A stretch of 64,000 nt of DNA from Chloroflexota bacterium (GTDB lineage Bacteria; Chloroflexota; JAJPGV01). The stretch covers positions 1-64,000 of the forward strand of contig JAJPGV010000035.1 of assembly GCA_021325635.1 (NCBI GenBank), written 5' to 3'. Shown here piece by piece: positions 1-64,000 of the stretch (its first letter is position 1; each line of letters begins with the position of its first letter). The notes under the pieces were generated by a model. It had not been told where the DNA came from, ran no database searches, and saw only the letters and a program-made list of their open reading frames with translations. Both the position numbers and the translations under genes were made by a program.

Positions 1-91
1 CGATCGCCAGCAGGTAGCGTCTCAGCCGATCGGCCTTCGCGGCCTGCGAATTGGGCGCCGCGGTTAATCCGGCTCTCGAGACCTGGATCAC
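1..91 (-). CDS. Possible N-terminal fragment of an unknown protein, cut by the window edge
   Basis: A GTG at 91-89 opens a frame that runs without a stop off the left edge of the window, giving about 30 residues. The visible part is polar and basic near its end, with an AAKADRLRRYLL stretch. I do not recognise a family and no ribosome-binding site is obvious. It lies on the same strand as the signal peptidase genes and 191 bp downstream of them, so it could be the next gene of that cluster. The gap 92-282 holds nothing else I can support. Confidence 0.25.
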   Translation of the reverse strand, partial: MIQVSRAGLTAAPNSQAAKADRLRRYLLAI

Positions 92-282
92 GGTCGCGCC
101 TCGAAGCGGGCCAGATGCGCAGGCCACGACTGCCTTTGCCCTTGCTTCGCCACACCCGCTCTATGTGTGCGGGAAATGGCGAGAGACCGACCAAGCGTGT
201 CCGCCAGTTGGGTATGCGCAGCTAGGAGATCTGGCGAGCCAAGCCCGCTCTCGCTCCTCACACCAAGATCTCCCACCACCAT

Positions 283-927
283 CTAGCGCCTCAACGGAAT
301 CTGCTGCGCGGAATCGGCGAACGAGGATAACCGGCTGTCAGAGCCAATCGACGACCGGCTCGAGGCCGGGGCGGCATTTGCCCCAGCCTCGTCCTCGCGG
401 CGTGAGACCTCGATGCGCTGTCGCCACACGTGCGCCAGCCACATGATGGCCAGCACCAGCGATGGCATGATGATCAGCCCGAATCTGCCCAGCGGGCTGC
501 GGACGGCCTCATGCAGATAGCCCAGCCCGGGGATGGCGAGCACCACCTTCCCAGCCGGATTGACCAGGTAGTTGACAGTCCAGCTGTCGGCCACGGGGTT
601 TGCGTCGCCACGGGTGACGAACGTCGGCTGATCGTCGCTGCCGAACCGCTCCACAACACGATGAGTGATCGTCTCCCCTACGTCTGACCGGTTATAGGTG
701 ATGACGTCGCCGACCTGGATCGCGCCGGGCGGCACCGCTTTGGCAAATACCACCGATCCCGTCGGAATGGCAGGCGCCATGCTGCCGCTCAGCACAATGT
801 AGGGCTGGTAGTGGAGCAGCGGCGGCAGCACCGCCGTAGCCAACATGAGCACCGCGGCCACGAACAGCACCGCGTAGCTAGCAACCTTGACAACGACGCC
901 GAGCAGCCGGCCGGCGCCCCTCGTCAC
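283..927 (-). CDS. SipW-type (ER-type) signal peptidase I, paralogue 4
   Basis: A 214-residue membrane-bound serine protease predicted to cleave signal peptides of TasA-like substrates outside the membrane. An N-terminal transmembrane segment (about residues 14-38) is followed by the catalytic core: SGSM with nucleophile Ser49, THR with His89, and GDAN with Asp108. Ser and His in place of a Ser/Lys dyad is the ER/archaeal/SipW type. A second hydrophobic segment lies near residues 150-175, then a charged, Ser-rich tail. The GTG start at 927 overlaps the TGA of the upstream peptidase gene (GTGA), which indicates translational coupling and rules out the longer upstream frame. It is the last recognised gene of the fibre cluster. 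Family and catalytic residues are clear; the substrate is inferred from the neighbouring TasA-like genes. Confidence 0.88.
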   Translation of the reverse strand: MTRGAGRLLGVVVKVASYAVLFVAAVLMLATAVLPPLLHYQPYIVLSGSMAPAIPTGSVVFAKAVPPGAIQVGDVITYNRSDVGETITHRVVERFGSDDQPTFVTRGDANPVADSWTVNYLVNPAGKVVLAIPGLGYLHEAVRSPLGRFGLIIMPSLVLAIMWLAHVWRQRIEVSRREDEAGANAAPASSRSSIGSDSRLSSFADSAQQIPLRR

Positions 928-1928
928 ACCGGCACCCCGGTTAGCTGAGACGAGCCTCGACGCCACAGCAGCGGAAGCAACATTCGGAGGAACAGGCCGG
1001 CCACCGCTAGGACAATCACGACGCGCACGAGCGGGGAATTGCTGTAGGCCAGCACGTAGCCCAGGTACGGGATCGCCAAGACGATCTTCCCGGCCGGACC
1101 CGTGTAATAGAAGTTCCACGGATCCGGCAGCTGATTGGCGTCGCCCTTGGTCTTGAACAGCACCCCCTCGCCGTCCCTCGACACCTCGTAGACTCGGTGC
1201 GTCACGGTAGCGTAAGGAGGCTCGGCCGAGGTGACAGTGATGACGTCGCCGACGACGACCGTCTCCGGCGCCACAGGCAGCGCCACCACCACGGAGCCGG
1301 TCTTGATGGCTGGCTCCATGCTGCCGCTGAGGACCGTGAGCGTGGTGTACACGCCCAGGCGAGGCAGAATCGACAGCAGCAGGAACGTCAAGGTCACGAC
1401 GCCGATAGCCAGCCCCGCGACGGTGCGGGTGGCCAGCCAGCCCAGCAGCCGCAGCGTTCCCTTAATCGCGGACGCTCTCAACACCGACAGCGTTACCGGC
1501 GTCAGCTCGAGACCGCCCAATGGCTCGGCAAGGTTGGCGATTGTCGCGGCACTTGAAGCCGGCCGAAGGGTGGCCGCGAATGTCCGGGCGGTTGGACCGG
1601 AAAGCGCCTTGCGCTCGTCAGCTGAGAGGTGAGAAGCGTGCGCTTCGATCACGGTGCGCCAATCGGGATAGCAGAATACTGGCTTGCTCTCAGTGACGTC
1701 GAGCTGAACGTCGTCGCCCAGCTGCACACGCAAGCCAGCGTCGGGGGTGAGAGCGGCAACCGATCTGGGCAGCCTGACGCGTTGGCGAGGCCACACATCC
1801 CGCGAAGGGCCGTAGCCATCAGACGCTCGGGGATGGAGGAACAGCGAGGGCTCCTGCTGGGCCGTCATGCCCATGAGCTTGAGGAGGTCGCGAGTGTCGG
1901 GGGCGAGCGCCTGAGGAGCTTCAGTCAT
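924..1928 (-). CDS. SipW-type signal peptidase I with a long N-terminal extension, paralogue 3
   Basis: A 334-residue protein. The C-terminal half is a SipW-like peptidase: a membrane segment at about 168-190, then SGSM (Ser203), THR (His244) and GDAN (Asp263), and a C-terminal membrane segment. Unlike its three paralogues it carries about 150 extra soluble residues at the N terminus, which I do not recognise (one Cys, the rest mostly polar). The ATG at 1928 is preferred because a GAGG lies just upstream and because the longer frame would begin inside the oligo-T end of a terminator (1951-1986). Its stop overlaps the GTG of the next peptidase gene. The extension would sit before the first membrane segment, so it is probably cytoplasmic, and may recruit a partner or regulator. 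That role is inference. Confidence 0.87.
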   Translation of the reverse strand: MTEAPQALAPDTRDLLKLMGMTAQQEPSLFLHPRASDGYGPSRDVWPRQRVRLPRSVAALTPDAGLRVQLGDDVQLDVTESKPVFCYPDWRTVIEAHASHLSADERKALSGPTARTFAATLRPASSAATIANLAEPLGGLELTPVTLSVLRASAIKGTLRLLGWLATRTVAGLAIGVVTLTFLLLSILPRLGVYTTLTVLSGSMEPAIKTGSVVVALPVAPETVVVGDVITVTSAEPPYATVTHRVYEVSRDGEGVLFKTKGDANQLPDPWNFYYTGPAGKIVLAIPYLGYVLAYSNSPLVRVVIVLAVAGLFLRMLLPLLWRRGSSQLTGVPV

Positions 1929-1950
1929 GCCCGCGCCTCGCGCAGGGCGC

Positions 1951-1986
1951 AAAAACGCCAGCCCGGAAAGGCGCTTCCGGCTGGCG
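1951..1986 (-). terminator. Intrinsic terminator between two signal peptidase genes
   Basis: On the minus strand an inverted repeat (arms 1975-1986 and 1956-1968, about 12 bp with one bulged base and a 6-nt loop) is followed directly by five T residues (plus-strand A run 1951-1955). It lies after the 2046-2735 peptidase gene and just before the start of the extended peptidase, so it would end or attenuate transcription between paralogues 2 and 3. Confidence 0.75.
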
Positions 1987-2045
1987 CGACCAAGCCCCCT
2001 CGTGGGCGCCGGCCCGGAGTCAGTGATGTTTGTGGCGCCATCGAC

Positions 2046-2735
2046 CTATCGCCTCAACGGCAGGGTTCGAACTGATTCCGGCCCGGATGGCGGGTCGGCG
2101 TAGGGCGGAGCAACCGATCTGGCAGGGCTGCTCGCGTCGGACGCCGGAGTCATGGCTTGAGGCAGCTCGCTTTCCTTCCTCCGCGAATTGAACCGCGCGC
2201 GCCACTGCTGACCCAGGTACATGAGCGTCAAGACCACCACCGGCACGACCAGCAGCACGATTCGTCCTATCGGACTCCCCAGCTCGGCGTACAGATACCC
2301 GACGTAGGGCACCGAAAGCACGACTTTGCCTGCCTGCGTCCCGGGTGCGAATTGGACCGACCATACGTCACGTTCGGGATTGGCATCGCCCTTGGTGACG
2401 AAGTTGGGGCTGGACTCATCTCCCCCCTTGTCGATGATGCGGTGAGTAACTGTTTCCGGCACGTCGGATCGGTTGTACGTGATGACGTCGCCAACCTTCA
2501 GCTGGGAGGGCTGGACCGCAACGTCGAACACCACCGCGCCGGTCGGGATCGAGGGCGCCATGCTACCGCTCAGCACGATGTAAGGCTTGTAGTTGACGAC
2601 CTGAGGCAGCAGCGACATGCTGGCAAGCAGGGCCACGGCAAAGCCGGCAATCACGTAGGTGATCAGCCGCACACCCACTTGCAGAATTCGGTCAGCGCGC
2701 ATGTTCGTCATTTCCAGGGAGTGGATGCCTGCCAT
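2046..2735 (-). CDS. SipW-type signal peptidase I, paralogue 2
   Basis: A 229-residue ER-type signal peptidase. It has a membrane segment at about 22-45, then SGSM (Ser58), THR (His98) and GDAN (Asp117), a second hydrophobic stretch near 155-178, and a Pro/Ser-rich C-terminal tail. ATGs at 2735, 2711 and 2702 are in frame; the last would give the same Ser spacing as paralogues 1 and 4. It is separated by 81 bp from paralogue 1 upstream and followed by an intrinsic terminator. The tail ends TLPLRR, and paralogues 1 and 4 end in similar basic PLRR motifs, which supports recent duplication. Confidence 0.88.
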   Translation of the reverse strand: MAGIHSLEMTNMRADRILQVGVRLITYVIAGFAVALLASMSLLPQVVNYKPYIVLSGSMAPSIPTGAVVFDVAVQPSQLKVGDVITYNRSDVPETVTHRIIDKGGDESSPNFVTKGDANPERDVWSVQFAPGTQAGKVVLSVPYVGYLYAELGSPIGRIVLLVVPVVVLTLMYLGQQWRARFNSRRKESELPQAMTPASDASSPARSVAPPYADPPSGPESVRTLPLRR

Positions 2736-2816
2736 CCATGGGGGCAGGTTGCACTGCTGGACCTTGACAGAGTATCACTCGCCGGCTGCTGCATGGCCTT
2801 TATTGGCTAGCCTTCG

Positions 2817-3461
2817 CTACTGCCGCCGCAAGGGCTGCGTCTGCTTGCCATTTGGCGGCTGGGAGCCCGTGGCAGAACGCGCCGCCGCAATCGTGGCTGG
2901 CCTGGCGTTGGGCTGCGTCTCGTCTGCCGTCCTAGGCGCCGCCGGCCGGTCGCTGGGACGCCAGATCTGCAGCAGCCACAGCGCCAACAGCACACTGACC
3001 GGAATGATGACCAGGAACAGGTGTCCCTGCCGCGTGCCCAAGGCGTGGTACAGGTACCCGACAAACGGGACCGACAGCACGACCTTGCCGGCCGTGGCAC
3101 CGAACTGCACCGTCCACGGATCGTTCACCGCGTTGGCATCCCCTCTCGTCGAAAAGGAGGGCGTGGCCCCATCCTCGGAGACGGCGACGATGCGATGAGT
3201 GATGGTTTCCGCGATATCCGAGCGGTTGTAGGTGATGACGTCGCCGACCTTCAAGGTCGTGGGGTCCACCGGCACGGCCACGACCACCGCTCCCGTAGGG
3301 ATGGCCGGTGACATGCTGCCGCTGAGCACGATGTAGGTCCGGTATCCGGCCACAGATGGGAGCAGTGTCAACCCCAGGATGAGGATCGCGGCCACACAGC
3401 CCAGCACCAGGGTCAGGCCTTTGACCACCAGCTCTATCCGGCCGGAGGCGGTTGGCTTCAC
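2817..3461 (-). CDS. SipW-type signal peptidase I, paralogue 1
   Basis: A 214-residue ER-type signal peptidase. Its catalytic Ser49 (SGSM), His89 (THR) and Asp108 (GDAN) occupy exactly the same positions as in paralogue 4. Membrane segments lie near 11-34 and 148-172. The GTG start at 3461 is chosen because a strong purine-rich ribosome-binding site (GGTGGAGGTGG) lies a few bases upstream; the longer frame would overlap the preceding subunit gene by almost 400 bp. Its start is 15 bp after the stop of a TasA-like gene (3476-4384), the arrangement of a SipW-TasA operon. The last residues are PLRRQ. The substrate is inferred to be one or more of the four TasA-like proteins. Confidence 0.9.
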   Translation of the reverse strand: MKPTASGRIELVVKGLTLVLGCVAAILILGLTLLPSVAGYRTYIVLSGSMSPAIPTGAVVVAVPVDPTTLKVGDVITYNRSDIAETITHRIVAVSEDGATPSFSTRGDANAVNDPWTVQFGATAGKVVLSVPFVGYLYHALGTRQGHLFLVIIPVSVLLALWLLQIWRPSDRPAAPRTADETQPNARPATIAAARSATGSQPPNGKQTQPLRRQ

Positions 3462-3475
3462 CAATCCACCTCCAC

Positions 3476-4384
3476 CTAGTGAGCGGACCCGGCCAGCTGA
3501 CTCGCCGTCCAGGTGTAGGTCAGATTGGAGTTGGTGATGTTGGCCTTGGTGCTGTCCGAGGTAGCCGGCAAATACACCAGCATCGTCAGGCTGTCGGTTT
3601 TGCCAATGCCCAGAGAATTGACCCCGGCCACGGTCGGGGTTCCGGACGACGCCACGATGGAGACACTGCTCAACCCATCCAGCCCGGTAGAGCCGTTGCC
3701 CCCATAGCACGACGTGGCCCCCGAGCCCACCTTGACCCCATTGTCGGTCACACCTGACGTCGTAAACGTAATCGTGCCTACCGGGAGTCCGTTCGTCAGC
3801 ACCGGGGGCGTGCCCAGGTAATGTTGCGGTGTGAAGGAGGTCGTACCTCCGCACGAGCCGTACACCAGCTGCAGCTTCCCGGTGGCGTCGGTGGTCGTGC
3901 AGTCTTCATCCACGGTCCCCGCGGAGTTCGTGCACTCGAACACCAGCAGCCCCAGGCCCACTGTGCTGGACGCGGACCCAACGGCCCCGGATCCCGTATT
4001 GGTCAAGCCGTTCGACCCTCCGGCGTCGGCAATGCCCAGCGCAACCGTGACCGTCGCCGTGCTCGAGGTTTGGTTGGTGAGCTTCACGGTGCCGAACTGC
4101 TGCTCGCCGGGAATCATCGAAGTAAACGTCCCCACCGCCGTGCTGCATCCCGTGCCCGAAGCCGTGCCGCCGAGGGTCGACGTGCAGAGATTGACGCCAA
4201 TCGCATCCTGGAAGTTGATCCCCGCGGTACTGAACGTGTTGGACCCGCTGCTTGTTATCGCGCTGAACGAGGCGAAGGTGCCACCCCCGACGATCGCGCC
4301 GGCCACGCCCAGTGCCAGCAGGCTGAGCATCAGATTGCGGACGGCTATCCGCGGCACGGCTTGAACGCGGCCCGGATGGCTCAC
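3476..4384 (-). CDS. TasA/camelysin-like secreted protein, subunit 4 (divergent copy)
   Basis: A 302-residue secreted protein of the SipW-dependent TasA/CalY type. A basic start is followed by an RNLM-SLL-LG-AG signal segment (residues 16-30) and then TFASFSAITSS, the motif found just after the cleavage region in TasA-like proteins. The mature part is rich in Gly, Thr, Ser and Val, has several Cys residues, and ends with a strand-rich module closing in YTWTASQLAGSAH. It is the most divergent of the four copies: its middle lacks the CTGTPTMGSSGF block of the others. The GTG start at 4384 has only a weak ribosome-binding site. It is immediately upstream of signal peptidase paralogue 1. Function as a fibre or matrix subunit is inferred from the family. 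Confidence 0.8.
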   Translation of the reverse strand: MSHPGRVQAVPRIAVRNLMLSLLALGVAGAIVGGGTFASFSAITSSGSNTFSTAGINFQDAIGVNLCTSTLGGTASGTGCSTAVGTFTSMIPGEQQFGTVKLTNQTSSTATVTVALGIADAGGSNGLTNTGSGAVGSASSTVGLGLLVFECTNSAGTVDEDCTTTDATGKLQLVYGSCGGTTSFTPQHYLGTPPVLTNGLPVGTITFTTSGVTDNGVKVGSGATSCYGGNGSTGLDGLSSVSIVASSGTPTVAGVNSLGIGKTDSLTMLVYLPATSDSTKANITNSNLTYTWTASQLAGSAH

Positions 4385-4459
4385 CCGATCACCATAACTG
4401 CTGCTTCACCATCGGCCAACAAGGCCGGTACCTTCCTACGAGCTTGGGCGCGCTTCCCG

Positions 4460-5350
4460 CTAGTGAGCGCTACCCACACCCGTGGCAGTCCAGGCAAACG
4501 TGAGGGTCGTGGTGTTGGTGCCCGCCGAAGATTGATTGTTGCCGGCCTGTCCCGGGAGGTACATCACCGCGGCGTAGTCGTCGGAATGCCCCTGAGCTAT
4601 GCCGAGCGCCGGCGTGCCGGTTGAGCCAGGCTGAGGAATCGCGTCGAAACCCGTAATCGACACGCTGCTCACCGAATTCAAGGCCGTTGCAGAGTTGCCG
4701 GGCGTGCAGGCAACTCCACCGACCACGATGTTCGCGTCGGCCGTATCAGCGCTGGCCACCTGCGAGCTTCCGAAACCGCTCGAACCCATGGTGGGCGTCC
4801 CCGTGCAGGTTCCGTACAGCGGGTAGAGCTGCCCGGCATTGGTGTTGCACGGGCTTGGCTGATCGAAATTGCCCGCGCCAATGCAGCGGAAGAGCAGCAG
4901 CCCTAGCCCCGCCGACGACCCCGAAGGGGCGTTCGCCGCGATGCTATTCGACGAGCTGGACGAGATGCTCAAGGCGAGCTGCACGGGCCCGTTGCTGTTG
5001 GTGGTGTTAGTTACGGTCAGCGTCCCGACGGCACTGTCCCCGGCAATCATGTTGCTAAGCGAAATCAGCGCGTTGCAGGTTGCCGGACTCGTGCCGTTGC
5101 TGTCCGCTGTGCAGACCGTGCCCCCATTGGGAACGTTGGTGAATTCGATGAGACCGGTGCTGAAGGTGTTGCCGCCGTTGGTTGTGACAGCATTGAACTG
5201 CGCGAACGTGCTCAAGGCGATCACGGTGCCCGCGGTACCCAGCAGCAGCAGGCTGATCATCAGGTTGCGAAGGCTGTCCAGCCGCGGGGCTAATGAACCA
5301 CTCTCTGAGCTTTTCATCGCTTTCATCACTCGCTCACTATTTGCGCCCAT
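4460..5350 (-). CDS. TasA/camelysin-like secreted protein, subunit 3
   Basis: A 296-residue protein with a longer polar N terminus than its siblings. The RNLM-SLLLLGTAG signal segment (about 28-41) is followed by TFAQFNAVTTN and NTFSTG, identical in kind to subunits 1 and 2. Paired Cys residues flank the middle (SPCN, YGTCTGTP, GVACTP), so disulfides are likely in the exported protein. The C terminus is a Thr-rich beta region ending FAWTATGVGSAH. The ATG at 5350 directly abuts the TAG of the upstream subunit gene; ATGs at codons 9 and 12 are alternatives. A secreted, polymerising surface subunit is the family-based expectation. Confidence 0.82.
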   Translation of the reverse strand: MGANSERVMKAMKSSESGSLAPRLDSLRNLMISLLLLGTAGTVIALSTFAQFNAVTTNGGNTFSTGLIEFTNVPNGGTVCTADSNGTSPATCNALISLSNMIAGDSAVGTLTVTNTTNSNGPVQLALSISSSSSNSIAANAPSGSSAGLGLLLFRCIGAGNFDQPSPCNTNAGQLYPLYGTCTGTPTMGSSGFGSSQVASADTADANIVVGGVACTPGNSATALNSVSSVSITGFDAIPQPGSTGTPALGIAQGHSDDYAAVMYLPGQAGNNQSSAGTNTTTLTFAWTATGVGSAH

Positions 5351-6196
5351 CTAATGGGTACTGCCGATTCCGGCAGCCGTCCAGTTGAAGGTAAGGGTGG
5401 CCGTGTTGGTACCGGCGGATGACTGCGTATTGCCGGCGATGCCGGGCAAATACACGATGCCCGCGTAGAAATCGGAATGGCCTGCCGAGATCCCAAGCGC
5501 GGGCGTTCCCGTCGAGCCGGGCGAAGGGACGGCGTCGAACCCGGTAAGGGACAGGTTGCTGATCGCGTTGAGCGCTGTGGCAGTCGGGGTGCAGGTGACA
5601 CCGCCGACCACGATGTTCTGATCGGTCGTGTTCGCGCTGGCCACCTGCGTCGTGTTGAATCCACTGGAGCCCATCGTGGGCGTGCCGGTGCAGCTGCCGT
5701 ACAGCGGATAGAGCTGCCCGCTGCTGGTATTGCACGTGACTGGCGAGTTGTAGCTTCCGCCCGGACTTGCTCCCACACAGCGGAAGAGAAGCATTCCCAG
5801 TCCGGCTGAGGCGGAGGCCGTGGGGACGTTGGCCACGATCGAATTGCTGGTGCTCGACGAGACGCTCAGGCTCAGCTGCACGGGTCCGTTGCTGCTGCTG
5901 GTGTTCGACACCGTCAGCGTGCCGACCTTGCTGTCACCCGCGACCATGTTGGATAGCGTGAGGAGGCTCGAGCAGGTGGCCGGTGAGTTATTGGCTCCGC
6001 CGCCACTGCTCTGCGAAGTGCACGCCGCCCCACCATTGGCGGTATTGGTCACCTGGATGAAGCCCGTGCTGAAGGTGTTGCTGGGATTCGTCGTCACCGC
6101 GTTGAACTGGGCAAACGTACCGAAGCTGCCGGCCGCGCCGGCCACGCCGAGCGCCAGCAGCGTGAGCATGAAGTTACGAATGGTCTCGCGAGTCAA
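5351..6196 (-). CDS. TasA/camelysin-like secreted protein, subunit 2
   Basis: A 281-residue secreted protein. Residues 6-20 (IRNFMLTLLALGVAG) form the short export segment, followed by TFAQFNAVTTN and NTFSTGF. The mature region has Cys residues at equivalent places to subunits 1 and 3 (CTSQ, ATCS, RCVG, VTCN, GSCTGTP, VTCTP) and a C-terminal strand-rich module ending FNWTAAGIGSTH. The start is TTG at 6196 with GAGGGAG about 8 bases upstream. It is close in sequence to subunits 1 and 3, so the three are tandem duplicates. The 172-bp gap before it (6197-6368) contains short GC-rich inverted repeats but no convincing promoter or terminator. Confidence 0.82.
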   Translation of the reverse strand: MTRETIRNFMLTLLALGVAGAAGSFGTFAQFNAVTTNPSNTFSTGFIQVTNTANGGAACTSQSSGGGANNSPATCSSLLTLSNMVAGDSKVGTLTVSNTSSSNGPVQLSLSVSSSTSNSIVANVPTASASAGLGMLLFRCVGASPGGSYNSPVTCNTSSGQLYPLYGSCTGTPTMGSSGFNTTQVASANTTDQNIVVGGVTCTPTATALNAISNLSLTGFDAVPSPGSTGTPALGISAGHSDFYAGIVYLPGIAGNTQSSAGTNTATLTFNWTAAGIGSTH

Positions 6197-6368
6197 AGAC
6201 GACTCCCTCGGACGAGACGAACCGCCTCAGCCGGAGTCGACCTACGCGCAGGCACCTGCCTGCGGCCATTGCCTGGCTGGCAAGCTTCACGCCGGAACCG
6301 GCCCGTCCCTGCAATATGCTCGAGGGTCATGACCGGATTCCGGCGTGTTTGCTACTCAGGACCGGTTA

Positions 6369-7205
6369 TCAGTGGGCGCTGCCGATACCCGTGGCTGTCC
6401 AGTTGAAGGTGAGCGTGGCGGTGTTCGTGCCGTTGGACGATTGGGTGTTGCCCGCGGTGCCTGGTAGGTACACCACGCCCGCCATGTTCTCCGAAGTGCC
6501 GGCGTTCATACCCAGGGCAGGCGTGCCGGTGGAGCCGGGTGAAGGCACGGAGTCCGGCCCGTTTATCGAGATTCCAGTCACCGCGTTCAGAGCCGTAGCC
6601 GTCGGGGTGCAGGTCACGCCGCCGATCACGATGTTGGCATCGGCTGAATTGGCGCTCGCCACCTGCGAGCTTCCGAAGCCGGATGCGCCCATGGTCGGCG
6701 TGCCGGTGCAGGTGCCGTAGAGCGGAAAGAGTTTGCCACTGGACGTGTTGCACGAAGCAGGCTGGTTGTAGTTACCGGTTCCAACGCAGCGGAACAGGAG
6801 CAGCGCCGCGCCGGATGAGCTGGTGGCGTTGGGAGTGTTGCTGACGATGGTATTGCTGGTACTGGAAGATAGGCTCAGCGCCAGCTGGACCGGGCCATTG
6901 CTGGTCGAACTGTTCTGGATGGTCAGTGTGCCAACCTTGCTGTCTCCGGCAATCATGTTGGACAGCGTCAAGAACGTCGAACACGTTTGCGGTGAGTTGC
7001 TTGCTCCGCCACCACCGCTGAACGAGTTGCAACCGGTACCGCTATTAACGGTGTTCGTTACTTCGACAAAGCCTGTACTAAAGGTGTTATTCGGGTTTGT
7101 CGTCACCGCGTTGAACTGTGCAAAGGTGCCCAGGCTTACCACGGACCCGGCAACTCCCAGGACCAGCAAGCTGAGCATGAGGTTCCGGATTGTCGATGCT
7201 TGCAT
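6369..7205 (-). CDS. TasA/camelysin-like secreted protein, subunit 1
   Basis: A 278-residue protein, first of the four subunits in transcription order. Residues 6-20 (IRNLMLSLLVLGVAG) are the export segment; TFAQFNAVTTN (27-37) and NTFSTGF follow. Six or more Cys residues and the block YGTCTGTPTMG are shared with subunits 2 and 3, as is the C-terminal LPGTAGNTQSSNGTNT to FNWTATGIGSAH segment. The ATG at 7205 is preferred over the longer frame because the export segment then starts at residue 6, as in subunit 2, and an AGG lies about 7 bases upstream. It has its own promoter candidate at 7294-7323, giving a leader of about 80 nt. Family assignment is good; the fibre role is inferred. Confidence 0.83.
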   Translation of the reverse strand: MQASTIRNLMLSLLVLGVAGSVVSLGTFAQFNAVTTNPNNTFSTGFVEVTNTVNSGTGCNSFSGGGGASNSPQTCSTFLTLSNMIAGDSKVGTLTIQNSSTSNGPVQLALSLSSSTSNTIVSNTPNATSSSGAALLLFRCVGTGNYNQPASCNTSSGKLFPLYGTCTGTPTMGASGFGSSQVASANSADANIVIGGVTCTPTATALNAVTGISINGPDSVPSPGSTGTPALGMNAGTSENMAGVVYLPGTAGNTQSSNGTNTATLTFNWTATGIGSAH

Positions 7206-7293
7206 CTTTGACCTGCTTCTTCTCCCTACTTCCACCAGCCAAATACGACGAACAAGCCGCGCCGGTTGGCGGTGCCACCTTACATTCCTGCGG

Positions 7294-7323
7294 ACTATAC
7301 ATGTGAGCAAAACCCTCGCGCAA
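7294..7323 (-). promoter_or_regulatory. Sigma-70-type promoter for the TasA-like subunit genes
   Basis: On the minus strand, TTGCGC (7323-7318), an 18-bp spacer and TATAGT (7299-7294) lie in the gap after the Wzy/TPR gene. Transcription would begin near 7287, about 80 nt before subunit 1, so the subunits can be expressed more strongly than the upstream membrane genes. Confidence 0.55.
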
Positions 7324-7364
7324 CAAGCGTCATACAGCCTAGCCCATTTGGGTGCAAAGCGGTA

Positions 7365-10300
7365 CTAGGATGGGTTGCTTCGCGCCGCGGTCCCCGTGGC
7401 CACCTGACGAATGACGTCACGCCACAGAGCTTGCTCTGCCGGAGGAGCTAGGCTCAAGCCTTGGGCCGCGCTGTCTACAGCGGCATCCGAATCGCCCAGG
7501 GCCTGATAGGCTGCGACCAAGCCGGACAGCAGCGGCAGCCGATCGCTGCTCGTCGTGGCCAGCGCCAGGGCGTGCCTGTAAGCATCGGCCGCTTGCTCTG
7601 GCTCTCCCAAGGCCTGCCTCGCCTTGGCGGCGCCCGTCCATCCTTGCAGCGATCCTGCCCGCTCGTAGGCCGTAACAGCCTGCTCGAAATCCCGCCGGCG
7701 CTGCTCCTGGTCAGTGCTCGCTTGCGCTTGCCTGGCCCAGACGTCGCCCAGGACGGCGTAGGTCTGCGGCGCATCCCAATTCTCTCCGGTCTTGAGGGCC
7801 CGCTCGATCTTCGCCAGCGCCCCGGCGGCATCGCCTGTCTGCATGCTCAGCGCGGCCCATTCCGCCCACAGGCGCTCGCGATTGGGCGCAAGCGCCGCGG
7901 CGGCGGCAAAGCTCTGGTCCGCGCTACGGGCGAAGCCCGCCGCCTGGGCCGGATCTGACAGAGAAATCGCCGCGAACTCCTCCACGCGGGCCAGATTTAC
8001 AGATGTGTCGGCGCTGAGCGGGTGAAGCTGTTGCGCCGCCGTGACCTGAGCCAGCGCCTGGCGATACAAGGCATCGGCCTGGCCCGCGTCCCGTACCTGA
8101 GGAAGGATCCGCAGGTAGGACTGGGCTAAGTCGCCCCGCCAGGCGTCCTCGCTGGGCACCAGCTGCACGGCCTGCTGCTGCAGCGCGGCGGCGGCCTGGT
8201 AGCCTCCTTGAGCACTGACGCCGCTGGCCGCGTTGATGAGCATGTCGCCTTGAATCGGCCGGAGGAACCAGGCGTAGGACAGATTCGCGGCAAGCACAAT
8301 GGCCGAACCACCCAACCCCAGCCAGCTCCATCCAACCCTCAGCTTCAGCCGCCCCTGTTCCAGCACCGCGATCTTGCCCGCTCCGAGCGCGATGAGGACG
8401 ATTAAGGCAAGCAAGGCGACGGCAGCGGTTGGATATCCCAGACCATGCCAGTCGGCTCGGCTGACGACATCCGCTGCTTCTTGGGAAGCCCCGCTTCCAC
8501 GCCCCAGAACCCACAGCAGCCCAGCCGAAAAGACGGCGCCGGTGGACAGCCCTGAACCGAGCAAGACGATTGCCGGTCGGGCGGCGGTAGTGAGAAGCGC
8601 CGCGCCGAACGCGAACGATCCCACGAGCAGGCCGGCGACAGCTATGGTTGTGACGCCGCCACTTCCCACGAAGTCGTAGGCCAGGACAACCGCCAGCGCG
8701 GCAGAGATGAAGGAAGGAACGAGCGTCTCGTCCGTCCTGACGGATGGTCGAGCGTCTTCATGGAGCCGTGGGATGACGAACAGCAGCGCGGCATATGTCC
8801 ACAGGTACAGCCAGGTCGCGCCGATAGCGACTCCGAATTGGCTTTCGGCAAAATGCGCCAGACAGCCAGCCAGAAGCCCAGCGGCCAGCAGGCTCTCTCC
8901 CCGCTGCCATGGAGTCCAGCTGTCGCGCCTTGCTCGAGCGAGCAACACACCGAGGCGCACCAGCAGGCCCAGCACGAGGCCAGCGGGCAGGCCGATCCCG
9001 ATGAGCGACGGCCCGCCCAGCAAGAGCGCGGCCAGACCACCCAGCGCCGCTCCTCCTCCCATGCAGGCCAACGACAGAACGCGGCGCCGCTTGATGGCAC
9101 GTGACTCCAGGGCCAACAGACCCGTGCACAACAGAGCAGCGAACAGCATCAAATACGTCACGATTCCGGGAATCCCACCAATGACCAGCGCGTCGAGCGT
9201 TTCGTTGTGCGGCCGGTCCCACACGTTGGCGTGATCGTGCACGCCAATCGCTGCCGAGTAGAACGGGCTGAAGGTATCGGCCATCGTCTCGGGGCCATAG
9301 CCGACCAGCAGGCGCAGGCCCGCCAGAGGGTCGGGGGCTCCGCCCGGATAGACCAGCGTGTCCGCGGTCATCATGCGCATCGTCCCGCTCCACAGCTCGA
9401 GACGCAGCAGGACGCTCTCGTCATGGCTGAGGATCAGGTTGCCCAGACGGCCGGTCCCCGGCAGGTCACCCAATCGGGCTGCCGGGCTGCCCGGAATATT
9501 CAGGAACAGGAACGTCGCCAGGGCCAAGCCCGCGCTTCTCAGCAGCGCCGTCAGAATCAGCCGGCGGCCAGCCGCCAGCAGCAGGCACAGGAACCACAGG
9601 CCCAGGATCAGACCGACCAGCGGCCCCCTGCTGGCTGTCAACCACAGCCCAACGAGCTGGACGATACCCGCGCAAGCAAGACCCACGGTGCGTGCCGTGG
9701 CCGGAGCGCGCCAGCCACCTTGCGCGCGGCGGTCACGCACCTCTCTGGCCAGACAAACGCCGGTAAGGGGAAGGACCATCACCAGATAGGCACCGGCGAA
9801 CAGGGCGTTGCCGAACGTCGACAGCACTCGACCGAGCCCCCCACGCCATGGCAGCGGATCCTGGCCAAGCCCCTGCACGATGCCATACAGCCCCACAACG
9901 GCGCCCACCAGGATCATCGTGTGGACCAGGCGCCACAGCTGAGCGGGCCGCCGAAGATTCGCCGCTATGGCCGCGAAAATCGTGACGTAGCTCAGCATGC
10001 TGATGGTCCCCTGCGAGCGCAGATACGAACCCCAGAAGCTCATGCGCGGGTTCACGGACAGCGCGGTGCTGAGCAGGTAGGCTGCCACGAGGGCGACCAC
10101 GGCCAGCAGCAGTGGCTCGCGCCAAAGCGACCGGCCAATCACTCGAGGGTCCACGGCTGGCGCCAGCCCGGCATTCCGCAGCGCCCACAGCTTCAGTCCC
10201 CAGGCGAACAGCATCACCAGGGCGATGCTGCGCAGCAGCGCGAGCTTGTCCGGCTCGAAGATGCGCGTCGAGTATTGATTGAAGAACAGCGGCACCACAA

Positions 10301-10475
10301 TCGCCGCCGCCAGCCAGCCCGCTTCCAGCAGCGCATCACAGGCGGCTACGACTCTCGCCGCTGCGCGAGCCGTGGAGCGCGACGCGCGCGGACCACCCAG
10401 CCGCACCTGTGCAACTCGAGAGGCTTTCGAACGTCCTGCCGGAGCGCGCACCTGCTCGCCCGCAGCCGGCGTCAT
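7365..10475 (-). CDS. O-antigen ligase/Wzy-family membrane protein with C-terminal TPR-like repeats
   Basis: A 1036-residue protein. About the first 750 residues are a long series of hydrophobic segments typical of the Wzy_C (O-antigen ligase / O-oligosaccharyltransferase) superfamily, with the large polar loop expected between late segments (VYPGGAPDPL and GVHDHANVWDRPHNETLD, the latter a typical HNE-type motif). The last 300 residues are soluble and Ala/Gln/Tyr-rich helical repeats of TPR character. Such enzymes move lipid-linked glycans onto an acceptor: a lipid A core, a polymer, or protein Ser/Thr. In this cluster the Ser/Thr-rich subunits are plausible acceptors, but that is inference. 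The ATG at 10475 overlaps the TGA of the upstream anchored protein (ATGA), so the two are translationally coupled. Confidence 0.82.
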   Translation of the reverse strand: MTPAAGEQVRAPAGRSKASRVAQVRLGGPRASRSTARAAARVVAACDALLEAGWLAAAIVVPLFFNQYSTRIFEPDKLALLRSIALVMLFAWGLKLWALRNAGLAPAVDPRVIGRSLWREPLLLAVVALVAAYLLSTALSVNPRMSFWGSYLRSQGTISMLSYVTIFAAIAANLRRPAQLWRLVHTMILVGAVVGLYGIVQGLGQDPLPWRGGLGRVLSTFGNALFAGAYLVMVLPLTGVCLAREVRDRRAQGGWRAPATARTVGLACAGIVQLVGLWLTASRGPLVGLILGLWFLCLLLAAGRRLILTALLRSAGLALATFLFLNIPGSPAARLGDLPGTGRLGNLILSHDESVLLRLELWSGTMRMMTADTLVYPGGAPDPLAGLRLLVGYGPETMADTFSPFYSAAIGVHDHANVWDRPHNETLDALVIGGIPGIVTYLMLFAALLCTGLLALESRAIKRRRVLSLACMGGGAALGGLAALLLGGPSLIGIGLPAGLVLGLLVRLGVLLARARRDSWTPWQRGESLLAAGLLAGCLAHFAESQFGVAIGATWLYLWTYAALLFVIPRLHEDARPSVRTDETLVPSFISAALAVVLAYDFVGSGGVTTIAVAGLLVGSFAFGAALLTTAARPAIVLLGSGLSTGAVFSAGLLWVLGRGSGASQEAADVVSRADWHGLGYPTAAVALLALIVLIALGAGKIAVLEQGRLKLRVGWSWLGLGGSAIVLAANLSYAWFLRPIQGDMLINAASGVSAQGGYQAAAALQQQAVQLVPSEDAWRGDLAQSYLRILPQVRDAGQADALYRQALAQVTAAQQLHPLSADTSVNLARVEEFAAISLSDPAQAAGFARSADQSFAAAAALAPNRERLWAEWAALSMQTGDAAGALAKIERALKTGENWDAPQTYAVLGDVWARQAQASTDQEQRRRDFEQAVTAYERAGSLQGWTGAAKARQALGEPEQAADAYRHALALATTSSDRLPLLSGLVAAYQALGDSDAAVDSAAQGLSLAPPAEQALWRDVIRQVATGTAARSNPS

Positions 10476-11962
10476 GGGAAAGACGTCGCCGTCCAGATGA
10501 GCGATACCGTGGTCGAAAGGGTGCTGAACGAGTTGCCTGCGCCGGAAGGAAGCGACACCACCAGGCTGAGCGTATCCGTTTGTCCCGGATTGAGCACCAC
10601 GCCCATGGACTGATTGCTTACCTGAACAGGCCCGCTGTAGATCGTCGATCCCCCTCTCGAGATGGCCAGCTGCAGACCGTTCGTGGCGTCGGTCCACAGC
10701 GCGCCGCAGCCCGCGGTGCAGCTGGTGCTGAGCTTATAGGTGAACGCCCCGGTGCCGCTGTTCGTCACGGTCGAGGACTGACTGAAACTGTCGCCGGCGA
10801 TCATGCCGGAGACAGTAAACAGCCCGAAGCCCGCATTCGTCGTGGTAACGCTGATCGGATTCGTCGCCGGCGTGGCCGCCGGCACGGGAGTGTCAGTCGG
10901 TCCTGGCGCCGACGTCGGAGCCGAGGTTGGCGCGGTCGTCGGCACCGACGTCGGCGCGGTCGTTGGAGCGCTGGTCGGTGCGGAGGTTGGCACCGTAGTC
11001 GGGGCGGACGTAGGCGCGGCCGTAGGCGGAGCGGGTGGCGGGACCGACGTCGGCGCCGGTGGCGGGGAGCTCGCAGCCGGCAAGCTGGGCGGCGGCGAAG
11101 AGGGAGCTGGCGAGCTTGGCGGTGGCGAGCTGGGAGGTGCCGACGGCGCCGCCGATGAGGAAGGCGACGGGGATCGCGCGGGAGCCGACGATGAAGGCAC
11201 ACTGAGCACCACCGTGTCGCCCTGCCGGTTAACCACACTCAACGGTCCCCCTCCCGGGGGCACGGGCGGACGGCCGGGGGAGGGCGTCGGTGACGCGGAA
11301 GGCTTGGGCTCGAAGAAGTCCTTGCTCAGGTCGGATGGCCGGAAGGCGGTGATCTTACTTGCGCCTTGAGCCAGGTCGCTGATGCGCGCCTTATCCTGGA
11401 GGGCTTCCGCCACGATGTTGCTGCTTACGCTGCTGACCTTGGCCAGCTCCGAAGCGGATAGTGGCGCCAGCTGCACACCGTTGGCAACCAGCGCGGCTGC
11501 CTGTGTGGCCACTTTGTCCAGGTACAGATCCTGAACACGCTGGCCAAGTCTGTCGGGCTGGAAGCTGAACGGGATCGACGTGAAGGCTCGCAGCGCCATG
11601 TCCGTTGCCCCGGTGAAGGTCAAGACCACGATCCCTCCCCCTACGACGAGAGAAGTTCCGACGACCGACGCGGCGGTGCCGCGCCAGCCCCCGAACAGCC
11701 AGCCCATGATCTTCCCGAAGCCCGCTTGCTCGGCTCCTTCTCCCGCAACCTGAGCCATGGTGGCCGCGGAGGCCTCCGACGCTTGCGGAAGGACGCGGGC
11801 GGCCGCGCGCAGGTCCTCCTCGCTGGAGGAGATGACCGCCGACAGGTCATCGAGAGCTTCGCCTTCAGCGGTTTCCTGGGCCGCCGAGACAATGGAGCTC
11901 AGGTCATCGAGTCCATTACCCGGCGGCTGGTTGCCGGGTGGAAATCTGCTCAGCGGCTCCAC
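10472..11962 (-). CDS. Membrane-anchored Pro/Thr-rich protein with a TasA-like C-terminal module
   Basis: A 496-residue protein, first gene of the surface cluster. The cytoplasmic N terminus (1-93) contains two copies of an LDDLS-type motif (about 18-26 and 38-46). One transmembrane segment follows at about 94-117, then a helical region to about 220, then a 150-residue linker rich in Pro, Ser, Thr and Ala, with PTSAPT-type repeats near its end. The last 125 residues resemble the mature part of TasA/camelysin proteins: a FTVSGMIAGDS start, an NPGQTDTLSLVVSLP segment and a terminal WTAT motif. The architecture suggests a wall-spanning anchor or cap that presents a fibre-like domain outside. The N terminus could be a signalling tail, but I see no anti-sigma signature. 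The start is GTG at 11962, with no clear ribosome-binding site. Confidence 0.72.
   Translation of the reverse strand: MEPLSRFPPGNQPPGNGLDDLSSIVSAAQETAEGEALDDLSAVISSSEEDLRAAARVLPQASEASAATMAQVAGEGAEQAGFGKIMGWLFGGWRGTAASVVGTSLVVGGGIVVLTFTGATDMALRAFTSIPFSFQPDRLGQRVQDLYLDKVATQAAALVANGVQLAPLSASELAKVSSVSSNIVAEALQDKARISDLAQGASKITAFRPSDLSKDFFEPKPSASPTPSPGRPPVPPGGGPLSVVNRQGDTVVLSVPSSSAPARSPSPSSSAAPSAPPSSPPPSSPAPSSPPPSLPAASSPPPAPTSVPPPAPPTAAPTSAPTTVPTSAPTSAPTTAPTSVPTTAPTSAPTSAPGPTDTPVPAATPATNPISVTTTNAGFGLFTVSGMIAGDSFSQSSTVTNSGTGAFTYKLSTSCTAGCGALWTDATNGLQLAISRGGSTIYSGPVQVSNQSMGVVLNPGQTDTLSLVVSLPSGAGNSFSTLSTTVSLIWTATSFP
10903..11031 (-). repeat. Coding minisatellite for a Pro-Thr-Ser-Ala linker
   Basis: Imperfect tandem copies of a roughly 12-bp unit encode PTSA/PTTA-type tetrapeptides in the extracellular linker of the anchored protein. 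The regular period makes copy-number change by slippage likely, so linker length may vary between strains. Confidence 0.7.
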
Positions 11963-12070
11963 GTTCTCGCTCTACACAGTAGCTGTCCTCTTTCGGAACG
12001 GCCACTTGATAGCCAATGAGGGCCGTTGGAGAGCATAGGACCCTGCCTTGTCCGGTCGCAACACGGCGTG

Positions 12071-13189
12071 TTATAGCCCGAGCAGCTCCCGGCTGACGCT
12101 GTTGAGACGCTCGGCGCCGTCAGCATTCATGAACACGATGTCCTCAATCCGCACCCCTCCCAAGCCGGGCACGTAGATACCGGGTTCCACGCTGAACGCG
12201 CAGCCGGGATCCAAGCGAGCTGCATTGCCCTCGACGAGATACGGCGGCTCGTGCACGTCCAGGCCGATGCCATGGCCTAGCCGGTGAACGAATGCTGGCC
12301 CATACCCTGCCTCTGCAATGTGCTCGCGAGCGACCGCATCGGCCGCCGACGCGGCCATGCCGGGACGGAGACGCTCCACCGCCAGCTGCTGCGCCTCACG
12401 CACAACCGAATAGATCCGGCGCAGCTCGGCCGGCGGCTGACCCATGAAGACGGTGCGCGTGATGTCGGATGCGTAGCCGCGATAGACGCCTCCGAAGTCG
12501 AGCACCACTCCTTGCCCTTCGGCAATGACGGTGTCATCCGGCTGGTGATGCGGGTACGCGGCGTTCGGGCCGGCGGACACGATGGGTGAGAACGACACGC
12601 CTTCACTGCCGAGCTCACGGAACAGCTGCTCGATGCGCTCGGCCACCTGGCGCTCTGTCCGGCCGACGAGTGAAGCACGGGTCACCTCGCTCATCACCGC
12701 GTCCGCCAGGCCGGCGACGCGGCGCAGGCAATCCTTCTCGTAATCATCCTTGCGCAGCCGCAGCTCGCCCAGCAGATCGCCGGCCGACACGAGCCGAACG
12801 CCGGACAGCTGCTCCTGGAACAGAAAGACGAAGCTAGCCTGCAGCAGCGGGTCGATCGCCAGGGTCGACCCCGGCTCTAGAGGACAGGCGCGCCGCAGGG
12901 CCGCGGCCATGCCCTCTTCGTCGCTCCACGACTTCACGTCTGCGATGGCGGAGAGATCGGCCATCTCATCGTGGTACAGGCGGGGTACGAGCATGAAGGG
13001 ATCGCCTTCGAGGGGAATGAAGGCTCCGAAGAGCCGCTCGCTCGGCTTCTCGACAACACCGGACAGGTAGCGCAGGTTCGTGGACGCCCCCACCCACAAC
13101 GCCTGCCAGCCACGCGCCTGGAGCAGACCACGGGCACGAGCAATGCGCGCTTCGACAGTCCGCCGCAGCTCGAGATCCATGGCTTTCAT
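12071..13189 (-). CDS. M24-family Xaa-Pro dipeptidase/aminopeptidase
   Basis: About 372 residues. The N-terminal half is a creatinase-like domain. The C-terminal half is the pita-bread metallopeptidase fold with all five metal ligands visible: Asp in VLDFGG, Asp in SDITRT, His in GHGIGLDVHE, Glu in SVEPGIY and Glu in RIEDI. It is predicted to cleave peptides with proline in the second position, in the cytoplasm. Length fits the PepQ-like group. An ATG at 13189 is used; a GTG at 13204 and an ATG at 13180 are in frame and none has a clear ribosome-binding site. It stands alone, convergent with nothing and divergent from the GAF-like gene. Confidence 0.9.
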   Translation of the reverse strand: MKAMDLELRRTVEARIARARGLLQARGWQALWVGASTNLRYLSGVVEKPSERLFGAFIPLEGDPFMLVPRLYHDEMADLSAIADVKSWSDEEGMAAALRRACPLEPGSTLAIDPLLQASFVFLFQEQLSGVRLVSAGDLLGELRLRKDDYEKDCLRRVAGLADAVMSEVTRASLVGRTERQVAERIEQLFRELGSEGVSFSPIVSAGPNAAYPHHQPDDTVIAEGQGVVLDFGGVYRGYASDITRTVFMGQPPAELRRIYSVVREAQQLAVERLRPGMAASAADAVAREHIAEAGYGPAFVHRLGHGIGLDVHEPPYLVEGNAARLDPGCAFSVEPGIYVPGLGGVRIEDIVFMNADGAERLNSVSRELLGL

Positions 13190-13418
13190 CTTAGAAGGGC
13201 GCACTGGCGCGTTTCTTCATATAAGATGGATATGTGGCGCACAGCGCCTTGGGGGAGCGGCTCAACCAGCCGCATAACGTGAACCGAAACGCGACGAGCA
13301 GCGTAATACGAGGTGTGAGACCGCGCGGCAAACCCGCGCAGTCGAGCTACGGTGCCGGCGGGCTGCACACACCCAGCCACCAGACGCTCGATCGCCACGT
13401 GCAGAAGACGCGCTTGCC

Positions 13419-13919
13419 ATGACCGTGCAGGCGCCAAGCCGGGCAGGGTTGCAGGAGCTCGCCGATGAGGCTCGCCGAGGAACGCACTCGCGCATGGTCC
13501 AGATCACCCATTTCGAGCCGGACACGCAGCTCATCGAGTCACTGGTGTGGTCCGGCTTCGGCGGCGGCCTTGTGACGGCTGCGATCGCCATGGCGCAGCG
13601 GATCGTGCCCGGCTTCGATCCCTACCGGGTGAAGCCGCACGTGACCATCAATCACTGGAACATCCGGGTGTATCTGCACGGGGAGCCGGCACTGGCGCCG
13701 TTCGATGAGGTGGCCCTGGGCGCCGTGGACAACCGCATCCTGGCCCTGTCCATCGGCCTGGCAAAGCTGCACTGGTCCTACCTGCACCCTCTGGTCGTAC
13801 GCGGCACGCGCTTCGGGGCCATCGGCTTCCACTCTGACGCCATCACCCCAGAGCAGCAAACGGCCATGCGTTCCTTTGCCGGCAAAGCCGAAGACGCGCT
13901 GGAGCGCATCTGGGAGTAG
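13419..13919 (+). CDS. Small GAF-like domain protein, function unknown
   Basis: A 166-residue soluble protein. The second half (LHWSYLHPLVVRGTRFGAIGFHSD followed by a final helix, given here by its ends LHWSY and ERIWE) resembles the closing strands and helix of GAF sensor domains, where a small ligand or cofactor may bind. No catalytic motif and no output domain are visible, so it may act in trans. ATG at 13419; a second ATG at codon 26 is possible. The 214 bp before it show no clear promoter. A hairpin after it separates it from the convergent hemerythrin-like gene. Confidence 0.6.
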   Translation: MTVQAPSRAGLQELADEARRGTHSRMVQITHFEPDTQLIESLVWSGFGGGLVTAAIAMAQRIVPGFDPYRVKPHVTINHWNIRVYLHGEPALAPFDEVALGAVDNRILALSIGLAKLHWSYLHPLVVRGTRFGAIGFHSDAITPEQQTAMRSFAGKAEDALERIWE

Positions 13920-13966
13920 GCGAGACCTCCGAAACGGATCCCGCCTACTCCGCCTTGACTCCACGC

Positions 13967-14001
13967 CTCAATCGAATCGCGGTCTGTCCGCGCCGATTGA
14001 G
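13967..14001. terminator. Hairpin between convergent genes
   Basis: Outer arms 13967-13974 and 13994-14001 (8 bp) enclose inner arms 13978-13982 and 13988-13992 (5 bp) with a 5-nt loop. It lies between two convergent genes and could end transcription from both sides. No T tract follows on either strand, so this is weaker than a standard intrinsic terminator. Confidence 0.45.
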
Positions 14002-14009
14002 TGCGACGT

Positions 14010-14621
14010 TCAGGGAAGGCGCTGGCTGGGCGGGTGCTCGTAGTCGCGGTCCGCCATCACCTCCTGCCGGACTTCGCGTTCATCCTTGCGGCCCGTCGCG
14101 GCGTCGCGAGCCCGATCGGCCACACCGGCGGCCATACCCGCGGCCTTGGCCGGCGCGCCGAGGTTCGGGGCCTTGGGGTGCGGATGCGTGGGCGCGCTGG
14201 ACTTCATCTTCTCCATCTCGTCGCCCATCTCGGCCAGCCGATCGACCGGCATCGAGGCCCGAACCTTCGGGAAGAGCTCAGCCTCCTCCTCGCTCACGTG
14301 ATGCTTGACCTCGCCCATGAGGGATTGAACCGAAGCGTCCAGGTTAGGGTCGTTGACTTCCATCTCATCGAGCTTGGCCAGGGTTTTCTTCATCTGCTGA
14401 TGCTCCGCCAGGCTCTCATCCACGAGGCTCTTGCCTTCGGGCACCTGATCCCGCACCTTGGGATAGAAGATCGCCTCCTCGATGGCCGCGTGGGTCGAGA
14501 GCTCCTTGACCATCTGATCCACCAGGTCCCGCCTGACCTGGCGTTCGGTTGCGAACTCATAGTCCTTGAACAGCGCCTCCACCTTGCGGTGGTCATTGGT
14601 GAGCAGTGTGATTGCATCCAT
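14010..14621 (-). CDS. Hemerythrin-like (HHE) domain protein
   Basis: A 203-residue protein. Residues 1-135 form a four-helix HHE cation-binding domain with the expected His/Glu pairs: NDHRKVE, THAAIEEAIF, EHQQMKK and KHHVSEEEAELF. These ligate a di-iron centre that can bind O2 or NO or buffer iron. The remaining 65 residues are a low-complexity, charged tail with an HPHPKAP stretch, which is common in soil-bacterium members of this family. ATG at 14621. It is convergent with the GAF-like gene and divergent from the DUF2905 gene. Whether it acts in redox sensing, iron storage or nitrosative stress cannot be told from sequence. Confidence 0.85.
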   Translation of the reverse strand: MDAITLLTNDHRKVEALFKDYEFATERQVRRDLVDQMVKELSTHAAIEEAIFYPKVRDQVPEGKSLVDESLAEHQQMKKTLAKLDEMEVNDPNLDASVQSLMGEVKHHVSEEEAELFPKVRASMPVDRLAEMGDEMEKMKSSAPTHPHPKAPNLGAPAKAAGMAAGVADRARDAATGRKDEREVRQEVMADRDYEHPPSQRLP

Positions 14622-14703
14622 GCCGGCCGTAATTGCATAAGCAGTGCCAGGCTCAGCGACCGGCCCGGGCGATCGCTCGAAAGCCCGTCGCTATACTGCC
14701 CGA

Positions 14704-14925
14704 GTGGCCGAGCTGGCCAAGCTGCTGATTGTGGTCGGCGTCATCCTGGTGCTGGCCGGCGTGATCTTCCTCGCGCTCGGCCGTCTCCCGCTCCTCGGCC
14801 GCCTGCCCGGAGACCTCCTCTTCCGCCGCGGCAACGTCTCCTTCTACTTCCCCATCGTCACCTGCATCCTCGTCTCGATCGCGCTGACGGCGCTGCTCAA
14901 CCTGCTGGCCCGCCTGTTCCGGTGA
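14704..14925 (+). CDS. DUF2905-family small membrane protein
   Basis: A 73-residue protein with two hydrophobic segments (about 5-28 and 45-70) joined by LGRLPGDLLFRRGNVSFYFP, here described by its ends LGRLPGD and SFYFP, the signature of DUF2905 proteins. Its function is unknown. The GTG at 14704 is chosen because a perfect -10 TATACT (14692-14697) lies exactly 6 nt upstream, which predicts a leaderless mRNA beginning at this codon. A 7-bp inverted repeat with a long loop follows the stop (14926-14961) and may be a weak terminator. Confidence 0.75.
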   Translation: MAELAKLLIVVGVILVLAGVIFLALGRLPLLGRLPGDLLFRRGNVSFYFPIVTCILVSIALTALLNLLARLFR

Positions 14926-15045
14926 GGGATGGAGGGCCACGGGAGCACTTTCAGCCATCCCTTGCCTGGTGGCAAATCGAAGCCATCGCGGCGCGCGCTT
15001 GCGCACGGCTGGAATGCGCCATTCTGAGCTCAGAAGAGCCCGTTG

Positions 15046-15118
15046 TGAGCGCCCAGGGACTCGAACCCTGAACCGGCTGATTAAGAGTCAGCTGCTCTGC
15101 CAGTTGAGCTAGGCGCCC
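15046..15118 (-). tRNA. tRNA-Lys (anticodon CTT)
   Basis: A 73-nt cloverleaf on the minus strand. The acceptor stem is 7 bp with one G-U pair, the D-arm GCTC/GAGC, and the anticodon stem GCTGA/TCAGC with loop CTCTTAA, giving anticodon CTT (Lys). The T-arm is CAGGG/CCCTG with loop TTCGAGT, and the discriminator base is A. No CCA is encoded. All stems pair fully. Confidence 0.97.
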
Positions 15119-15172
15119 GGTGGACGTTTAGTCTAGCATTCGATTCCGGCTCGCTGGGCGCTTGCTTCGCCG

Positions 15173-16801
15173 CTACTCCCAGCTGGGCAGCCAGTAGTGG
15201 ATGTCGGCGTACCAGGAGGGGACTGGCCAGGCCGAAAGCTGGGTGTAGAAGAAGGCGAATGACACGAAGATGACGGCCGTGTAGATCGTGGCCACCTTGC
15301 GCCAGCGCGCGTTGGGCTGGCGCCACAGCCACACCAGGCAATACGCCACCAGCAACACCAGGAAGGGCACGCTGGGCAGGAAGTGATAGAAGAACAGGCC
15401 GCGCGGGGACTTAGCCCACGGCAGCCAATTGGCGGCGAAGCCCGCCAGCAGCAGCGCCAGGCCGAGATCGCGCCGCTTCCACAACAGGAATGCGCCCAGC
15501 ACGATGGCAATCGGGAATCCCCAGTACAGCAAGGGATTGCCCAGGTTGTAGGTGTTGGCCACGTAATCGTCGGTCCGATCCACGTAGTAAAAGACCGGCC
15601 GGATGTCGAGCAGCCACTGCCACCACAGCGAGTAATAGGGGTGCGGCGAGTTCAGCGTGGTGTGGTAGTGCCACATCTGCCACTGCTCGCCAACGAACAT
15701 GCTCCACCAGCCGCTGTCGGTCAGCGTTTTGGGGCCAATCGAAAGCGGACCAAGGGTGAACGGCCCCACTTCGTTGTAGGAGGGAGCGATCTGGTGCTTC
15801 TGCAAGAACATCTGCAGGTAGGAGCCGATGTACAGCGCGGTGGGCAGCACGATCAGCGCCACGAGCGCGCTTGCCACATAGCCGATGCGTCCGAGCACGC
15901 TCCAACCTTCGGGATCTGCAGATGCCGCAGCAATCCCGCCCGGCGCTGCGAGCTCAACCGCGACCGGCTCGGTGCCGTTGGACTCGACCATGAGGGCCCC
16001 GGCCTCGGGGGCGGCGGCGTCAGGCGCGGCTGAAACGGCGCCTCCCTCGAGAGCCGGCAGCGGCGAGGGCTTGCTTTCGATCCTCCGAAGGAAGCGCCGG
16101 GTCCAGCGCTCGGGCCAGACGGCCCGCAGCAGGGCCACCGCGGTGAGCAGTCCAATCGAGTACATCGACGGCCACTTGGTGGCCACCCCGAGGCCCAGGA
16201 ACAGCCCGGTGACGAACAGCCAGCCGACGCCTTGCCGCGCCGGGCGGCGGAGAAAGAGGGTGAAGCTGGTGTAGGCCGCCAGCAAAAACGCCAGCTGGAA
16301 GATGTCGTTCGTGCCGATGCGCGACTCGGCGAACAGCAGCCCCTCGACCGTGCCGATCGCCGCCGCCAGCGTGGCCAGCCAGCGGTCGCGAAACAGCACG
16401 CGGGCGAACGTGTACAGCAGCAGGATGGAAATGAGCCCGAAGAGGGCGTTTGCAGAGCGCCAGCCCAGGGAGTTGTTGCCGAACAGCCAGATGCTGCCGC
16501 CGATGATGAGCTTGCCCAACGGTGGATGCGTCCACTCGTACTGCACGCCTTCGATTGGCTGCTGCGGCGCCGACTCCCACCACTCGTACACACGAGGGTC
16601 GTTCTGCACCATGAGGCTGCCGGTGTAGGCGTGATAGACCTCGTCGTAGATGTACTTACCCGGCTCCTGAAGCCGCCAGCCAAACAGGAACGCCGTCCAC
16701 GCAGCCAGCAAAAGGATGGTCACCCACTCTCGCCGGACCGCTCCCGCAAGCCAGCCCCAACGGCCAGACTCGATGGACGTGAGCGCCGGCGCCTGAGGCA
16801 T
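15173..16801 (-). CDS. Protein O-mannosyltransferase-like glycosyltransferase (GT39/PMT family)
   Basis: A 542-residue polytopic membrane enzyme. The first luminal/extracytoplasmic loop carries the catalytic Asp-Glu pair (IYDEVYHAY, Asp53-Glu54) and the HPPLGK motif (92-97), both typical of PMT enzymes that transfer mannose from a polyprenyl-phosphate carrier to Ser/Thr of exported proteins. Around ten hydrophobic segments follow, and the C-terminal third matches the four-transmembrane PMT end, with PFSLGP-like and YYVDRTDDY motifs. A low-complexity Pro/Ala-rich loop sits near the middle. ATG at 16801 with GAGCAGG just upstream; a GTG six codons earlier is possible. It may glycosylate the TasA-like proteins encoded 4-12 kb away, but that is inference. 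Confidence 0.88.
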   Translation of the reverse strand: MPQAPALTSIESGRWGWLAGAVRREWVTILLLAAWTAFLFGWRLQEPGKYIYDEVYHAYTGSLMVQNDPRVYEWWESAPQQPIEGVQYEWTHPPLGKLIIGGSIWLFGNNSLGWRSANALFGLISILLLYTFARVLFRDRWLATLAAAIGTVEGLLFAESRIGTNDIFQLAFLLAAYTSFTLFLRRPARQGVGWLFVTGLFLGLGVATKWPSMYSIGLLTAVALLRAVWPERWTRRFLRRIESKPSPLPALEGGAVSAAPDAAAPEAGALMVESNGTEPVAVELAAPGGIAAASADPEGWSVLGRIGYVASALVALIVLPTALYIGSYLQMFLQKHQIAPSYNEVGPFTLGPLSIGPKTLTDSGWWSMFVGEQWQMWHYHTTLNSPHPYYSLWWQWLLDIRPVFYYVDRTDDYVANTYNLGNPLLYWGFPIAIVLGAFLLWKRRDLGLALLLAGFAANWLPWAKSPRGLFFYHFLPSVPFLVLLVAYCLVWLWRQPNARWRKVATIYTAVIFVSFAFFYTQLSAWPVPSWYADIHYWLPSWE

Positions 16802-17010
16802 CGCCTGCTCGTCGACTAACACTGCTTCCGAAAGCGTAACGGTCAGGCCGAACCCACGACAAGGACCACGCCAACGATGCGCCTTCGAAAGCCGGCCACC
16901 CGGGCCGCTGCTTCTGACCTTGCGTCCGGAAGCCGACGCACTCCTACGCTTGGACCTTACAGTCGAGAGCCCTGGGCTCAGGACCTGGAAGCGCCCCGCA
17001 CGGCCGTGGA

Positions 17011-20000
17011 CTACACCGCCCGTTCGAGCGCGCTCGTGGACAGCGGCGGCCGGCGGACCAGACGCAGTCCCATGCGGGCAAAGCCGCGCTCCCGCAGAGG
17101 GCCGGCCAGCGGCGACACCAGCACCGAGCCGCGGCGCCAGCGCTCTACAGCCACCCACCCTAACGGGCTGCAAGCTGCCAGTCCGGAGAGTGCCTCCGCG
17201 ACAGCCGACGCATGCTCGTCGGCCCAACCCGAAGCGGGCTCGACGTCGCGCCCCCAGCCGCCAACCGTGACCACTGGCAGGCCCCCAAGCAGCACCACGA
17301 ACCTGCCCTTGCCCCTGGGCGCAGGCAGTGGCAGCAGCTTGCGCCAGGCATTGGCCGGATCCTCCCAGGCCAGCAGTACCGGCGCGGCGATTTCGGGCTC
17401 CTCCCTCAGCCGGTCCACGGCTTCACGCACCGCGAACTGCGGTCCGGGAAGATCCCGCACGAAATCCCCCCGCAGCACCCGTCCCCGCCACTCCCATAGG
17501 CGCAGAAGGTGCTCCACCTGGCTCCAGCGGAAGGACGAGATCTCTGCCTGCATGGTAGTGCGGCAGACGACTCCGTAGCGTCTCAGCAGGGCTTCCACGT
17601 ACGCCGCCAGAGCCGGATCCCGGTCGCCCAGCGCGCTCCCGGTCACGTCCGCGGGCTTCCCTTCGAAGCCAGCCGGGGCCTGATCTTCGGCCGCCAACGA
17701 CCACCGCCCGGCGCCTGAAAACAGATCGTTGCAGACAAGGCCCGCATCCTCCAGCTTGGCGAGCGCCTCCTCCACCAGCGGCACAGCAAGGGCCTGGCCA
17801 CGCTGGCCCAGGCGGCGCGCAACGTCGGCCGAGAACAGCGCGCCCTGCTCCCGGAGCACCTCGAGGACCTGGGCGCCGGGGCCATCTTGCGGTGGCTGGC
17901 TGGACCGGCCGGCCCGCGGCGCATCGCCATGCACCAGCTCGAGCCGCCCATGTCCGGCCCCGCGCCAGCGCAGCAGCCCGCGGCTCGTGAGATCGTCGAC
18001 TATGGGGCTGAAGTCGTCAGCCAAGCGAGCCGCGAGCACCGCCGGCCACAGCTCTCGGGACAGCGGGAGCTGCGTGAGCGTCTCCAGCGCGTGCCTCGCG
18101 GATGAGTCCCGCCGCCGGTCGCCGCGCCAGCCACCTGGCGCCGCACCTATCTCGGCCAGCCCGCGCACGCCCTGCCAGCGCAGCAGGAAGCTCGCGAAGC
18201 GGCCGCCATCCACCGGCGCGATCCGCTCGCGGGCCTGCCGCAGGCTCTCGCGATGCAGCCGCGCCAGCACCAGCGGCGTGCAGTACTCGAGCTCGTTACC
18301 CTCCGGGTGGTACTCGCCGCACGAAAGCTGGCTCGACTCCACCAGCAGATTGAGCTGACGGCGGACGTCGGCCAGCGGCAGCCCAAGCTGCTCGGCAAGG
18401 GCCGTCGCGCTGACGGGACCGGAGTACTGCATGCTCGCCTGCACGAGCAGCAGCAGCGCCTGGTCGCCCTTGGACCCCGTCGCACTCGCCACGGCCGCGC
18501 GCAGGCGATCGAGCTCTCCAGCCGCTCGGGGCTCCCCTGCCTGCTGCGCGAGCTCCTGCTCGACGGCACGGATGACGTCAACGTCCAGCAGCCGGCGCAG
18601 GTCCTCCGCTTCCAGTGTCTCTCGCAGCAGCTCGCGGTTCAGCGCCAGGTAAGCCGCCCGGCACTCACCCCGCGGCGCGTCACCGGCTTCGCCGAAGGCC
18701 AATCCAAAGTCCCACACCAGGGTCGCGGCGAAGGGCGACGGGCTGTGGCTGCGGATGAACTTGAGCGAGAGGTCGCCGGCCTCGATGCCGCGCAGCACGG
18801 AGCGCAGGCCATTGAGGTCCCAGGTATCGTGCAGGCACTCACGCACGGCCTCCTGGAGCACCGGAAAGCCCTGCTGCCGGCGCACGACCGACAGCAGATC
18901 GGCCGATCGTTGGCGGCGGAGCCACAGCGGCGTACGGCGGTTGGGCTGCAGCTTGGGCAGCAGCAGCGCGCGCTGGGCGGCCTCACGGAAGCGCAGCGCC
19001 AGCATCGGCGCATCGGCCAGCTCGCCGATCAGCAGCTCTTCCACGTTGTCCGCGCGCACCTCCTCCAGAAGTCGCGCCGCCAACCGCTCGCCGCGTTCCA
19101 TCGGCACGCCGGAAGGCGATTCCATGGGCGGCAGCCGCATGATGATCCCGTCGTCGTTGTGCAGCACCAGCGGATCGATCCCGCCCAGCGCCTCGCGCAG
19201 CCTGGGCTTGAGGGCGAAGGCCCAGGCGCCGTTGACCGCCGCACCGAACAGCGAATGGATGACCACACGGCCATCGCCAATCTCATCCTGGAAGCTCTCG
19301 ACCACGATAGTCTGGTCGTGAGGCAGCTGGCCGGTGGCCTCCTCCTGGCGACGCACGTGGTCGGCCAGGGCGGCCGCGGCCGAGGAGGTCAGGCCGCATT
19401 CGCTGCCCAGCCAAGCGGTCAGGTCCTCTTCGGGCCGGTCGAGACGAGCGCCAATCTCCCGCACCAGGCGCGCGGCGCCATAGTCCAGCGTGCGTCCCAG
19501 GCGATCGCCCCGCCAGAAGGGGATCTGATATGGCTCGCCCGGGGCCGGCCGCACCAGCACGCGATCGCGCTCCACCGCTTCCACGCCCCACACGCTCGTG
19601 CCTAATGAGAAGGCCGGGCGGCCGCCGACGTACAGCTCGGCCGCGAACTCTTCGTCCAGCTCGCCCAGCTTCTTGCCCGGCTGTCCCTCGGCGTCGCCGG
19701 CGAGCTCCACGGACAGATAACCTCGGTCGGGGATCGTGCCGGCATTCACCACCGCCAGCCGCAGCGCCCCCGGTAGCGCGCGCACCTCCGCCGCCTCGCG
19801 ATCCCATTCCAGGCGGGCGCGCAGTCCTTCGAAGCGCACGTCGGCGAAGCTGCCGGACAGCATGGCCAGCACGTTCTCGAGCTGCGGCCGCGACAGCGCA
19901 TGGAAGGGCTCCGAGCGCCGCGCCAGGCGCAGGATCTCGTCCACGCCGCGCGGCCGCTCGGCCGCCATCGCCACGATCTGCTGCGCCAGCACGTCGAGGC

Positions 20001-21246
20001 ACAGATGCGGAATATGCGTGATCTCGATGTTCGCGCGGCGGAGGCCGCGGACGCAGGCCGCCGCGTCCAGCAGGTCCGCGGCGTGCATTGCCACGATGCG
20101 GCCGCGGCTCACCGCGCCAACCTGATGCCCCGCTCGGCCGATACGCTGCAGAGCGCGGCTCACGCTCTTGGTCGAACCGATCTGGATCACCAGGTCCACA
20201 CTGCCGACGTCGATTCCCAGCTCCAGGCTGGAGGTGGCGATCAGCAGCGGCAGCCGGCCCTCCTTGAGCGCCTGTTCGATCTCCAAACGGCGCTCCCGGG
20301 CAATGGAACCATGATGCGCCACGGCGACCTGGCTGCCGGCGGTCGCATTCAGCACTTCGGACAATCGCTCCGTCACGTGCCGGGCGTTGCAGAAGACCAG
20401 CGTCGAGCGGCAGCCGGAAGACTGATCCAGGATGAACCGCGCCGCTCGGGTCATGAAGTTGTCATCGCCGTCGTCGTCCAACGAATAAGGGAAGGTGACG
20501 TCGACCTCGATGCGCTTATCCTCGTGAGCGCGGACCAGCGACACGGGGCGCGGGCGCCCATCGTCGTCGTAGCCCCCCAGGAGTCGCGCCACGGTCTCGA
20601 GCGGCCGCTGCGTGGCGGATAAGCCGATGCGCACAAACCTGCCACCGCCGGACGTCTCCCGATCGGAGGCGCAGACCTCTTCCAGACGTTCCAACGACAG
20701 CGCCAGGTGCGTGCCGCGCTTGTTGCCGGCGACGGCGTGGATCTCATCCACAACGACGTAGCGCAGCGCGGCGAACATGCCCCGGCTCTTGCGCGCCGTC
20801 AGCAGCAGGTACAGCGACTCCGGTGTGGTGATCAGGACCTCCGGTGGCCGGCGCACCTGCCGCGCCCGCAACGCCTGGGGCGTGTCGCCGGTCCGCACGT
20901 CCACCGAGATCTCGGGGATCGCCAGCCCCAGCTCGACCGCCGCCGCGCCCAGGCCCTCCAACGGTCCACGCAGGTTGCGTTGGATGTCGTTGTTCAACGC
21001 CTTCAGCGGAGACAGGTACAGCACCTGCACGCCCGGGCTGCCGGGCGGGCGGCATACCAGGTCGTTGAGGCACCACAGAAACGCGGCCAGCGTCTTGCCC
21101 GAGCCGGTCGGCGCTTCGATCAGCGTATGGTGGCCGGCGGCGATCTCATTCCAGCCCCGCTCTTGGGCAGCCGTCGGACCGTCGAAAGCCGACCTGAACC
21201 AGCGCGCCACCACCGGGTGGAAGGCGGGCAAGCTCGGATTCCCCAT
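17011..21246 (-). CDS. lhr: Lhr-family ATP-dependent DNA helicase
   Basis: A 1411-residue superfamily 2 helicase. Walker A is APTGSGKT (45-52), the Walker B box is DEIH (167-170), and QRIGRAGHQVG gives motif VI in the second RecA domain. A winged helix and the Lhr-specific domain follow, so the roughly 900-residue Lhr core is complete. A further 500 residues form the C-terminal extension found in long bacterial Lhr proteins (winged-helix tandem modules). These enzymes unwind DNA and DNA-RNA hybrids 3' to 5' and take part in DNA repair in mycobacteria and pseudomonads. ATG at 21246. It lies 43 bp downstream of recX on the same strand, so the two may be co-transcribed as a repair unit. Confidence 0.94.
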   Translation of the reverse strand: MGNPSLPAFHPVVARWFRSAFDGPTAAQERGWNEIAAGHHTLIEAPTGSGKTLAAFLWCLNDLVCRPPGSPGVQVLYLSPLKALNNDIQRNLRGPLEGLGAAAVELGLAIPEISVDVRTGDTPQALRARQVRRPPEVLITTPESLYLLLTARKSRGMFAALRYVVVDEIHAVAGNKRGTHLALSLERLEEVCASDRETSGGGRFVRIGLSATQRPLETVARLLGGYDDDGRPRPVSLVRAHEDKRIEVDVTFPYSLDDDGDDNFMTRAARFILDQSSGCRSTLVFCNARHVTERLSEVLNATAGSQVAVAHHGSIARERRLEIEQALKEGRLPLLIATSSLELGIDVGSVDLVIQIGSTKSVSRALQRIGRAGHQVGAVSRGRIVAMHAADLLDAAACVRGLRRANIEITHIPHLCLDVLAQQIVAMAAERPRGVDEILRLARRSEPFHALSRPQLENVLAMLSGSFADVRFEGLRARLEWDREAAEVRALPGALRLAVVNAGTIPDRGYLSVELAGDAEGQPGKKLGELDEEFAAELYVGGRPAFSLGTSVWGVEAVERDRVLVRPAPGEPYQIPFWRGDRLGRTLDYGAARLVREIGARLDRPEEDLTAWLGSECGLTSSAAAALADHVRRQEEATGQLPHDQTIVVESFQDEIGDGRVVIHSLFGAAVNGAWAFALKPRLREALGGIDPLVLHNDDGIIMRLPPMESPSGVPMERGERLAARLLEEVRADNVEELLIGELADAPMLALRFREAAQRALLLPKLQPNRRTPLWLRRQRSADLLSVVRRQQGFPVLQEAVRECLHDTWDLNGLRSVLRGIEAGDLSLKFIRSHSPSPFAATLVWDFGLAFGEAGDAPRGECRAAYLALNRELLRETLEAEDLRRLLDVDVIRAVEQELAQQAGEPRAAGELDRLRAAVASATGSKGDQALLLLVQASMQYSGPVSATALAEQLGLPLADVRRQLNLLVESSQLSCGEYHPEGNELEYCTPLVLARLHRESLRQARERIAPVDGGRFASFLLRWQGVRGLAEIGAAPGGWRGDRRRDSSARHALETLTQLPLSRELWPAVLAARLADDFSPIVDDLTSRGLLRWRGAGHGRLELVHGDAPRAGRSSQPPQDGPGAQVLEVLREQGALFSADVARRLGQRGQALAVPLVEEALAKLEDAGLVCNDLFSGAGRWSLAAEDQAPAGFEGKPADVTGSALGDRDPALAAYVEALLRRYGVVCRTTMQAEISSFRWSQVEHLLRLWEWRGRVLRGDFVRDLPGPQFAVREAVDRLREEPEIAAPVLLAWEDPANAWRKLLPLPAPRGKGRFVVLLGGLPVVTVGGWGRDVEPASGWADEHASAVAEALSGLAACSPLGWVAVERWRRGSVLVSPLAGPLRERGFARMGLRLVRRPPLSTSALERAV

Positions 21247-21289
21247 GCAGGGTCAACGGTAGCCGGAGAGGCGGGCCAAGACAAGCGCC

Positions 21290-21805
21290 CTAAATGGCCG
21301 ATTCGCCGTCCGGCACGCCTACCTCTTCCCGCAGCGTCACCACCGCCCGCGCCACCACCTCGTAGTCGAATCCGCGCCGCGTCAGGAAGTCATGCAGGCG
21401 CCGGGAGAAGACCGCGCCATCCTCACCCGCCAGCAGCCTCGCCTTCTTCCGGCCAGCGTCAACCGCCAGCTCGAAGGGGTCCGCCGGCTCCGCCAACGCT
21501 GCTTCGACCTCCCGCCGGGCCACGCCTTTAGCCGCCAGCTCCCAGCGCAGCAGCCGGTCGCCCCGCGGCGAGGACCGGCGCCGGCTCTCGACCCAGGCCT
21601 GCGCGAAGCGCTGGTCGTCGACGAGTCCCGCCGCACTCAGCCGCTCCACCGCCTCGTCGATTGCTTCGATCGATGATGCGCGCGGGCGAAAGCGCTCGCG
21701 CAGCTCCTTCTCCGTTCTGGGCCTGAAGGTCAGCAGTCGCAGCCCGTAGGCGTACAGCCGATCGGCAGTCCATTCCAGCGGAGCCCGATCCTGGCGACGT
21801 TTCAC
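21290..21805 (-). CDS. recX: RecX, regulatory partner of RecA
   Basis: A 171-residue protein of three tandem three-helix RecX repeats, with typical motifs RLLTFRPRTEKELRERF, DDQRFAQAWVESRR and the terminal RRGFDYEVVARAV (short forms of longer conserved stretches). RecX binds RecA filaments and limits or redirects strand exchange. No recA gene is in the window, so recX is separated from its usual neighbour; it precedes lhr instead. The GTG start at 21805 lies inside an 18-bp palindrome that matches a parS centromere site. The next in-frame start would truncate the first repeat, so translation and ParB binding probably share this sequence. Confidence 0.93.
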   Translation of the reverse strand: MKRRQDRAPLEWTADRLYAYGLRLLTFRPRTEKELRERFRPRASSIEAIDEAVERLSAAGLVDDQRFAQAWVESRRRSSPRGDRLLRWELAAKGVARREVEAALAEPADPFELAVDAGRKKARLLAGEDGAVFSRRLHDFLTRRGFDYEVVARAVVTLREEVGVPDGESAI

Positions 21806-21814
21806 GTGAAACGT
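21797..21814. promoter_or_regulatory. parS: parS-like centromere site (ParB-binding palindrome)
   Basis: An 18-bp perfect palindrome, ACGTTTCACGTGAAACGT. Its inner 14 bases are identical to the core of the bacterial parS consensus, and the outermost base pair of the 16-bp consensus differs on each side (C/G instead of T/A). It spans the GTG start codon of recX. Perfect palindromes of this length and sequence are not expected by chance. In most bacteria parS sites cluster within the origin-proximal part of the chromosome. Confidence 0.75.
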
Positions 21815-21901
21815 GCCGGCGCGGCCTGACCTATGCTAGCCTGCACGCTTGGTCCTATTTCATCGCGGCGGCAGGCCGGCCACCGAGCAGGGAACAGACC
21901 A

Positions 21902-22183
21902 ATGATCGACGACGTTGCACACATCGAAAGTTACATCAAGCAGCAGCTGCCCACTGTCACCGTCTTCCAGAACTCCACCGCCGCCGCGGAGGCCGAGATC
22001 GACGTTCAGAACGTGCCGGGACGGCCGCTGGCGATGATTCGCCTGCTGCTGGGCGCACAGTCGGCCCGTCAGCTGCGCAGCGATCCGTCTCTCGCCGGCC
22101 GGTTAGTTGCCACATTGGAGCAGGCGCTGAACGCTCCGTCGGACGAGCAGGAAGCCGTCCTCGACCTGCGGGAGGGGTTGTAG
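21902..22183 (+). CDS. Small acidic protein, function unknown
   Basis: A 93-residue soluble protein starting at ATG 21902, with an AGGGAAC about 7 bases upstream. It has an alternating strand/helix pattern and no recognised motif; it is Gln- and Asp-rich with no Cys. Codon use looks like that of the neighbours. It is divergent from recX, and the parS-like palindrome lies about 90 bp upstream. I do not recognise the family. Confidence 0.55.
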   Translation: MIDDVAHIESYIKQQLPTVTVFQNSTAAAEAEIDVQNVPGRPLAMIRLLLGAQSARQLRSDPSLAGRLVATLEQALNAPSDEQEAVLDLREGL

Positions 22184-22191
22184 CGGCCGGG

Positions 22192-22383
22192 CTAGCTGCC
22201 TCGGCGCAGCTCCTGCACGTCGTGCGGCCAGCACAACACGATGCTGAGCAGCGCATGCAGATCCAGCGGGTGCTGGGGATCGTCGGCCAAGCTACGGCGG
22301 CGCACCTCGGCAGCCACGACCGAGCCTGCCAGGGCATAGGCCAACAGCCCGCAACTCAGCGCCACCAAGCCCTTCGCCACCAC
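22192..22383 (-). CDS. Small protein with one membrane segment, function unknown
   Basis: A 63-residue frame whose first 25 residues (VALSCGLLAYALAGSVVAAEV) form one hydrophobic segment, followed by a polar part rich in His and Leu. The stop is 9 bp from that of the convergent 93-residue gene. No strong ribosome-binding site is visible. It could be a real micro-membrane protein or a chance frame. Confidence 0.4.
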   Translation of the reverse strand: MVAKGLVALSCGLLAYALAGSVVAAEVRRRSLADDPQHPLDLHALLSIVLCWPHDVQELRRGS

Positions 22384-22501
22384 GCCGGGAGTATACGAGG
22401 AGCGGACCAGTCACTATAGCTGCCTGCCGGCCGGCCGGGGCCCCCGTGCTAGACTTTCCCTTACCCCTGGAGCAGGGGAGAATGGTCGGTGGAGGGTACT
22501 T

Positions 22502-22831
22502 GTGGCCGTTTACGACACCCTGCTGAACATTCGGGCCAAGCTCGAGGCCAATAATGCGGGCGAAGACAGCCTGAACTTCATCGACCTGCGCATCCGTGAG
22601 GCTGAGCCCGAAATCGGCAACAACATCTACGTCTCTGAGAACATGATCCTCCGCCACCTCGTCCGCCGGACCGACGTACGCGGCACGGACATCGAGATCG
22701 ACCTCCTCAACCTGATGCCCGATGAGGGTCCGGCACGCCGCAGCGAGCTGGAGGAGGGCGTGGAAACCGGCCCCAAGCACAGCCACACGTACTACCGCGA
22801 CCTCAAACGCAAGCAGGGGGACGGGCGCTAA
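22502..22831 (+). CDS. Conserved-looking small soluble protein, function unknown
   Basis: A 109-residue protein that starts at GTG 22502 behind a GGTGGAGGG ribosome-binding site. It is acidic and largely helical, with an IYVSENMILRHLVRRTDVRG-type middle section (an amphipathic stretch) and a charged C terminus with HSHTYYRDLKRK. No family was recognised. A possible -10 TAGACT lies near 22452. The strong ribosome-binding site and coding-like composition support a real gene. Confidence 0.65.
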   Translation: MAVYDTLLNIRAKLEANNAGEDSLNFIDLRIREAEPEIGNNIYVSENMILRHLVRRTDVRGTDIEIDLLNLMPDEGPARRSELEEGVETGPKHSHTYYRDLKRKQGDGR

Positions 22832-22851
22832 GCGCTAGCCAGGGAGCCCGC

Positions 22852-23058
22852 TCAGGCGCCGAGCGCGTCCAGCACGCGCGATACGCCGAGCATCAGCGAA
22901 ACCACCCCGAAGGCGAGCAGCACCGAACGGTAGAAGCCCAGTACGTAAAAACGGCGTTCGCCGCGCGCCCGCTCGGCCACGTTCTTGAAGCCAAAATAGG
23001 CCACGAGGCAGGCCAGGCCAAAGGCCAGCCATAGGGAGGCGAGCGCTAGGCCGGCCAC
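22852..23058 (-). CDS. Small membrane protein, two predicted helices
   Basis: A 68-residue protein with hydrophobic segments at about 2-22 and 44-64 joined by a basic loop (NVAERARGERR). The GTG start is at 23058. Convergent with the 109-residue gene; the pspA-like gene is about 70 bp upstream on the same strand, so it could be a co-transcribed membrane partner. No family recognised. Confidence 0.5.
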   Translation of the reverse strand: MAGLALASLWLAFGLACLVAYFGFKNVAERARGERRFYVLGFYRSVLLAFGVVSLMLGVSRVLDALGA

Positions 23059-23131
23059 GCCACCAAACGCACCGTACGCCTGAGCAGCCGGATGCCCGGC
23101 CGCTCAGGCCCGTCCGCGGTAGGCCGCCCGT

Positions 23132-23812
23132 TCAGGATGCAGATCCGCCGGATGGCCCCTTGACCTTTTCCTTCAGCTCCGCCAGCTGGCGGTCCAGATC
23201 GTCGGCCTTCTCCAGGTCGGCAAACCGGTCTTCCAGGGGATCCTTCTCCAGCTCGGCCGAGGCAGCGGCCATGGCCTCTTTCTGGCGCACCTTGTCTTCC
23301 ATCCGCTCGAAGCCCTCGAATGCCGATTGATTGCTGAGATGGTCGGTGGCCGCATGGACCATCTGCTGCGTATCGGCCACGTGCGCCCGCGCCAGCAGCA
23401 GATCCTTCTTCGTCTCGGCCTCCTGGATCTTGCCCTCCAGCTTGCTGAGGCTGTCCTTGAGCAGGTCCACTTCCTTCTTCTGCTCGTCGTACTGCGCCTT
23501 GAAGCCATCGGCGGTCTCCTGGAAGCTGTTGCGGCGGCCGAGCGCTTCCTTGGCCAGGTCGTCCTCGCCCTTTTGCACCGCCAGCTCGGCCTTACGCTGC
23601 CAGTCGGTCGCCTGGTTCTGGGCATCCAGGTAGCGCTGGTAGAGCTTCTGCTCGTCGGCCATCGCCGCGGCCACCTGCGTCTTCACCTGAATCAGCTGAT
23701 TGTGCATGTCGATCAAGTACTGCTTGATCATCTTCTCCGGGTCCTCAGCGCGGTCAAGCATGTCGTTGATGTTGGCCCGCACCAGGCTGGACACCCTCTC
23801 GAGAAGGCTCAT
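23132..23812 (-). CDS. pspA: PspA/IM30-family membrane-stress protein
   Basis: A 226-residue, almost entirely helical coiled-coil protein of the PspA/IM30/Vipp1 family. Its N-terminal amphipathic helix ([19 protein letters not shown]) is the usual membrane-contact segment, followed by the [11 protein letters not shown] motif typical of the family. Such proteins form scaffolds on stressed membranes and limit proton leakage. ATG at 23812 with AAGGAG 8 bases upstream; the longer frame lacks this site and would cover the promoter. Directly upstream are two copies of a TGC(G/A)ATATA element (23825-23848), probably an operator. The usual phage-shock partners (pspB, pspC, pspF) are absent from the window. 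Confidence 0.92.
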
Positions 23813-23824
23813 CACATCGCTCCT

Positions 23825-23848
23825 TATATTGCAATCTGCTATATCGCA
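23825..23848 (-). promoter_or_regulatory. Direct-repeat operator/promoter of the pspA-like gene
   Basis: Two 9-bp copies, TATATTGCA (23825-23833) and TATATCGCA (23840-23848), with a 15-bp period, sit just upstream of the ribosome-binding site. On the minus strand they read TGCGATATA and TGCAATATA, overlap the expected -10 region, and resemble operators of PadR-type repressors. The regulator is unknown. Confidence 0.5.
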
Positions 23849-23954
23849 GGATAGCCCACGGCGACGAACCCTGTCAAGCGCCAACGCCCACGAACGGCCA
23901 TGGCGTCATACTGAAGTGTCGCGGCCGGCGCCCGCCGCGGAAAGGAAGCTATCC

Positions 23955-26006
<2,052 letters not shown>

Positions 26007-26111
26007 TCGGCCCGCCTGCAGCGGGGCCTTGCGCCCGCTCCCCGTTTGCGCGCAGGGCTACCTTTCAATGTCGCGCACGGACTTCCTGGACGTCGTGCGG
26101 GGGCGAGTCGG

Positions 26112-26453
26112 CTAGGCGCGGACGTCTACGAGGACGCCGACGCCACGGGGATTGGCAGCGGCCAGCTCCTCGACGCGGACCCCACCTCTGGCGGTCCTGC
26201 GAGCCGACGGCCGATAGCTTGGACGCTCACGCTCGGGGCTCCCGGCCAGCGTATCGGGCACCGTGGGATTGCGCAGCTCCTCCAGCTGCTGGACCGTCTC
26301 CTTGGCCTCTTGATCGATCCTGGCCATGATGGCCGGGGTCTGCGCGCCGGCCAGGACGGCCTCGCGCAGCACAGGCGCATCTTGCCGCGCCACCTCGGGC
26401 GATTGCAGCACGTTGAGCTGCACGCTGGCGACCGCGGAAACGCTGTCAGCCAC
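26112..26453 (-). CDS. Small helical protein, function unknown
   Basis: A 113-residue soluble protein. Its first 65 residues look helical (an ADSVSAVASVQLNVLQ start, then MARIDQEAKETVQQLEEL), and the tail is basic and Arg-rich. The GTG start at 26453 lies exactly 6 nt after TAGAGT (26465-26460), the same spacing as other leaderless starts here. No family recognised. Composition resembles its neighbours. Confidence 0.55.
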   Translation of the reverse strand: MADSVSAVASVQLNVLQSPEVARQDAPVLREAVLAGAQTPAIMARIDQEAKETVQQLEELRNPTVPDTLAGSPERERPSYRPSARRTARGGVRVEELAAANPRGVGVLVDVRA

Positions 26454-26574
26454 AAGCGAACTCTAGCGTGGCCGGCCCATGATGGGTTCGCCGGGCTTCG
26501 AAGCGCACGCCGGGCATCATGTCCCCTGAAACGGAGTGCCCCGCCCGTGGGTGACGGCCCAGCGCGAGGATAGG

Positions 26575-26754
26575 CTAGTAGCAGCAGCTCTCCTTGTACC
26601 CGCAGGTCGCGCACACCGACGCCTTGGCCCCTTTGAGGGCAGGCATGATATGCCCGCAGCTCGGGCACGTCTGCGTCTCCAGCTCCAGCGCTGAGGACGG
26701 TCGCTGGTTCTCCCGGCCTTCTCCCGATTCGGGCCTGAGACCCGGCTCGTTCAC
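26575..26754 (-). CDS. Small zinc-ribbon protein
   Basis: A 59-residue protein ending in a zinc-ribbon: TCPSCGH followed 13 residues later by CATCGY, then a terminal ESCCY. The first half is polar and disordered. The GTG at 26754 is supported by a strong GGGAGGT ribosome-binding site; the upstream frame is not. It lies between the 113-residue gene and the pmbA-like gene, all on the minus strand. Zinc binding is clear from the paired CxxC; partners are unknown. Confidence 0.72.
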   Translation of the reverse strand: MNEPGLRPESGEGRENQRPSSALELETQTCPSCGHIMPALKGAKASVCATCGYKESCCY

Positions 26755-26827
26755 CTGACTACCTCCCGCCGGCTTTGCTGCAAGCTTCGCACATGCCGCG
26801 CCTGCCAAAGCCCCCAGGGCGCCGGGG

Positions 26828-28171
26828 TCAGAACTCCGTCTTGCCGGTAAAGGTGAACCGATCCAAACTCAAGGCAGGCACCAGCGAGCCGCCGAACCAG
26901 CCTCGCTGCAGCTTCACTTCTCGGCCGACGGAACGGACTGAGGACAGCGCGCCCAGCACGCTCTGGCTGAAACGCAGATTACGGATCGGATAGCGGATCT
27001 CCCCGTTCTCCACCCACCACGTGCCGTCGCGAGTCATGCCGGTGATGGTCGTCTCCAACGGATGGATGACGTTGACGTAGTGAAAGCGGCTCACCAAGAC
27101 GCCCCGGTCCATTTCAGCCACCATCTGCTCCAATGTCCGATCGCCCGGCTGCAGGTGCAGGTGTCCAGGCAGAGGGCCCATCGTGTTGGGGGCTGGCAGC
27201 GCGTGCCCGGTCGAAGCCACACCCTGCTTGCCGGCGGTGTAGCTGTCGTAGACCACGCCCCGAGCGACGCCATCCACAATCAAGTCAACACGACGCTTCG
27301 GCACGCCTTCGAAGTCGAACGGCAGGCCGAAGCAGCGAGGATCCAGCCCATCGTCATAGATGGTGATGCCCTCGCCGGCGACCTTGTGGCCCATCTTCTC
27401 GGCCATGAAACTGCGCCCTTCCTCCAGCTGCAGCGCGCCGAAACCCACGTAGCTGAGGTAATCCAGCATCTCGGCCACCGCGTAGGGCTCCAACACCACC
27501 GCGTACTCACCCGGCTCGATTGGTCGCGGATTGGCGCTGCGCACGGCGCGACCGCAGGCTTCCACTGCCAGAGCTTCCACGTCGACGTCCTTCACGTCGA
27601 CCCCAGCCCGGTCGCCATAGCCGGTGCTGGTGTCGCCCATGACCACCACGTTCGCCTCGGCTGAGGTGGCTGCGTGGTGAGCGAACGTCCCCAGGCTGTT
27701 GGCCACCGCCATCTCGATCTCCGAGGTGCTGAACGCCCCTGCCGCGACCAGCCGGTCATCTTTGGCCCGGCGGATGATGGCCCGCACGGCGCGGGCGCGC
27801 TGCGCCGGTGTTGCCGCGGCGGTCGCTTCCGCGTATGTGCCAGGCAGCGGCGCAATAGCGCCGGAAGGGCCCGGCAGCGACACGAACTGCGGATCCTCCT
27901 CCGAGAACCTGGCCATGGCGCAGGCGCTCTCGGCCGCCCTGCGGACCGGCTCCGCACTCAACGAGTTGGTCGAAGCCACGCCAATGCGCTTGCCCACGAC
28001 CGCCCGAACCTGGAGGGAGGCATTGCGCTCCGCCACGTTCTGGTGAATGGTGTTATTGGCGAACCGCGTCAGCGCCGAGTCTTCGGCGACCAGCAGCACC
28101 TCCGCCTGATCGGCCTCGCAGGCGCTCAAGGCGCCTTCGAGCAGCGTCCGCGCGTGCTTCTCTCCTAGCAT
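26828..28171 (-). CDS. pmbA: PmbA/TldE-type subunit of a TldD/PmbA protease
   Basis: A 447-residue protein of the TldD/PmbA superfamily that lacks the HExxxH zinc motif, as PmbA/TldE subunits do. Typical features are the N-terminal ANNTIHQNVAE-like strand region, the NSLG motif mid-protein and the C-terminal PIRNLRFSQS stretch. With TldD it forms a heterodimer that degrades unfolded peptides, matures some bacteriocins, or processes other peptide substrates in the cytoplasm. It follows the tldD-like gene by about 44 bp on the same strand and is probably co-transcribed. ATG at 28171. Confidence 0.9.
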   Translation of the reverse strand: MLGEKHARTLLEGALSACEADQAEVLLVAEDSALTRFANNTIHQNVAERNASLQVRAVVGKRIGVASTNSLSAEPVRRAAESACAMARFSEEDPQFVSLPGPSGAIAPLPGTYAEATAAATPAQRARAVRAIIRRAKDDRLVAAGAFSTSEIEMAVANSLGTFAHHAATSAEANVVVMGDTSTGYGDRAGVDVKDVDVEALAVEACGRAVRSANPRPIEPGEYAVVLEPYAVAEMLDYLSYVGFGALQLEEGRSFMAEKMGHKVAGEGITIYDDGLDPRCFGLPFDFEGVPKRRVDLIVDGVARGVVYDSYTAGKQGVASTGHALPAPNTMGPLPGHLHLQPGDRTLEQMVAEMDRGVLVSRFHYVNVIHPLETTITGMTRDGTWWVENGEIRYPIRNLRFSQSVLGALSSVRSVGREVKLQRGWFGGSLVPALSLDRFTFTGKTEF

Positions 28172-28214
28172 CCTCGGCCGCCTCCACCATCAGCGGCGCG
28201 GCGTGTCCGAGCTA

Positions 28215-29654
28215 TCACACGATGCCTACGCGCACGTTGCGAAAGCGGGCCGGAGCGACGCCGTGCCCAACGTACATCGTCTGCCCCGGCTGCCCTTTGC
28301 CACAGTTCGTCGTGCCCCACAGCTGCCAGTGGCGGGCGTCGCAGACTGCGTCACAGCCGGCCCAGAAGTCCGGCGTGATGCCCGTGTAGGTGGCGTTCTT
28401 GAGCAGCTCGCCCTTCTTGCCATGCTTGATCTCCCAGGCCAGCTCGGTCCCGAACTGGAAGTTGAGCCGGCGATCGTCGATGCTCCAGCTCTTGTTGACC
28501 GCCATCATGATGCCGTCATCTGTGTCGGCGATGAGATCGTCCAACGTCCAGCTGCCGGGCTCCAGGTTCACGTTGGTCATACGGATAAGTGGGATGCGGT
28601 TCCAGCCATCCGCTCGCATCGTGCCGCTGCTCTCCTGCCCAATGAGCGGCGCGGTCTCTCGCGAGCTCATGTAGCCTACGAACACGCCGTCGCGAACGAC
28701 TGGCGTTCGCTGCGCCGGAACACCCTCGTCATCGAAGCCGAACGTGCCCAGCCCAGTGGGGGCCGTTGCATCGGCGACGATGTTCACCAGCTCCGAGCCG
28801 TAGCGGAATCCCCCCAGCTTTTCTGTGGTCAAGAAGCTCGTGCCCGCGTAGGCGGCCTCCATGCCAAAGACGCGGTCCAGCTCTATTGGGTGGCCGCACG
28901 ACTCATGCACCTGCAGCGCCAGCTGGGTGCCGTCGAGGATCAGGGTCGTGGTCCGGGACGGACACTGGCGCGCGCTGAGCAGCTGGACGGCCTCGTCGGC
29001 AACCCGCTCGGCATTTTCCTCCAGACCCAGCCCCTCGATGAACTCATAGCCCGCCGTTCCGGCCTGACGGCCGAAGGAGTTGGGATAGGAGCGCGTCTGG
29101 ACTTCGTCGTCCGACACCGCCGTGGCCTCGATGCCCGCGCCGCAGGTCACGATGCGCTGCTCGATGACGCTGCCCTCGCTGCTGGCGAAGAGCTTGTCCT
29201 CCACTGCCGCTTCGAGGCTGGATTCGGCAACAGCCAAACCCTCGACCCGGCGCATCGCCCCATCGGCCTTCATCAGCAGCGCCAGCTTCTCCTCGACGCT
29301 CACCTCCAGCGGATCGCGCCGCACGGGCGTGGCATAGCTCGCCCGCATGGGAGCCAGCGGCGACAGCCGCACGTCGGACGTCTTCGCCAGCGCGCTGGCA
29401 CGGGCAATCGCCACCGCCAGCTTGGCCACCCGCGCTGCTTCCGCCGTGGTCAAGCGGTTGCTGGCGGCAAAGCCCCATGCGCCGCCGGCGATCACGCGCA
29501 CGCCGAAGCCCTCGCTGCCTGCCCGCGCAAACGCGTCCACCCGGCCATCCTTGACCGACAGCGTCTCGGACCGTTGGTGGATCACACGAACGTCGGCGTA
29601 GGACGCGCCGGCCAGCTGCGCCTGATTCAGCGCTCGTTCGGCAATGTCTTTCAC
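28215..29654 (-). CDS. tldD: TldD metalloprotease subunit
   Basis: A 479-residue protein with the TldD catalytic motif HESCGH (HExxxH) followed by PIELDRVFG, which binds Zn and cleaves peptides. The N-terminal domain and the C-terminal barrel are both present, and the length matches the family. The GTG start at 29654 lies 6 nt after TAGACT (29666-29661), which suggests a leaderless mRNA. The PmbA-like partner follows immediately. No peptide precursor gene is obvious next to the pair, so a general proteolytic role is as likely as maturation of a specific product. Confidence 0.93.
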   Translation of the reverse strand: MKDIAERALNQAQLAGASYADVRVIHQRSETLSVKDGRVDAFARAGSEGFGVRVIAGGAWGFAASNRLTTAEAARVAKLAVAIARASALAKTSDVRLSPLAPMRASYATPVRRDPLEVSVEEKLALLMKADGAMRRVEGLAVAESSLEAAVEDKLFASSEGSVIEQRIVTCGAGIEATAVSDDEVQTRSYPNSFGRQAGTAGYEFIEGLGLEENAERVADEAVQLLSARQCPSRTTTLILDGTQLALQVHESCGHPIELDRVFGMEAAYAGTSFLTTEKLGGFRYGSELVNIVADATAPTGLGTFGFDDEGVPAQRTPVVRDGVFVGYMSSRETAPLIGQESSGTMRADGWNRIPLIRMTNVNLEPGSWTLDDLIADTDDGIMMAVNKSWSIDDRRLNFQFGTELAWEIKHGKKGELLKNATYTGITPDFWAGCDAVCDARHWQLWGTTNCGKGQPGQTMYVGHGVAPARFRNVRVGIV

Positions 29655-29757
29655 ATTGGCAGTCTACGGCGGGAAGCTCGGGAGCGCTACAGTAGGGCCA
29701 GCACAAAACGCCCATGGCAAAGCCTCTTCCGAACAACCTCGACCGTCACCACCGGCC

Positions 29758-31218
29758 ATGCCTCGCCTGACCTCGGACGTGTCCCTCCGGCTTCGGCTGG
29801 CGGTGACCTATGCCGTGGTCGTGGCACTAGTGGTCGGCGTCTTGGGAACCGTGCTGTACGTCACCATGCGCGAGACGCTGGGCGCGGAAATGGACCAGCG
29901 ACTGCAGGTGCGAGTCGAGGAGATCCGTTACGCCCTATGGCCGCCGCAAGTTGCTTCACCGTCCTTCGAAATGACCGGCCGCCAGCTCGACCTGTCGCCA
30001 ATTGCTCAGCTCGAAGCGCCGGGGCGGTACGTGCAGGTGCTGGATCCTTCGGGATCCGTCATTGGGCTCACAACCAACATGCAGGGCACGCCGCTGCCAA
30101 TCGACCAAGCCAACCTGCAGGCTGCGCGGCGCGGCCAATCGGTCTTCTCCGACGTCACTCGCGGAGCGCGCACATTGCGTGTGCTGACCGCGCCGGTGGC
30201 CTTCGGCAACAACGTCGTGGCCGTCATCCAGGTCACCCAGTCCCGCGAGCCACTCAACGAGACCATGGCCGGCCTCAAACAGACGCTGACCACGCTGGGC
30301 TTGGCCGCTCTTGGCCTCGCTGCCTCGGTCGGCTGGCTGGTCGCCTATCGCGGGCTGCAGCCGCTCAGCGAGATCACCTCCCGGGCGGCGGACATTGCCA
30401 GCAAGCGGAACTTCGGCGAGCGCCTGCGGCTACGCCGGCGACGGGACGAGATCGGCGTTCTGGCCGAGACCATCGACGGGCTCTTGGCGCAGGTCGAGCA
30501 CACGCTCAGGACACATCGGGAATTCGTGGCCGACACGTCCCATGAGCTGCGCAACCCCCTGCTGGCCATCCGCACCAACCTGGAGCTGGTCACGCGCGTT
30601 GCCGATCAAGAAGCACGCGACGAATGCATTCGCGAGGCTCGCGAGCAGACCGAGCGTCTCAGCCGGCTCGTTTCCGATCTCCTGCTGCTGGCCCAGATCG
30701 ACCGCGGACTGACCATCGAGCACCACCGCGTCGCCCTCTCGGCCGTCTGCGAGAGGGCCGTTCAAACGGCCCGCCAGCATGCGGCCGGCCATGAGATCAG
30801 CCTGCAGGTACGGAACGCCGTCCAGATCATCGGAGATGAAGGCCGGCTGGAGCAGATCGTCAGCAATCTTCTGGACAACGCCATCAAGCACACACCGAAG
30901 GGCACTGACGTCGGCGTGACGGTCGACGAGCACGACGGACAGGCCCGCATTCTGGTCAGCGATACTGGCGAAGGCATTGCGGCCGAGCACCTCGAGCACA
31001 TTTTCGAGCGGGAATATCGGGTCAAGCGCGGCCGGCGCGGCTCCTATTCGAGCTACGGCTTAGGCCTCGCCATCGTGCACTATCTGACGCAGGCGCACGG
31101 CGGGCAGGTCGAGGTGCGCAGCGTGGTCGGCGAGGGAAGCTGCTTCACGCTCAGCTTCCCCCTGGCTCCGCGTGAGTGGAGTGCCCCAGCCCGCCCGGCG
31201 CTTGCCTCGGCGAGTTAG
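29758..31218 (+). CDS. Two-component sensor histidine kinase
   Basis: A 486-residue membrane kinase. Transmembrane segments lie at about 15-38 and 178-200, enclosing a 140-residue extracytoplasmic sensor domain with no recognised fold. A HAMP domain follows, then the dimerisation domain with phospho-accepting His262 (TSHELRNPL) and a HATPase domain with an N box (NLLDNAIKHTP), a G1 box (DTGEGI) and a GLGLAIVHYL box. It is classed with OmpR-type (HisKA) kinases. No response regulator gene is adjacent. The OmpR/PhoB-type regulator at 39006-39683 is the only candidate in the window and may be its partner. ATG at 29758; divergent from tldD. Confidence 0.94.
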   Translation: MPRLTSDVSLRLRLAVTYAVVVALVVGVLGTVLYVTMRETLGAEMDQRLQVRVEEIRYALWPPQVASPSFEMTGRQLDLSPIAQLEAPGRYVQVLDPSGSVIGLTTNMQGTPLPIDQANLQAARRGQSVFSDVTRGARTLRVLTAPVAFGNNVVAVIQVTQSREPLNETMAGLKQTLTTLGLAALGLAASVGWLVAYRGLQPLSEITSRAADIASKRNFGERLRLRRRRDEIGVLAETIDGLLAQVEHTLRTHREFVADTSHELRNPLLAIRTNLELVTRVADQEARDECIREAREQTERLSRLVSDLLLLAQIDRGLTIEHHRVALSAVCERAVQTARQHAAGHEISLQVRNAVQIIGDEGRLEQIVSNLLDNAIKHTPKGTDVGVTVDEHDGQARILVSDTGEGIAAEHLEHIFEREYRVKRGRRGSYSSYGLGLAIVHYLTQAHGGQVEVRSVVGEGSCFTLSFPLAPREWSAPARPALASAS

Positions 31219-31230
31219 GGACAATATCTT
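31202..31230 (+). promoter_or_regulatory. Leaderless promoter of the fmdB-like gene
   Basis: TTGCCT (31202-31207), a 17-bp spacer and TATCTT (31225-31230) place the transcription start at or beside the ATG at 31238. The -35 box lies inside the 3' end of the kinase gene, so the small gene can be expressed separately. Confidence 0.6.
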
Positions 31231-31237
31231 TAGAGCT

Positions 31238-31480
31238 ATGCCTGTTTACGAATACTACTGCAGCGACTGCCACACCAAGTTCGAGGCGCTGCGCAGCATG
31301 GCCTCCGCCAACGAGCCCGTGACATGCGCTGCTTGCGGCGGCGCCAAGCACGTGAACCGCACCATCACCACGTTCGCCACGGTCGGCAGCGGCATCGAGA
31401 GCTTTGGTGGCAGCGAGAGCGGCGGGTCGGCCTCCATGCCTTCCGGCGGCTGCTGCGGCGGCAGCTGCGGCTGCGGCTGA
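31238..31480 (+). CDS. FmdB-type zinc-ribbon protein
   Basis: An 80-residue protein. Residues 1-40 are the FmdB/CxxC_CXXC_SSSS zinc ribbon: MPVYEYYC, CxxC (CSDC) and CAAC pairs. The rest is a Gly/Ser-rich tail ending in a Cys-Gly cluster (GCCGGSCGCG). The family is named from an amidase regulator but is found widely as a putative metal-binding or regulatory protein. The start is fixed by the MPVYEY signature and by a -10 box 7 nt upstream. Confidence 0.88.
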   Translation: MPVYEYYCSDCHTKFEALRSMASANEPVTCAACGGAKHVNRTITTFATVGSGIESFGGSESGGSASMPSGGCCGGSCGCG

Positions 31481-31538
31481 CGTCCCGGACCCCTGGGGGC
31501 TCCCAGTTTAGGAAGGCGGCACTGGACCGGTCACTGAG

Positions 31539-32450
31539 GTGACCCCGGGCGAGGGCCAGGCGCCGCGGCATCCTCCAACTGGGCCACGCGCTGACCCCGT
31601 CGTGGCCACTACCGCATTCGAGGTCATCTCCGAAATCGAGCCGGCGACCAAGCCTGACCTGACGCGAGTACGGCACCAGGTCGGAGTACTGGCCCCCGTG
31701 ACTGATGCCTTCCTGATCCCAGATAACCATCTGGGACGGGCCACGGTGTCGAGCGTGGCGGTCGCTCACGAGGTCGCGAGCATGGGGGTACGAGCCATTG
31801 CCTGCCTGAACAGTCGGGACCGCAACCGGCTGGGCTTCCGTCGGGATCTGTTGACGGCCGCGGCCTACGGAGTCGACCATTTTCTGTGCGTGTTCGGCGA
31901 CCAGCCGGCTTCGGGCGGCCGTTCCAATGATCTGAACGTGCGAGGGATGCTGGAAGAGGTCCGCACGTTCGGCAGCTCGGACACGTTCACAGGCCGTGGG
32001 CCGTTCAGCGTTGGCGTGACGACTCGGCTGGCGCCGCTGCCGACCTGGAAACAAGAGGCCGATTTCTTGCTTGTACAAGCCTCCTTCGACCTTGCGAGAC
32101 TCTTGGGTTGGCGGGAGTCGCTGCGCTTCAACGGCAAGGTGTTCGCTGGCGTGCTCGTCCTCGCGAGCGCCGGCATGGCAAAGACCTTGGCCGAAGCCAC
32201 CAGCCAGATCGACCTACCAGCGACGCTGCTCGACGACCTCGAGACGAATCCCGATGCTGGGGTGGACCGAGCGTGTTGCCTCATGGCAGAGATCAGGGCA
32301 AGCGGCGCCTTCGACGGAGTGCATCTCGTCCCCGTTGGCAGGTACCGCACGATCGCAGCTCGCCTGGAGCAGGACGGCTGGCGCCGAGCCTCGCGAGCGG
32401 GCTTCAAGGCAGCTGACCAGAGCTTGATGCAGCCCACCCGCTCACTTTGA
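31539..32450 (+). CDS. Methylenetetrahydrofolate reductase-family protein
   Basis: A 303-residue TIM-barrel protein of the MTHFR/MetF superfamily, recognisable from FEVISEIEPATKPDL near the N terminus, the GVRAIACLNSRDRNR strand-turn and the FCVFGDQP-like FAD-binding stretch (short forms). It would reduce methylene-tetrahydrofolate or act on a related C1-folate. Members that lack the C-terminal regulatory domain, as here, often work with separate partners, and none is adjacent. The GTG at 31539 is used; a GTG at 31602 would remove 21 variable residues. No clear ribosome-binding site. Confidence 0.8.
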   Translation: MTPGEGQAPRHPPTGPRADPVVATTAFEVISEIEPATKPDLTRVRHQVGVLAPVTDAFLIPDNHLGRATVSSVAVAHEVASMGVRAIACLNSRDRNRLGFRRDLLTAAAYGVDHFLCVFGDQPASGGRSNDLNVRGMLEEVRTFGSSDTFTGRGPFSVGVTTRLAPLPTWKQEADFLLVQASFDLARLLGWRESLRFNGKVFAGVLVLASAGMAKTLAEATSQIDLPATLLDDLETNPDAGVDRACCLMAEIRASGAFDGVHLVPVGRYRTIAARLEQDGWRRASRAGFKAADQSLMQPTRSL

Positions 32451-32490
32451 TGCGCGCCAGCTCGACACCCACAACCTGTAAGCTACCCGG

Positions 32491-33489
32491 GTGACCGCTA
32501 CCCTTCGGGTCGGCTTCTCGCCCAATCCACGATTGCAGCCGCTGATCGACGGCGAGGTCAGCATTCCCGGGATCGAGCTGATCTGGGAGTTTTTCAACCC
32601 CGGTGAGCTCTTCCTCAAGCAGCTCCGCGAGAACGTTTTCGATCTGTTCGAATTCTCCCTAGCCGACTTCATCGTCACCAGGTCCCGGCCGCAATTTGCC
32701 GATCTGGGCTGGGATGCCATCCCCATCTTCCTCAGCAAGCCGATCGGGCCGCTGATGAGCCTCCACGGCAACGTCCGCTCGGGCGTGCGGAGCCTGGCTG
32801 ACCTGGCCGGGAAGCGGCTGGGGGTGCCCGATTACGGCATGACGGCCGCCGTGTGGACGCGAATCATGCTGCGCGTGCTGTACGGCATCCAGCCGCAAGA
32901 CGTCACCTGGTACAACGGCAGGCCGCCCTCGCAGCGGCACGGGCGGCTTCTGGACATCGACTCCCAGCCGGCCAACGGCGTACGGCTCATCAACCTCGAC
33001 GACGGGTCGTCCACGCTCGGAGAGATGCTGGAGTGCGGCGAGATCGACGCGGCCTTCGGCAGCGCATTCGGAGCGCCGGTGGCCGAAAGCGAGAACGTCC
33101 GATGCCTGGCCACGTCCGATTCGCTGCTCGAGCTGCTGAGCCGGCTTCAAGCTCGAGCCAATCTCACGCCGATTAATCACACTCTCGCCATCAAGCGACG
33201 CTGGCTGCTGGACGAGCCCGACGTGGCGATGAGCATCTACCAGGCCTTCAATACCTCCAAGCGAATCGCCTACGAACGGGCGCGAGGGGCCGCAACGGCC
33301 TACTTCCTGTTTCCCCAGGAAGCGTTCGCGGCCCAGGCTGCCACATTCGGCGACGATCCGTATCCCTGCGGCCTGGCGAATACCCGGCCCATTCTCGAGA
33401 CGGTCGCGGAGCAGCTCTGCCTCGACGGCCTGATTCCGGCCGTACCCGACGTGGACGACCTGTTCGCCGCGGCCGTGAGGGCCACCTAA
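32491..33489 (+). CDS. 4,5-dihydroxyphthalate decarboxylase-like / periplasmic-binding-fold protein
   Basis: A 332-residue protein with the type II periplasmic-binding fold. Several features are those of the 4,5-dihydroxyphthalate decarboxylase (Pht5)-like family: the opening LRVGFSPNPRLQPLIDGEV-like strand, LFEFSLADFIVTRSR and LAGKRLGVPDYGMTAAVW (given here as guides). There is no signal peptide, so it is cytoplasmic, unlike ABC-transporter solute-binding proteins. Many family members in soil bacteria have no proven substrate. GTG at 32491 lies 6 nt after TAAGCT, which is compatible with a leaderless start. The neighbours (an MTHFR-like gene and ccm genes) do not suggest aromatic catabolism. 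Confidence 0.7.
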   Translation: MTATLRVGFSPNPRLQPLIDGEVSIPGIELIWEFFNPGELFLKQLRENVFDLFEFSLADFIVTRSRPQFADLGWDAIPIFLSKPIGPLMSLHGNVRSGVRSLADLAGKRLGVPDYGMTAAVWTRIMLRVLYGIQPQDVTWYNGRPPSQRHGRLLDIDSQPANGVRLINLDDGSSTLGEMLECGEIDAAFGSAFGAPVAESENVRCLATSDSLLELLSRLQARANLTPINHTLAIKRRWLLDEPDVAMSIYQAFNTSKRIAYERARGAATAYFLFPQEAFAAQAATFGDDPYPCGLANTRPILETVAEQLCLDGLIPAVPDVDDLFAAAVRAT

Positions 33490-33586
33490 GCGCTCCGTTA
33501 CTGAGCGTCGAGGCCCGAATTAAGGTCGCGGCCATATGGCCGTCGCGGCAGCCCCGTCTCTATACTTCAATCCACTAGGAGTTCTG

Positions 33587-34162
33587 TTGGCCGCAGCCGT
33601 TCGCGCCGTGGCCGTCGCACCGCGCCGGCCCCTGCACATCTTCCTTCCGCTGATGGTGGCGATTGTGGGCGTGCTCGGCGTGCTGGGCTATGCCCTCTCG
33701 CATGGCGCCGCCGGCGGCCGAACCAATGCGCTGATCGGAAAGCCCGCGCCCAAAGTCGTCTTCTCCAGCTTCGCGGGCGAGTCCGTGGACGTGGCTGCCC
33801 TGCAGGGAAAGCCAATCGTCGTGAACTTCTGGGGCTCCTGGTGCGTGCCCTGTCGCGATGAGTTCCCGGTGCTGCAGCAGGCCTGGCAGCGGTACCATCC
33901 CCAGGACGTCCAGTTCATTGGCCTGGCCGTGTGGGACAAGGCCGAGGCTGCGCAAGCATTCGCGCGTGACCAGGGCGCGGGCTGGACCAATGGCCTGGAC
34001 GAAGACGGCAAGATCGCCATCGACTTCGGCGTGTACGGCGTTCCCGAGACCTACTTCATCGATCGGCAGGGCATCCTCGCCGATCGCTACGTAGGCCCGT
34101 TCACCGGCTCCGACGGAGCCGCTAAGCTGGACCAGTACGTGCGGACGCTGCTGGCCCGATGA
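33587..34162 (+). CDS. TlpA/CcmG-type membrane-anchored thiol-disulfide oxidoreductase
   Basis: About 191 residues: an N-terminal membrane anchor (about 18-40), then a thioredoxin fold with active site WCVPC (Cys86, Cys89) and the cis-Pro loop GVPETYF. It would reduce apocytochrome c or CcmH outside the membrane before haem attachment. The TTG at 33587 is preferred because AGGAG (33577-33581) lies 5 nt upstream and a -10 TATACT (33561-33566) lies before that. The ATG at 33536 would place the promoter inside the gene. Its last codons overlap the ATG of ccmE (ATGA), the start of a tight ccm run. Confidence 0.9.
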   Translation: MAAAVRAVAVAPRRPLHIFLPLMVAIVGVLGVLGYALSHGAAGGRTNALIGKPAPKVVFSSFAGESVDVAALQGKPIVVNFWGSWCVPCRDEFPVLQQAWQRYHPQDVQFIGLAVWDKAEAAQAFARDQGAGWTNGLDEDGKIAIDFGVYGVPETYFIDRQGILADRYVGPFTGSDGAAKLDQYVRTLLAR

Positions 34163-34563
34163 CCCCGAAGCTCAAGTTCATCGTCGCCGGTGTGGTCCTG
34201 CTGGCCGCCGTCGGCTACCTGATCTTCAACAGCGTCTCGACCTCAGCCGAGTACTACCTCACAGTGGGGGAGCTGAGGTCCAAAGCCCCAGCTGTCTACA
34301 GCCAGAACGTTCGCGTGGCCGGGATCGTCGACGGCGCCAGCATCGTGAAGGACGTACGCGCCGGCACGCTGAGCTTCAACGCCGAGGACGCCAGTGGACA
34401 GCTGCCCGTGGTGTACACGGGCGGCGTGGTGCCCGACATCTTCGGTCCCGGCATTCAAGTGGTGGTGGAGGGCAAGTACGCACCCGACGGCGTGTTCCAT
34501 GCCAGCAACCTGCTGGCCCAGTGCCCGTCACGCTATGAAAATGCTGTTCAGCCCCCGAGTTAG
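34159..34563 (+). CDS. ccmE: CcmE haem chaperone, CxxxY variant
   Basis: A 134-residue protein. An N-terminal membrane anchor (7-24) is followed by an OB-fold domain with the typical GTLSFNAEDASGQLPVVYTG and VVVEGKY strands (short guides). In E. coli CcmE, haem is covalently bound by a His in an HxxxY motif. Here the corresponding place reads CPSRY (Cys122, Tyr126), the CxxxY form known from Desulfovibrio and archaea. It would pass haem from CcmC to CcmF/CcmH outside the membrane. It overlaps tlpA and precedes ccmF by 54 bp. Confidence 0.92.
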   Translation: MTPKLKFIVAGVVLLAAVGYLIFNSVSTSAEYYLTVGELRSKAPAVYSQNVRVAGIVDGASIVKDVRAGTLSFNAEDASGQLPVVYTGGVVPDIFGPGIQVVVEGKYAPDGVFHASNLLAQCPSRYENAVQPPS

Positions 34564-34617
34564 GGCGGCCAAAGGGGAGCACGTGGGCAGCCCCAAGGCG
34601 AAGGAGCTGCACGCCTA

Positions 34618-36627
34618 GTGGCAGCCTTCGGTTCGCTCACCCTTGTAACCGCCTTCGTGCTGGCGCTGTACGGCTTCATTGCCGCCGCGATTGGGGCGCG
34701 GAAACAGCTGCCCGATCTCGTGCGCAGCGCCCGTAATGCCCTGCTGGCCATGACCGGCCTGGTCGTGCTGGCCAGCCTGGCGCTGGTAGCGGCCTTTCTT
34801 ACTCACGATTTCGAGCTGTCTTACGTGGCGGAGCACTCCAGCCGCCAGATGCCTCCCGCATACGTCATTGCCGCTTTTTACAGCGGGCAGCAGGGCTCGC
34901 TGGTCTACTGGTGCCTGACCCTCTCGATCTTCTCCAGCCTGGTGGTGCTGCTCAGCTGGCGGCACAATCGCGAGCTCATGCCCTACGTCGTCGGCGTGCT
35001 GCTGGCCATGCAGAGCTTCTTCCTCTTCCTGCTGGCCTTCGTGCAGAGCCCCTTCATTACGCTGCCCTTCCACGTCGACGACGGCAACGGACTCAACCCC
35101 GTCCTCCAGGACAAAGGCATGCTGGTGCATCCGCCCATGATGCTGATGGGGTACATGAGCTGGTCCATCCCCTTCGCCTTCGCCATAGCCGCGCTCATCT
35201 CCGGGCGGCTGGACACGCAGTGGCTGAGATCGGTCCGGCGCTGGACGCTGGCTGCCTTCGGCATCCAGGGCATCGGCCTGCTTCTGGGCGCGTGGTGGGC
35301 GTATCACGTGCTGGGCTGGGGAGGATACTGGGGCTGGGACCCGGTTGAGAACGCGGCCTTCATGCCCTGGCTGGCAGGCACCGCCTTCCTGCACTCGGTC
35401 ATGGTCCAGGAACGGCGGGGAATGCTGAAGGTCTGGAACCTGACACTGATCATGCTCGCCTACCTGCTGGCCATTTTCGGTACGTTCATCGTCCGCAGCG
35501 GCGTGCTGAATTCGGTGCACGCCTTCGCTCAGTCCAGCATCGGGCCGTTCTTCTTCGGCTGGCTGGCGCTGGCGATTGGCGTCTCCGCCGGTCTCCTGGT
35601 GTGGAGATTGCCGAAGCTGCGTGGCGAGAGCGAGTTCGAAACGCTGGCTTCCCGCGAGGCCAGCTTCCTGTTCAACAACTGGCTCCTGATCGGCTGCATC
35701 GTGGCCATCTTCAGTGGCACGATCTTCCCGGTCATCTCCGAAGCTCTGCGCGGTGAGCAGATCACCGTAGGCCCGCCCTTCTTCGGCGCGGTGAACGGCC
35801 CCATCTTCCTGGCGCTGATGGCAACCATGGGGCTAGGTCCGCTGCTACCCTGGCGCCGCGCCTCCCGATCTGTCTTCTGGCGCAACTTCGCCAAGCCGCT
35901 CACAGCGGGGGCGGCCACGGTCGTCATCCTGGTGGCGATTGGACTGCGGAACCCCGGGGCCGTGCTGGGCTGGGCTGTTTGCGTTTTCGTACTCGCCACG
36001 TTGGCCTTCGAGTTCTATCGCGGGACGATCTCCCGGCGGCGTGTGACCGGCAAGACGACGCTCGGCGCGTTTGCCGACCTGTTTGCGCACCACAACCGGC
36101 GCTACGGTGGATATCTGGTCCACTTCGGGCTGGTGGTCTTCGTGATCGCCGTAATCGGCTCGCAGTTCTACCAGGTGCAGCGCCAGGTCACCCTGGAACG
36201 CGGCCAAACCGCCACCATTGGCCGCTACACGCTCACGTTTGACGGCCTCTCGCAGGCGGCCGATGCCGAGAAGAAAACCACCTTCGCCACTCTGACCCTG
36301 GCCGATGGGTCCGCCGTTCATCCCGGCAAGTCGGTGTGGAACCGGGACAGCTCGAACCCAACCAGCGACATCGTCATCCGCAGCACCCCCCTGGAGGACC
36401 TGTACGTCGTCCTGGGCGACTGGACGCCCGACCAGTCGGCGGCGACGTTCCTGCTGTTCGTCAATCCCGTGGTGTTCTGGCTGTGGATCGGCGGGGCCCT
36501 GGTCATCGCAGGCACCGTCGTCACTGCCTGGCCGCATCCGCAGCCGCGACGCGCCGCCGCGGCCGCGCATCCCAACCGGCTCAGCGAGCGGCCGGCGCAG
36601 CAGCAGCCTGTCGGAGCCCAAGCGTGA
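34618..36627 (+). CDS. ccmF: CcmF, haem lyase subunit of cytochrome c maturation
   Basis: A 669-residue polytopic membrane protein. The WWD haem-handling motif is present (GWGGYWGWDPVENAAFMPWL, near residue 232), as are conserved His residues in the periplasmic loops and the large late soluble loop (about 525-600). It ligates haem from CcmE to the CxxCH of apocytochrome c together with CcmH. GTG at 34618, with an AAGGAG upstream at 34601-34606. Its TGA overlaps the GTG of ccmH. ccmA, ccmB, ccmC and ccmD are not in the window and must lie elsewhere. Confidence 0.94.
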   Translation: MAAFGSLTLVTAFVLALYGFIAAAIGARKQLPDLVRSARNALLAMTGLVVLASLALVAAFLTHDFELSYVAEHSSRQMPPAYVIAAFYSGQQGSLVYWCLTLSIFSSLVVLLSWRHNRELMPYVVGVLLAMQSFFLFLLAFVQSPFITLPFHVDDGNGLNPVLQDKGMLVHPPMMLMGYMSWSIPFAFAIAALISGRLDTQWLRSVRRWTLAAFGIQGIGLLLGAWWAYHVLGWGGYWGWDPVENAAFMPWLAGTAFLHSVMVQERRGMLKVWNLTLIMLAYLLAIFGTFIVRSGVLNSVHAFAQSSIGPFFFGWLALAIGVSAGLLVWRLPKLRGESEFETLASREASFLFNNWLLIGCIVAIFSGTIFPVISEALRGEQITVGPPFFGAVNGPIFLALMATMGLGPLLPWRRASRSVFWRNFAKPLTAGAATVVILVAIGLRNPGAVLGWAVCVFVLATLAFEFYRGTISRRRVTGKTTLGAFADLFAHHNRRYGGYLVHFGLVVFVIAVIGSQFYQVQRQVTLERGQTATIGRYTLTFDGLSQAADAEKKTTFATLTLADGSAVHPGKSVWNRDSSNPTSDIVIRSTPLEDLYVVLGDWTPDQSAATFLLFVNPVVFWLWIGGALVIAGTVVTAWPHPQPRRAAAAAHPNRLSERPAQQQPVGAQA

Positions 36628-37166
36628 GCACGAGCGGCTCCTCATCGCGTCCAGTCCTGAGCCGCTGGCCGGCCATTGCCCTCGCCAGTCTGCTGATCGC
36701 CAGCGGGCTCGTCCTATGGCTGGCGATAGCCGCGGCTTCGCACCCTTCCACCGCCTACGGCGATGGCGCCAGCATCGACGATCGCGCCCTGGCCATCGAA
36801 AACGAGCTGCAGTGCCCCGTATGCCAGAACGTTACCGTGGCCTATTCGGGCTCGACCCTGGCCGGGCAAATGCGCGAGGTCGTCCACGAGCAGCTGGCCG
36901 CTGGCAAGAGCCACGATCAGATCATCCAGTACTTCGTCGACCGCTACGGTGAGGCGATTCTCACCCAGCCGCCCAAGCACGGCCTGAACTTGCTGGCCTG
37001 GCTGCTCCCTTTGGCCGGACTTGCGCTCGGACTGGCGGCCGTGGCCAGTGTGCTGCGATCCCGCCGCGGGATCTCCGAGTCCGCCGGTCCTGCAGCCTCG
37101 GCCGAGCCGGGTCTCAGCGCCGACGACGAGCGCCTGCTGGCCACCGCCCTCGAGGAGATCCCGTAA
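36624..37166 (+). CDS. ccmH: CcmH/CycL-type thiol oxidoreductase subunit
   Basis: A 180-residue protein. One membrane segment (about 15-37) precedes a small helical domain with the redox motif LQCPVCQN (Cys64, Cys67; the usual RCxxC has Gln in place of Arg here). A second membrane segment (about 115-140) and a charged tail follow. It holds apocytochrome c reduced for CcmF. The GTG at 36624 overlaps the ccmF stop, and its TAA overlaps the ATG of the next gene. Confidence 0.92.
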   Translation: MSTSGSSSRPVLSRWPAIALASLLIASGLVLWLAIAAASHPSTAYGDGASIDDRALAIENELQCPVCQNVTVAYSGSTLAGQMREVVHEQLAAGKSHDQIIQYFVDRYGEAILTQPPKHGLNLLAWLLPLAGLALGLAAVASVLRSRRGISESAGPAASAEPGLSADDERLLATALEEIP

Positions 37167-37495
37167 TGGGCGGCCTGCTGGCCATCGCCGCGGCCCTGGG
37201 GGCCATCGGCTTCGCCGCCTGGCCACTCCTGCACTCACGGCCAGCGGAATCGACCCAGGGCGCAATGGCCGAGCTGCTGGGACAGCGCGAGCGTGCGCTC
37301 AACGACATCCGCGAGCTCGATTTCGACCGCGAGCTCGGGAATCTCGACGAAGCGGACCATCGCGAGCTGCTCGAGCAGTCCAAGCGCCGGGCAGTGGCGG
37401 TCTTACGCCAGCTGCAGCAGCAGGATCAGCGCATAGACGACGAGATCGAACAGGCCATCAGGGGCCTGCGCGAGGGCGGCTCAGCCGATCGATAG
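37166..37495 (+). CDS. CcmI-like N-terminal fragment protein (membrane anchor plus coiled coil)
   Basis: A 109-residue protein: one membrane segment (2-22), then an amphipathic helix reading ALNDIRELDFDRELGNLDEADHRELL, here cited by its ends. This is the pattern found after the first helix in CcmI/CycH proteins. The TPR half of CcmI is missing. Coupled to ccmH through TAATG, it is the last gene of the ccm run. It probably helps present apocytochrome c to CcmF/CcmH; the TPR function may be supplied by another protein. A strong hairpin follows at 37548. Confidence 0.7.
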   Translation: MGGLLAIAAALGAIGFAAWPLLHSRPAESTQGAMAELLGQRERALNDIRELDFDRELGNLDEADHRELLEQSKRRAVAVLRQLQQQDQRIDDEIEQAIRGLREGGSADR

Positions 37496-37547
37496 GGGCT
37501 CCGCTCGCACCAGCTCGCCGCGAGCTCACGGCTTCCGGCGGAAACAA

Positions 37548-37580
37548 CAACGGGGGCAGCGGATTTCGCTGCCCCCGTTG
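37548..37580. terminator. Strong hairpin terminator between convergent genes
   Basis: A 14-bp perfect inverted repeat (37548-37561 and 37567-37580) with a 5-nt loop. On the minus strand it is followed by a T-rich stretch (TTGTTT), so it is a standard terminator for the cupredoxin-like gene. It probably also stops the ccm transcript from the other side. Confidence 0.85.
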
Positions 37581-37592
37581 CATGAACAGAGC

Positions 37593-38726
37593 TTAGGACT
37601 TGGGCTTAACGACCGTGACTTCGCCCACGAAGACCGGCGCCTGCTTGCCAATCGAGCCGGAGAGCGTGGGAGGAATCTGCGCCAGCTCCTCGCTGGCGGC
37701 GTAGTTCCAATCGCTCTTGCACACCGCCTGGTCGTCACACACGCTGTAGCTCCAGCTCTCGCCAGGGCCAATGCCCGGCGACTCGAACGGCGTGTAGCCG
37801 TTGTAAGCGTCCGTCCCCTGACCACCCTTGGTAAGGCTGTGCACGCGGGCGCCCTTGTTCACCCAGGTGATTCGCGTGCCAGGAGTGACCCACACCCAGG
37901 CGGGATCGTAGCCGGTAACGTCGTCGATATTGATGGTCACCTCGCCGCTCAACGGATCCTTGGCGCTGCCGCCGAGCGCTCCGGCGCCAGGCTGGCCGGC
38001 CATGGTGACACCGTCCCGGTTGTAGCACAGCGCCGGACCGCCGTCACTAGGAGTCACCAAACCCGCGCACTTGCCGGCCTTGATGTTGTCCGGCGTCGGC
38101 GGCAGCAGGTTGGTGCCAGGCAGCGTGTCAGCGAGGCTGTGCGGCGTGTCAGACGTGCCCAGGTTCTCCGTACCGCTGCCTGTGTCGTAGCTCTTGACCT
38201 TGATGGCCACCGGCGTGCAGTTGAAGCTCGGGTTGTTGTTGCCGTACAGGCAGTCGGTGGCGGAGGTGAGATAGAACGTGCCCGAGTTCACAAACCCACC
38301 GTCCACGGATTCGCCAGGCGCGAGCCCACCGGTGTCGAAGTTCACCTGGCCCTTGTTCTTGTTGCTTTTCGCCAGCGGACTCCGCACACACACCGGGAAG
38401 CAGGTGAAGCCGAACGGCGCGTACTGTCCGGGGACCAACGTCGCGGTATGGACCTGCGTGCCCTGATTAACGAAATGAATCTGGTCCTTGAACGGGCTTT
38501 CGTATTTGGCCACGGAATAGCTCTGCTTGTCGAAGCCGCTGTCGGTGATGACAACCGTCAGCTGATTGCTGGGCGTAGGCGACGCCTTGGGCTTGGCGCT
38601 CGCCGCGGCGTCGCTGCTGGCCGGCGGAGCATCCGCGGCCAGGCCCACCTGGGGAACCAGCAACAAACCCAGCGTCAGCACCGCGCCGACCGCTGCCAGC
38701 CGTTGTGCTGCCCTTCTTGAAATCAT
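37593..38726 (-). CDS. Secreted protein with two cupredoxin-like domains
   Basis: A 377-residue exported protein. The N-terminal signal peptide (about 1-31) ends near GLAADA. A Ser/Ala/Pro linker follows, then two plastocyanin-like beta domains (about 55-200 and 250-375). Each begins with a strand and a WVNKG/FVNQG turn followed by VH (TQVHTA and ARVHSL), the first copper-ligand position of cupredoxins. The usual later C-x(n)-H-x(n)-M ligand set is not obvious, so copper binding is uncertain. ATG at 38726 with AGGAG 10 bases upstream. The upstream region holds six 11-bp direct repeats (38921-38986), likely sites for the adjacent response regulator. Confidence 0.75.
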   Translation of the reverse strand: MISRRAAQRLAAVGAVLTLGLLLVPQVGLAADAPPASSDAAASAKPKASPTPSNQLTVVITDSGFDKQSYSVAKYESPFKDQIHFVNQGTQVHTATLVPGQYAPFGFTCFPVCVRSPLAKSNKNKGQVNFDTGGLAPGESVDGGFVNSGTFYLTSATDCLYGNNNPSFNCTPVAIKVKSYDTGSGTENLGTSDTPHSLADTLPGTNLLPPTPDNIKAGKCAGLVTPSDGGPALCYNRDGVTMAGQPGAGALGGSAKDPLSGEVTINIDDVTGYDPAWVWVTPGTRITWVNKGARVHSLTKGGQGTDAYNGYTPFESPGIGPGESWSYSVCDDQAVCKSDWNYAASEELAQIPPTLSGSIGKQAPVFVGEVTVVKPKS

Positions 38727-38920
38727 CTGTCTCTTACTCCTGATTGCCTACTCATGCTGGTGCTCGCACGCCCTGCTTCAGGACGCGCGCCGAATCTCGG
38801 ACGACATTCCTGCCCTATGGGCTCATGGGCGCTCCTGTGTTCCGTTCTTCGACGGCCACGCGACGAGCAGCCTCGCTGCCCGCCCGCTGACCGGCTTAGA
38901 CCGTCAGTCTCGGGACAGCG

Positions 38921-38986
38921 GGTGAGCCGTTTGTGAGCGCTGAGTGAGGATCAGATGACGTCTGGATGAGTCTTAGGTGAGTAGCA
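38921..38986 (-). promoter_or_regulatory. Six-unit 11-bp direct-repeat array, probable response-regulator sites
   Basis: On the plus strand, TGA(G/C) recurs at 38921, 38932, 38943, 38954, 38965 and 38976, exactly every 11 bp. Units are TGAGCCGTTTG, TGAGCGCTGAG, TGAGGATCAGA, TGACGTCTGGA, TGAGTCTTAGG and TGAGTAGCAGG. On the minus strand they read as CTCA-headed units, the tandem-repeat pattern bound by PhoB/PhoP-type regulators. The array lies 195 bp upstream of the cupredoxin-like start and 20 bp after the regulator gene. Confidence 0.75.
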
Positions 38987-39005
38987 GGCGGGCCGTGCTA
39001 CGACT

Positions 39006-39683
39006 TCAGTCCTGGCGCAAGACGTAGCCAAAGCCGCGAACGGTCTGAATGATCCGTTCTCCGCCCGCTTCTTCGAGCTTCTTGCGCAGCTCCTTCACGG
39101 CGACGTCCACGAAGTTGGACTCGCCTTCGAAAGCGTAGCCCCACACCTGCTGGCACAGCTGCTCGCGTGACAGCGCGTGGCGTGGATGCCGCAGCAGCAG
39201 CGAGAGCAGGTCGTATTCCAGCGGAGTCAGCTTGAGCAGGCGGCCCGCGCGATACGCCTCTCGTGCGCCGGTGTCGAGCGTCACATCGGCGTACGACAGC
39301 AGGTCGTGGTCCGGCTGCTGCTGGACCCGGCGCAGCAGGGCTCGCACCCGCGCCAGCAGCTCGTCCACGGAGAACGGCTTCACTAAGTAGTCGTCCGCGC
39401 CCCTATCGAGTCCGGCGATGCGATCCGGCACGGTGTCCTTGGCGGTGAGCATGATGATCGGCAGCGCTCCCGTCTGCCTTACGTGCTCGCACACCATGAG
39501 GCCGTCGATCCCTGGCAGCATGATGTCGAGCACCAGCAGATCGGGCTTGTTCGACTCCAGCAGCGCAAGCGCCGCTTCGCCGTCGCTCGCCACGGACACG
39601 TCGTAGTGCTCCAGCGCCAGGGCGCGGCGGAGACCGCTCAGCACCGCCGGATCGTCATCAACCACCAGCACCCGCGCGCTCAT
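39006..39683 (-). CDS. OmpR/PhoB-family response regulator
   Basis: A 225-residue regulator. The receiver domain (1-120) has the acidic pocket at Asp9-Asp11, phospho-accepting Asp53 (LVLDIMLPG), Thr80 and Lys102 (LVKPF). The C-terminal winged helix (about 130-223) carries the recognition region EGESNFVDVAVKELRKKLE (short guide) and the RGFGYVL wing, typical of the MprA/PhoB group. ATG at 39683; a TAGAGT -10 candidate lies 9 nt upstream. No kinase is adjacent. Both flanks carry 11-bp direct-repeat arrays suited to dimers of such regulators, which suggests control of the cupredoxin-like gene and of its own upstream region. Confidence 0.95.
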   Translation of the reverse strand: MSARVLVVDDDPAVLSGLRRALALEHYDVSVASDGEAALALLESNKPDLLVLDIMLPGIDGLMVCEHVRQTGALPIIMLTAKDTVPDRIAGLDRGADDYLVKPFSVDELLARVRALLRRVQQQPDHDLLSYADVTLDTGAREAYRAGRLLKLTPLEYDLLSLLLRHPRHALSREQLCQQVWGYAFEGESNFVDVAVKELRKKLEEAGGERIIQTVRGFGYVLRQD

Positions 39684-39732
39684 GACACGCCAACTCTAGC
39701 GCTGCCCGTGCACGTTACCGGCCCCATAACAG

Positions 39733-39764
39733 CACGGCCTCCCATTTCGCCAGGGGAGGCCGTG
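39733..39764 (-). ncRNA. Strong hairpin in the response-regulator upstream region
   Basis: An 11-bp perfect inverted repeat (39733-39743 and 39754-39764) with a 10-nt loop, 50 nt before the regulator start codon. No T tract follows on either strand, so it is not a standard terminator. It may be part of a structured leader or the 3' end of a small RNA. Confidence 0.4.
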
Positions 39765-39829
39765 AGCTGTCCGTCGGGGCCTACGGCCAGGAGAACAGGC
39801 AACGACAAAGGAGTCAGCCCACCGCTGCC

Positions 39830-39916
39830 AGGCAAGCTTTGCGCCGCCACACACGCCTGCTCTTGACCGGGCCCGCGCTTTCGTTCAGGGGCAGTCTGTG
39901 GCCCGGTGATTTGCCT
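39830..39916 (-). ncRNA. Candidate structured RNA element of unknown class
   Basis: Nested pairing: 39830-39835 with 39911-39916 (AGGCAA/TTGCCT) encloses 39867-39872 with 39901-39906 (CCGGGC/GCCCGG). No open frame of note occupies this stretch. It lies downstream of the four-unit repeat array and upstream of the regulator gene on the minus strand, so it could be a 5' leader or a separate RNA. I could not match it to a known riboswitch. Confidence 0.35.
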
Positions 39917-39963
39917 ACCGCATCGCCGCGTCTGGAAAACGCGATAACACTACGCCTCGTTGG

Positions 39964-40007
39964 TGAGCAGCCAGTGAGCTGACAATGAGGGTTGAATGAG
40001 GTTCCTC
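39964..40007 (-). promoter_or_regulatory. Four-unit 11-bp direct-repeat array
   Basis: TGAG recurs at 39964, 39975, 39986 and 39997 on the plus strand, again with an exact 11-bp period (TGAGCAGCCAG, TGAGCTGACAA, TGAGGGTTGAA, TGAGGTTCCTC). On the minus strand the last CTCA unit is followed 4 bp later by a -10-like TAGTGT (39952-39947), a normal class II activation layout. It would drive a transcript across 39940-39690 towards the regulator gene. Confidence 0.75.
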
Positions 40008-41817
40008 AGGCTTGCTCTCGCGTCTCGGTCCACACGTCCACGACGGCCAGCTGGCCCTCTTTCACTGCCTCCACCGCGCGCCGGTAGGCCGCGGGAAGAT
40101 CCTCCGCCCGTTTGATGGGGCCCTCGGCGTGAACGCCGAACGACCGCGCGATCGTCGCGAAATCAACTTCCGGATCCTGCATTCGCATGGCCACGGTCTT
40201 GTTCTCCGGCGGCCGGTTGCGATGTTTGGCGATCAGCTGCTGGTGGTTCTCATCGTTGTAGTACGAGTGGTTGTTGTTGATGACCCACAAGGACGGGATG
40301 CGGTAGTGCGCCGCCGTCCACAACACCTGGATCGAAGACAGCGTTTCCCCGTCGCCGAGGATAGCCACAGGCAGCTTGCCGCTGCTCTTGAGGGCCAGCC
40401 CCGCGCCGAGCACCATGCCCGGAGTGGCGCCAACCGCGCCACCGCCGCCGTCGCCCAGATGCCGCTCCGGCCCCGGTATCTGCGCCACGCCGGGCGCCAT
40501 GCGCCGCAGTCTACCCCAGGTGAACATGTAGTCCTCATCCCGAACCGCCTGCCACAGCTCCGACGCGAGCCGCGTCTCCGAGATCTCGGGACGGTCCCAC
40601 AACCGCGCTACCGCGGCCTGATGACGTTCCCGCAGATCCTGCTGCCTCGGCGCGAGAGCTCGACGCCGGCGGTCGATGCGTGACCGCGCATCGCTGTTGA
40701 GCAGCCGGCGGCACTCTTCGAGCAGCAGCGGCAGCGTCACCACGCTGTCGGCCAGGATGGGCACGTCGGCGGCCGGCAGCGGCTGAAAGTCGGTCGTCTG
40801 GCCGCGGTGCACCAGCTCGTCCAGGGATACGTTGATGACTTTCTGGTTGGCTACCGTGACCGCGTCCGCCTTGCGCGTGGTGTAGTTGACCGGCTGGCGC
40901 ATCGATCCTTCCAGGTCCTGCGCATCCAGCCCCAAGACGACGTCGGCCTCGCGCAATAACACCGACTGCATGCCGTAGAAGTCCAGCTCGTGTGGCGCCG
41001 GGAAGCTCCAGCGCGTTCCAAGGTCGACCACCGGCATGGCCAGCAGCTCGGCCAGCTCCACCAAGGTCCTCACCGCTGCCGGGCTGGCCCCTACTCGGCC
41101 GGCCAGACACAACGGCGTCTCAGCTTCGACGAGCAGGCGAGCGGCCTCCGTTACAGAGGCCGGATCCGGATGGACCGCAGGTGCAGGCCGGTAGCGCCCA
41201 ACGTCGGGCAGCGCGAACCCAGCCGGCAGCGCTTCCTCCTGCAGGTCCACGTCGAAGCACACGTACACCGGACCCGCGGGCTCGGTGACCGCGATGCGGT
41301 AGGCGCGCATGAGCGATTCGGGAATCACCGCCACGGACGCGGGTTGGTCATCCCACTTCGTGATCCCACGCACGAAGTTGCCCTGCACGTTGGCGGTATG
41401 GATCCAGTCGATCCAGGGCCGGCGATTGGCGGCGTTGACCGGTCCCGTCCCGCCCAGCACCAGCACCGGTACTCGATCGCACCATGCGTCGTAGATGGTC
41501 ATGGTGGTGTTCAGCAGGCCGACGACGTTGTGGACAATCGCCGCCATTGGCTTGCCGGTGACGCGCGCATAGCCACGCGCCATCGAGACGGTGATCATCT
41601 CGTGATTGCACAGAATGAACTCCGGCCGCTGGTTGACGGTGTAATTCACCGCCGAGTCGTGAATGCCCCTGAAGGTCGACCCTGGCAGGACCGCGGCGTA
41701 CTCGACGTCGAGCAGGCGCAGCATATCCATGATCAAATCCGAGCCCCACTCAGGCTTGCCGGCCTGATCGTGCACTCCGACCGGCACTTCGATGCTCGGT
41801 CGCTCCGCTATGGCCAC
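40006..41817 (-). CDS. Thiamine diphosphate-dependent enzyme of the acetolactate synthase/benzoylformate decarboxylase superfamily
   Basis: A 603-residue cytoplasmic enzyme with the three TPP-enzyme domains. The pyrimidine-binding domain has the catalytic Glu (ILCNHEMITVSMARGYAR, guide), the central Rossmann-like domain follows, and the PP domain has the GDG...NN metal/TPP motif (ILGDGETLSSIQ, then VINNNHSYYN). It would decarboxylate or ligate a 2-keto acid. It is longer at the N terminus than IlvB, and no small subunit or leucine/valine genes are nearby, so acetolactate synthase itself is unlikely. GTG at 41817 with AGAGGAG about 8 bases upstream. Its stop overlaps the last repeat of the array. 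Confidence 0.88.
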   Translation of the reverse strand: MAIAERPSIEVPVGVHDQAGKPEWGSDLIMDMLRLLDVEYAAVLPGSTFRGIHDSAVNYTVNQRPEFILCNHEMITVSMARGYARVTGKPMAAIVHNVVGLLNTTMTIYDAWCDRVPVLVLGGTGPVNAANRRPWIDWIHTANVQGNFVRGITKWDDQPASVAVIPESLMRAYRIAVTEPAGPVYVCFDVDLQEEALPAGFALPDVGRYRPAPAVHPDPASVTEAARLLVEAETPLCLAGRVGASPAAVRTLVELAELLAMPVVDLGTRWSFPAPHELDFYGMQSVLLREADVVLGLDAQDLEGSMRQPVNYTTRKADAVTVANQKVINVSLDELVHRGQTTDFQPLPAADVPILADSVVTLPLLLEECRRLLNSDARSRIDRRRRALAPRQQDLRERHQAAVARLWDRPEISETRLASELWQAVRDEDYMFTWGRLRRMAPGVAQIPGPERHLGDGGGGAVGATPGMVLGAGLALKSSGKLPVAILGDGETLSSIQVLWTAAHYRIPSLWVINNNHSYYNDENHQQLIAKHRNRPPENKTVAMRMQDPEVDFATIARSFGVHAEGPIKRAEDLPAAYRRAVEAVKEGQLAVVDVWTETREQA

Positions 41818-42020
41818 TGCTGTGCTCCTCTCACCGTGGTTAGAGCAAGACGGAAGCCATCGGGCCGGCAGGTCGGCACGCCGTCGAAGGGAAGTCCTCC
41901 TCGGACGCCCGTTCGAGCCCACGTCCCATGTCCGCTACCCAGATCGCTTCGGGCTGCGCTCCCAGCACATCATATCCACGGCTCCTCATCGGCCGGGATG
42001 CTGTGTACAGTTGCCGTGGC

Positions 42021-42419
42021 ATGAAGCTGTCTACCCTGAACGCCTGGCGCCGTGTTTACTTGGCCGAAGCGGCGCTGGCCATGGCGCTCACGCTGGCGGC
42101 CCGTTCCCCGGTCCGGGGAAAAGAGCCCGCAGCGGCAGAACCGCTCGCCGTACGAGCCATCGACGGCACGCTGGCGCTGGGCGCGGGGCTGTGGCTGCTC
42201 CACGATCTTGCTCACGGCCGCTGGAAAGCCGCCACCGGCGACCTCGTGGCGCTGGCCGGATCCGGCCACAATGCCCGCTGGGGGAGACGCACGAGCACGC
42301 CGATCAGGCTCGGGGCCGGCCTGCTGATTCTCGGCGGGACGGTCTACGCCGCCTGGCCTCCTGAACGACCGCCCTCGCCCTTTATCTGGTCCCGCGCGGC
42401 GACACGTGGTACATCTTGA
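42021..42419 (+). CDS. Possible small membrane protein, function unknown
   Basis: A 132-residue frame starting at ATG 42021. It has hydrophobic segments near 15-28, 50-62 and 94-112 and a basic C terminus. The 3' end overlaps the 3' end of the convergent PucR-type gene by 38 bp. There is no clear ribosome-binding site. Composition is compatible with coding but no family is recognised. The preceding 200 bp (41818-42020) hold nothing else I can support. Confidence 0.4.
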   Translation: MKLSTLNAWRRVYLAEAALAMALTLAARSPVRGKEPAAAEPLAVRAIDGTLALGAGLWLLHDLAHGRWKAATGDLVALAGSGHNARWGRRTSTPIRLGAGLLILGGTVYAAWPPERPPSPFIWSRAATRGTS

Positions 42420-43974
42420 GCGCCAGCTGCAGATCGAAGCGGGTCTCCGGGTCGTCCAGCGACAATCCCGTCAGCTCCTGGATGCGGTTCAAGCGATACA
42501 TCAGCGTATTACGGTGGACGAACAGCATCTCGGCCGTCTTGCTCAGGTTGCCATTAGCGTTGAAGAACGCCTCAAGGGTAGGCAGCAGCTGGCTGCCGGA
42601 TTTCTGATCGTAGAGGATCAGATCGCCCAGCGTCTCACGCTCGAACGCCTGGAGCTCGGGCGTTCCCTGAAGCTGCGCCAGCAGCCGGTAGGCTCCGAGG
42701 TCGGCGAAGGCGGCGGTCTGGCCTGAGCCGAAGAGCCGCTCTCCGGCGCGCAGGGCCTGCTCCGCCTCGCCGAAGCTGCGCTGGATGCCATGCAGCCCGC
42801 CGTGCGCCCGCCCAATGCCCGCGGATACCGCCCGAGTCCCCGTTTGATGCGCCAACTCAGCTCGGATCTGGTCGGCTACGGTTCGCCAATCCGCTGCTCC
42901 CACCTGGTCGGGCAGAGGGTATATGAAGGCGGCTTCGCCATCCCAGCCAGCCACCAGGGGGCGTACCCCGCGACGACTCAGCGACGAGCGCAGCGCGGCC
43001 ACGGCGCCTTCAGCCGGGACGCTAAGGCTCAGCACAGCCACCCCCTGGCGCGCCTCCAGGTCCCATTCCAGGTGAGCCGCTCGGGCCCGAATGGAGGCTT
43101 CATTGGTATAACTGGCACGCAGCACGTCCCGAACGAAATCACCCTGGATCTTGGTTTCCGCCTCGACCACCGCCCGCTCTTTGACCAGCTCCATGGCGCA
43201 CACCGTCGCCGCGCGCGAAACCAGCAGACCGTCCAGCTCGGTGAGCGAATCCTCCAGGCCGCCGAGGGCAATCACACCAGCGCCACGATTGTTCACCGGG
43301 ATGACCGCAGCCCAACGCGGCGGAGCCTCCCCCTGGGCCTCGATCCACTCTGCCGTGGGGTCGTGACCCACCGGCACCGGGTTCCGGGCGACGACCTGCA
43401 GGGCTTTGCGCTGAGCCTGCCCGAGGGCCAGCTGCGAGCCCGCCTGGGCCAGCGACTCGAGCCGCGCGTCGAATACCTCCACCGACTTCCCGGTTTGCCG
43501 GGCAAACTCTGCCGCGATGCCCGTCAGCCCCTTGCCCTGCATCGCCACCTGGGTCAGCTGGCGGGCCAGCTGCACCGTCCTCGCCTGCAGCTCCGCCTGC
43601 TTGTTGACAAGCAGTCCGATGACCGAGCGTTCCAAGCCATGCAGGTCGGCCCCGCTCGGCAAGGCGATCAGCGGCAGGCCAACCTGGTCCGCGGCGGCCA
43701 CCGCCGCCTGGTCCAGCTCTCCGTCGACCGCGATCGCCGCCACTCCGCGTTCACGCAGGTTGGTGATGATGCGCGCCAGACTGAGGGACGCATCCACGAC
43801 TCGCACCGCCGCCAGCGACAGCAGCACCAGCTCGCCACCTTCCAGGTGGTCCAGGGCCGGCGGCCGGCTGCGGAACGTGGTGGCCCACGTCACGGCTGTT
43901 TCGCCGCCCTTCAAGCCCGCGACCAGGCGACTGCCCGGCGGAAGAGCGAGCTTGACGATTTCGCTGACGTTCAC
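42382..43974 (-). CDS. PucR/CdaR-family transcriptional regulator
   Basis: A 530-residue regulator. The N-terminal 120 residues match the PucR purine-catabolism-regulator domain, the middle holds a GAF/GGDEF-like (CdaR) segment, and the C terminus has the PucR-type helix-turn-helix (AEMLFVHRNTLMYRLNRIQELTG, cited as a guide). Such proteins activate purine, polyamine or sugar-acid catabolism in response to a small ligand. GTG at 43974 is used. Just upstream are TGTACAA direct repeats (44002-44024) that could be its own operator. No obvious target catabolic operon is adjacent. Confidence 0.88.
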   Translation of the reverse strand: MNVSEIVKLALPPGSRLVAGLKGGETAVTWATTFRSRPPALDHLEGGELVLLSLAAVRVVDASLSLARIITNLRERGVAAIAVDGELDQAAVAAADQVGLPLIALPSGADLHGLERSVIGLLVNKQAELQARTVQLARQLTQVAMQGKGLTGIAAEFARQTGKSVEVFDARLESLAQAGSQLALGQAQRKALQVVARNPVPVGHDPTAEWIEAQGEAPPRWAAVIPVNNRGAGVIALGGLEDSLTELDGLLVSRAATVCAMELVKERAVVEAETKIQGDFVRDVLRASYTNEASIRARAAHLEWDLEARQGVAVLSLSVPAEGAVAALRSSLSRRGVRPLVAGWDGEAAFIYPLPDQVGAADWRTVADQIRAELAHQTGTRAVSAGIGRAHGGLHGIQRSFGEAEQALRAGERLFGSGQTAAFADLGAYRLLAQLQGTPELQAFERETLGDLILYDQKSGSQLLPTLEAFFNANGNLSKTAEMLFVHRNTLMYRLNRIQELTGLSLDDPETRFDLQLALKMYHVSPRGTR

Positions 43975-44001
43975 TGCGGCCTCAGCCGAGGAGCACCGGT
44001 C

Positions 44002-44024
44002 TGTACAACTTGTACAAATGGTAC
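44002..44024 (-). promoter_or_regulatory. TGTACAA repeat operator upstream of the PucR-family gene
   Basis: TGTACAA at 44002-44008 and again at 44011-44017 (9-bp period), followed by GGTAC at 44020-44024. The second copy is also part of a perfect 8-bp palindrome, TTGTACAA (44010-44017). The position, 28-50 bp before the start codon, fits an autoregulatory site. The binding protein is inferred. Confidence 0.5.
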
Positions 44025-44113
44025 GACGAGCGCCGATCCGAGGCAAACAACCTTTAGGGCAGAATGCTCAATAACGGGCCCGCAGCCGATAGGGCGGCTG
44101 CTGGCAGTGACCT

Positions 44114-45565
44114 CTACCAGTCAGGGCTGGCCGGCAGTGACGTCTCGCCCATGAGGTACTTGTCGACTCCGCGCGCGGCCTCTCGACCTTCCCAGATCGC
44201 CCACACCACCAGCGATTGGCCTCGGCGCATGTCGCCACCGGCGAAGACGCCCGGAACGCTCGACATGTAGTCCTTGTCCACCGCCACGTTGCCGCGAGCA
44301 TCGAGCTCCACGCCCAGATCGGTCAGCATGCCCTGCTTCTCCGGTCCCAGAAAGCCGAGCGCCAGGAGCACCAGGTCGCAGTCCAGCTCGAACTCGCTGC
44401 CCTCGATCTCCTTCATCTGCGGCCGGCCGTCCGGGCCTGTCTGCCAGTCGAGCCGGATGCCATGCAGCTTCTTCAGGCGGCCGTGCTCGTCCCCCGAAAA
44501 GGCCTTGGTGTTGATGCTCCAGTCGCGGATGCCGCCCTCCTCGTGAGAAGTCGACGAGCGCAGGATCATCGGCCAATTCGGCCACGGCATCTCGGCCGTG
44601 CGATCCTCCGGCGGCTTCGGCAGCAGCTCGAACTGATACACCTCCGCCGCCTTCTGGCGATGGGCGGTCCCCAAACAGTCCGCCCCGGTATCTCCTCCGC
44701 CCAGGATCACCACCTTCTTGCCGGTGGCCAGAATCGGATTGGCGACCTCGGGCAGACCGAGGCCGCGGCGGTTCTGCTGCGGCAGGTACTCCATGGCGAA
44801 GTGAACGCCCTTGAGCTCGCGCCCAGGGACCGGCAAGTCACGCGGGTGAGTGGAGCCGCCGGTGAGGAGGACGGCATCGAACTCCTTGCGCAGCCGCTCA
44901 ACGGGATAATTCACGCCCACGTGCGTGTTGCAGATGAAGTTCACGCCCTCGGCAATCATCAGATCGAGCCGCCGCTGAAGCACCCACTTCTCGAGCTTGA
45001 AATCGGGGATGCCATACATCAGGATCCCGCCCGGCCTGTCCGCTCGTTCGAACACGGTGACCGTGTGACCGGCACGGTTGAGCTGCGTCGCCGCGGCAAG
45101 CCCCGAGGGTCCGGACCCCACCACCGCCACCTTCTTTCCGGTGCGCGTGGACGGGGGCGTGGGCGTGACCCAGCCTTCGCGGAAGGCGTGCTCCACAATA
45201 CCCAGCTCGATCTGCTTGATTGTGACCGGGTTCTTGTTGATGTTCAGGACGCACGCTTCTTCGCAAGGGGCCGGGCAAACGCGGCCGGTGAACTCGGGGA
45301 AGTTATTGGTGGAGTGCAGAAAGGTAATGGCGTCCTTCCACCGGCCCCGATACACCAGGTCGTTCCACTCGGGGATGATGTTGCCCAGGGGGCAGCCCTT
45401 GTGGCAGAAGGGGATGCCGCAGTCCATGCACCGCGCACCCTGCTGTTTCAGCTTGTCGTCCGGCAGATCGGCGTAGATCTCACGCCAGTCCGCCAGGCGC
45501 TCCTCCACCGGACGCCGCTTCGGCATCTCTCGCTGGATCTCGATGAAGCCGGTGATCTTACCCAT
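44114..45565 (-). CDS. gltD: Glutamate synthase small subunit (GltD)
   Basis: A 483-residue flavoprotein. The N-terminal region has the Cys clusters that bind [4Fe-4S] centres ([14 protein letters not shown] and CPAPCEEAC). FAD- and NADPH-binding Rossmann motifs follow ([12 protein letters not shown] and [12 protein letters not shown]), and the C-terminal [19 protein letters not shown] closes the flavin domain. It passes electrons from NADPH to GltB, which makes two glutamates from glutamine and 2-oxoglutarate. ATG at 45565, 62 bp downstream of gltB on the same strand, so they form an operon. Confidence 0.96.
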
Positions 45566-45627
45566 CCGTTGCTACCGTCCGTATCGTGAATGACTGCTGT
45601 TGAAGCGCGCCGGATCGATCGCCGGCC

Positions 45628-50301
<4,674 letters not shown>

Positions 50302-50525
50302 CCTTCCTTCCTTCTATCCCTGGGGAGAAGCCAAAACGCCCACCGGGCACGCGGCGCGGCCCGATGGGCTCTCGTAACCCAGGATATTACGTCGTTGTCC
50401 GACCAGTATAAACAGGCAGCGAAGCCGACCGCAAATCCTCCCCTGGCGCTGGCTAGGCTGTCACCTCTCCCCAAGAGAGGTCATTCTGCTTCCCCTTCCT
50501 AAGCCAACTCCTCTATCCTTCGGTG

Positions 50526-52460
50526 GTGAAGATCACGCGGGCTGTCGCGCGACGAATACTCATCGGCTTCGCTCTCGTGGTGCTGATGAACCTCCTGGTC
50601 GTCGGGCTCTATTTCAAGGGAGTGCTGACCGAGGAGCAAAACTTCTTCAACGACCAGCTCATGAGCGGCGCTGCCGACCGGCTGGATCTGGGCACCATCG
50701 TCATCGCCTCGGTCGATGATGCGAGCCTGCAGCGTTACGGACGGCTGGAGACGTGGGATCGATCGCACTACGCAGACCTCATCGTGCGCTTGAAGGATGC
50801 CGGCGCGCGGGTGCTGGCGCTGGATCTCTCCTTCCCCGAGCCGAACCCCGGGGACGACAAGATGGCCGCGGCCATCGATTACGCCATGTACCCCAAGGAC
50901 GGCTCGGCGCCGATGCCGGTCATCATTGCCCATCCGGGCCAGGGCCTGCCCAATCACGTAGCCGATAAGGGCCTCGAATTCGCCGCGTTCGACACCTTGA
51001 GCCCGAGCCTGGCCCGCGGCCGGCCCATCCTGGCCGGTGTGAATCTCGACCCGGATGGCGCCACCGTGCGCGACCTGCCACTGCTGTACTACAGCGGTTC
51101 GGAGCAATACCTGCCGCTCTCCCTGCTGGCAGCAAGCGCCTTCGCCCAGAGGCTGCCCGGCTTTACCAGTGACCTCGAATTCTCCGACGACCCCTTCCGG
51201 CTGCGCTTCGGACCCTACTCCATACCTATAGATCAGTACTTCCGTATGCCGATCTATTTCTTCAGCAAGCCCACCGGCTACCACCGCACCGCGTACAGCC
51301 TGAGCGACATTGCCGATGGGCGGGTCGCCCCGGAAGCGCTGCGCAATCGCCTGGTGATGGCCGGGCCCTACGGCGCCACCGGGCTGGCCGACGACTACCC
51401 CGTGCCGACGTCGGTCGACAGCAAGATGGACAGCGTTGAGATCTTCGCCAACGCGACGCAGAGCCTCATTCAGGGCAAGTTCATCACCAATCAGAGCGCC
51501 GCCAGCACCTTCGCCATCATGTTCGCGCTCAGTCTCCTCGCCGCGCTGGTGTTCGCCCGCGGCGGCGCCCTGGGCGTCATCGCCACGATCGTCATCGCAC
51601 TGGCCTACTCCGGCATCCGCGTCGGCATCGCCCGGGGTCAATTCTTCAGCCCTGCGCAAATCGGCCAGCAGCAGCTCATCGAGCTCCCGAATCTTGCCTA
51701 TAACGACGCCGCGCTGATCCTGTCTTCCGGGGCCCTGTACATCTTCCTCTTCATCAGCGAGCAGCGGCGCCGCAGCATCATCTACAGCACGTTCAGCCGC
51801 TACATCACCCCGGCCGTGGCGCAGCAGCTCTCCAGCATGTCCGCCAGCGGCGAACTCGGTCTCGGCGGCACCCGCAGAGTGGCCACGATCATGTTCGGCA
51901 ACCTCTATCTTCCGCACGTCCACGCGGAGGACATGCTGCGCCTGCTGAACCGCTATTTCGACGGTATGGTGCGCATCGTCAACCAGAATGGCGGAACCGT
52001 CAACAAGTTCATCGGCGACCACATCATGGTGATGTTCAACGTCCCGCTCGACCTGCCGGACCATGCCACCAAGGCGGTGCGCTCGGCGATGGAATCGATC
52101 GCCTGGCTGGAAGACACGCTGGCTGCCAGCCCGGGGGAGGAAGCCTCGTTCGGCGTCGGAATCAACAGCGGCCAACTCGTGGCCGGCAACATGGGCTCCA
52201 AGAACCGCATGGAATACACCGTGTTGGGAGACACCGTCAACACTGCGTCGCGCCTCAGCGGCGTCGCCTCGCACGAGGCCAACGAGGTGATCATCAGCCA
52301 GGCGACCCTCGACTTGATGGACGGCAGCGGGGTGAAGGTGAAGGACCGCGGCGAAGTCTTCGTCAAGGGCAAGAAGGAGCCGATCCACGTCTACCAGGTG
52401 CTTGGCTTTGGCGAGCCCGGCCCGGCGCAGATAGCCGTGGAGGCCGCCGCGGCAGGTTAG
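50526..52460 (+). CDS. CHASE2-domain adenylate/guanylate cyclase with degenerate metal site
   Basis: About 644 residues. A membrane segment (9-30) precedes an extracytoplasmic CHASE2 domain (about 35-325). Three further membrane segments (about 330-420) and a class III cyclase domain (about 440-625) follow. The cyclase domain keeps the second metal-binding Asp (FIGDHIMVMF, Asp498) and the transition-state residues in NTASRL. The first metal-binding Asp, normally in an FADI motif, is Asn459 (MFGNLYLPH). It may be weakly active, need a partner, or act as a non-catalytic sensor. GTG at 50526 lies 6 nt after TATCCT (50514-50519), favouring a leaderless start; a GTG one codon earlier is possible. 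Divergent from gltB. Confidence 0.9.
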   Translation: MKITRAVARRILIGFALVVLMNLLVVGLYFKGVLTEEQNFFNDQLMSGAADRLDLGTIVIASVDDASLQRYGRLETWDRSHYADLIVRLKDAGARVLALDLSFPEPNPGDDKMAAAIDYAMYPKDGSAPMPVIIAHPGQGLPNHVADKGLEFAAFDTLSPSLARGRPILAGVNLDPDGATVRDLPLLYYSGSEQYLPLSLLAASAFAQRLPGFTSDLEFSDDPFRLRFGPYSIPIDQYFRMPIYFFSKPTGYHRTAYSLSDIADGRVAPEALRNRLVMAGPYGATGLADDYPVPTSVDSKMDSVEIFANATQSLIQGKFITNQSAASTFAIMFALSLLAALVFARGGALGVIATIVIALAYSGIRVGIARGQFFSPAQIGQQQLIELPNLAYNDAALILSSGALYIFLFISEQRRRSIIYSTFSRYITPAVAQQLSSMSASGELGLGGTRRVATIMFGNLYLPHVHAEDMLRLLNRYFDGMVRIVNQNGGTVNKFIGDHIMVMFNVPLDLPDHATKAVRSAMESIAWLEDTLAASPGEEASFGVGINSGQLVAGNMGSKNRMEYTVLGDTVNTASRLSGVASHEANEVIISQATLDLMDGSGVKVKDRGEVFVKGKKEPIHVYQVLGFGEPGPAQIAVEAAAAG

Positions 52461-52529
52461 TCACCCGCGCCACCAACGAGCCGGCGAACTTCGACGCGCT
52501 AGCCAAAGCGGCCGGGTTCTCGAGGCCGG

Positions 52530-52742
52530 TTAACCGACGGCGCCGCCCTCGTACCCGGCTGCCGGCTCTTCCCCCACCACAAGCTCTTCGGTGTCGAGCC
52601 CGCTGATCGACCGAAACTGCTTTACGGCGTGCTGCAGGTACGCCAGACAAAACAGGCTGAACAATGCTCCGAACAGCATCCCTGACAGAGTGCGGCGGCT
52701 GAACGAGTCGAAGGCCCAGTGGCCTGTCAGTCCAGCCACCAC
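52530..52742 (-). CDS. Small membrane protein, function unknown
   Basis: About 70 residues with one hydrophobic segment (about 18-37, LSGMLFGALFSLFCLAYLQ) and an acidic C terminus. The GTG start near 52742 (or 52739) overlaps the end of the upstream 77-residue gene, so the two are translationally coupled. No family recognised. Confidence 0.5.
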   Translation of the reverse strand: MVAGLTGHWAFDSFSRRTLSGMLFGALFSLFCLAYLQHAVKQFRSISGLDTEELVVGEEPAAGYEGGAVG

Positions 52743-52960
52743 CAACCGAAGTGCTGCCTGCCCACGGTTAGCCAACGGCGCATTGTGACCCTGGCCGGTG
52801 TCGCCGCCGAAACGCCTGCCGCACGAAGGCCCACCGAGGCCAGCGCTATGAAGCACCACGCGACCCCGAACCCGGGGAAACCTGTCACCGCCAGAAAAAG
52901 CCCGACAGCAACCGCCACGCTGTCGCCCTTTTGCCAGTTGCCGCGGACCAGCGCCCACAT
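52727..52960 (-). CDS. Small membrane protein, function unknown
   Basis: A 77-residue protein with one long hydrophobic region (about 13-45) and a basic, Trp-rich C terminus (HFGWWWLD). ATG at 52960 lies 6 nt after TACAAT (52972-52967), a good -10 element, so a leaderless mRNA is predicted. It overlaps the start of the next small gene. No family recognised. Confidence 0.55.
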   Translation of the reverse strand: MWALVRGNWQKGDSVAVAVGLFLAVTGFPGFGVAWCFIALASVGLRAAGVSAATPARVTMRRWLTVGRQHFGWWWLD

Positions 52961-53011
52961 GCGGCCATTGTAACGGGCAGGCGAACCTGCCAAAGCCGGC
53001 CCTCAGCTAAT

Positions 53012-53773
53012 TTAGCTCTCGGGTGTGGCCGGCGGTGCCGGCGGTGCCGCCGTCGGAATGGCGGTACTCGTGGCCGAAGGCACGGGCGTCTTTGCGCCGG
53101 CCGGCGCGGCCGAAGGGGTTGCCAGCAGCGAGCTTACACGCGACCCGAGAGCAGTCGCCGTGGCGTTGATCGAGCTCAAGTCAGCCTGTACCGCGACGCC
53201 AGCCGAGACCGTGGTCGTCGGAGTCGACGCCGGGACCAGTGCGCCCGGCAATGCGCTCGTGCCGGCCGAGGGTCGTGGCTTGGCCGGAGCTGAGCTAGCG
53301 GCGGCCGTCTGTGGCGGCCGCCCGGCGATCGGGGTCACCTGCTGCACCAGTACCGGCGGGCCAGCGGGAAATGAAGGGCCGGCCTGCGTGGCCGAGGCAG
53401 CGGCCGCGGCCGCCGCCGTCGCAGCGGCGTTAACAGCCGTCGGCGTCGCTACCGCCGTGGGCGTGCTGGCCGAGAGCGTGGAGCTGACTATGCCGCGACT
53501 CGCAGCCGAAGCCGCGCTCGACGCGCCGCTGGCCGGCGTGGGTCGAGCGCTTGTGTCCCCGAGAACGCCGGCGGCGTAGAGAGTCCCCACTCCCACCACC
53601 AGGACGGCCGCCACAGCGGCGCCCAACATGAGGCGTCGCGACAGCTTGGGCTGGTCGGTGACCCGCCAGGCCTTTGGTTTGTGGACCTCGCCCCGCCCAG
53701 CTAGGCCGGGCCGACGCGATGGCGGCTTGCTCACCACCGCGCAAGCTCCGACGGTCTGGGTGGCACCGCTCAA
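53012..53773 (-). CDS. Membrane-anchored low-complexity Ala/Pro/Thr/Ser-rich protein
   Basis: A 253-residue frame. A basic N terminus (1-46) is followed by one membrane segment (about 48-69) and then an extracytoplasmic tail made almost only of Ala, Pro, Thr, Ser and Val, with PTAVATPTA-like motifs. Such tails are typical wall-spanning linkers and possible O-glycosylation targets. No folded domain is seen. The opposite strand also has a long open frame (53025-53579), but its protein has no matching architecture. The start is uncertain; a GTG at 53686 would shorten the basic part. Confidence 0.55.
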   Translation of the reverse strand: MSGATQTVGACAVVSKPPSRRPGLAGRGEVHKPKAWRVTDQPKLSRRLMLGAAVAAVLVVGVGTLYAAGVLGDTSARPTPASGASSAASAASRGIVSSTLSASTPTAVATPTAVNAAATAAAAAAASATQAGPSFPAGPPVLVQQVTPIAGRPPQTAAASSAPAKPRPSAGTSALPGALVPASTPTTTVSAGVAVQADLSSINATATALGSRVSSLLATPSAAPAGAKTPVPSATSTAIPTAAPPAPPATPES

Positions 53774-53866
53774 ACCTATCGCATGCGTGACTGAAGACGG
53801 TGAACGATGGGAAAGGAGGGCGGCTCTGCAGCGCCCGTCGCAGCTGTGGCCTTGACGAAACTCCGG

Positions 53867-54082
53867 CTAGCTTTTGTCGGAGTCGACGGCCATCATGAAC
53901 AGCACGTAGAGCACCGTCGAGAGGCAGATCACGAAGAAGCCGATGAAAGCCGCGAAGCCCGCGGTCTTCTCGTCCGCGGCCAGCGATCGCGCTGCAAAGA
54001 CCATGCCCAGCCAGGCGATGGCCATCAGGACGGCGAATGTGCTGAGAAGAGCGCCGCGGTGGCGGCGAGGTTGATTGATCAA
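53867..54082 (-). CDS. Small membrane protein with two helices, function unknown
   Basis: A 71-residue protein with hydrophobic segments at about 12-33 and 42-65. The TTG start at 54082 has GGAG about 10 bases upstream. It lies between the low-complexity protein and the KGG-repeat gene on the same strand. No family recognised. Confidence 0.5.
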   Translation of the reverse strand: MINQPRRHRGALLSTFAVLMAIAWLGMVFAARSLAADEKTAGFAAFIGFFVICLSTVLYVLFMMAVDSDKS

Positions 54083-54166
54083 CAGCTACGCTCCAGGGAA
54101 AGTGCGTCGATCATCGTAGCATACCGACCTTGCCAGTCCGGCGTTCGTCGCTGGCGCAGCGGCTAC

Positions 54167-54204
54167 GGGGCCGGCGAGACGCAGCCAGCGGTCTCCCCGG
54201 CCCC
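54167..54204 (-). terminator. Hairpin downstream of the KGG-repeat gene
   Basis: Arms 54167-54180 and 54191-54204 (14 bp with one mismatch) and a 10-nt loop lie 9 bp after the stop of the KGG-repeat gene on the minus strand. No T tract follows, so it could be a terminator or a stability element. Confidence 0.5.
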
Positions 54205-54212
54205 ACACCGGC

Positions 54213-54491
54213 TCAGCGGACTTCTTTTCGCCGGCCGCTGCCCTTCTTGGTAGCGCCGCGGCCATTGTGGCCGCCTTTGCGCCCGATGTCCGAATAGTGC
54301 TGGCTGCCATGGCGAGCCTTGGTCACCTCGCCGCCCAACCGGCCCAGCTCGACGTAGTTGGCGCCCCGCTCCTTCAACGAGTTGCCGCCCTTGCGGCCTA
54401 TCTCACGAAAGAACTCCACCCCGTATTTTTCCCGAACCGCCCGGCCACCGTTCTTGCCGCGCGATTCACTGCTGGATTGTTCCGAAGCCAA
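54213..54491 (-). CDS. KGG-repeat (GsiB/con-10-like) stress protein
   Basis: A 92-residue, highly hydrophilic protein made of repeated short units with the KGG/RGG signature: GKNGGRAVREKYG, REIGRKGGNS, ELGRLGGEVTK and DIGRKGGHNGRG. These are the repeats of general-stress proteins such as GsiB and Con-10, thought to protect against desiccation. The tail is basic and Lys/Arg-rich. TTG at 54491 is chosen because GGAGGGG lies about 8 bases upstream and family members begin just before the first repeat; longer starts at 54551 (ATG) and 54614 (GTG) exist. The region 54492-54764 otherwise holds an 11-bp palindrome (54627-54637) next to a TTGACA on the minus strand. Confidence 0.82.
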   Translation of the reverse strand: MASEQSSSESRGKNGGRAVREKYGVEFFREIGRKGGNSLKERGANYVELGRLGGEVTKARHGSQHYSDIGRKGGHNGRGATKKGSGRRKEVR

Positions 54492-54761
54492 AACGCTTCC
54501 CCTCCGAAGTAATTTGCTGTCGCTCAGCGCAACCGGCTGACGAGATCCCATCTGAATCAAGCGCGTTACCACCCCGCGTGGAGACACCGACTTGGTGAGC
54601 TTGATCCTCCCCACACTCGGGACCAGTTGTCAGACAAACTGTCAACAAGCGATTGCCAGTGTACATGCACCAGCCGGCCAAAGTAACTACTTAGCGGACC
54701 CTACGCCACATGGGTTAACCCGAGGGAACGAGCGATGATTCGACCACATCTGTAGGCTTAA

Positions 54762-56769
<2,008 letters not shown>

Positions 56770-56773
<4 letters not shown>

Positions 56774-57231
56774 CTGGGGATTGTATCGACCTCCCTGTCC
56801 GCGACCTCCCGCAGCAGGGCATCGACACGATCGATGCGATCCTGGATGTGCGCCCGCATCTCTTTCAGGCGCTGCCGCTTCTCATTGACAATCCGCATCT
56901 GGCGCAGCGCCACCTCTCTCAGCTGCTGCAGCCTGGCCCGCCGCGGCTCCAGGCTGTCCGTCTGGTGCAGCTCATGTTTGAGCTGGTTCCTCGCATCCTC
57001 GGCTTCGATCATCTCCTTGATCTCCGCCAGGCTGAACCCCAGCGTATCCCGGAGGTTCTTGATATAGATGATGCGCTCGAGATCGTCAGGCGAGTACAGC
57101 CGGAAGCCGCCTTCCATGCGGCTGGCCGGGCTCAACAGCTTCAGCTCTTCGTAGTAGCGCAGCGTGCGCTGGGTCACGCCAGCGCGGGCCGCCGCCTCAC
57201 CTATTTGGACGTAGCCACTGGCTCGCTCCAT
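56770..57231 (-). CDS. MerR-family transcriptional regulator
   Basis: A 153-residue regulator. The N-terminal winged helix-turn-helix (IGEAAARAGVTQRTLRYYEE) and wing (RLYSPDDLERI) are typical of MerR. A long dimerisation coiled coil with charged repeats follows. There is no Cys, so a mercury- or copper-type metal site is absent and the inducer may be a small molecule. ATG at 57231 lies 6 nt after TATACT. The promoter has an unusually long 20-bp spacer, the hallmark of MerR-controlled promoters, which suggests autoregulation. It is followed by a coupled gene of unknown function. Confidence 0.9.
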
Positions 57232-57237
57232 AGCGAC

Positions 57238-57269
57238 AGTATAGCCTCGATCTTTCACGTGCACGTCAA
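57238..57269 (-). promoter_or_regulatory. MerR-type promoter with a 20-bp spacer
   Basis: On the minus strand, TTGACG (57269-57264), a 20-bp spacer and TATACT (57243-57238). The spacer contains overlapping GTGCAC and CACGTG palindromes. The long spacer is the feature that MerR regulators correct by DNA distortion. The start codon follows 6 nt after the -10 box, so the mRNA would be leaderless. Confidence 0.6.
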
Positions 57270-57375
57270 TGTCCGGGGACGAGCTGGTCGGTCCTGTCTA
57301 CCCAAACATTTCGTCCAAAGTTTGTTCCGGCAGCCGGAGTTTTTACCGCCTGTTTACGTCTCCTTGCAAAGCCAC

Positions 57376-57403
57376 TTGACTGCGATCTTGCCCCTCATAT
57401 ACT
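57376..57403 (+). promoter_or_regulatory. Near-consensus sigma-70 promoter
   Basis: TTGACT (57376-57381), a 16-bp spacer and TATACT (57398-57403). Transcription would start near 57410, giving a leader of about 155 nt before the DnaA-domain protein. The leader holds only a small hairpin (GGCGA/TCGCC) and otherwise shows nothing I recognise. Confidence 0.7.
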
Positions 57404-57565
57404 GGCCCGAGACCGAGGGGATCTAGGGCTTGTCAGCGGCGATTGGCCCTGGCTAGGCGACATTCGCCGAGGTCGAAGCGGACGTTCCAAAGGCAACATA
57501 ACAGTCTGCCCGGCAGCGGCGTTGGAGGGAGCTTTGTCCTCTGGCCTGGCAGGGACGGGAGATCT

Positions 57566-58864
57566 ATGCCCACGGGCAAGGGTATTGCGCAGGACGGGTC
57601 TCAGCAGCCGGTGTCTGATTCAATCGAGCTGCAGCCCTTCTATCACGACGCCAAGGACGGCATCATTCGGCCCAAGCAGGTCGTCGTCAGCACACGCTAT
57701 TTCTGGGAACGCTGGGCGCCGCGACTGGGGCCCACGCTGTCGGTGCTCATCGTGCGCTTACGCATGCACTGCTACTACAACCAGGTCACCAAAGAGCGCC
57801 GCGACTGGTGCTTCCCCACCCAGCAGACGCTGGCCGAGGAGGTTGGCGTTTCCCGCTGGACCATCATGCGCGAGCTCAAGCGGCCCGAGGCGCGGCACTT
57901 CGTACGCGTGCAGTGCCGCTCGCGCTTTGACCCGGAGCGTAAGCGCACCATCCGCATCTCCAGCCTCTATCACGTGGCGATGGACGATCCGCTCGTGGCC
58001 GAAGACGTTGACCGGGCATCGACCATCGCAGCCGGCTATCTGCTGGAATCGGAAGACGTCGCAGCCGTTCCGGCAGCGCGTAAAACCACGCCAACGCTAC
58101 TTGCGGCTCTACCGGCTCACGCCGGCCATCGGGTGCATCTTGCTACGGGTCCTAACGCTGGCAATTTGCCAACTGAAGAGATACCCGAAGACAGTACCGA
58201 CAGTGTTGATGTTGTTGCGCGCGAGCTCGTACAAGCCAACATCACCGAGACCGCGGCCCGACGGCTCGCTACGGATTTTCCAGCTGAGCTGATTCGCCAG
58301 AAGATGAGCCTGGTCCGTGATCTCAAAAGCCGGCAGTCGTTGAGGAACGAAGCAGGCTTTTTACGCAAGGCCATCGAGGATGACTACTCGGTGCCATTGC
58401 AGGCAACGGGCACCGACGCAATAGCCGCCAGCATGCCACTCGTGCGCATGCGCGGCTGGGGGGGCCAGGAGCCAGGGGTCGCGGAGCGGTCACCGTCCGC
58501 GGCTGCTTCTGTCCAAGCAGTGGTCCGTGATGCGCATGACGTCGCTCCGGCCCGCGATCTTCGGCTCCTGGCCCCCACCACCAGCTCGTCCGGACCGGCT
58601 TCCGAGCGGACTGGCGATGTGAACGTATGGGAGGTGGCCAAGCAAGCGCTGTCTGGCGAGATGAAGCCAGCCGCCTTTGCGCAATGGCTGGCGCCGAGCA
58701 AATTGCTCCGTTACGAGCCGGGCTTGGCCAGCGTTACCGTTCCCTGCGTTCGCTCACTCCGCTATCTCGAGCAGCGCCTCAAATGGCAGATCGAAGACGC
58801 GCTGAGCGCCATCTGCGGCTGCCCAACACGTCTGAAACTGATCGTCGAAGGAGAATCCCATTGA
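57566..58864 (+). CDS. Winged-helix replication-type protein with a C-terminal DnaA domain I-like module
   Basis: A 432-residue protein. The N-terminal 140 residues contain a winged helix-turn-helix like that of plasmid/phage replication or helix-turn-helix-36 proteins (CFPTQQTLAEEVGVSRWTIMREL, as a guide). A long, Ala/Ser/Pro-rich, probably disordered middle follows. The last 80 residues (VWEVAKQALSGEM ... AFAQWLAP ... VTVPCVRSLRYLEQRLKWQIEDAL) match the DnaA N-terminal domain I pattern, which in DnaA recruits DnaB and DiaA. Having that module at the C terminus of a DNA-binding protein suggests a role in loading or regulating replication, but this is inference. ATG at 57566 behind GGGAG; strong promoter upstream; the stop overlaps the dUTPase start (TGATG). 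Confidence 0.72.
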   Translation: MPTGKGIAQDGSQQPVSDSIELQPFYHDAKDGIIRPKQVVVSTRYFWERWAPRLGPTLSVLIVRLRMHCYYNQVTKERRDWCFPTQQTLAEEVGVSRWTIMRELKRPEARHFVRVQCRSRFDPERKRTIRISSLYHVAMDDPLVAEDVDRASTIAAGYLLESEDVAAVPAARKTTPTLLAALPAHAGHRVHLATGPNAGNLPTEEIPEDSTDSVDVVARELVQANITETAARRLATDFPAELIRQKMSLVRDLKSRQSLRNEAGFLRKAIEDDYSVPLQATGTDAIAASMPLVRMRGWGGQEPGVAERSPSAAASVQAVVRDAHDVAPARDLRLLAPTTSSSGPASERTGDVNVWEVAKQALSGEMKPAAFAQWLAPSKLLRYEPGLASVTVPCVRSLRYLEQRLKWQIEDALSAICGCPTRLKLIVEGESH

Positions 58865-59427
58865 TGTTCGAAACCACGGCCCGCAGTATTGAACAGGTAG
58901 GAGCAACTGATAGCGTGAGTGGCGTGCTGCCTCGTGAGGCAATCCTGGAGTTGATGAATGCCGATCCCAAGCTGGTGAGCGGCCTGCCGGATCAAAGCTT
59001 GCAGCTGCAGCCCTGCGGCTTGGACGTCACGTTAAGTGCAGTTTTCGAGTTTACGGAGTCAGGCCGGCTGGGCAGTGACGATCGCCAGCTCCCGGATCGG
59101 GTGCCGCTGGCATTCGACTTCTGGGGCTGGGTGCATTTGTCAGCTGGCACATACATGGTGCAGCTCAACGAAGTGGTGCGCCTGCCACTGGACGTGATGG
59201 CTCTCGGCCGGCCGCGATCGAGCTTGCTGCGCTGCGGAGCAACGCTCCACACCGCCGTCTGGGATCCCGGCTACGCCGGCCGCAGCGAATGCTTGCTGGT
59301 GGTCGAGAATCCCGCGGGGCTGGACGTCCAGAAGGACGCGAGGATTATGCAGCTCGTCTTTTTCAGGCTCGAGCAGGCGACGCAGGCTGGCTATGCCGGC
59401 CGGTATCAGGGCGAGAACCTGGCGTAA
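58864..59427 (+). CDS. dUTPase/dCTP deaminase-superfamily nucleotide hydrolase (archaeal dUTPase-like)
   Basis: A 187-residue trimeric-type nucleotidohydrolase. It has the superfamily motifs RPRSSLLRCG (phosphate binding), VWDPGYAGRSE (substrate binding and catalytic region) and ENPAGLDVQKDARIMQLVFFRL. The spacing after GYAG matches archaeal dUTPase-type members better than E. coli Dcd. It would remove dUTP or deaminate dCTP to supply dUMP for the ThyX-like protein downstream. ATG at 58864 shares bases with the stop of the upstream gene, so it is translationally coupled to the DnaA-domain protein. Its 3' end overlaps the convergent membrane-protein gene by 65 bp. Confidence 0.88.
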   Translation: MFETTARSIEQVGATDSVSGVLPREAILELMNADPKLVSGLPDQSLQLQPCGLDVTLSAVFEFTESGRLGSDDRQLPDRVPLAFDFWGWVHLSAGTYMVQLNEVVRLPLDVMALGRPRSSLLRCGATLHTAVWDPGYAGRSECLLVVENPAGLDVQKDARIMQLVFFRLEQATQAGYAGRYQGENLA

Positions 59428-60091
59428 ACCGGCGGTTTGCACCGGCGAGCATGAACCCGGCGAAGATGATGGCCCAGCCGGCCAGCATGGTTACCCAGAA
59501 GAGCTCCGGCCGGCCGGTGCGGGCCATCGCCCCGGCTGCTCCAACCACGAGGTCGCCCGCGGCGATGAGCGCGTTGCTGCCGAGTAGCCAGCTATCGCCC
59601 CTCCGGCGGGCGGCCAGCATACCTGAGTACACGGCCACACCCACAACCGCTGCTACCCCAAGCGTGTTGAGCACGACGGTCAATGGCAGCCAGGCGCCGG
59701 GTAGCAGGATGCCCGTGCCGGGCCCGCCCTGCAGCCCATGCAGGGCTGCCAGGTCGAGAGGGGCGGCGATCACCGCTCCGGCAGCGATGGCGCTGAGCGT
59801 GGTCAGCGCCCCGGCCAGGCGCTCAGCTCCTCGTTGGGGCATGACAAGGTAGACACTGCCCAGGCCCAGCCAGGCTGGCATCAGTGCTCCCCCCAGGGCG
59901 TAATAGGCGCGGAAGGCCAGCGGGCTGCTGGTCGGCGGCAGTGCCCACACATAGGCCATGGAAGCCAGCGCCGACATCGTCAGCGCAAGCGTCCAGATCA
60001 ATTGGTATGGCCGCCTTCGGCGGATGTACTGGCCCAGCAGCACCGCGGCGAACAGCGCCGACAGCGCCGACACGGCTATCGGGTACAGCAC
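59363..60091 (-). CDS. Polytopic membrane protein, function unknown
   Basis: A 242-residue protein with about seven hydrophobic segments (4-22, 31-51, 60-82, 90-110, 130-155, 166-186 and 195-215). There are few charged residues, apart from a basic QYIRRRRP turn after the first segment and a basic tail. No family recognised. GTG at 60091 lies 7 nt after TACACT (60104-60099), another leaderless-type start. The last 65 bp overlap the 3' end of the dUTPase gene on the other strand. Confidence 0.75.
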   Translation of the reverse strand: MLYPIAVSALSALFAAVLLGQYIRRRRPYQLIWTLALTMSALASMAYVWALPPTSSPLAFRAYYALGGALMPAWLGLGSVYLVMPQRGAERLAGALTTLSAIAAGAVIAAPLDLAALHGLQGGPGTGILLPGAWLPLTVVLNTLGVAAVVGVAVYSGMLAARRRGDSWLLGSNALIAAGDLVVGAAGAMARTGRPELFWVTMLAGWAIIFAGFMLAGANRRFTPGSRPDTGRHSQPASPARA

Positions 60092-60228
60092 GGTTCGAAG
60101 TGTAAGTCCCGGTTGGACATGGCTTCGAGGCTCGGGGCTGCTGTCACGCTAACCTTCGAAGCGGTAGTTTCGGCCCGATGAAAGGCCCGCGCAAAAACAT
60201 CATGGAGAACCCTGGCGGTCCTATCCAA

Positions 60229-60257
60229 TTGCTCGCGGTTTTTCCATCAAATATCCT
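60229..60257 (+). promoter_or_regulatory. Leaderless promoter of the ThyX-like gene
   Basis: TTGCTC (60229-60234), a 17-bp spacer and TATCCT (60252-60257). The GTG start codon follows 6 nt after the -10 box, which places the transcription start at or next to the first base of the gene. Confidence 0.65.
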
Positions 60258-60263
60258 GGGAGC

Positions 60264-61895
60264 GTGTCAGTAAGCGAATTTAGCGCCAGAGAGCGGACGC
60301 TGCTCGGGCCGTATTTCACTAACCTCGACCGCGGCGTATTTGCGCTTCGCAACCTGCCGGAAGTCGTCAAGGGAGCGCTCTTTTCGCGCTATTCGCGCAC
60401 CACCAAGAGCCTTCGCCGTGTGTTCTTGGACGAGTTCATCAGCAATCCTGACCTGGCGCTCGAAGGACCGACCCGCGGCGAGGGCGACGGGCTCGTGGCG
60501 GCCGAGAGGGCCGAGCAGTTCTATGAGCGGGTCCTGGTGGGCTACGGCGACGACTCGGTCGCCGAGCTCGGCGGCGCGCATGTGGCGTTGGAAGGCATCA
60601 GCGCGCTGGCCGCGAAGGAGGTCGAAGAGAGCCGCATCGGTCTGTCGCCGCTGGAAAAGTCGACCCGCTACGTCTTCTTCGACCGCCAGGTCGACGGGCA
60701 GTTCGAGTACATCCGCCCGCGCGAGGTCATGGCCTCGCCACTGGCAGAGATCTACGAGCGTTCGATGAACGCCTGCTTCCAGACCTACAGCGAGGCCATA
60801 GTGCCGCTCATGGCGGAGCTGCGCGAAGCCTTTCCGCCGGGACCTGACGTTTCGGAAGGAGCGCACCGCGCCGCCATTCGTGCCAAGGCAGCCGACATCC
60901 TGCGCTCGCTGCTGCCCATTGGCCATCTCACCAACATGGGCGTGTTCGGCAATGGTCGCGCGTTCGAGTACCTGCTCATCAAGATGGCCGCCAGCCCGCT
61001 GGCCGAGGTTCGTGAGCTCGGCTTTCAGCTCAGCCGTGAGCTGGGCATGGTTATCCCGGCCTTCACCAAGCGAGCCGGATCGGAGCGCGGCCGGGACCAT
61101 TCGGCCTACCTGCGACAGCGCGAGCTGGCAGTGGGTGGCCTAGCCGCCCGTTTGCGGCGGCAGCTGCCCGACCGTTCAACAGGAGGAGCGACCGCTGTCC
61201 AGGCGGTGACCATAGTCGACGCGGATCCACTTGCTGAAGAGAAAGTCTTGGCCGGGCTGCTGTACCCGCACCTTGGGCGGCCGCTGTCCGAGGTCCGCGC
61301 GGCTGTCGCGGCGATGCCGGCGGATGAGCGGCGGCAGCTGCTGCATGCGCACCTCGACGGACGTGGCAGCCGGCACCGCAAGCCCGGACGGGCATTCGAG
61401 ATGCCGGAGTACACCGTGGAGCTGTGCGCCAACTTTGGCGTTTACAAGGACTTGCAGCGCCATCGCATCTGCACGCAGCAGCGCCAGCTCATCGGCACTC
61501 ACCTGGGCTACACCATGCCTGCCGAGCTGGCTGAGTCGGTCTACGAGGAGCGGTTCCGCGAATGCATGGCCGTGGCCGACGCGGCTTATCAATCGCTGGC
61601 CGAGCGCTTCCCCCGTGAGGCGCAGTACGTGGTTCCGACGGCCTACCGGGTGCGCTGGCTCATGAAGTTGAATCTCCGCGAGCTGGCCCACATGGTCGAG
61701 CTGCGCTCGACCATCCAGGGCCATCCCGACTACCGCGCGGTGGTGCACGAGCTTACTGAAAAGGTGCGGGAGATTCATCCGGGACTCGCCGAGCTGGCCA
61801 CCGCGTTCGTCGATTGGAGCGAAGTCGACCTCGCCCGCCTCAAGTCGGAGCAGCGCAACGAGGAGAAGGCGCAGGCCCTCGGCCTCCAGCGCTAG
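60264..61895 (+). CDS. Double-length ThyX-superfamily protein
   Basis: A 543-residue protein made of two ThyX-like halves. The first half has YGDDSVAELGGAHVALE and KSTRYVFFD (guides), typical of flavin-dependent thymidylate synthase. The second half has EYTVELCANFG, then QRHRICTQQRQLIGTH where the ThyX signature RHRx7S is expected; the Ser position is Leu here. ThyX methylates dUMP with methylene-tetrahydrofolate, FAD and NADPH. With the dUTPase nearby a role in dTTP supply is likely, but the changed signature makes activity uncertain. It is about twice the usual 220-250 residues. GTG at 60264 with a leaderless-type promoter. The stop overlaps the convergent gene in CTAG. Confidence 0.8.
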   Translation: MSVSEFSARERTLLGPYFTNLDRGVFALRNLPEVVKGALFSRYSRTTKSLRRVFLDEFISNPDLALEGPTRGEGDGLVAAERAEQFYERVLVGYGDDSVAELGGAHVALEGISALAAKEVEESRIGLSPLEKSTRYVFFDRQVDGQFEYIRPREVMASPLAEIYERSMNACFQTYSEAIVPLMAELREAFPPGPDVSEGAHRAAIRAKAADILRSLLPIGHLTNMGVFGNGRAFEYLLIKMAASPLAEVRELGFQLSRELGMVIPAFTKRAGSERGRDHSAYLRQRELAVGGLAARLRRQLPDRSTGGATAVQAVTIVDADPLAEEKVLAGLLYPHLGRPLSEVRAAVAAMPADERRQLLHAHLDGRGSRHRKPGRAFEMPEYTVELCANFGVYKDLQRHRICTQQRQLIGTHLGYTMPAELAESVYEERFRECMAVADAAYQSLAERFPREAQYVVPTAYRVRWLMKLNLRELAHMVELRSTIQGHPDYRAVVHELTEKVREIHPGLAELATAFVDWSEVDLARLKSEQRNEEKAQALGLQR

Positions 61896-62242
61896 GCCTC
61901 GACCTCTTCCGCTTCGTCCAGCGTCCACTCGTCATAGAACTGAAGCAGCACCCTCAGAATTCCCCAAGCCGCGAATGGCCACACCGGGATTGACGAGATG
62001 ATGGTTTGAAGCTGAAAACGGTTGAAGCCGAACGCTTGCTCGTCGATCAGCTGTCTGCTGACAGCAGGATGGACGGCTGGCCATACGAGGACAGCGAGGG
62101 AAATGACCGACGCAGCCAGCTGGATGAAACCAACGACGAGTAAGGCGACGCACAGGAAACGGACCCAGCGCAGCGGATCCGTCTCGACTCCGTCCGGTTC
62201 CTCGTCCGTATCCCGCGGCTCAGCGGGGGCGTGCATTTCCAT
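61892..62242 (-). CDS. Small membrane protein, function unknown
   Basis: A 116-residue protein. The acidic N terminus (1-25) is followed by two hydrophobic segments (about 27-55 and 80-102) and a very acidic C terminus. ATG at 62242 lies 6 nt after TAGCAT (62254-62249), a leaderless-type start. Its stop overlaps that of the ThyX-like gene. No family recognised. Confidence 0.65.
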   Translation of the reverse strand: MEMHAPAEPRDTDEEPDGVETDPLRWVRFLCVALLVVGFIQLAASVISLAVLVWPAVHPAVSRQLIDEQAFGFNRFQLQTIISSIPVWPFAAWGILRVLLQFYDEWTLDEAEEVEA

Positions 62243-62276
62243 GGGCGAATGCTAGCCAGGCCGGCCGCTGTCCCCT

Positions 62277-62720
62277 CTAGTCGCCAACCTCCGGCCCCGC
62301 CAGCAGCGCTTCCGTCTTCTCCAGCACGCGCACTTCGTTCTGGTAGCTGAGCAGGGCCTTGGCCTCCTCGATCGGCAGCCACTCCACGAAGTCGTGCTCG
62401 TGGTCGTGCAGCGAGGTGTCGCCACCAATTGGCCGCATCAGGTAGAAATGCACGAATTTGTGGAAGCGCGTGTCAATGGCGGCGCGCACGAACCAGTACT
62501 CGATCACGTCGATCTTGCGCTCGATCTCGACCTCCACGCCGGTCTCTTCGCGGACCTCGCGTTTGGCCGTTTCCTCCATTGATTCGCCCGGGTTAGGTGT
62601 TCCCTTCGGTAGGCCCCATATGCCCGGGTCCCGGCGGCCCACGATGATTACTTCGAGCGGCCCCTCGGGGAGCTTGCGGTGGACCACGCCGCCAAAGGAT
62701 TCTGCCCGTTCAGTTCGCAT
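62277..62720 (-). CDS. Nudix hydrolase
   Basis: A 147-residue Nudix-fold pyrophosphohydrolase. The Nudix box GTPNPGESMEETAKREVREETGV fits Gx5Ex7REUxEExGU (shown here only as its signature), with all metal-binding Glu residues present. It begins with a strand and SFGGVVHR, the usual opening. Substrate is not predictable: it may clean oxidised nucleotides, NDP-sugars or dinucleoside polyphosphates. ATG at 62720. It sits 12 bp after the 104-residue gene on the same strand and may be co-transcribed with it. Confidence 0.93.
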   Translation of the reverse strand: MRTERAESFGGVVHRKLPEGPLEVIIVGRRDPGIWGLPKGTPNPGESMEETAKREVREETGVEVEIERKIDVIEYWFVRAAIDTRFHKFVHFYLMRPIGGDTSLHDHEHDFVEWLPIEEAKALLSYQNEVRVLEKTEALLAGPEVGD

Positions 62721-62732
62721 CGAGGCTAAAGC

Positions 62733-63047
62733 TTAGTTGTTTGAGGCGGATCCCTGCTCTTCCTCGAGGTAGTCGTCGCTGTAGAAGCCCAGCTCTGTGC
62801 CGCGATAGACGGTGACCAGGAAGTCTTCTCGTGGGACTTCGGCGGACAGCACCAGATCGTTGTCGATTTCCTCGATCATCTTGAGGATCTCGCCCTCCTC
62901 GCGATCGACCTCCAGGATGAGCGTGCCGTACACCGTGGCGGCGGTGAAGTGCAAGTCGATCCGGCCCAGCCGCCGGCTGCCATCCATGAGGCTGTAGCCT
63001 TCGGAATTCGGGGTGCGGAAAAGCCGGTCGAACCTCATCTCCGACAT
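62733..63047 (-). CDS. Acidic soluble protein, function unknown
   Basis: A 104-residue acidic protein with a beta-rich first half (YSLMDGSRRLGRIDLHF and VYGTLILEVDRE) and a helical, Asp/Glu-rich second half. ATG at 63047 behind a strong GAGGAGGTG ribosome-binding site, so it is certainly expressed. No family recognised. It lies between the histidine phosphatase and Nudix genes, all on the minus strand and only 12-15 bp apart, as one operon. Confidence 0.75.
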   Translation of the reverse strand: MSEMRFDRLFRTPNSEGYSLMDGSRRLGRIDLHFTAATVYGTLILEVDREEGEILKMIEEIDNDLVLSAEVPREDFLVTVYRGTELGFYSDDYLEEEQGSASNN

Positions 63048-63062
63048 CGGGGGAACACCTCC

Positions 63063-63701
63063 TCAACGCACCTGTACGTGTACGCTCGATCTTAACCCTT
63101 CGAGGTGGCACGTATCGTTAATGGCCATGATCAAGGGCACCTCGTGGTCCTCGATCACGGACAGCCCGCAATTGTCACGCTCGATGCTCCACATCCCGTC
63201 CGGCTTCATCTGCAGGAAGTGCGCCAGCATCAGCTGCAGCACCTCCCCATGGGTGATCACCACCACCTGGCCGTCGGCGTGCTCCTGTCGCGCATACGCC
63301 AGGAAGCTCAGCGCTCTAGCGCGCACCTCCAGCAATGATTCGCCTCCAGGCATGCGCACCGCGGCTGGCTCGGTCTGCCACTGCCGGTGCAGCTCGGGCC
63401 ACGTTTCCGCCACCTCCTCGCGGGAACGACCGGACCAGGCGCCGTGGTCCATATCCAGGAGCTCCCGACGGGTAATCACCGATCCGTCCACACCCGCCAC
63501 GATGCGCGCCGTCTGAAGGGCGCGCCGCAGCGGACTGCTGTAGACGGCGGTCAGCTCGCGATTTGCCAGCCGATCTCGCAGGGCTTCGGCCTGCCGCATC
63601 CCGAGGGGGCTGAGCTGGCTGTCATCGAGCCGGCCCTGGTACATCCCACGACCGTTCCAGTCGCTCTCGGCGTGGCGGGCCAGGAGGAACGTGAGCGCCA
63701 T
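63063..63701 (-). CDS. Histidine phosphatase-superfamily protein (phosphoglycerate mutase-like)
   Basis: A 212-residue phosphatase/mutase. The catalytic RHG-type motif is LARHAESDWN (phospho-accepting His in RHA), and the second catalytic His is in VITHGEVLQ. The rest matches small cofactor-independent phosphatases of the family (alpha-ribazole phosphatase or general phosphohydrolases) rather than glycolytic mutase. ATG at 63701. First gene of an apparent operon with the 104-residue protein and the Nudix hydrolase. It lies 24 bp downstream of serA, so serine biosynthesis may be co-transcribed; a phosphoserine phosphatase role is an attractive but unproven possibility. Confidence 0.9.
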   Translation of the reverse strand: MALTFLLARHAESDWNGRGMYQGRLDDSQLSPLGMRQAEALRDRLANRELTAVYSSPLRRALQTARIVAGVDGSVITRRELLDMDHGAWSGRSREEVAETWPELHRQWQTEPAAVRMPGGESLLEVRARALSFLAYARQEHADGQVVVITHGEVLQLMLAHFLQMKPDGMWSIERDNCGLSVIEDHEVPLIMAINDTCHLEGLRSSVHVQVR

Positions 63702-63725
63702 GCCGCGTGGCGACCGCCGGCGCGG

Positions 63726-64000
63726 CTAGAGCCTGACCAGCCGCGTCTCCCCTACGCCGGGGATGGCGCGGACGCGCTCCAGCACGTCGTCCGGGATTGG
63801 ATCGTCGACGATCAGGATCATGATCGAATCGCCGCCGCGAGCGGTCAGCCGGCCAACCTGCATGCCCGAGATGTTGATGTCGGTCTCGCCCAGCAGAGTG
63901 CCGACCTTGCCGACCATGCCAGGCCGGTCCTGATGGCGCGCCACCAGCCACTGGCCTTGGGCGGGTAGGTCCACCCGATAGCGATTCATCTGCACGATGC
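63726..64000 (-). CDS. serA: 3-phosphoglycerate dehydrogenase, C-terminal ACT domain (cut by window edge)
   Basis: The last 90 or so residues of a protein that continues past the right edge. The visible part is an ACT regulatory domain (VARHQDRPGMVGKVGTLLGETDINISGMQVGR, cited as a guide), with the DxPGMxGxVG start and NIS-MQVGR motif typical of SerA. The ACT domain binds serine and inhibits the first step of serine synthesis. The gene ends 24 bp before the histidine phosphatase gene. Assignment of the whole protein rests on this domain. Confidence 0.85.
   Translation of the reverse strand, partial: IVQMNRYRVDLPAQGQWLVARHQDRPGMVGKVGTLLGETDINISGMQVGRLTARGGDSIMILIVDDPIPDDVLERVRAIPGVGETRLVRL

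Follow-up and report, generated by a model that had tools for sequence, protein, structure and literature searches.

Bacillus builds biofilm fibres with a TasA/SipW system. At the start of one contig of a Chloroflexota bacterium (assembly GCA_021325635.1, contig JAJPGV010000035.1; here genome G000), four TasA-like subunits and four SipW-type peptidases lie together with a presumed membrane anchor and a Wzy-type membrane protein. This raises the question of what kind of structure the locus encodes and how far it departs from the Bacillus layout.

Organization of the locus

The window, i.e. the whole stretch of DNA analysed, comprises 64,000 nucleotides; its base 1 is base 1 of the contig, and the cluster was read as far as SipW4 at the contig edge. 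All ten minus-strand genes named in the initial annotation (anchor, Wzy-TPR, four subunits, four peptidases) are present, at or very near the coordinates first given for them:

10472..11962, minus strand: anchor, 496 aa (ORF call, TM prediction, TasA-like head detected by a profile built without G000, the genome under study)
10475..10891, minus strand: TasA-like head domain of the anchor, residues 358-496 (hhalign)
10898..11176, minus strand: Pro/Ser/Thr-rich stalk of the anchor (composition)
7365..10475, minus strand: Wzy-TPR, Wzy_C (O-antigen ligase family) membrane protein with C-terminal TPR-like repeats, 1036 aa (Pfam Wzy_C, HN..L, TMs)
6369..7205, minus strand: TasA-like subunit S1 with SipW-type signal peptide
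5351..6196, minus strand: TasA-like subunit S2
4460..5350, minus strand: TasA-like subunit S3, modelled; top PDB fold match 8AUR
3476..4384, minus strand: TasA-like subunit S4, divergent (TIGR04088 above cut-off)
2817..3461, minus strand: SipW1, type A peptidase with C-terminal PLRR tail (TIGR02228, tree)
2046..2735, minus strand: SipW2, type A peptidase with C-terminal PLRR tail (TIGR02228, tree)
924..1928, minus strand: SipW3, type B peptidase with a long N-terminal extension carrying a LAPDTRDLLKLMGM motif (TIGR02228, tree)
283..927, minus strand: SipW4, type A peptidase with C-terminal PLRR tail and GTG start (TIGR02228, tree)

As originally described, the anchor and Wzy-TPR genes share an ATGA start/stop overlap and the GTG start of SipW4 overlaps the TGA stop of SipW3. 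S2 and S3 abut, the ATG of S3 lying at 5350 and the neighbouring stop ending at 5351. A separate promoter had been proposed at 7294-7323, upstream of the subunits. A promoter scan of 14 kb found no sigma-70-like site, with 1.4 expected by chance; the proposed site is thus not above chance, and an internal promoter was rejected.

The subunits

Judged by profile comparisons, the subunits are remote relatives of TasA whose similarity in the mature domain is weak. Scanning the genome contigs with the subunit alignment brought up no relatives, after which relatives were gathered via SipW. These SipW-linked proteins match TasA (5OF1/8AUR, E 1.4e-11) and Pfam PF12389, and the window subunits match them with an hhalign E of 1.4e-12. 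When the signal peptides were removed, the alignment still scored 32.4 versus a maximum of 12.1 among 40 column shuffles. A profile without any G000 sequence recovered S1-S3 at E <= 7e-7 and S4 at just 0.002. This profile similarity, which includes the mature domain and is weak for S4, places the subunits in the wider TasA/camelysin superfamily. Direct searches gave less: with HMMER and the mature parts alone S3 was the sole match (E 0.24), the subunit alignment had no match among PDB sequences, and S2 and S3 had none in Pfam and NCBIfam. The gathering score of PF12389 (TasA/camelysin, 22.5) was not reached, S4 scoring 13 bits and S1-S3 none. The SipW-dependent signal model TIGR04088 accepted S4, scored S1 at 16.2 versus a cut-off of 19 and left S2 and S3 unmatched, though the segment is alike in the alignment. 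If the cut follows the Ala of TFA, Phe occupies P2' in each of the four subunits, as it does in TasA. By these comparisons every subunit has a SipW-type signal segment together with an N-terminal half that is TasA-like, most weakly so in S4.

A structure model of S3, built from an alignment that included TasA-family proteins and of modest confidence (pLDDT 61, pTM 0.63), was compared with 350,542 PDB chains. The TasA fibre 8AUR came out on top (probability 0.97, TM 0.38-0.39, fold E-value 7e-3) and ranked above the TasA monomer. A TasA-like jellyroll is a tentative prediction for the subunits. The resemblance to TasA that the initial annotation had expected of a subunit model was thus seen, with modest confidence, for the one modelled. 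An earlier model from six sequences had been discarded (pLDDT 41.5), TasA being just rank 20 in its fold search. A residue pattern typical of the donor segment occurs in the six G000 subunits; in the wider family it was found 29 times versus 22 expected from shuffles, which is no clear enrichment, and the pattern was dropped as support.

The subunits share six aligned cysteines. Their Ser+Thr content is 26-31% and their charged residues amount to 2.4-6.4% (medians in 277 TasA-like proteins: 16% and 20%). S1-S3 are 67-75% identical to each other and form one clade (support 100/99); S4 is about 32% identical to them. Since dN/dS is ~0.14-0.17 for the S1-S3 pairs, these are constrained genes. In the subunit tree, duplication is specific to each of the two G000 clusters.

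The anchor and its conservation

In the anchor, a cytoplasmic N-terminal part is followed by a single TM helix (residues 98-116), then by the stalk, whose best 60 residues are 78% P/S/T, and finally by the C-terminal head. The head was matched at E 7e-7 (residues 363-493) by the profile built without G000, and an hhalign comparison with the TasA-like alignment A5 gave E 5e-5, scoring above 40 shuffles. Both features bear out the proposed membrane anchor with a TasA-like C terminus. No SipW signal precedes the head, and a pattern search of the anchor detected no TasA-like donor segment. Searches of PDB sequences gave no meaningful match and searches of NCBIfam none, the TapA model TIGR04087 included.

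A second G000 cluster, C27, has the same order of anchor, Wzy-TPR, subunits and SipW; its anchor has the same architecture and lies directly before a paralogous Wzy-TPR. Homologues of the anchor head were found in C27 and at L054, L089, L085, L192, L193 and L195, and a stalked anchor beside SipW occurs in a second Chloroflexota genome (G328) and in several Actinomycetota genomes. At every locus where the contig allowed the check, the anchor lies within about 7 kb of SipW, mostly <4 kb. Most actinomycete anchor loci additionally encode a membrane protein resembling a dCache sensor and a giant protein with Ig repeats, and next to C27, as at the actinomycete loci, lies a sensor-like gene. Of the co-conservation in relatives that had been put forward as a check, the pairing of anchor and SipW was borne out; Wzy-TPR was not found in most of the other anchor-SipW loci examined. 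With its TM helix, stalk and TasA-like head conserved beside SipW in both phyla, the anchor has a role that can be tested directly.

The peptidases

SipW1-4 pass NCBIfam TIGR02228 with 90.7-94.2 bits (cut-off 51.85). With 80.7-91.1 bits they stay below the 190 bits of NF046067, the Bacillus SipW equivalog; at the level of sequence they are thus SipW-like, beneath equivalog rank. The active-site Ser, His and Asp (SGSM, THR, GDAN) and the flanking TM helices are kept in all four, so that decayed copies were rejected as an explanation. Two old subfamilies are present, type A with three members (SipW1, 2 and 4) and type B with one (SipW3), and the tree has both types represented in both G000 clusters. 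SipW1, 2 and 4 form one clade (support 98/91).

The initial annotation saw an elaborated layout in the combination of four subunits with four peptidases. This holds for the peptidases: four at one locus is unusual, being the maximum among 101 loci, 90 of which have one SipW. The number of subunits is not distinctive because two to five TasA-like genes per SipW locus are usual. The trees, with their cluster-specific subunit duplication, give no support to matching each subunit class with one peptidase type.

The Wzy-TPR protein

Wzy-TPR has about 16 TM segments and a conserved HN..L motif at residue 423. Pfam Wzy_C matches it at E 2e-5, with 24.9 bits as one stretch and 34.8 with joined pieces (curated cut-off 31.7); membership in the O-antigen ligase family thus rests on the joined pieces plus HN..L. 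No family specific for protein O-oligosaccharyltransferases matched in Pfam or NCBIfam. Wzy-TPR lies next to or near the anchor in three loci, namely both G000 clusters and one actinomycete locus (L089), and was not found in most of the other anchor-SipW loci examined. It is therefore a less constant partner of the anchor-SipW pair, and its description as a dedicated glycosyltransferase-like protein is supported in part only. Protein glycosylation by Wzy-TPR is a plausible prediction, and the linkage makes glycosylated fibres of TasA type conceivable.

Proposed model and alternatives

The locus is an unusually elaborate version of the Bacillus-type TasA/SipW system. The proposal of a surface-fibre system of non-classical layout gains support from the S3 fold match and from the conservation of the anchor with SipW. 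The genes probably encode an extracellular TasA-type fibre that is membrane-anchored and heteropolymeric, predicted to assemble by donor-strand exchange. SipW would cut the subunits outside the membrane and free an N-terminal donor strand, which would insert into the next subunit. The anchor head, with no donor strand in front of it, could accept the strand of the terminal subunit, and the stalk would hold the fibre at the cell. Within this lineage, duplication appears to account for three of the four subunits and likewise for three of the peptidases; therefore the fibre is probably mixed. Multiple peptidases may provide capacity, perhaps also selectivity. The probable task of Wzy-TPR is to attach a glycan or to polymerise one; the target would be the fibre and stalk, both rich in Ser/Thr, or else a matrix polysaccharide that accompanies them.

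There is nearly an even chance, however, that Wzy-TPR plays no part in fibre modification and works as a common polymerase or ligase of polysaccharides, making or attaching exopolysaccharide; it would then just share a matrix regulon or be there by chance. The genomes searched have 5-9 Wzy_C genes each, two further members of the Wzy-TPR family in G000 lie away from TasA/SipW (one in a polysaccharide cluster, one alone), and the partnership with the anchor is patchy, as described above. Against this, the two separate G000 clusters each have the gene immediately after the anchor gene or overlapping with it, L089 has the two close together again, and the Ser/Thr content of subunits and stalk is unusually high. 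About equally likely is that the four peptidases reflect gene dosage, as tandem copies whose specificities overlap and which do not share out the subunits between them. The two well-supported clades are what in-place duplication predicts, and all four enzymes have the same active-site motifs; yet SipW1, 2 and 4, at 48-50% mutual identity, have diverged more than S1-S3, and type B stays distinct from type A in both clusters. With two old subfamilies at one locus, it can be tested here whether SipW enzymes split substrates.

It seems unlikely that the subunits act singly at the surface as monomers, in the manner of adhesins or camelysin, and do not make up a fibre. Their remote relation to TasA would allow it, and B. 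cereus CalY is also a surface adhesin (PMC13082335), but in other bacteria polymerisation is known for TasA, BsaA and CalY/TasA (PMC9674648, PMC7395162, PMC13082335) and it was the fibre form of TasA that led the fold search. An S-layer-like sheet instead of separate fibres, which had also been suggested, would suit secreted paralogues that are low in charge, rich in Ser/Thr and accompanied by a stalked anchor. We regard it as very improbable and rejected it: no S-layer or wall-binding domain was found in Pfam or NCBIfam, and fibres are the precedent in the family. To go beyond the anchored, mixed fibre that we favour is doubtful. The locus would then represent a new class of membrane-tethered TasA-type organelle common to Chloroflexota and Actinomycetota. 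Its stalked base would bear a TasA-like acceptor head, its fibre would be built of several subunits with disulfide bonds and glycans, most loci would add a sensor-like partner, and assembly would be ordered by several SipW, each releasing its own share of the subunits.

Relation to known systems

With tapA-sipW-tasA of B. subtilis (8AUR; PMC9674648, PMC10151520) the locus shares a SipW-type peptidase adjoining TasA-like subunits with SipW-type signals, and a set that includes a distinct minor protein. It differs in its sets of four subunits and of four peptidases, in lacking any match to TapA, and in the presence of Wzy-TPR and of a stalked protein that is anchored by a TM helix and has a TasA-like head; its subunits also differ, with six aligned cysteines and very few charges. 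The B. cereus sipW-tasA/calY/capP locus likewise encodes more than one TasA-like subunit, which form mixed filaments, and an accessory protein; it has a single SipW, no Wzy-TPR is described, and neither is a role of CapP as a stalked anchor with a TasA-like head (PMC13082335). The operon sipW-bsaABCRSD of C. perfringens combines SipW, a filament protein and further secreted proteins, and its linked sensor BsaS/R recalls the sensor-like gene at C27 and the actinomycete loci, but it has one SipW and neither a stalked anchor nor Wzy-TPR is described (PMC7395162). With the Wzy_C family (O-antigen ligases, Wzy polymerases, O-oligosaccharyltransferases) Wzy-TPR shares the many-TM architecture and HN..L, whereas the C-terminal TPR-like repeats and the linkage to TasA/SipW set it apart. 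Archaeal bundling pili, cited in PMC9674648 and PMC10151520, are TasA-related donor-strand fibres outside Bacillota; the sole sequence hint in their direction is a weak match of the relatives' profile to AbpX in the PDB (E 0.23).

Gene content of the two clusters

Ten minus-strand genes fill positions 283-11962 of the window, with which contig C56 of the Chloroflexota draft genome G000 (4.64 Mb, 63 contigs) begins: an anchor, a Wzy-TPR protein, four TasA-like subunits (S1-S4) and four SipW-type signal peptidases (SipW1-4). This gene set is real and conserved and is of the TasA/SipW kind. The start/stop overlaps reported in the initial annotation are found in the window; the separate internal promoter proposed there does not exceed chance expectation. 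The same genome carries a second cluster, on contig C27:

G000 C27:30000-49900 (L009 1471-14150), C27 cluster: sensor-cyclase, anchor, Wzy-TPR, TasA-like, SipW, TasA-like, SipW, 998-aa protein

The 998-aa protein combines a SipW-like signal segment with Big_5 and fn3 domains. Actinomycete loci are usually arranged as TasA-like genes, SipW, another SipW-signal protein, a dCache-like sensor, the anchor and a large protein, which carries Big_3_5 Ig repeats in both loci checked. The C27 sensor is related to the dCache-like sensor of these loci and is fused to a cyclase; neither a dCache-like nor a related sensor is present in the window.

A possible further minus-strand gene (VIQVSRAGLTAAPNSQ...) follows SipW4 at window positions 1-91, where the contig end cuts it. 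A tRNA-Lys (CTT) gene at 15045-15118, minus strand, is the sole tRNA and the sole Rfam match in the window.

A stalked anchor with a TasA-like head

The most informative new point is that a stalked, TasA-headed anchor recurs next to SipW in two phyla; no description of such a protein turned up in a limited search of the open-access literature. The window anchor is 496 residues long: a single TM helix at 98-116 is followed by a stalk in which Pro/Ser/Thr reach 78% and by a C-terminal head. That its C terminus is TasA-like, as first noted from the sequence, is borne out by a TasA profile free of G000 sequences, which matches residues 363-493 at E 7e-7, a match that includes no signal peptide.

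The head aligns with that of the actinomycete protein L085:3845-5269 (BLASTP, E 1.3e-7, 28% over 137 residues). Searching with a three-head profile (window and the actinomycete loci L089 and L085) found a homologue directly before the Wzy-TPR gene of the C27 cluster (E 9e-19) and another in a second Chloroflexota genome (L054/G328, E 5e-18), and a profile of these five heads found stalked anchors in three more actinomycete loci (L192, L193 and L195, all at E 1e-16 or better). In whole-genome searches with eight heads, strong matches (E <= 2e-40) occurred in just one other of 400 Chloroflexota genomes and in 7 of the 101 genomes of L089's order; most of them are rows of the model and match by construction, whereas G452, G403 and G499 are new. 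Weaker matches were mostly ordinary TasA-like proteins. The predicted co-conservation of anchor and SipW held in other genomes wherever the contig permits a check: the distance between them is about 7 kb in the window and about 4 kb or less in the other loci.

Kinship of the subunits with TasA

S1-S3 share 67-75% pairwise identity; S4 shares about 32% with them. None of the four is recognised directly by Pfam PF12389 or by PDB sequence search. SipW-linked proteins of other Chloroflexota exceed the PF12389 cut-off, and a profile of such relatives matches both the TasA structure sequence (E 1.4e-11) and the window subunits (E 1.4e-12), the signal peptide contributing much of the latter match. 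With the signal peptide removed, the profile still scored 32.4 while 40 column shuffles gave no score above 12.1, which indicates that the mature N-terminal half is also TasA-related. Judged by sequence, the window subunits are tied to TasA via intermediate relatives. The G000-free profile detects S1-S3 (E <= 2e-7) and S4 (E 0.002); on the mature parts alone it finds only S3, at 0.24.

A structure model of mature S3 (37 sequences in the alignment; pLDDT 61, pTM 0.63) had the TasA fibre 8AUR as its top PDB fold match (E 6.7e-3, probability 0.97, TM 0.38-0.39). Because the model alignment included TasA-family proteins, this match is support and not independent proof.

The composition of the window subunits is odd for the TasA family: compared with the medians of 277 other TasA-like proteins, Ser+Thr make up 26-31% (median 16%), charged residues 2.4-6.4% (median 20%), and there are six aligned cysteines (median 2). 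The set of four subunits is present as initially described, but it is not distinctive, as two to five TasA-like genes per SipW locus are normal.

Two types of SipW peptidase

SipW1-4 all score well above the cut-off of the archaeal-type signal peptidase I model, and all fall far short of the equivalog cut-off for Bacillus SipW. Each of the four keeps the Ser, His and GDAN motifs. G000 holds three additional SipW-type genes, two in the C27 cluster and one on contig C20 (L010:9302-10423). This last gene stands alone, immediately next to the gene for RNA polymerase alpha and with no TasA-like neighbours.

A tree of 63 SipW domains groups SipW1, 2 and 4 (98/91), with one C27 enzyme as their sister (96/94), and these four make up type A. 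SipW3 and the enzyme from C20 fall with the second C27 enzyme in another clade (99/97; type B). As the tree places members of each type in the window and C27 clusters, both types are present in both, and the grouping indicates that type A grew to three copies in the window. Among 101 SipW loci (found by similarity, with G000 included, some contigs truncated and at least one contig sampled twice), 90 have one SipW, nine have two, one has three, and only the window has four.

In all four type A enzymes (SipW1, SipW2, SipW4 and L009:8908-9558) an unconserved tail leads up to a terminal PLRR, with no more than one residue beyond it; such an end occurs in just 7 of the 6083 ORFs scanned and is possibly a docking motif. 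SipW3 (924-1928) and the C20 enzyme share an N-terminal LAPD(T/S)xDLLxxMG(M/L) before the first TM helix, which is absent from the remaining ORFs scanned.

An Oscillospiraceae MAG locus (L130) has nine TasA-like genes within 20 kb, along with three SipW-like hits; of these three proteins, two are missing the usual SGSM motif.

Possible assembly and the role of Wzy-TPR

By family precedent (PMC9674648, PMC10151520, PMC13082335), SipW cleavage would free donor strands, the subunits would polymerise into a mixed fibre by strand exchange, and the anchor head, which has no donor-like segment ahead of it, would take the terminal subunit's strand and so hold the fibre to the cell. An old one-to-one pairing of subunits and peptidases is argued against by the trees, since the subunits duplicated cluster-specifically and the A/B split of the peptidases is older; in the subunit tree, branches are long and the deep forks uncertain.

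The window Wzy-TPR protein matches Pfam Wzy_C weakly as a single stretch and above the cut-off when the pieces are joined; the HN..L motif is kept in all five family members compared. Its expected co-conservation was found in part: the gene stands alongside TasA/SipW in the window, C27 and L089, but no member was found near other anchor loci in the fetched stretches, some of which are short. Two more G000 members are located elsewhere, one within a polysaccharide cluster. From the 5-9 Wzy_C matches per genome, the chance that one lies no more than 10 kb from a given locus is estimated at roughly 5%. Co-location in 2 of about seven loci, the two G000 clusters counting as one event, is modest evidence of linkage, and the case is strengthened by the start overlaps in the window and by the repetition of the same order in C27. 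Wzy-TPR may glycosylate the fibre or stalk, or synthesise an accompanying polysaccharide.
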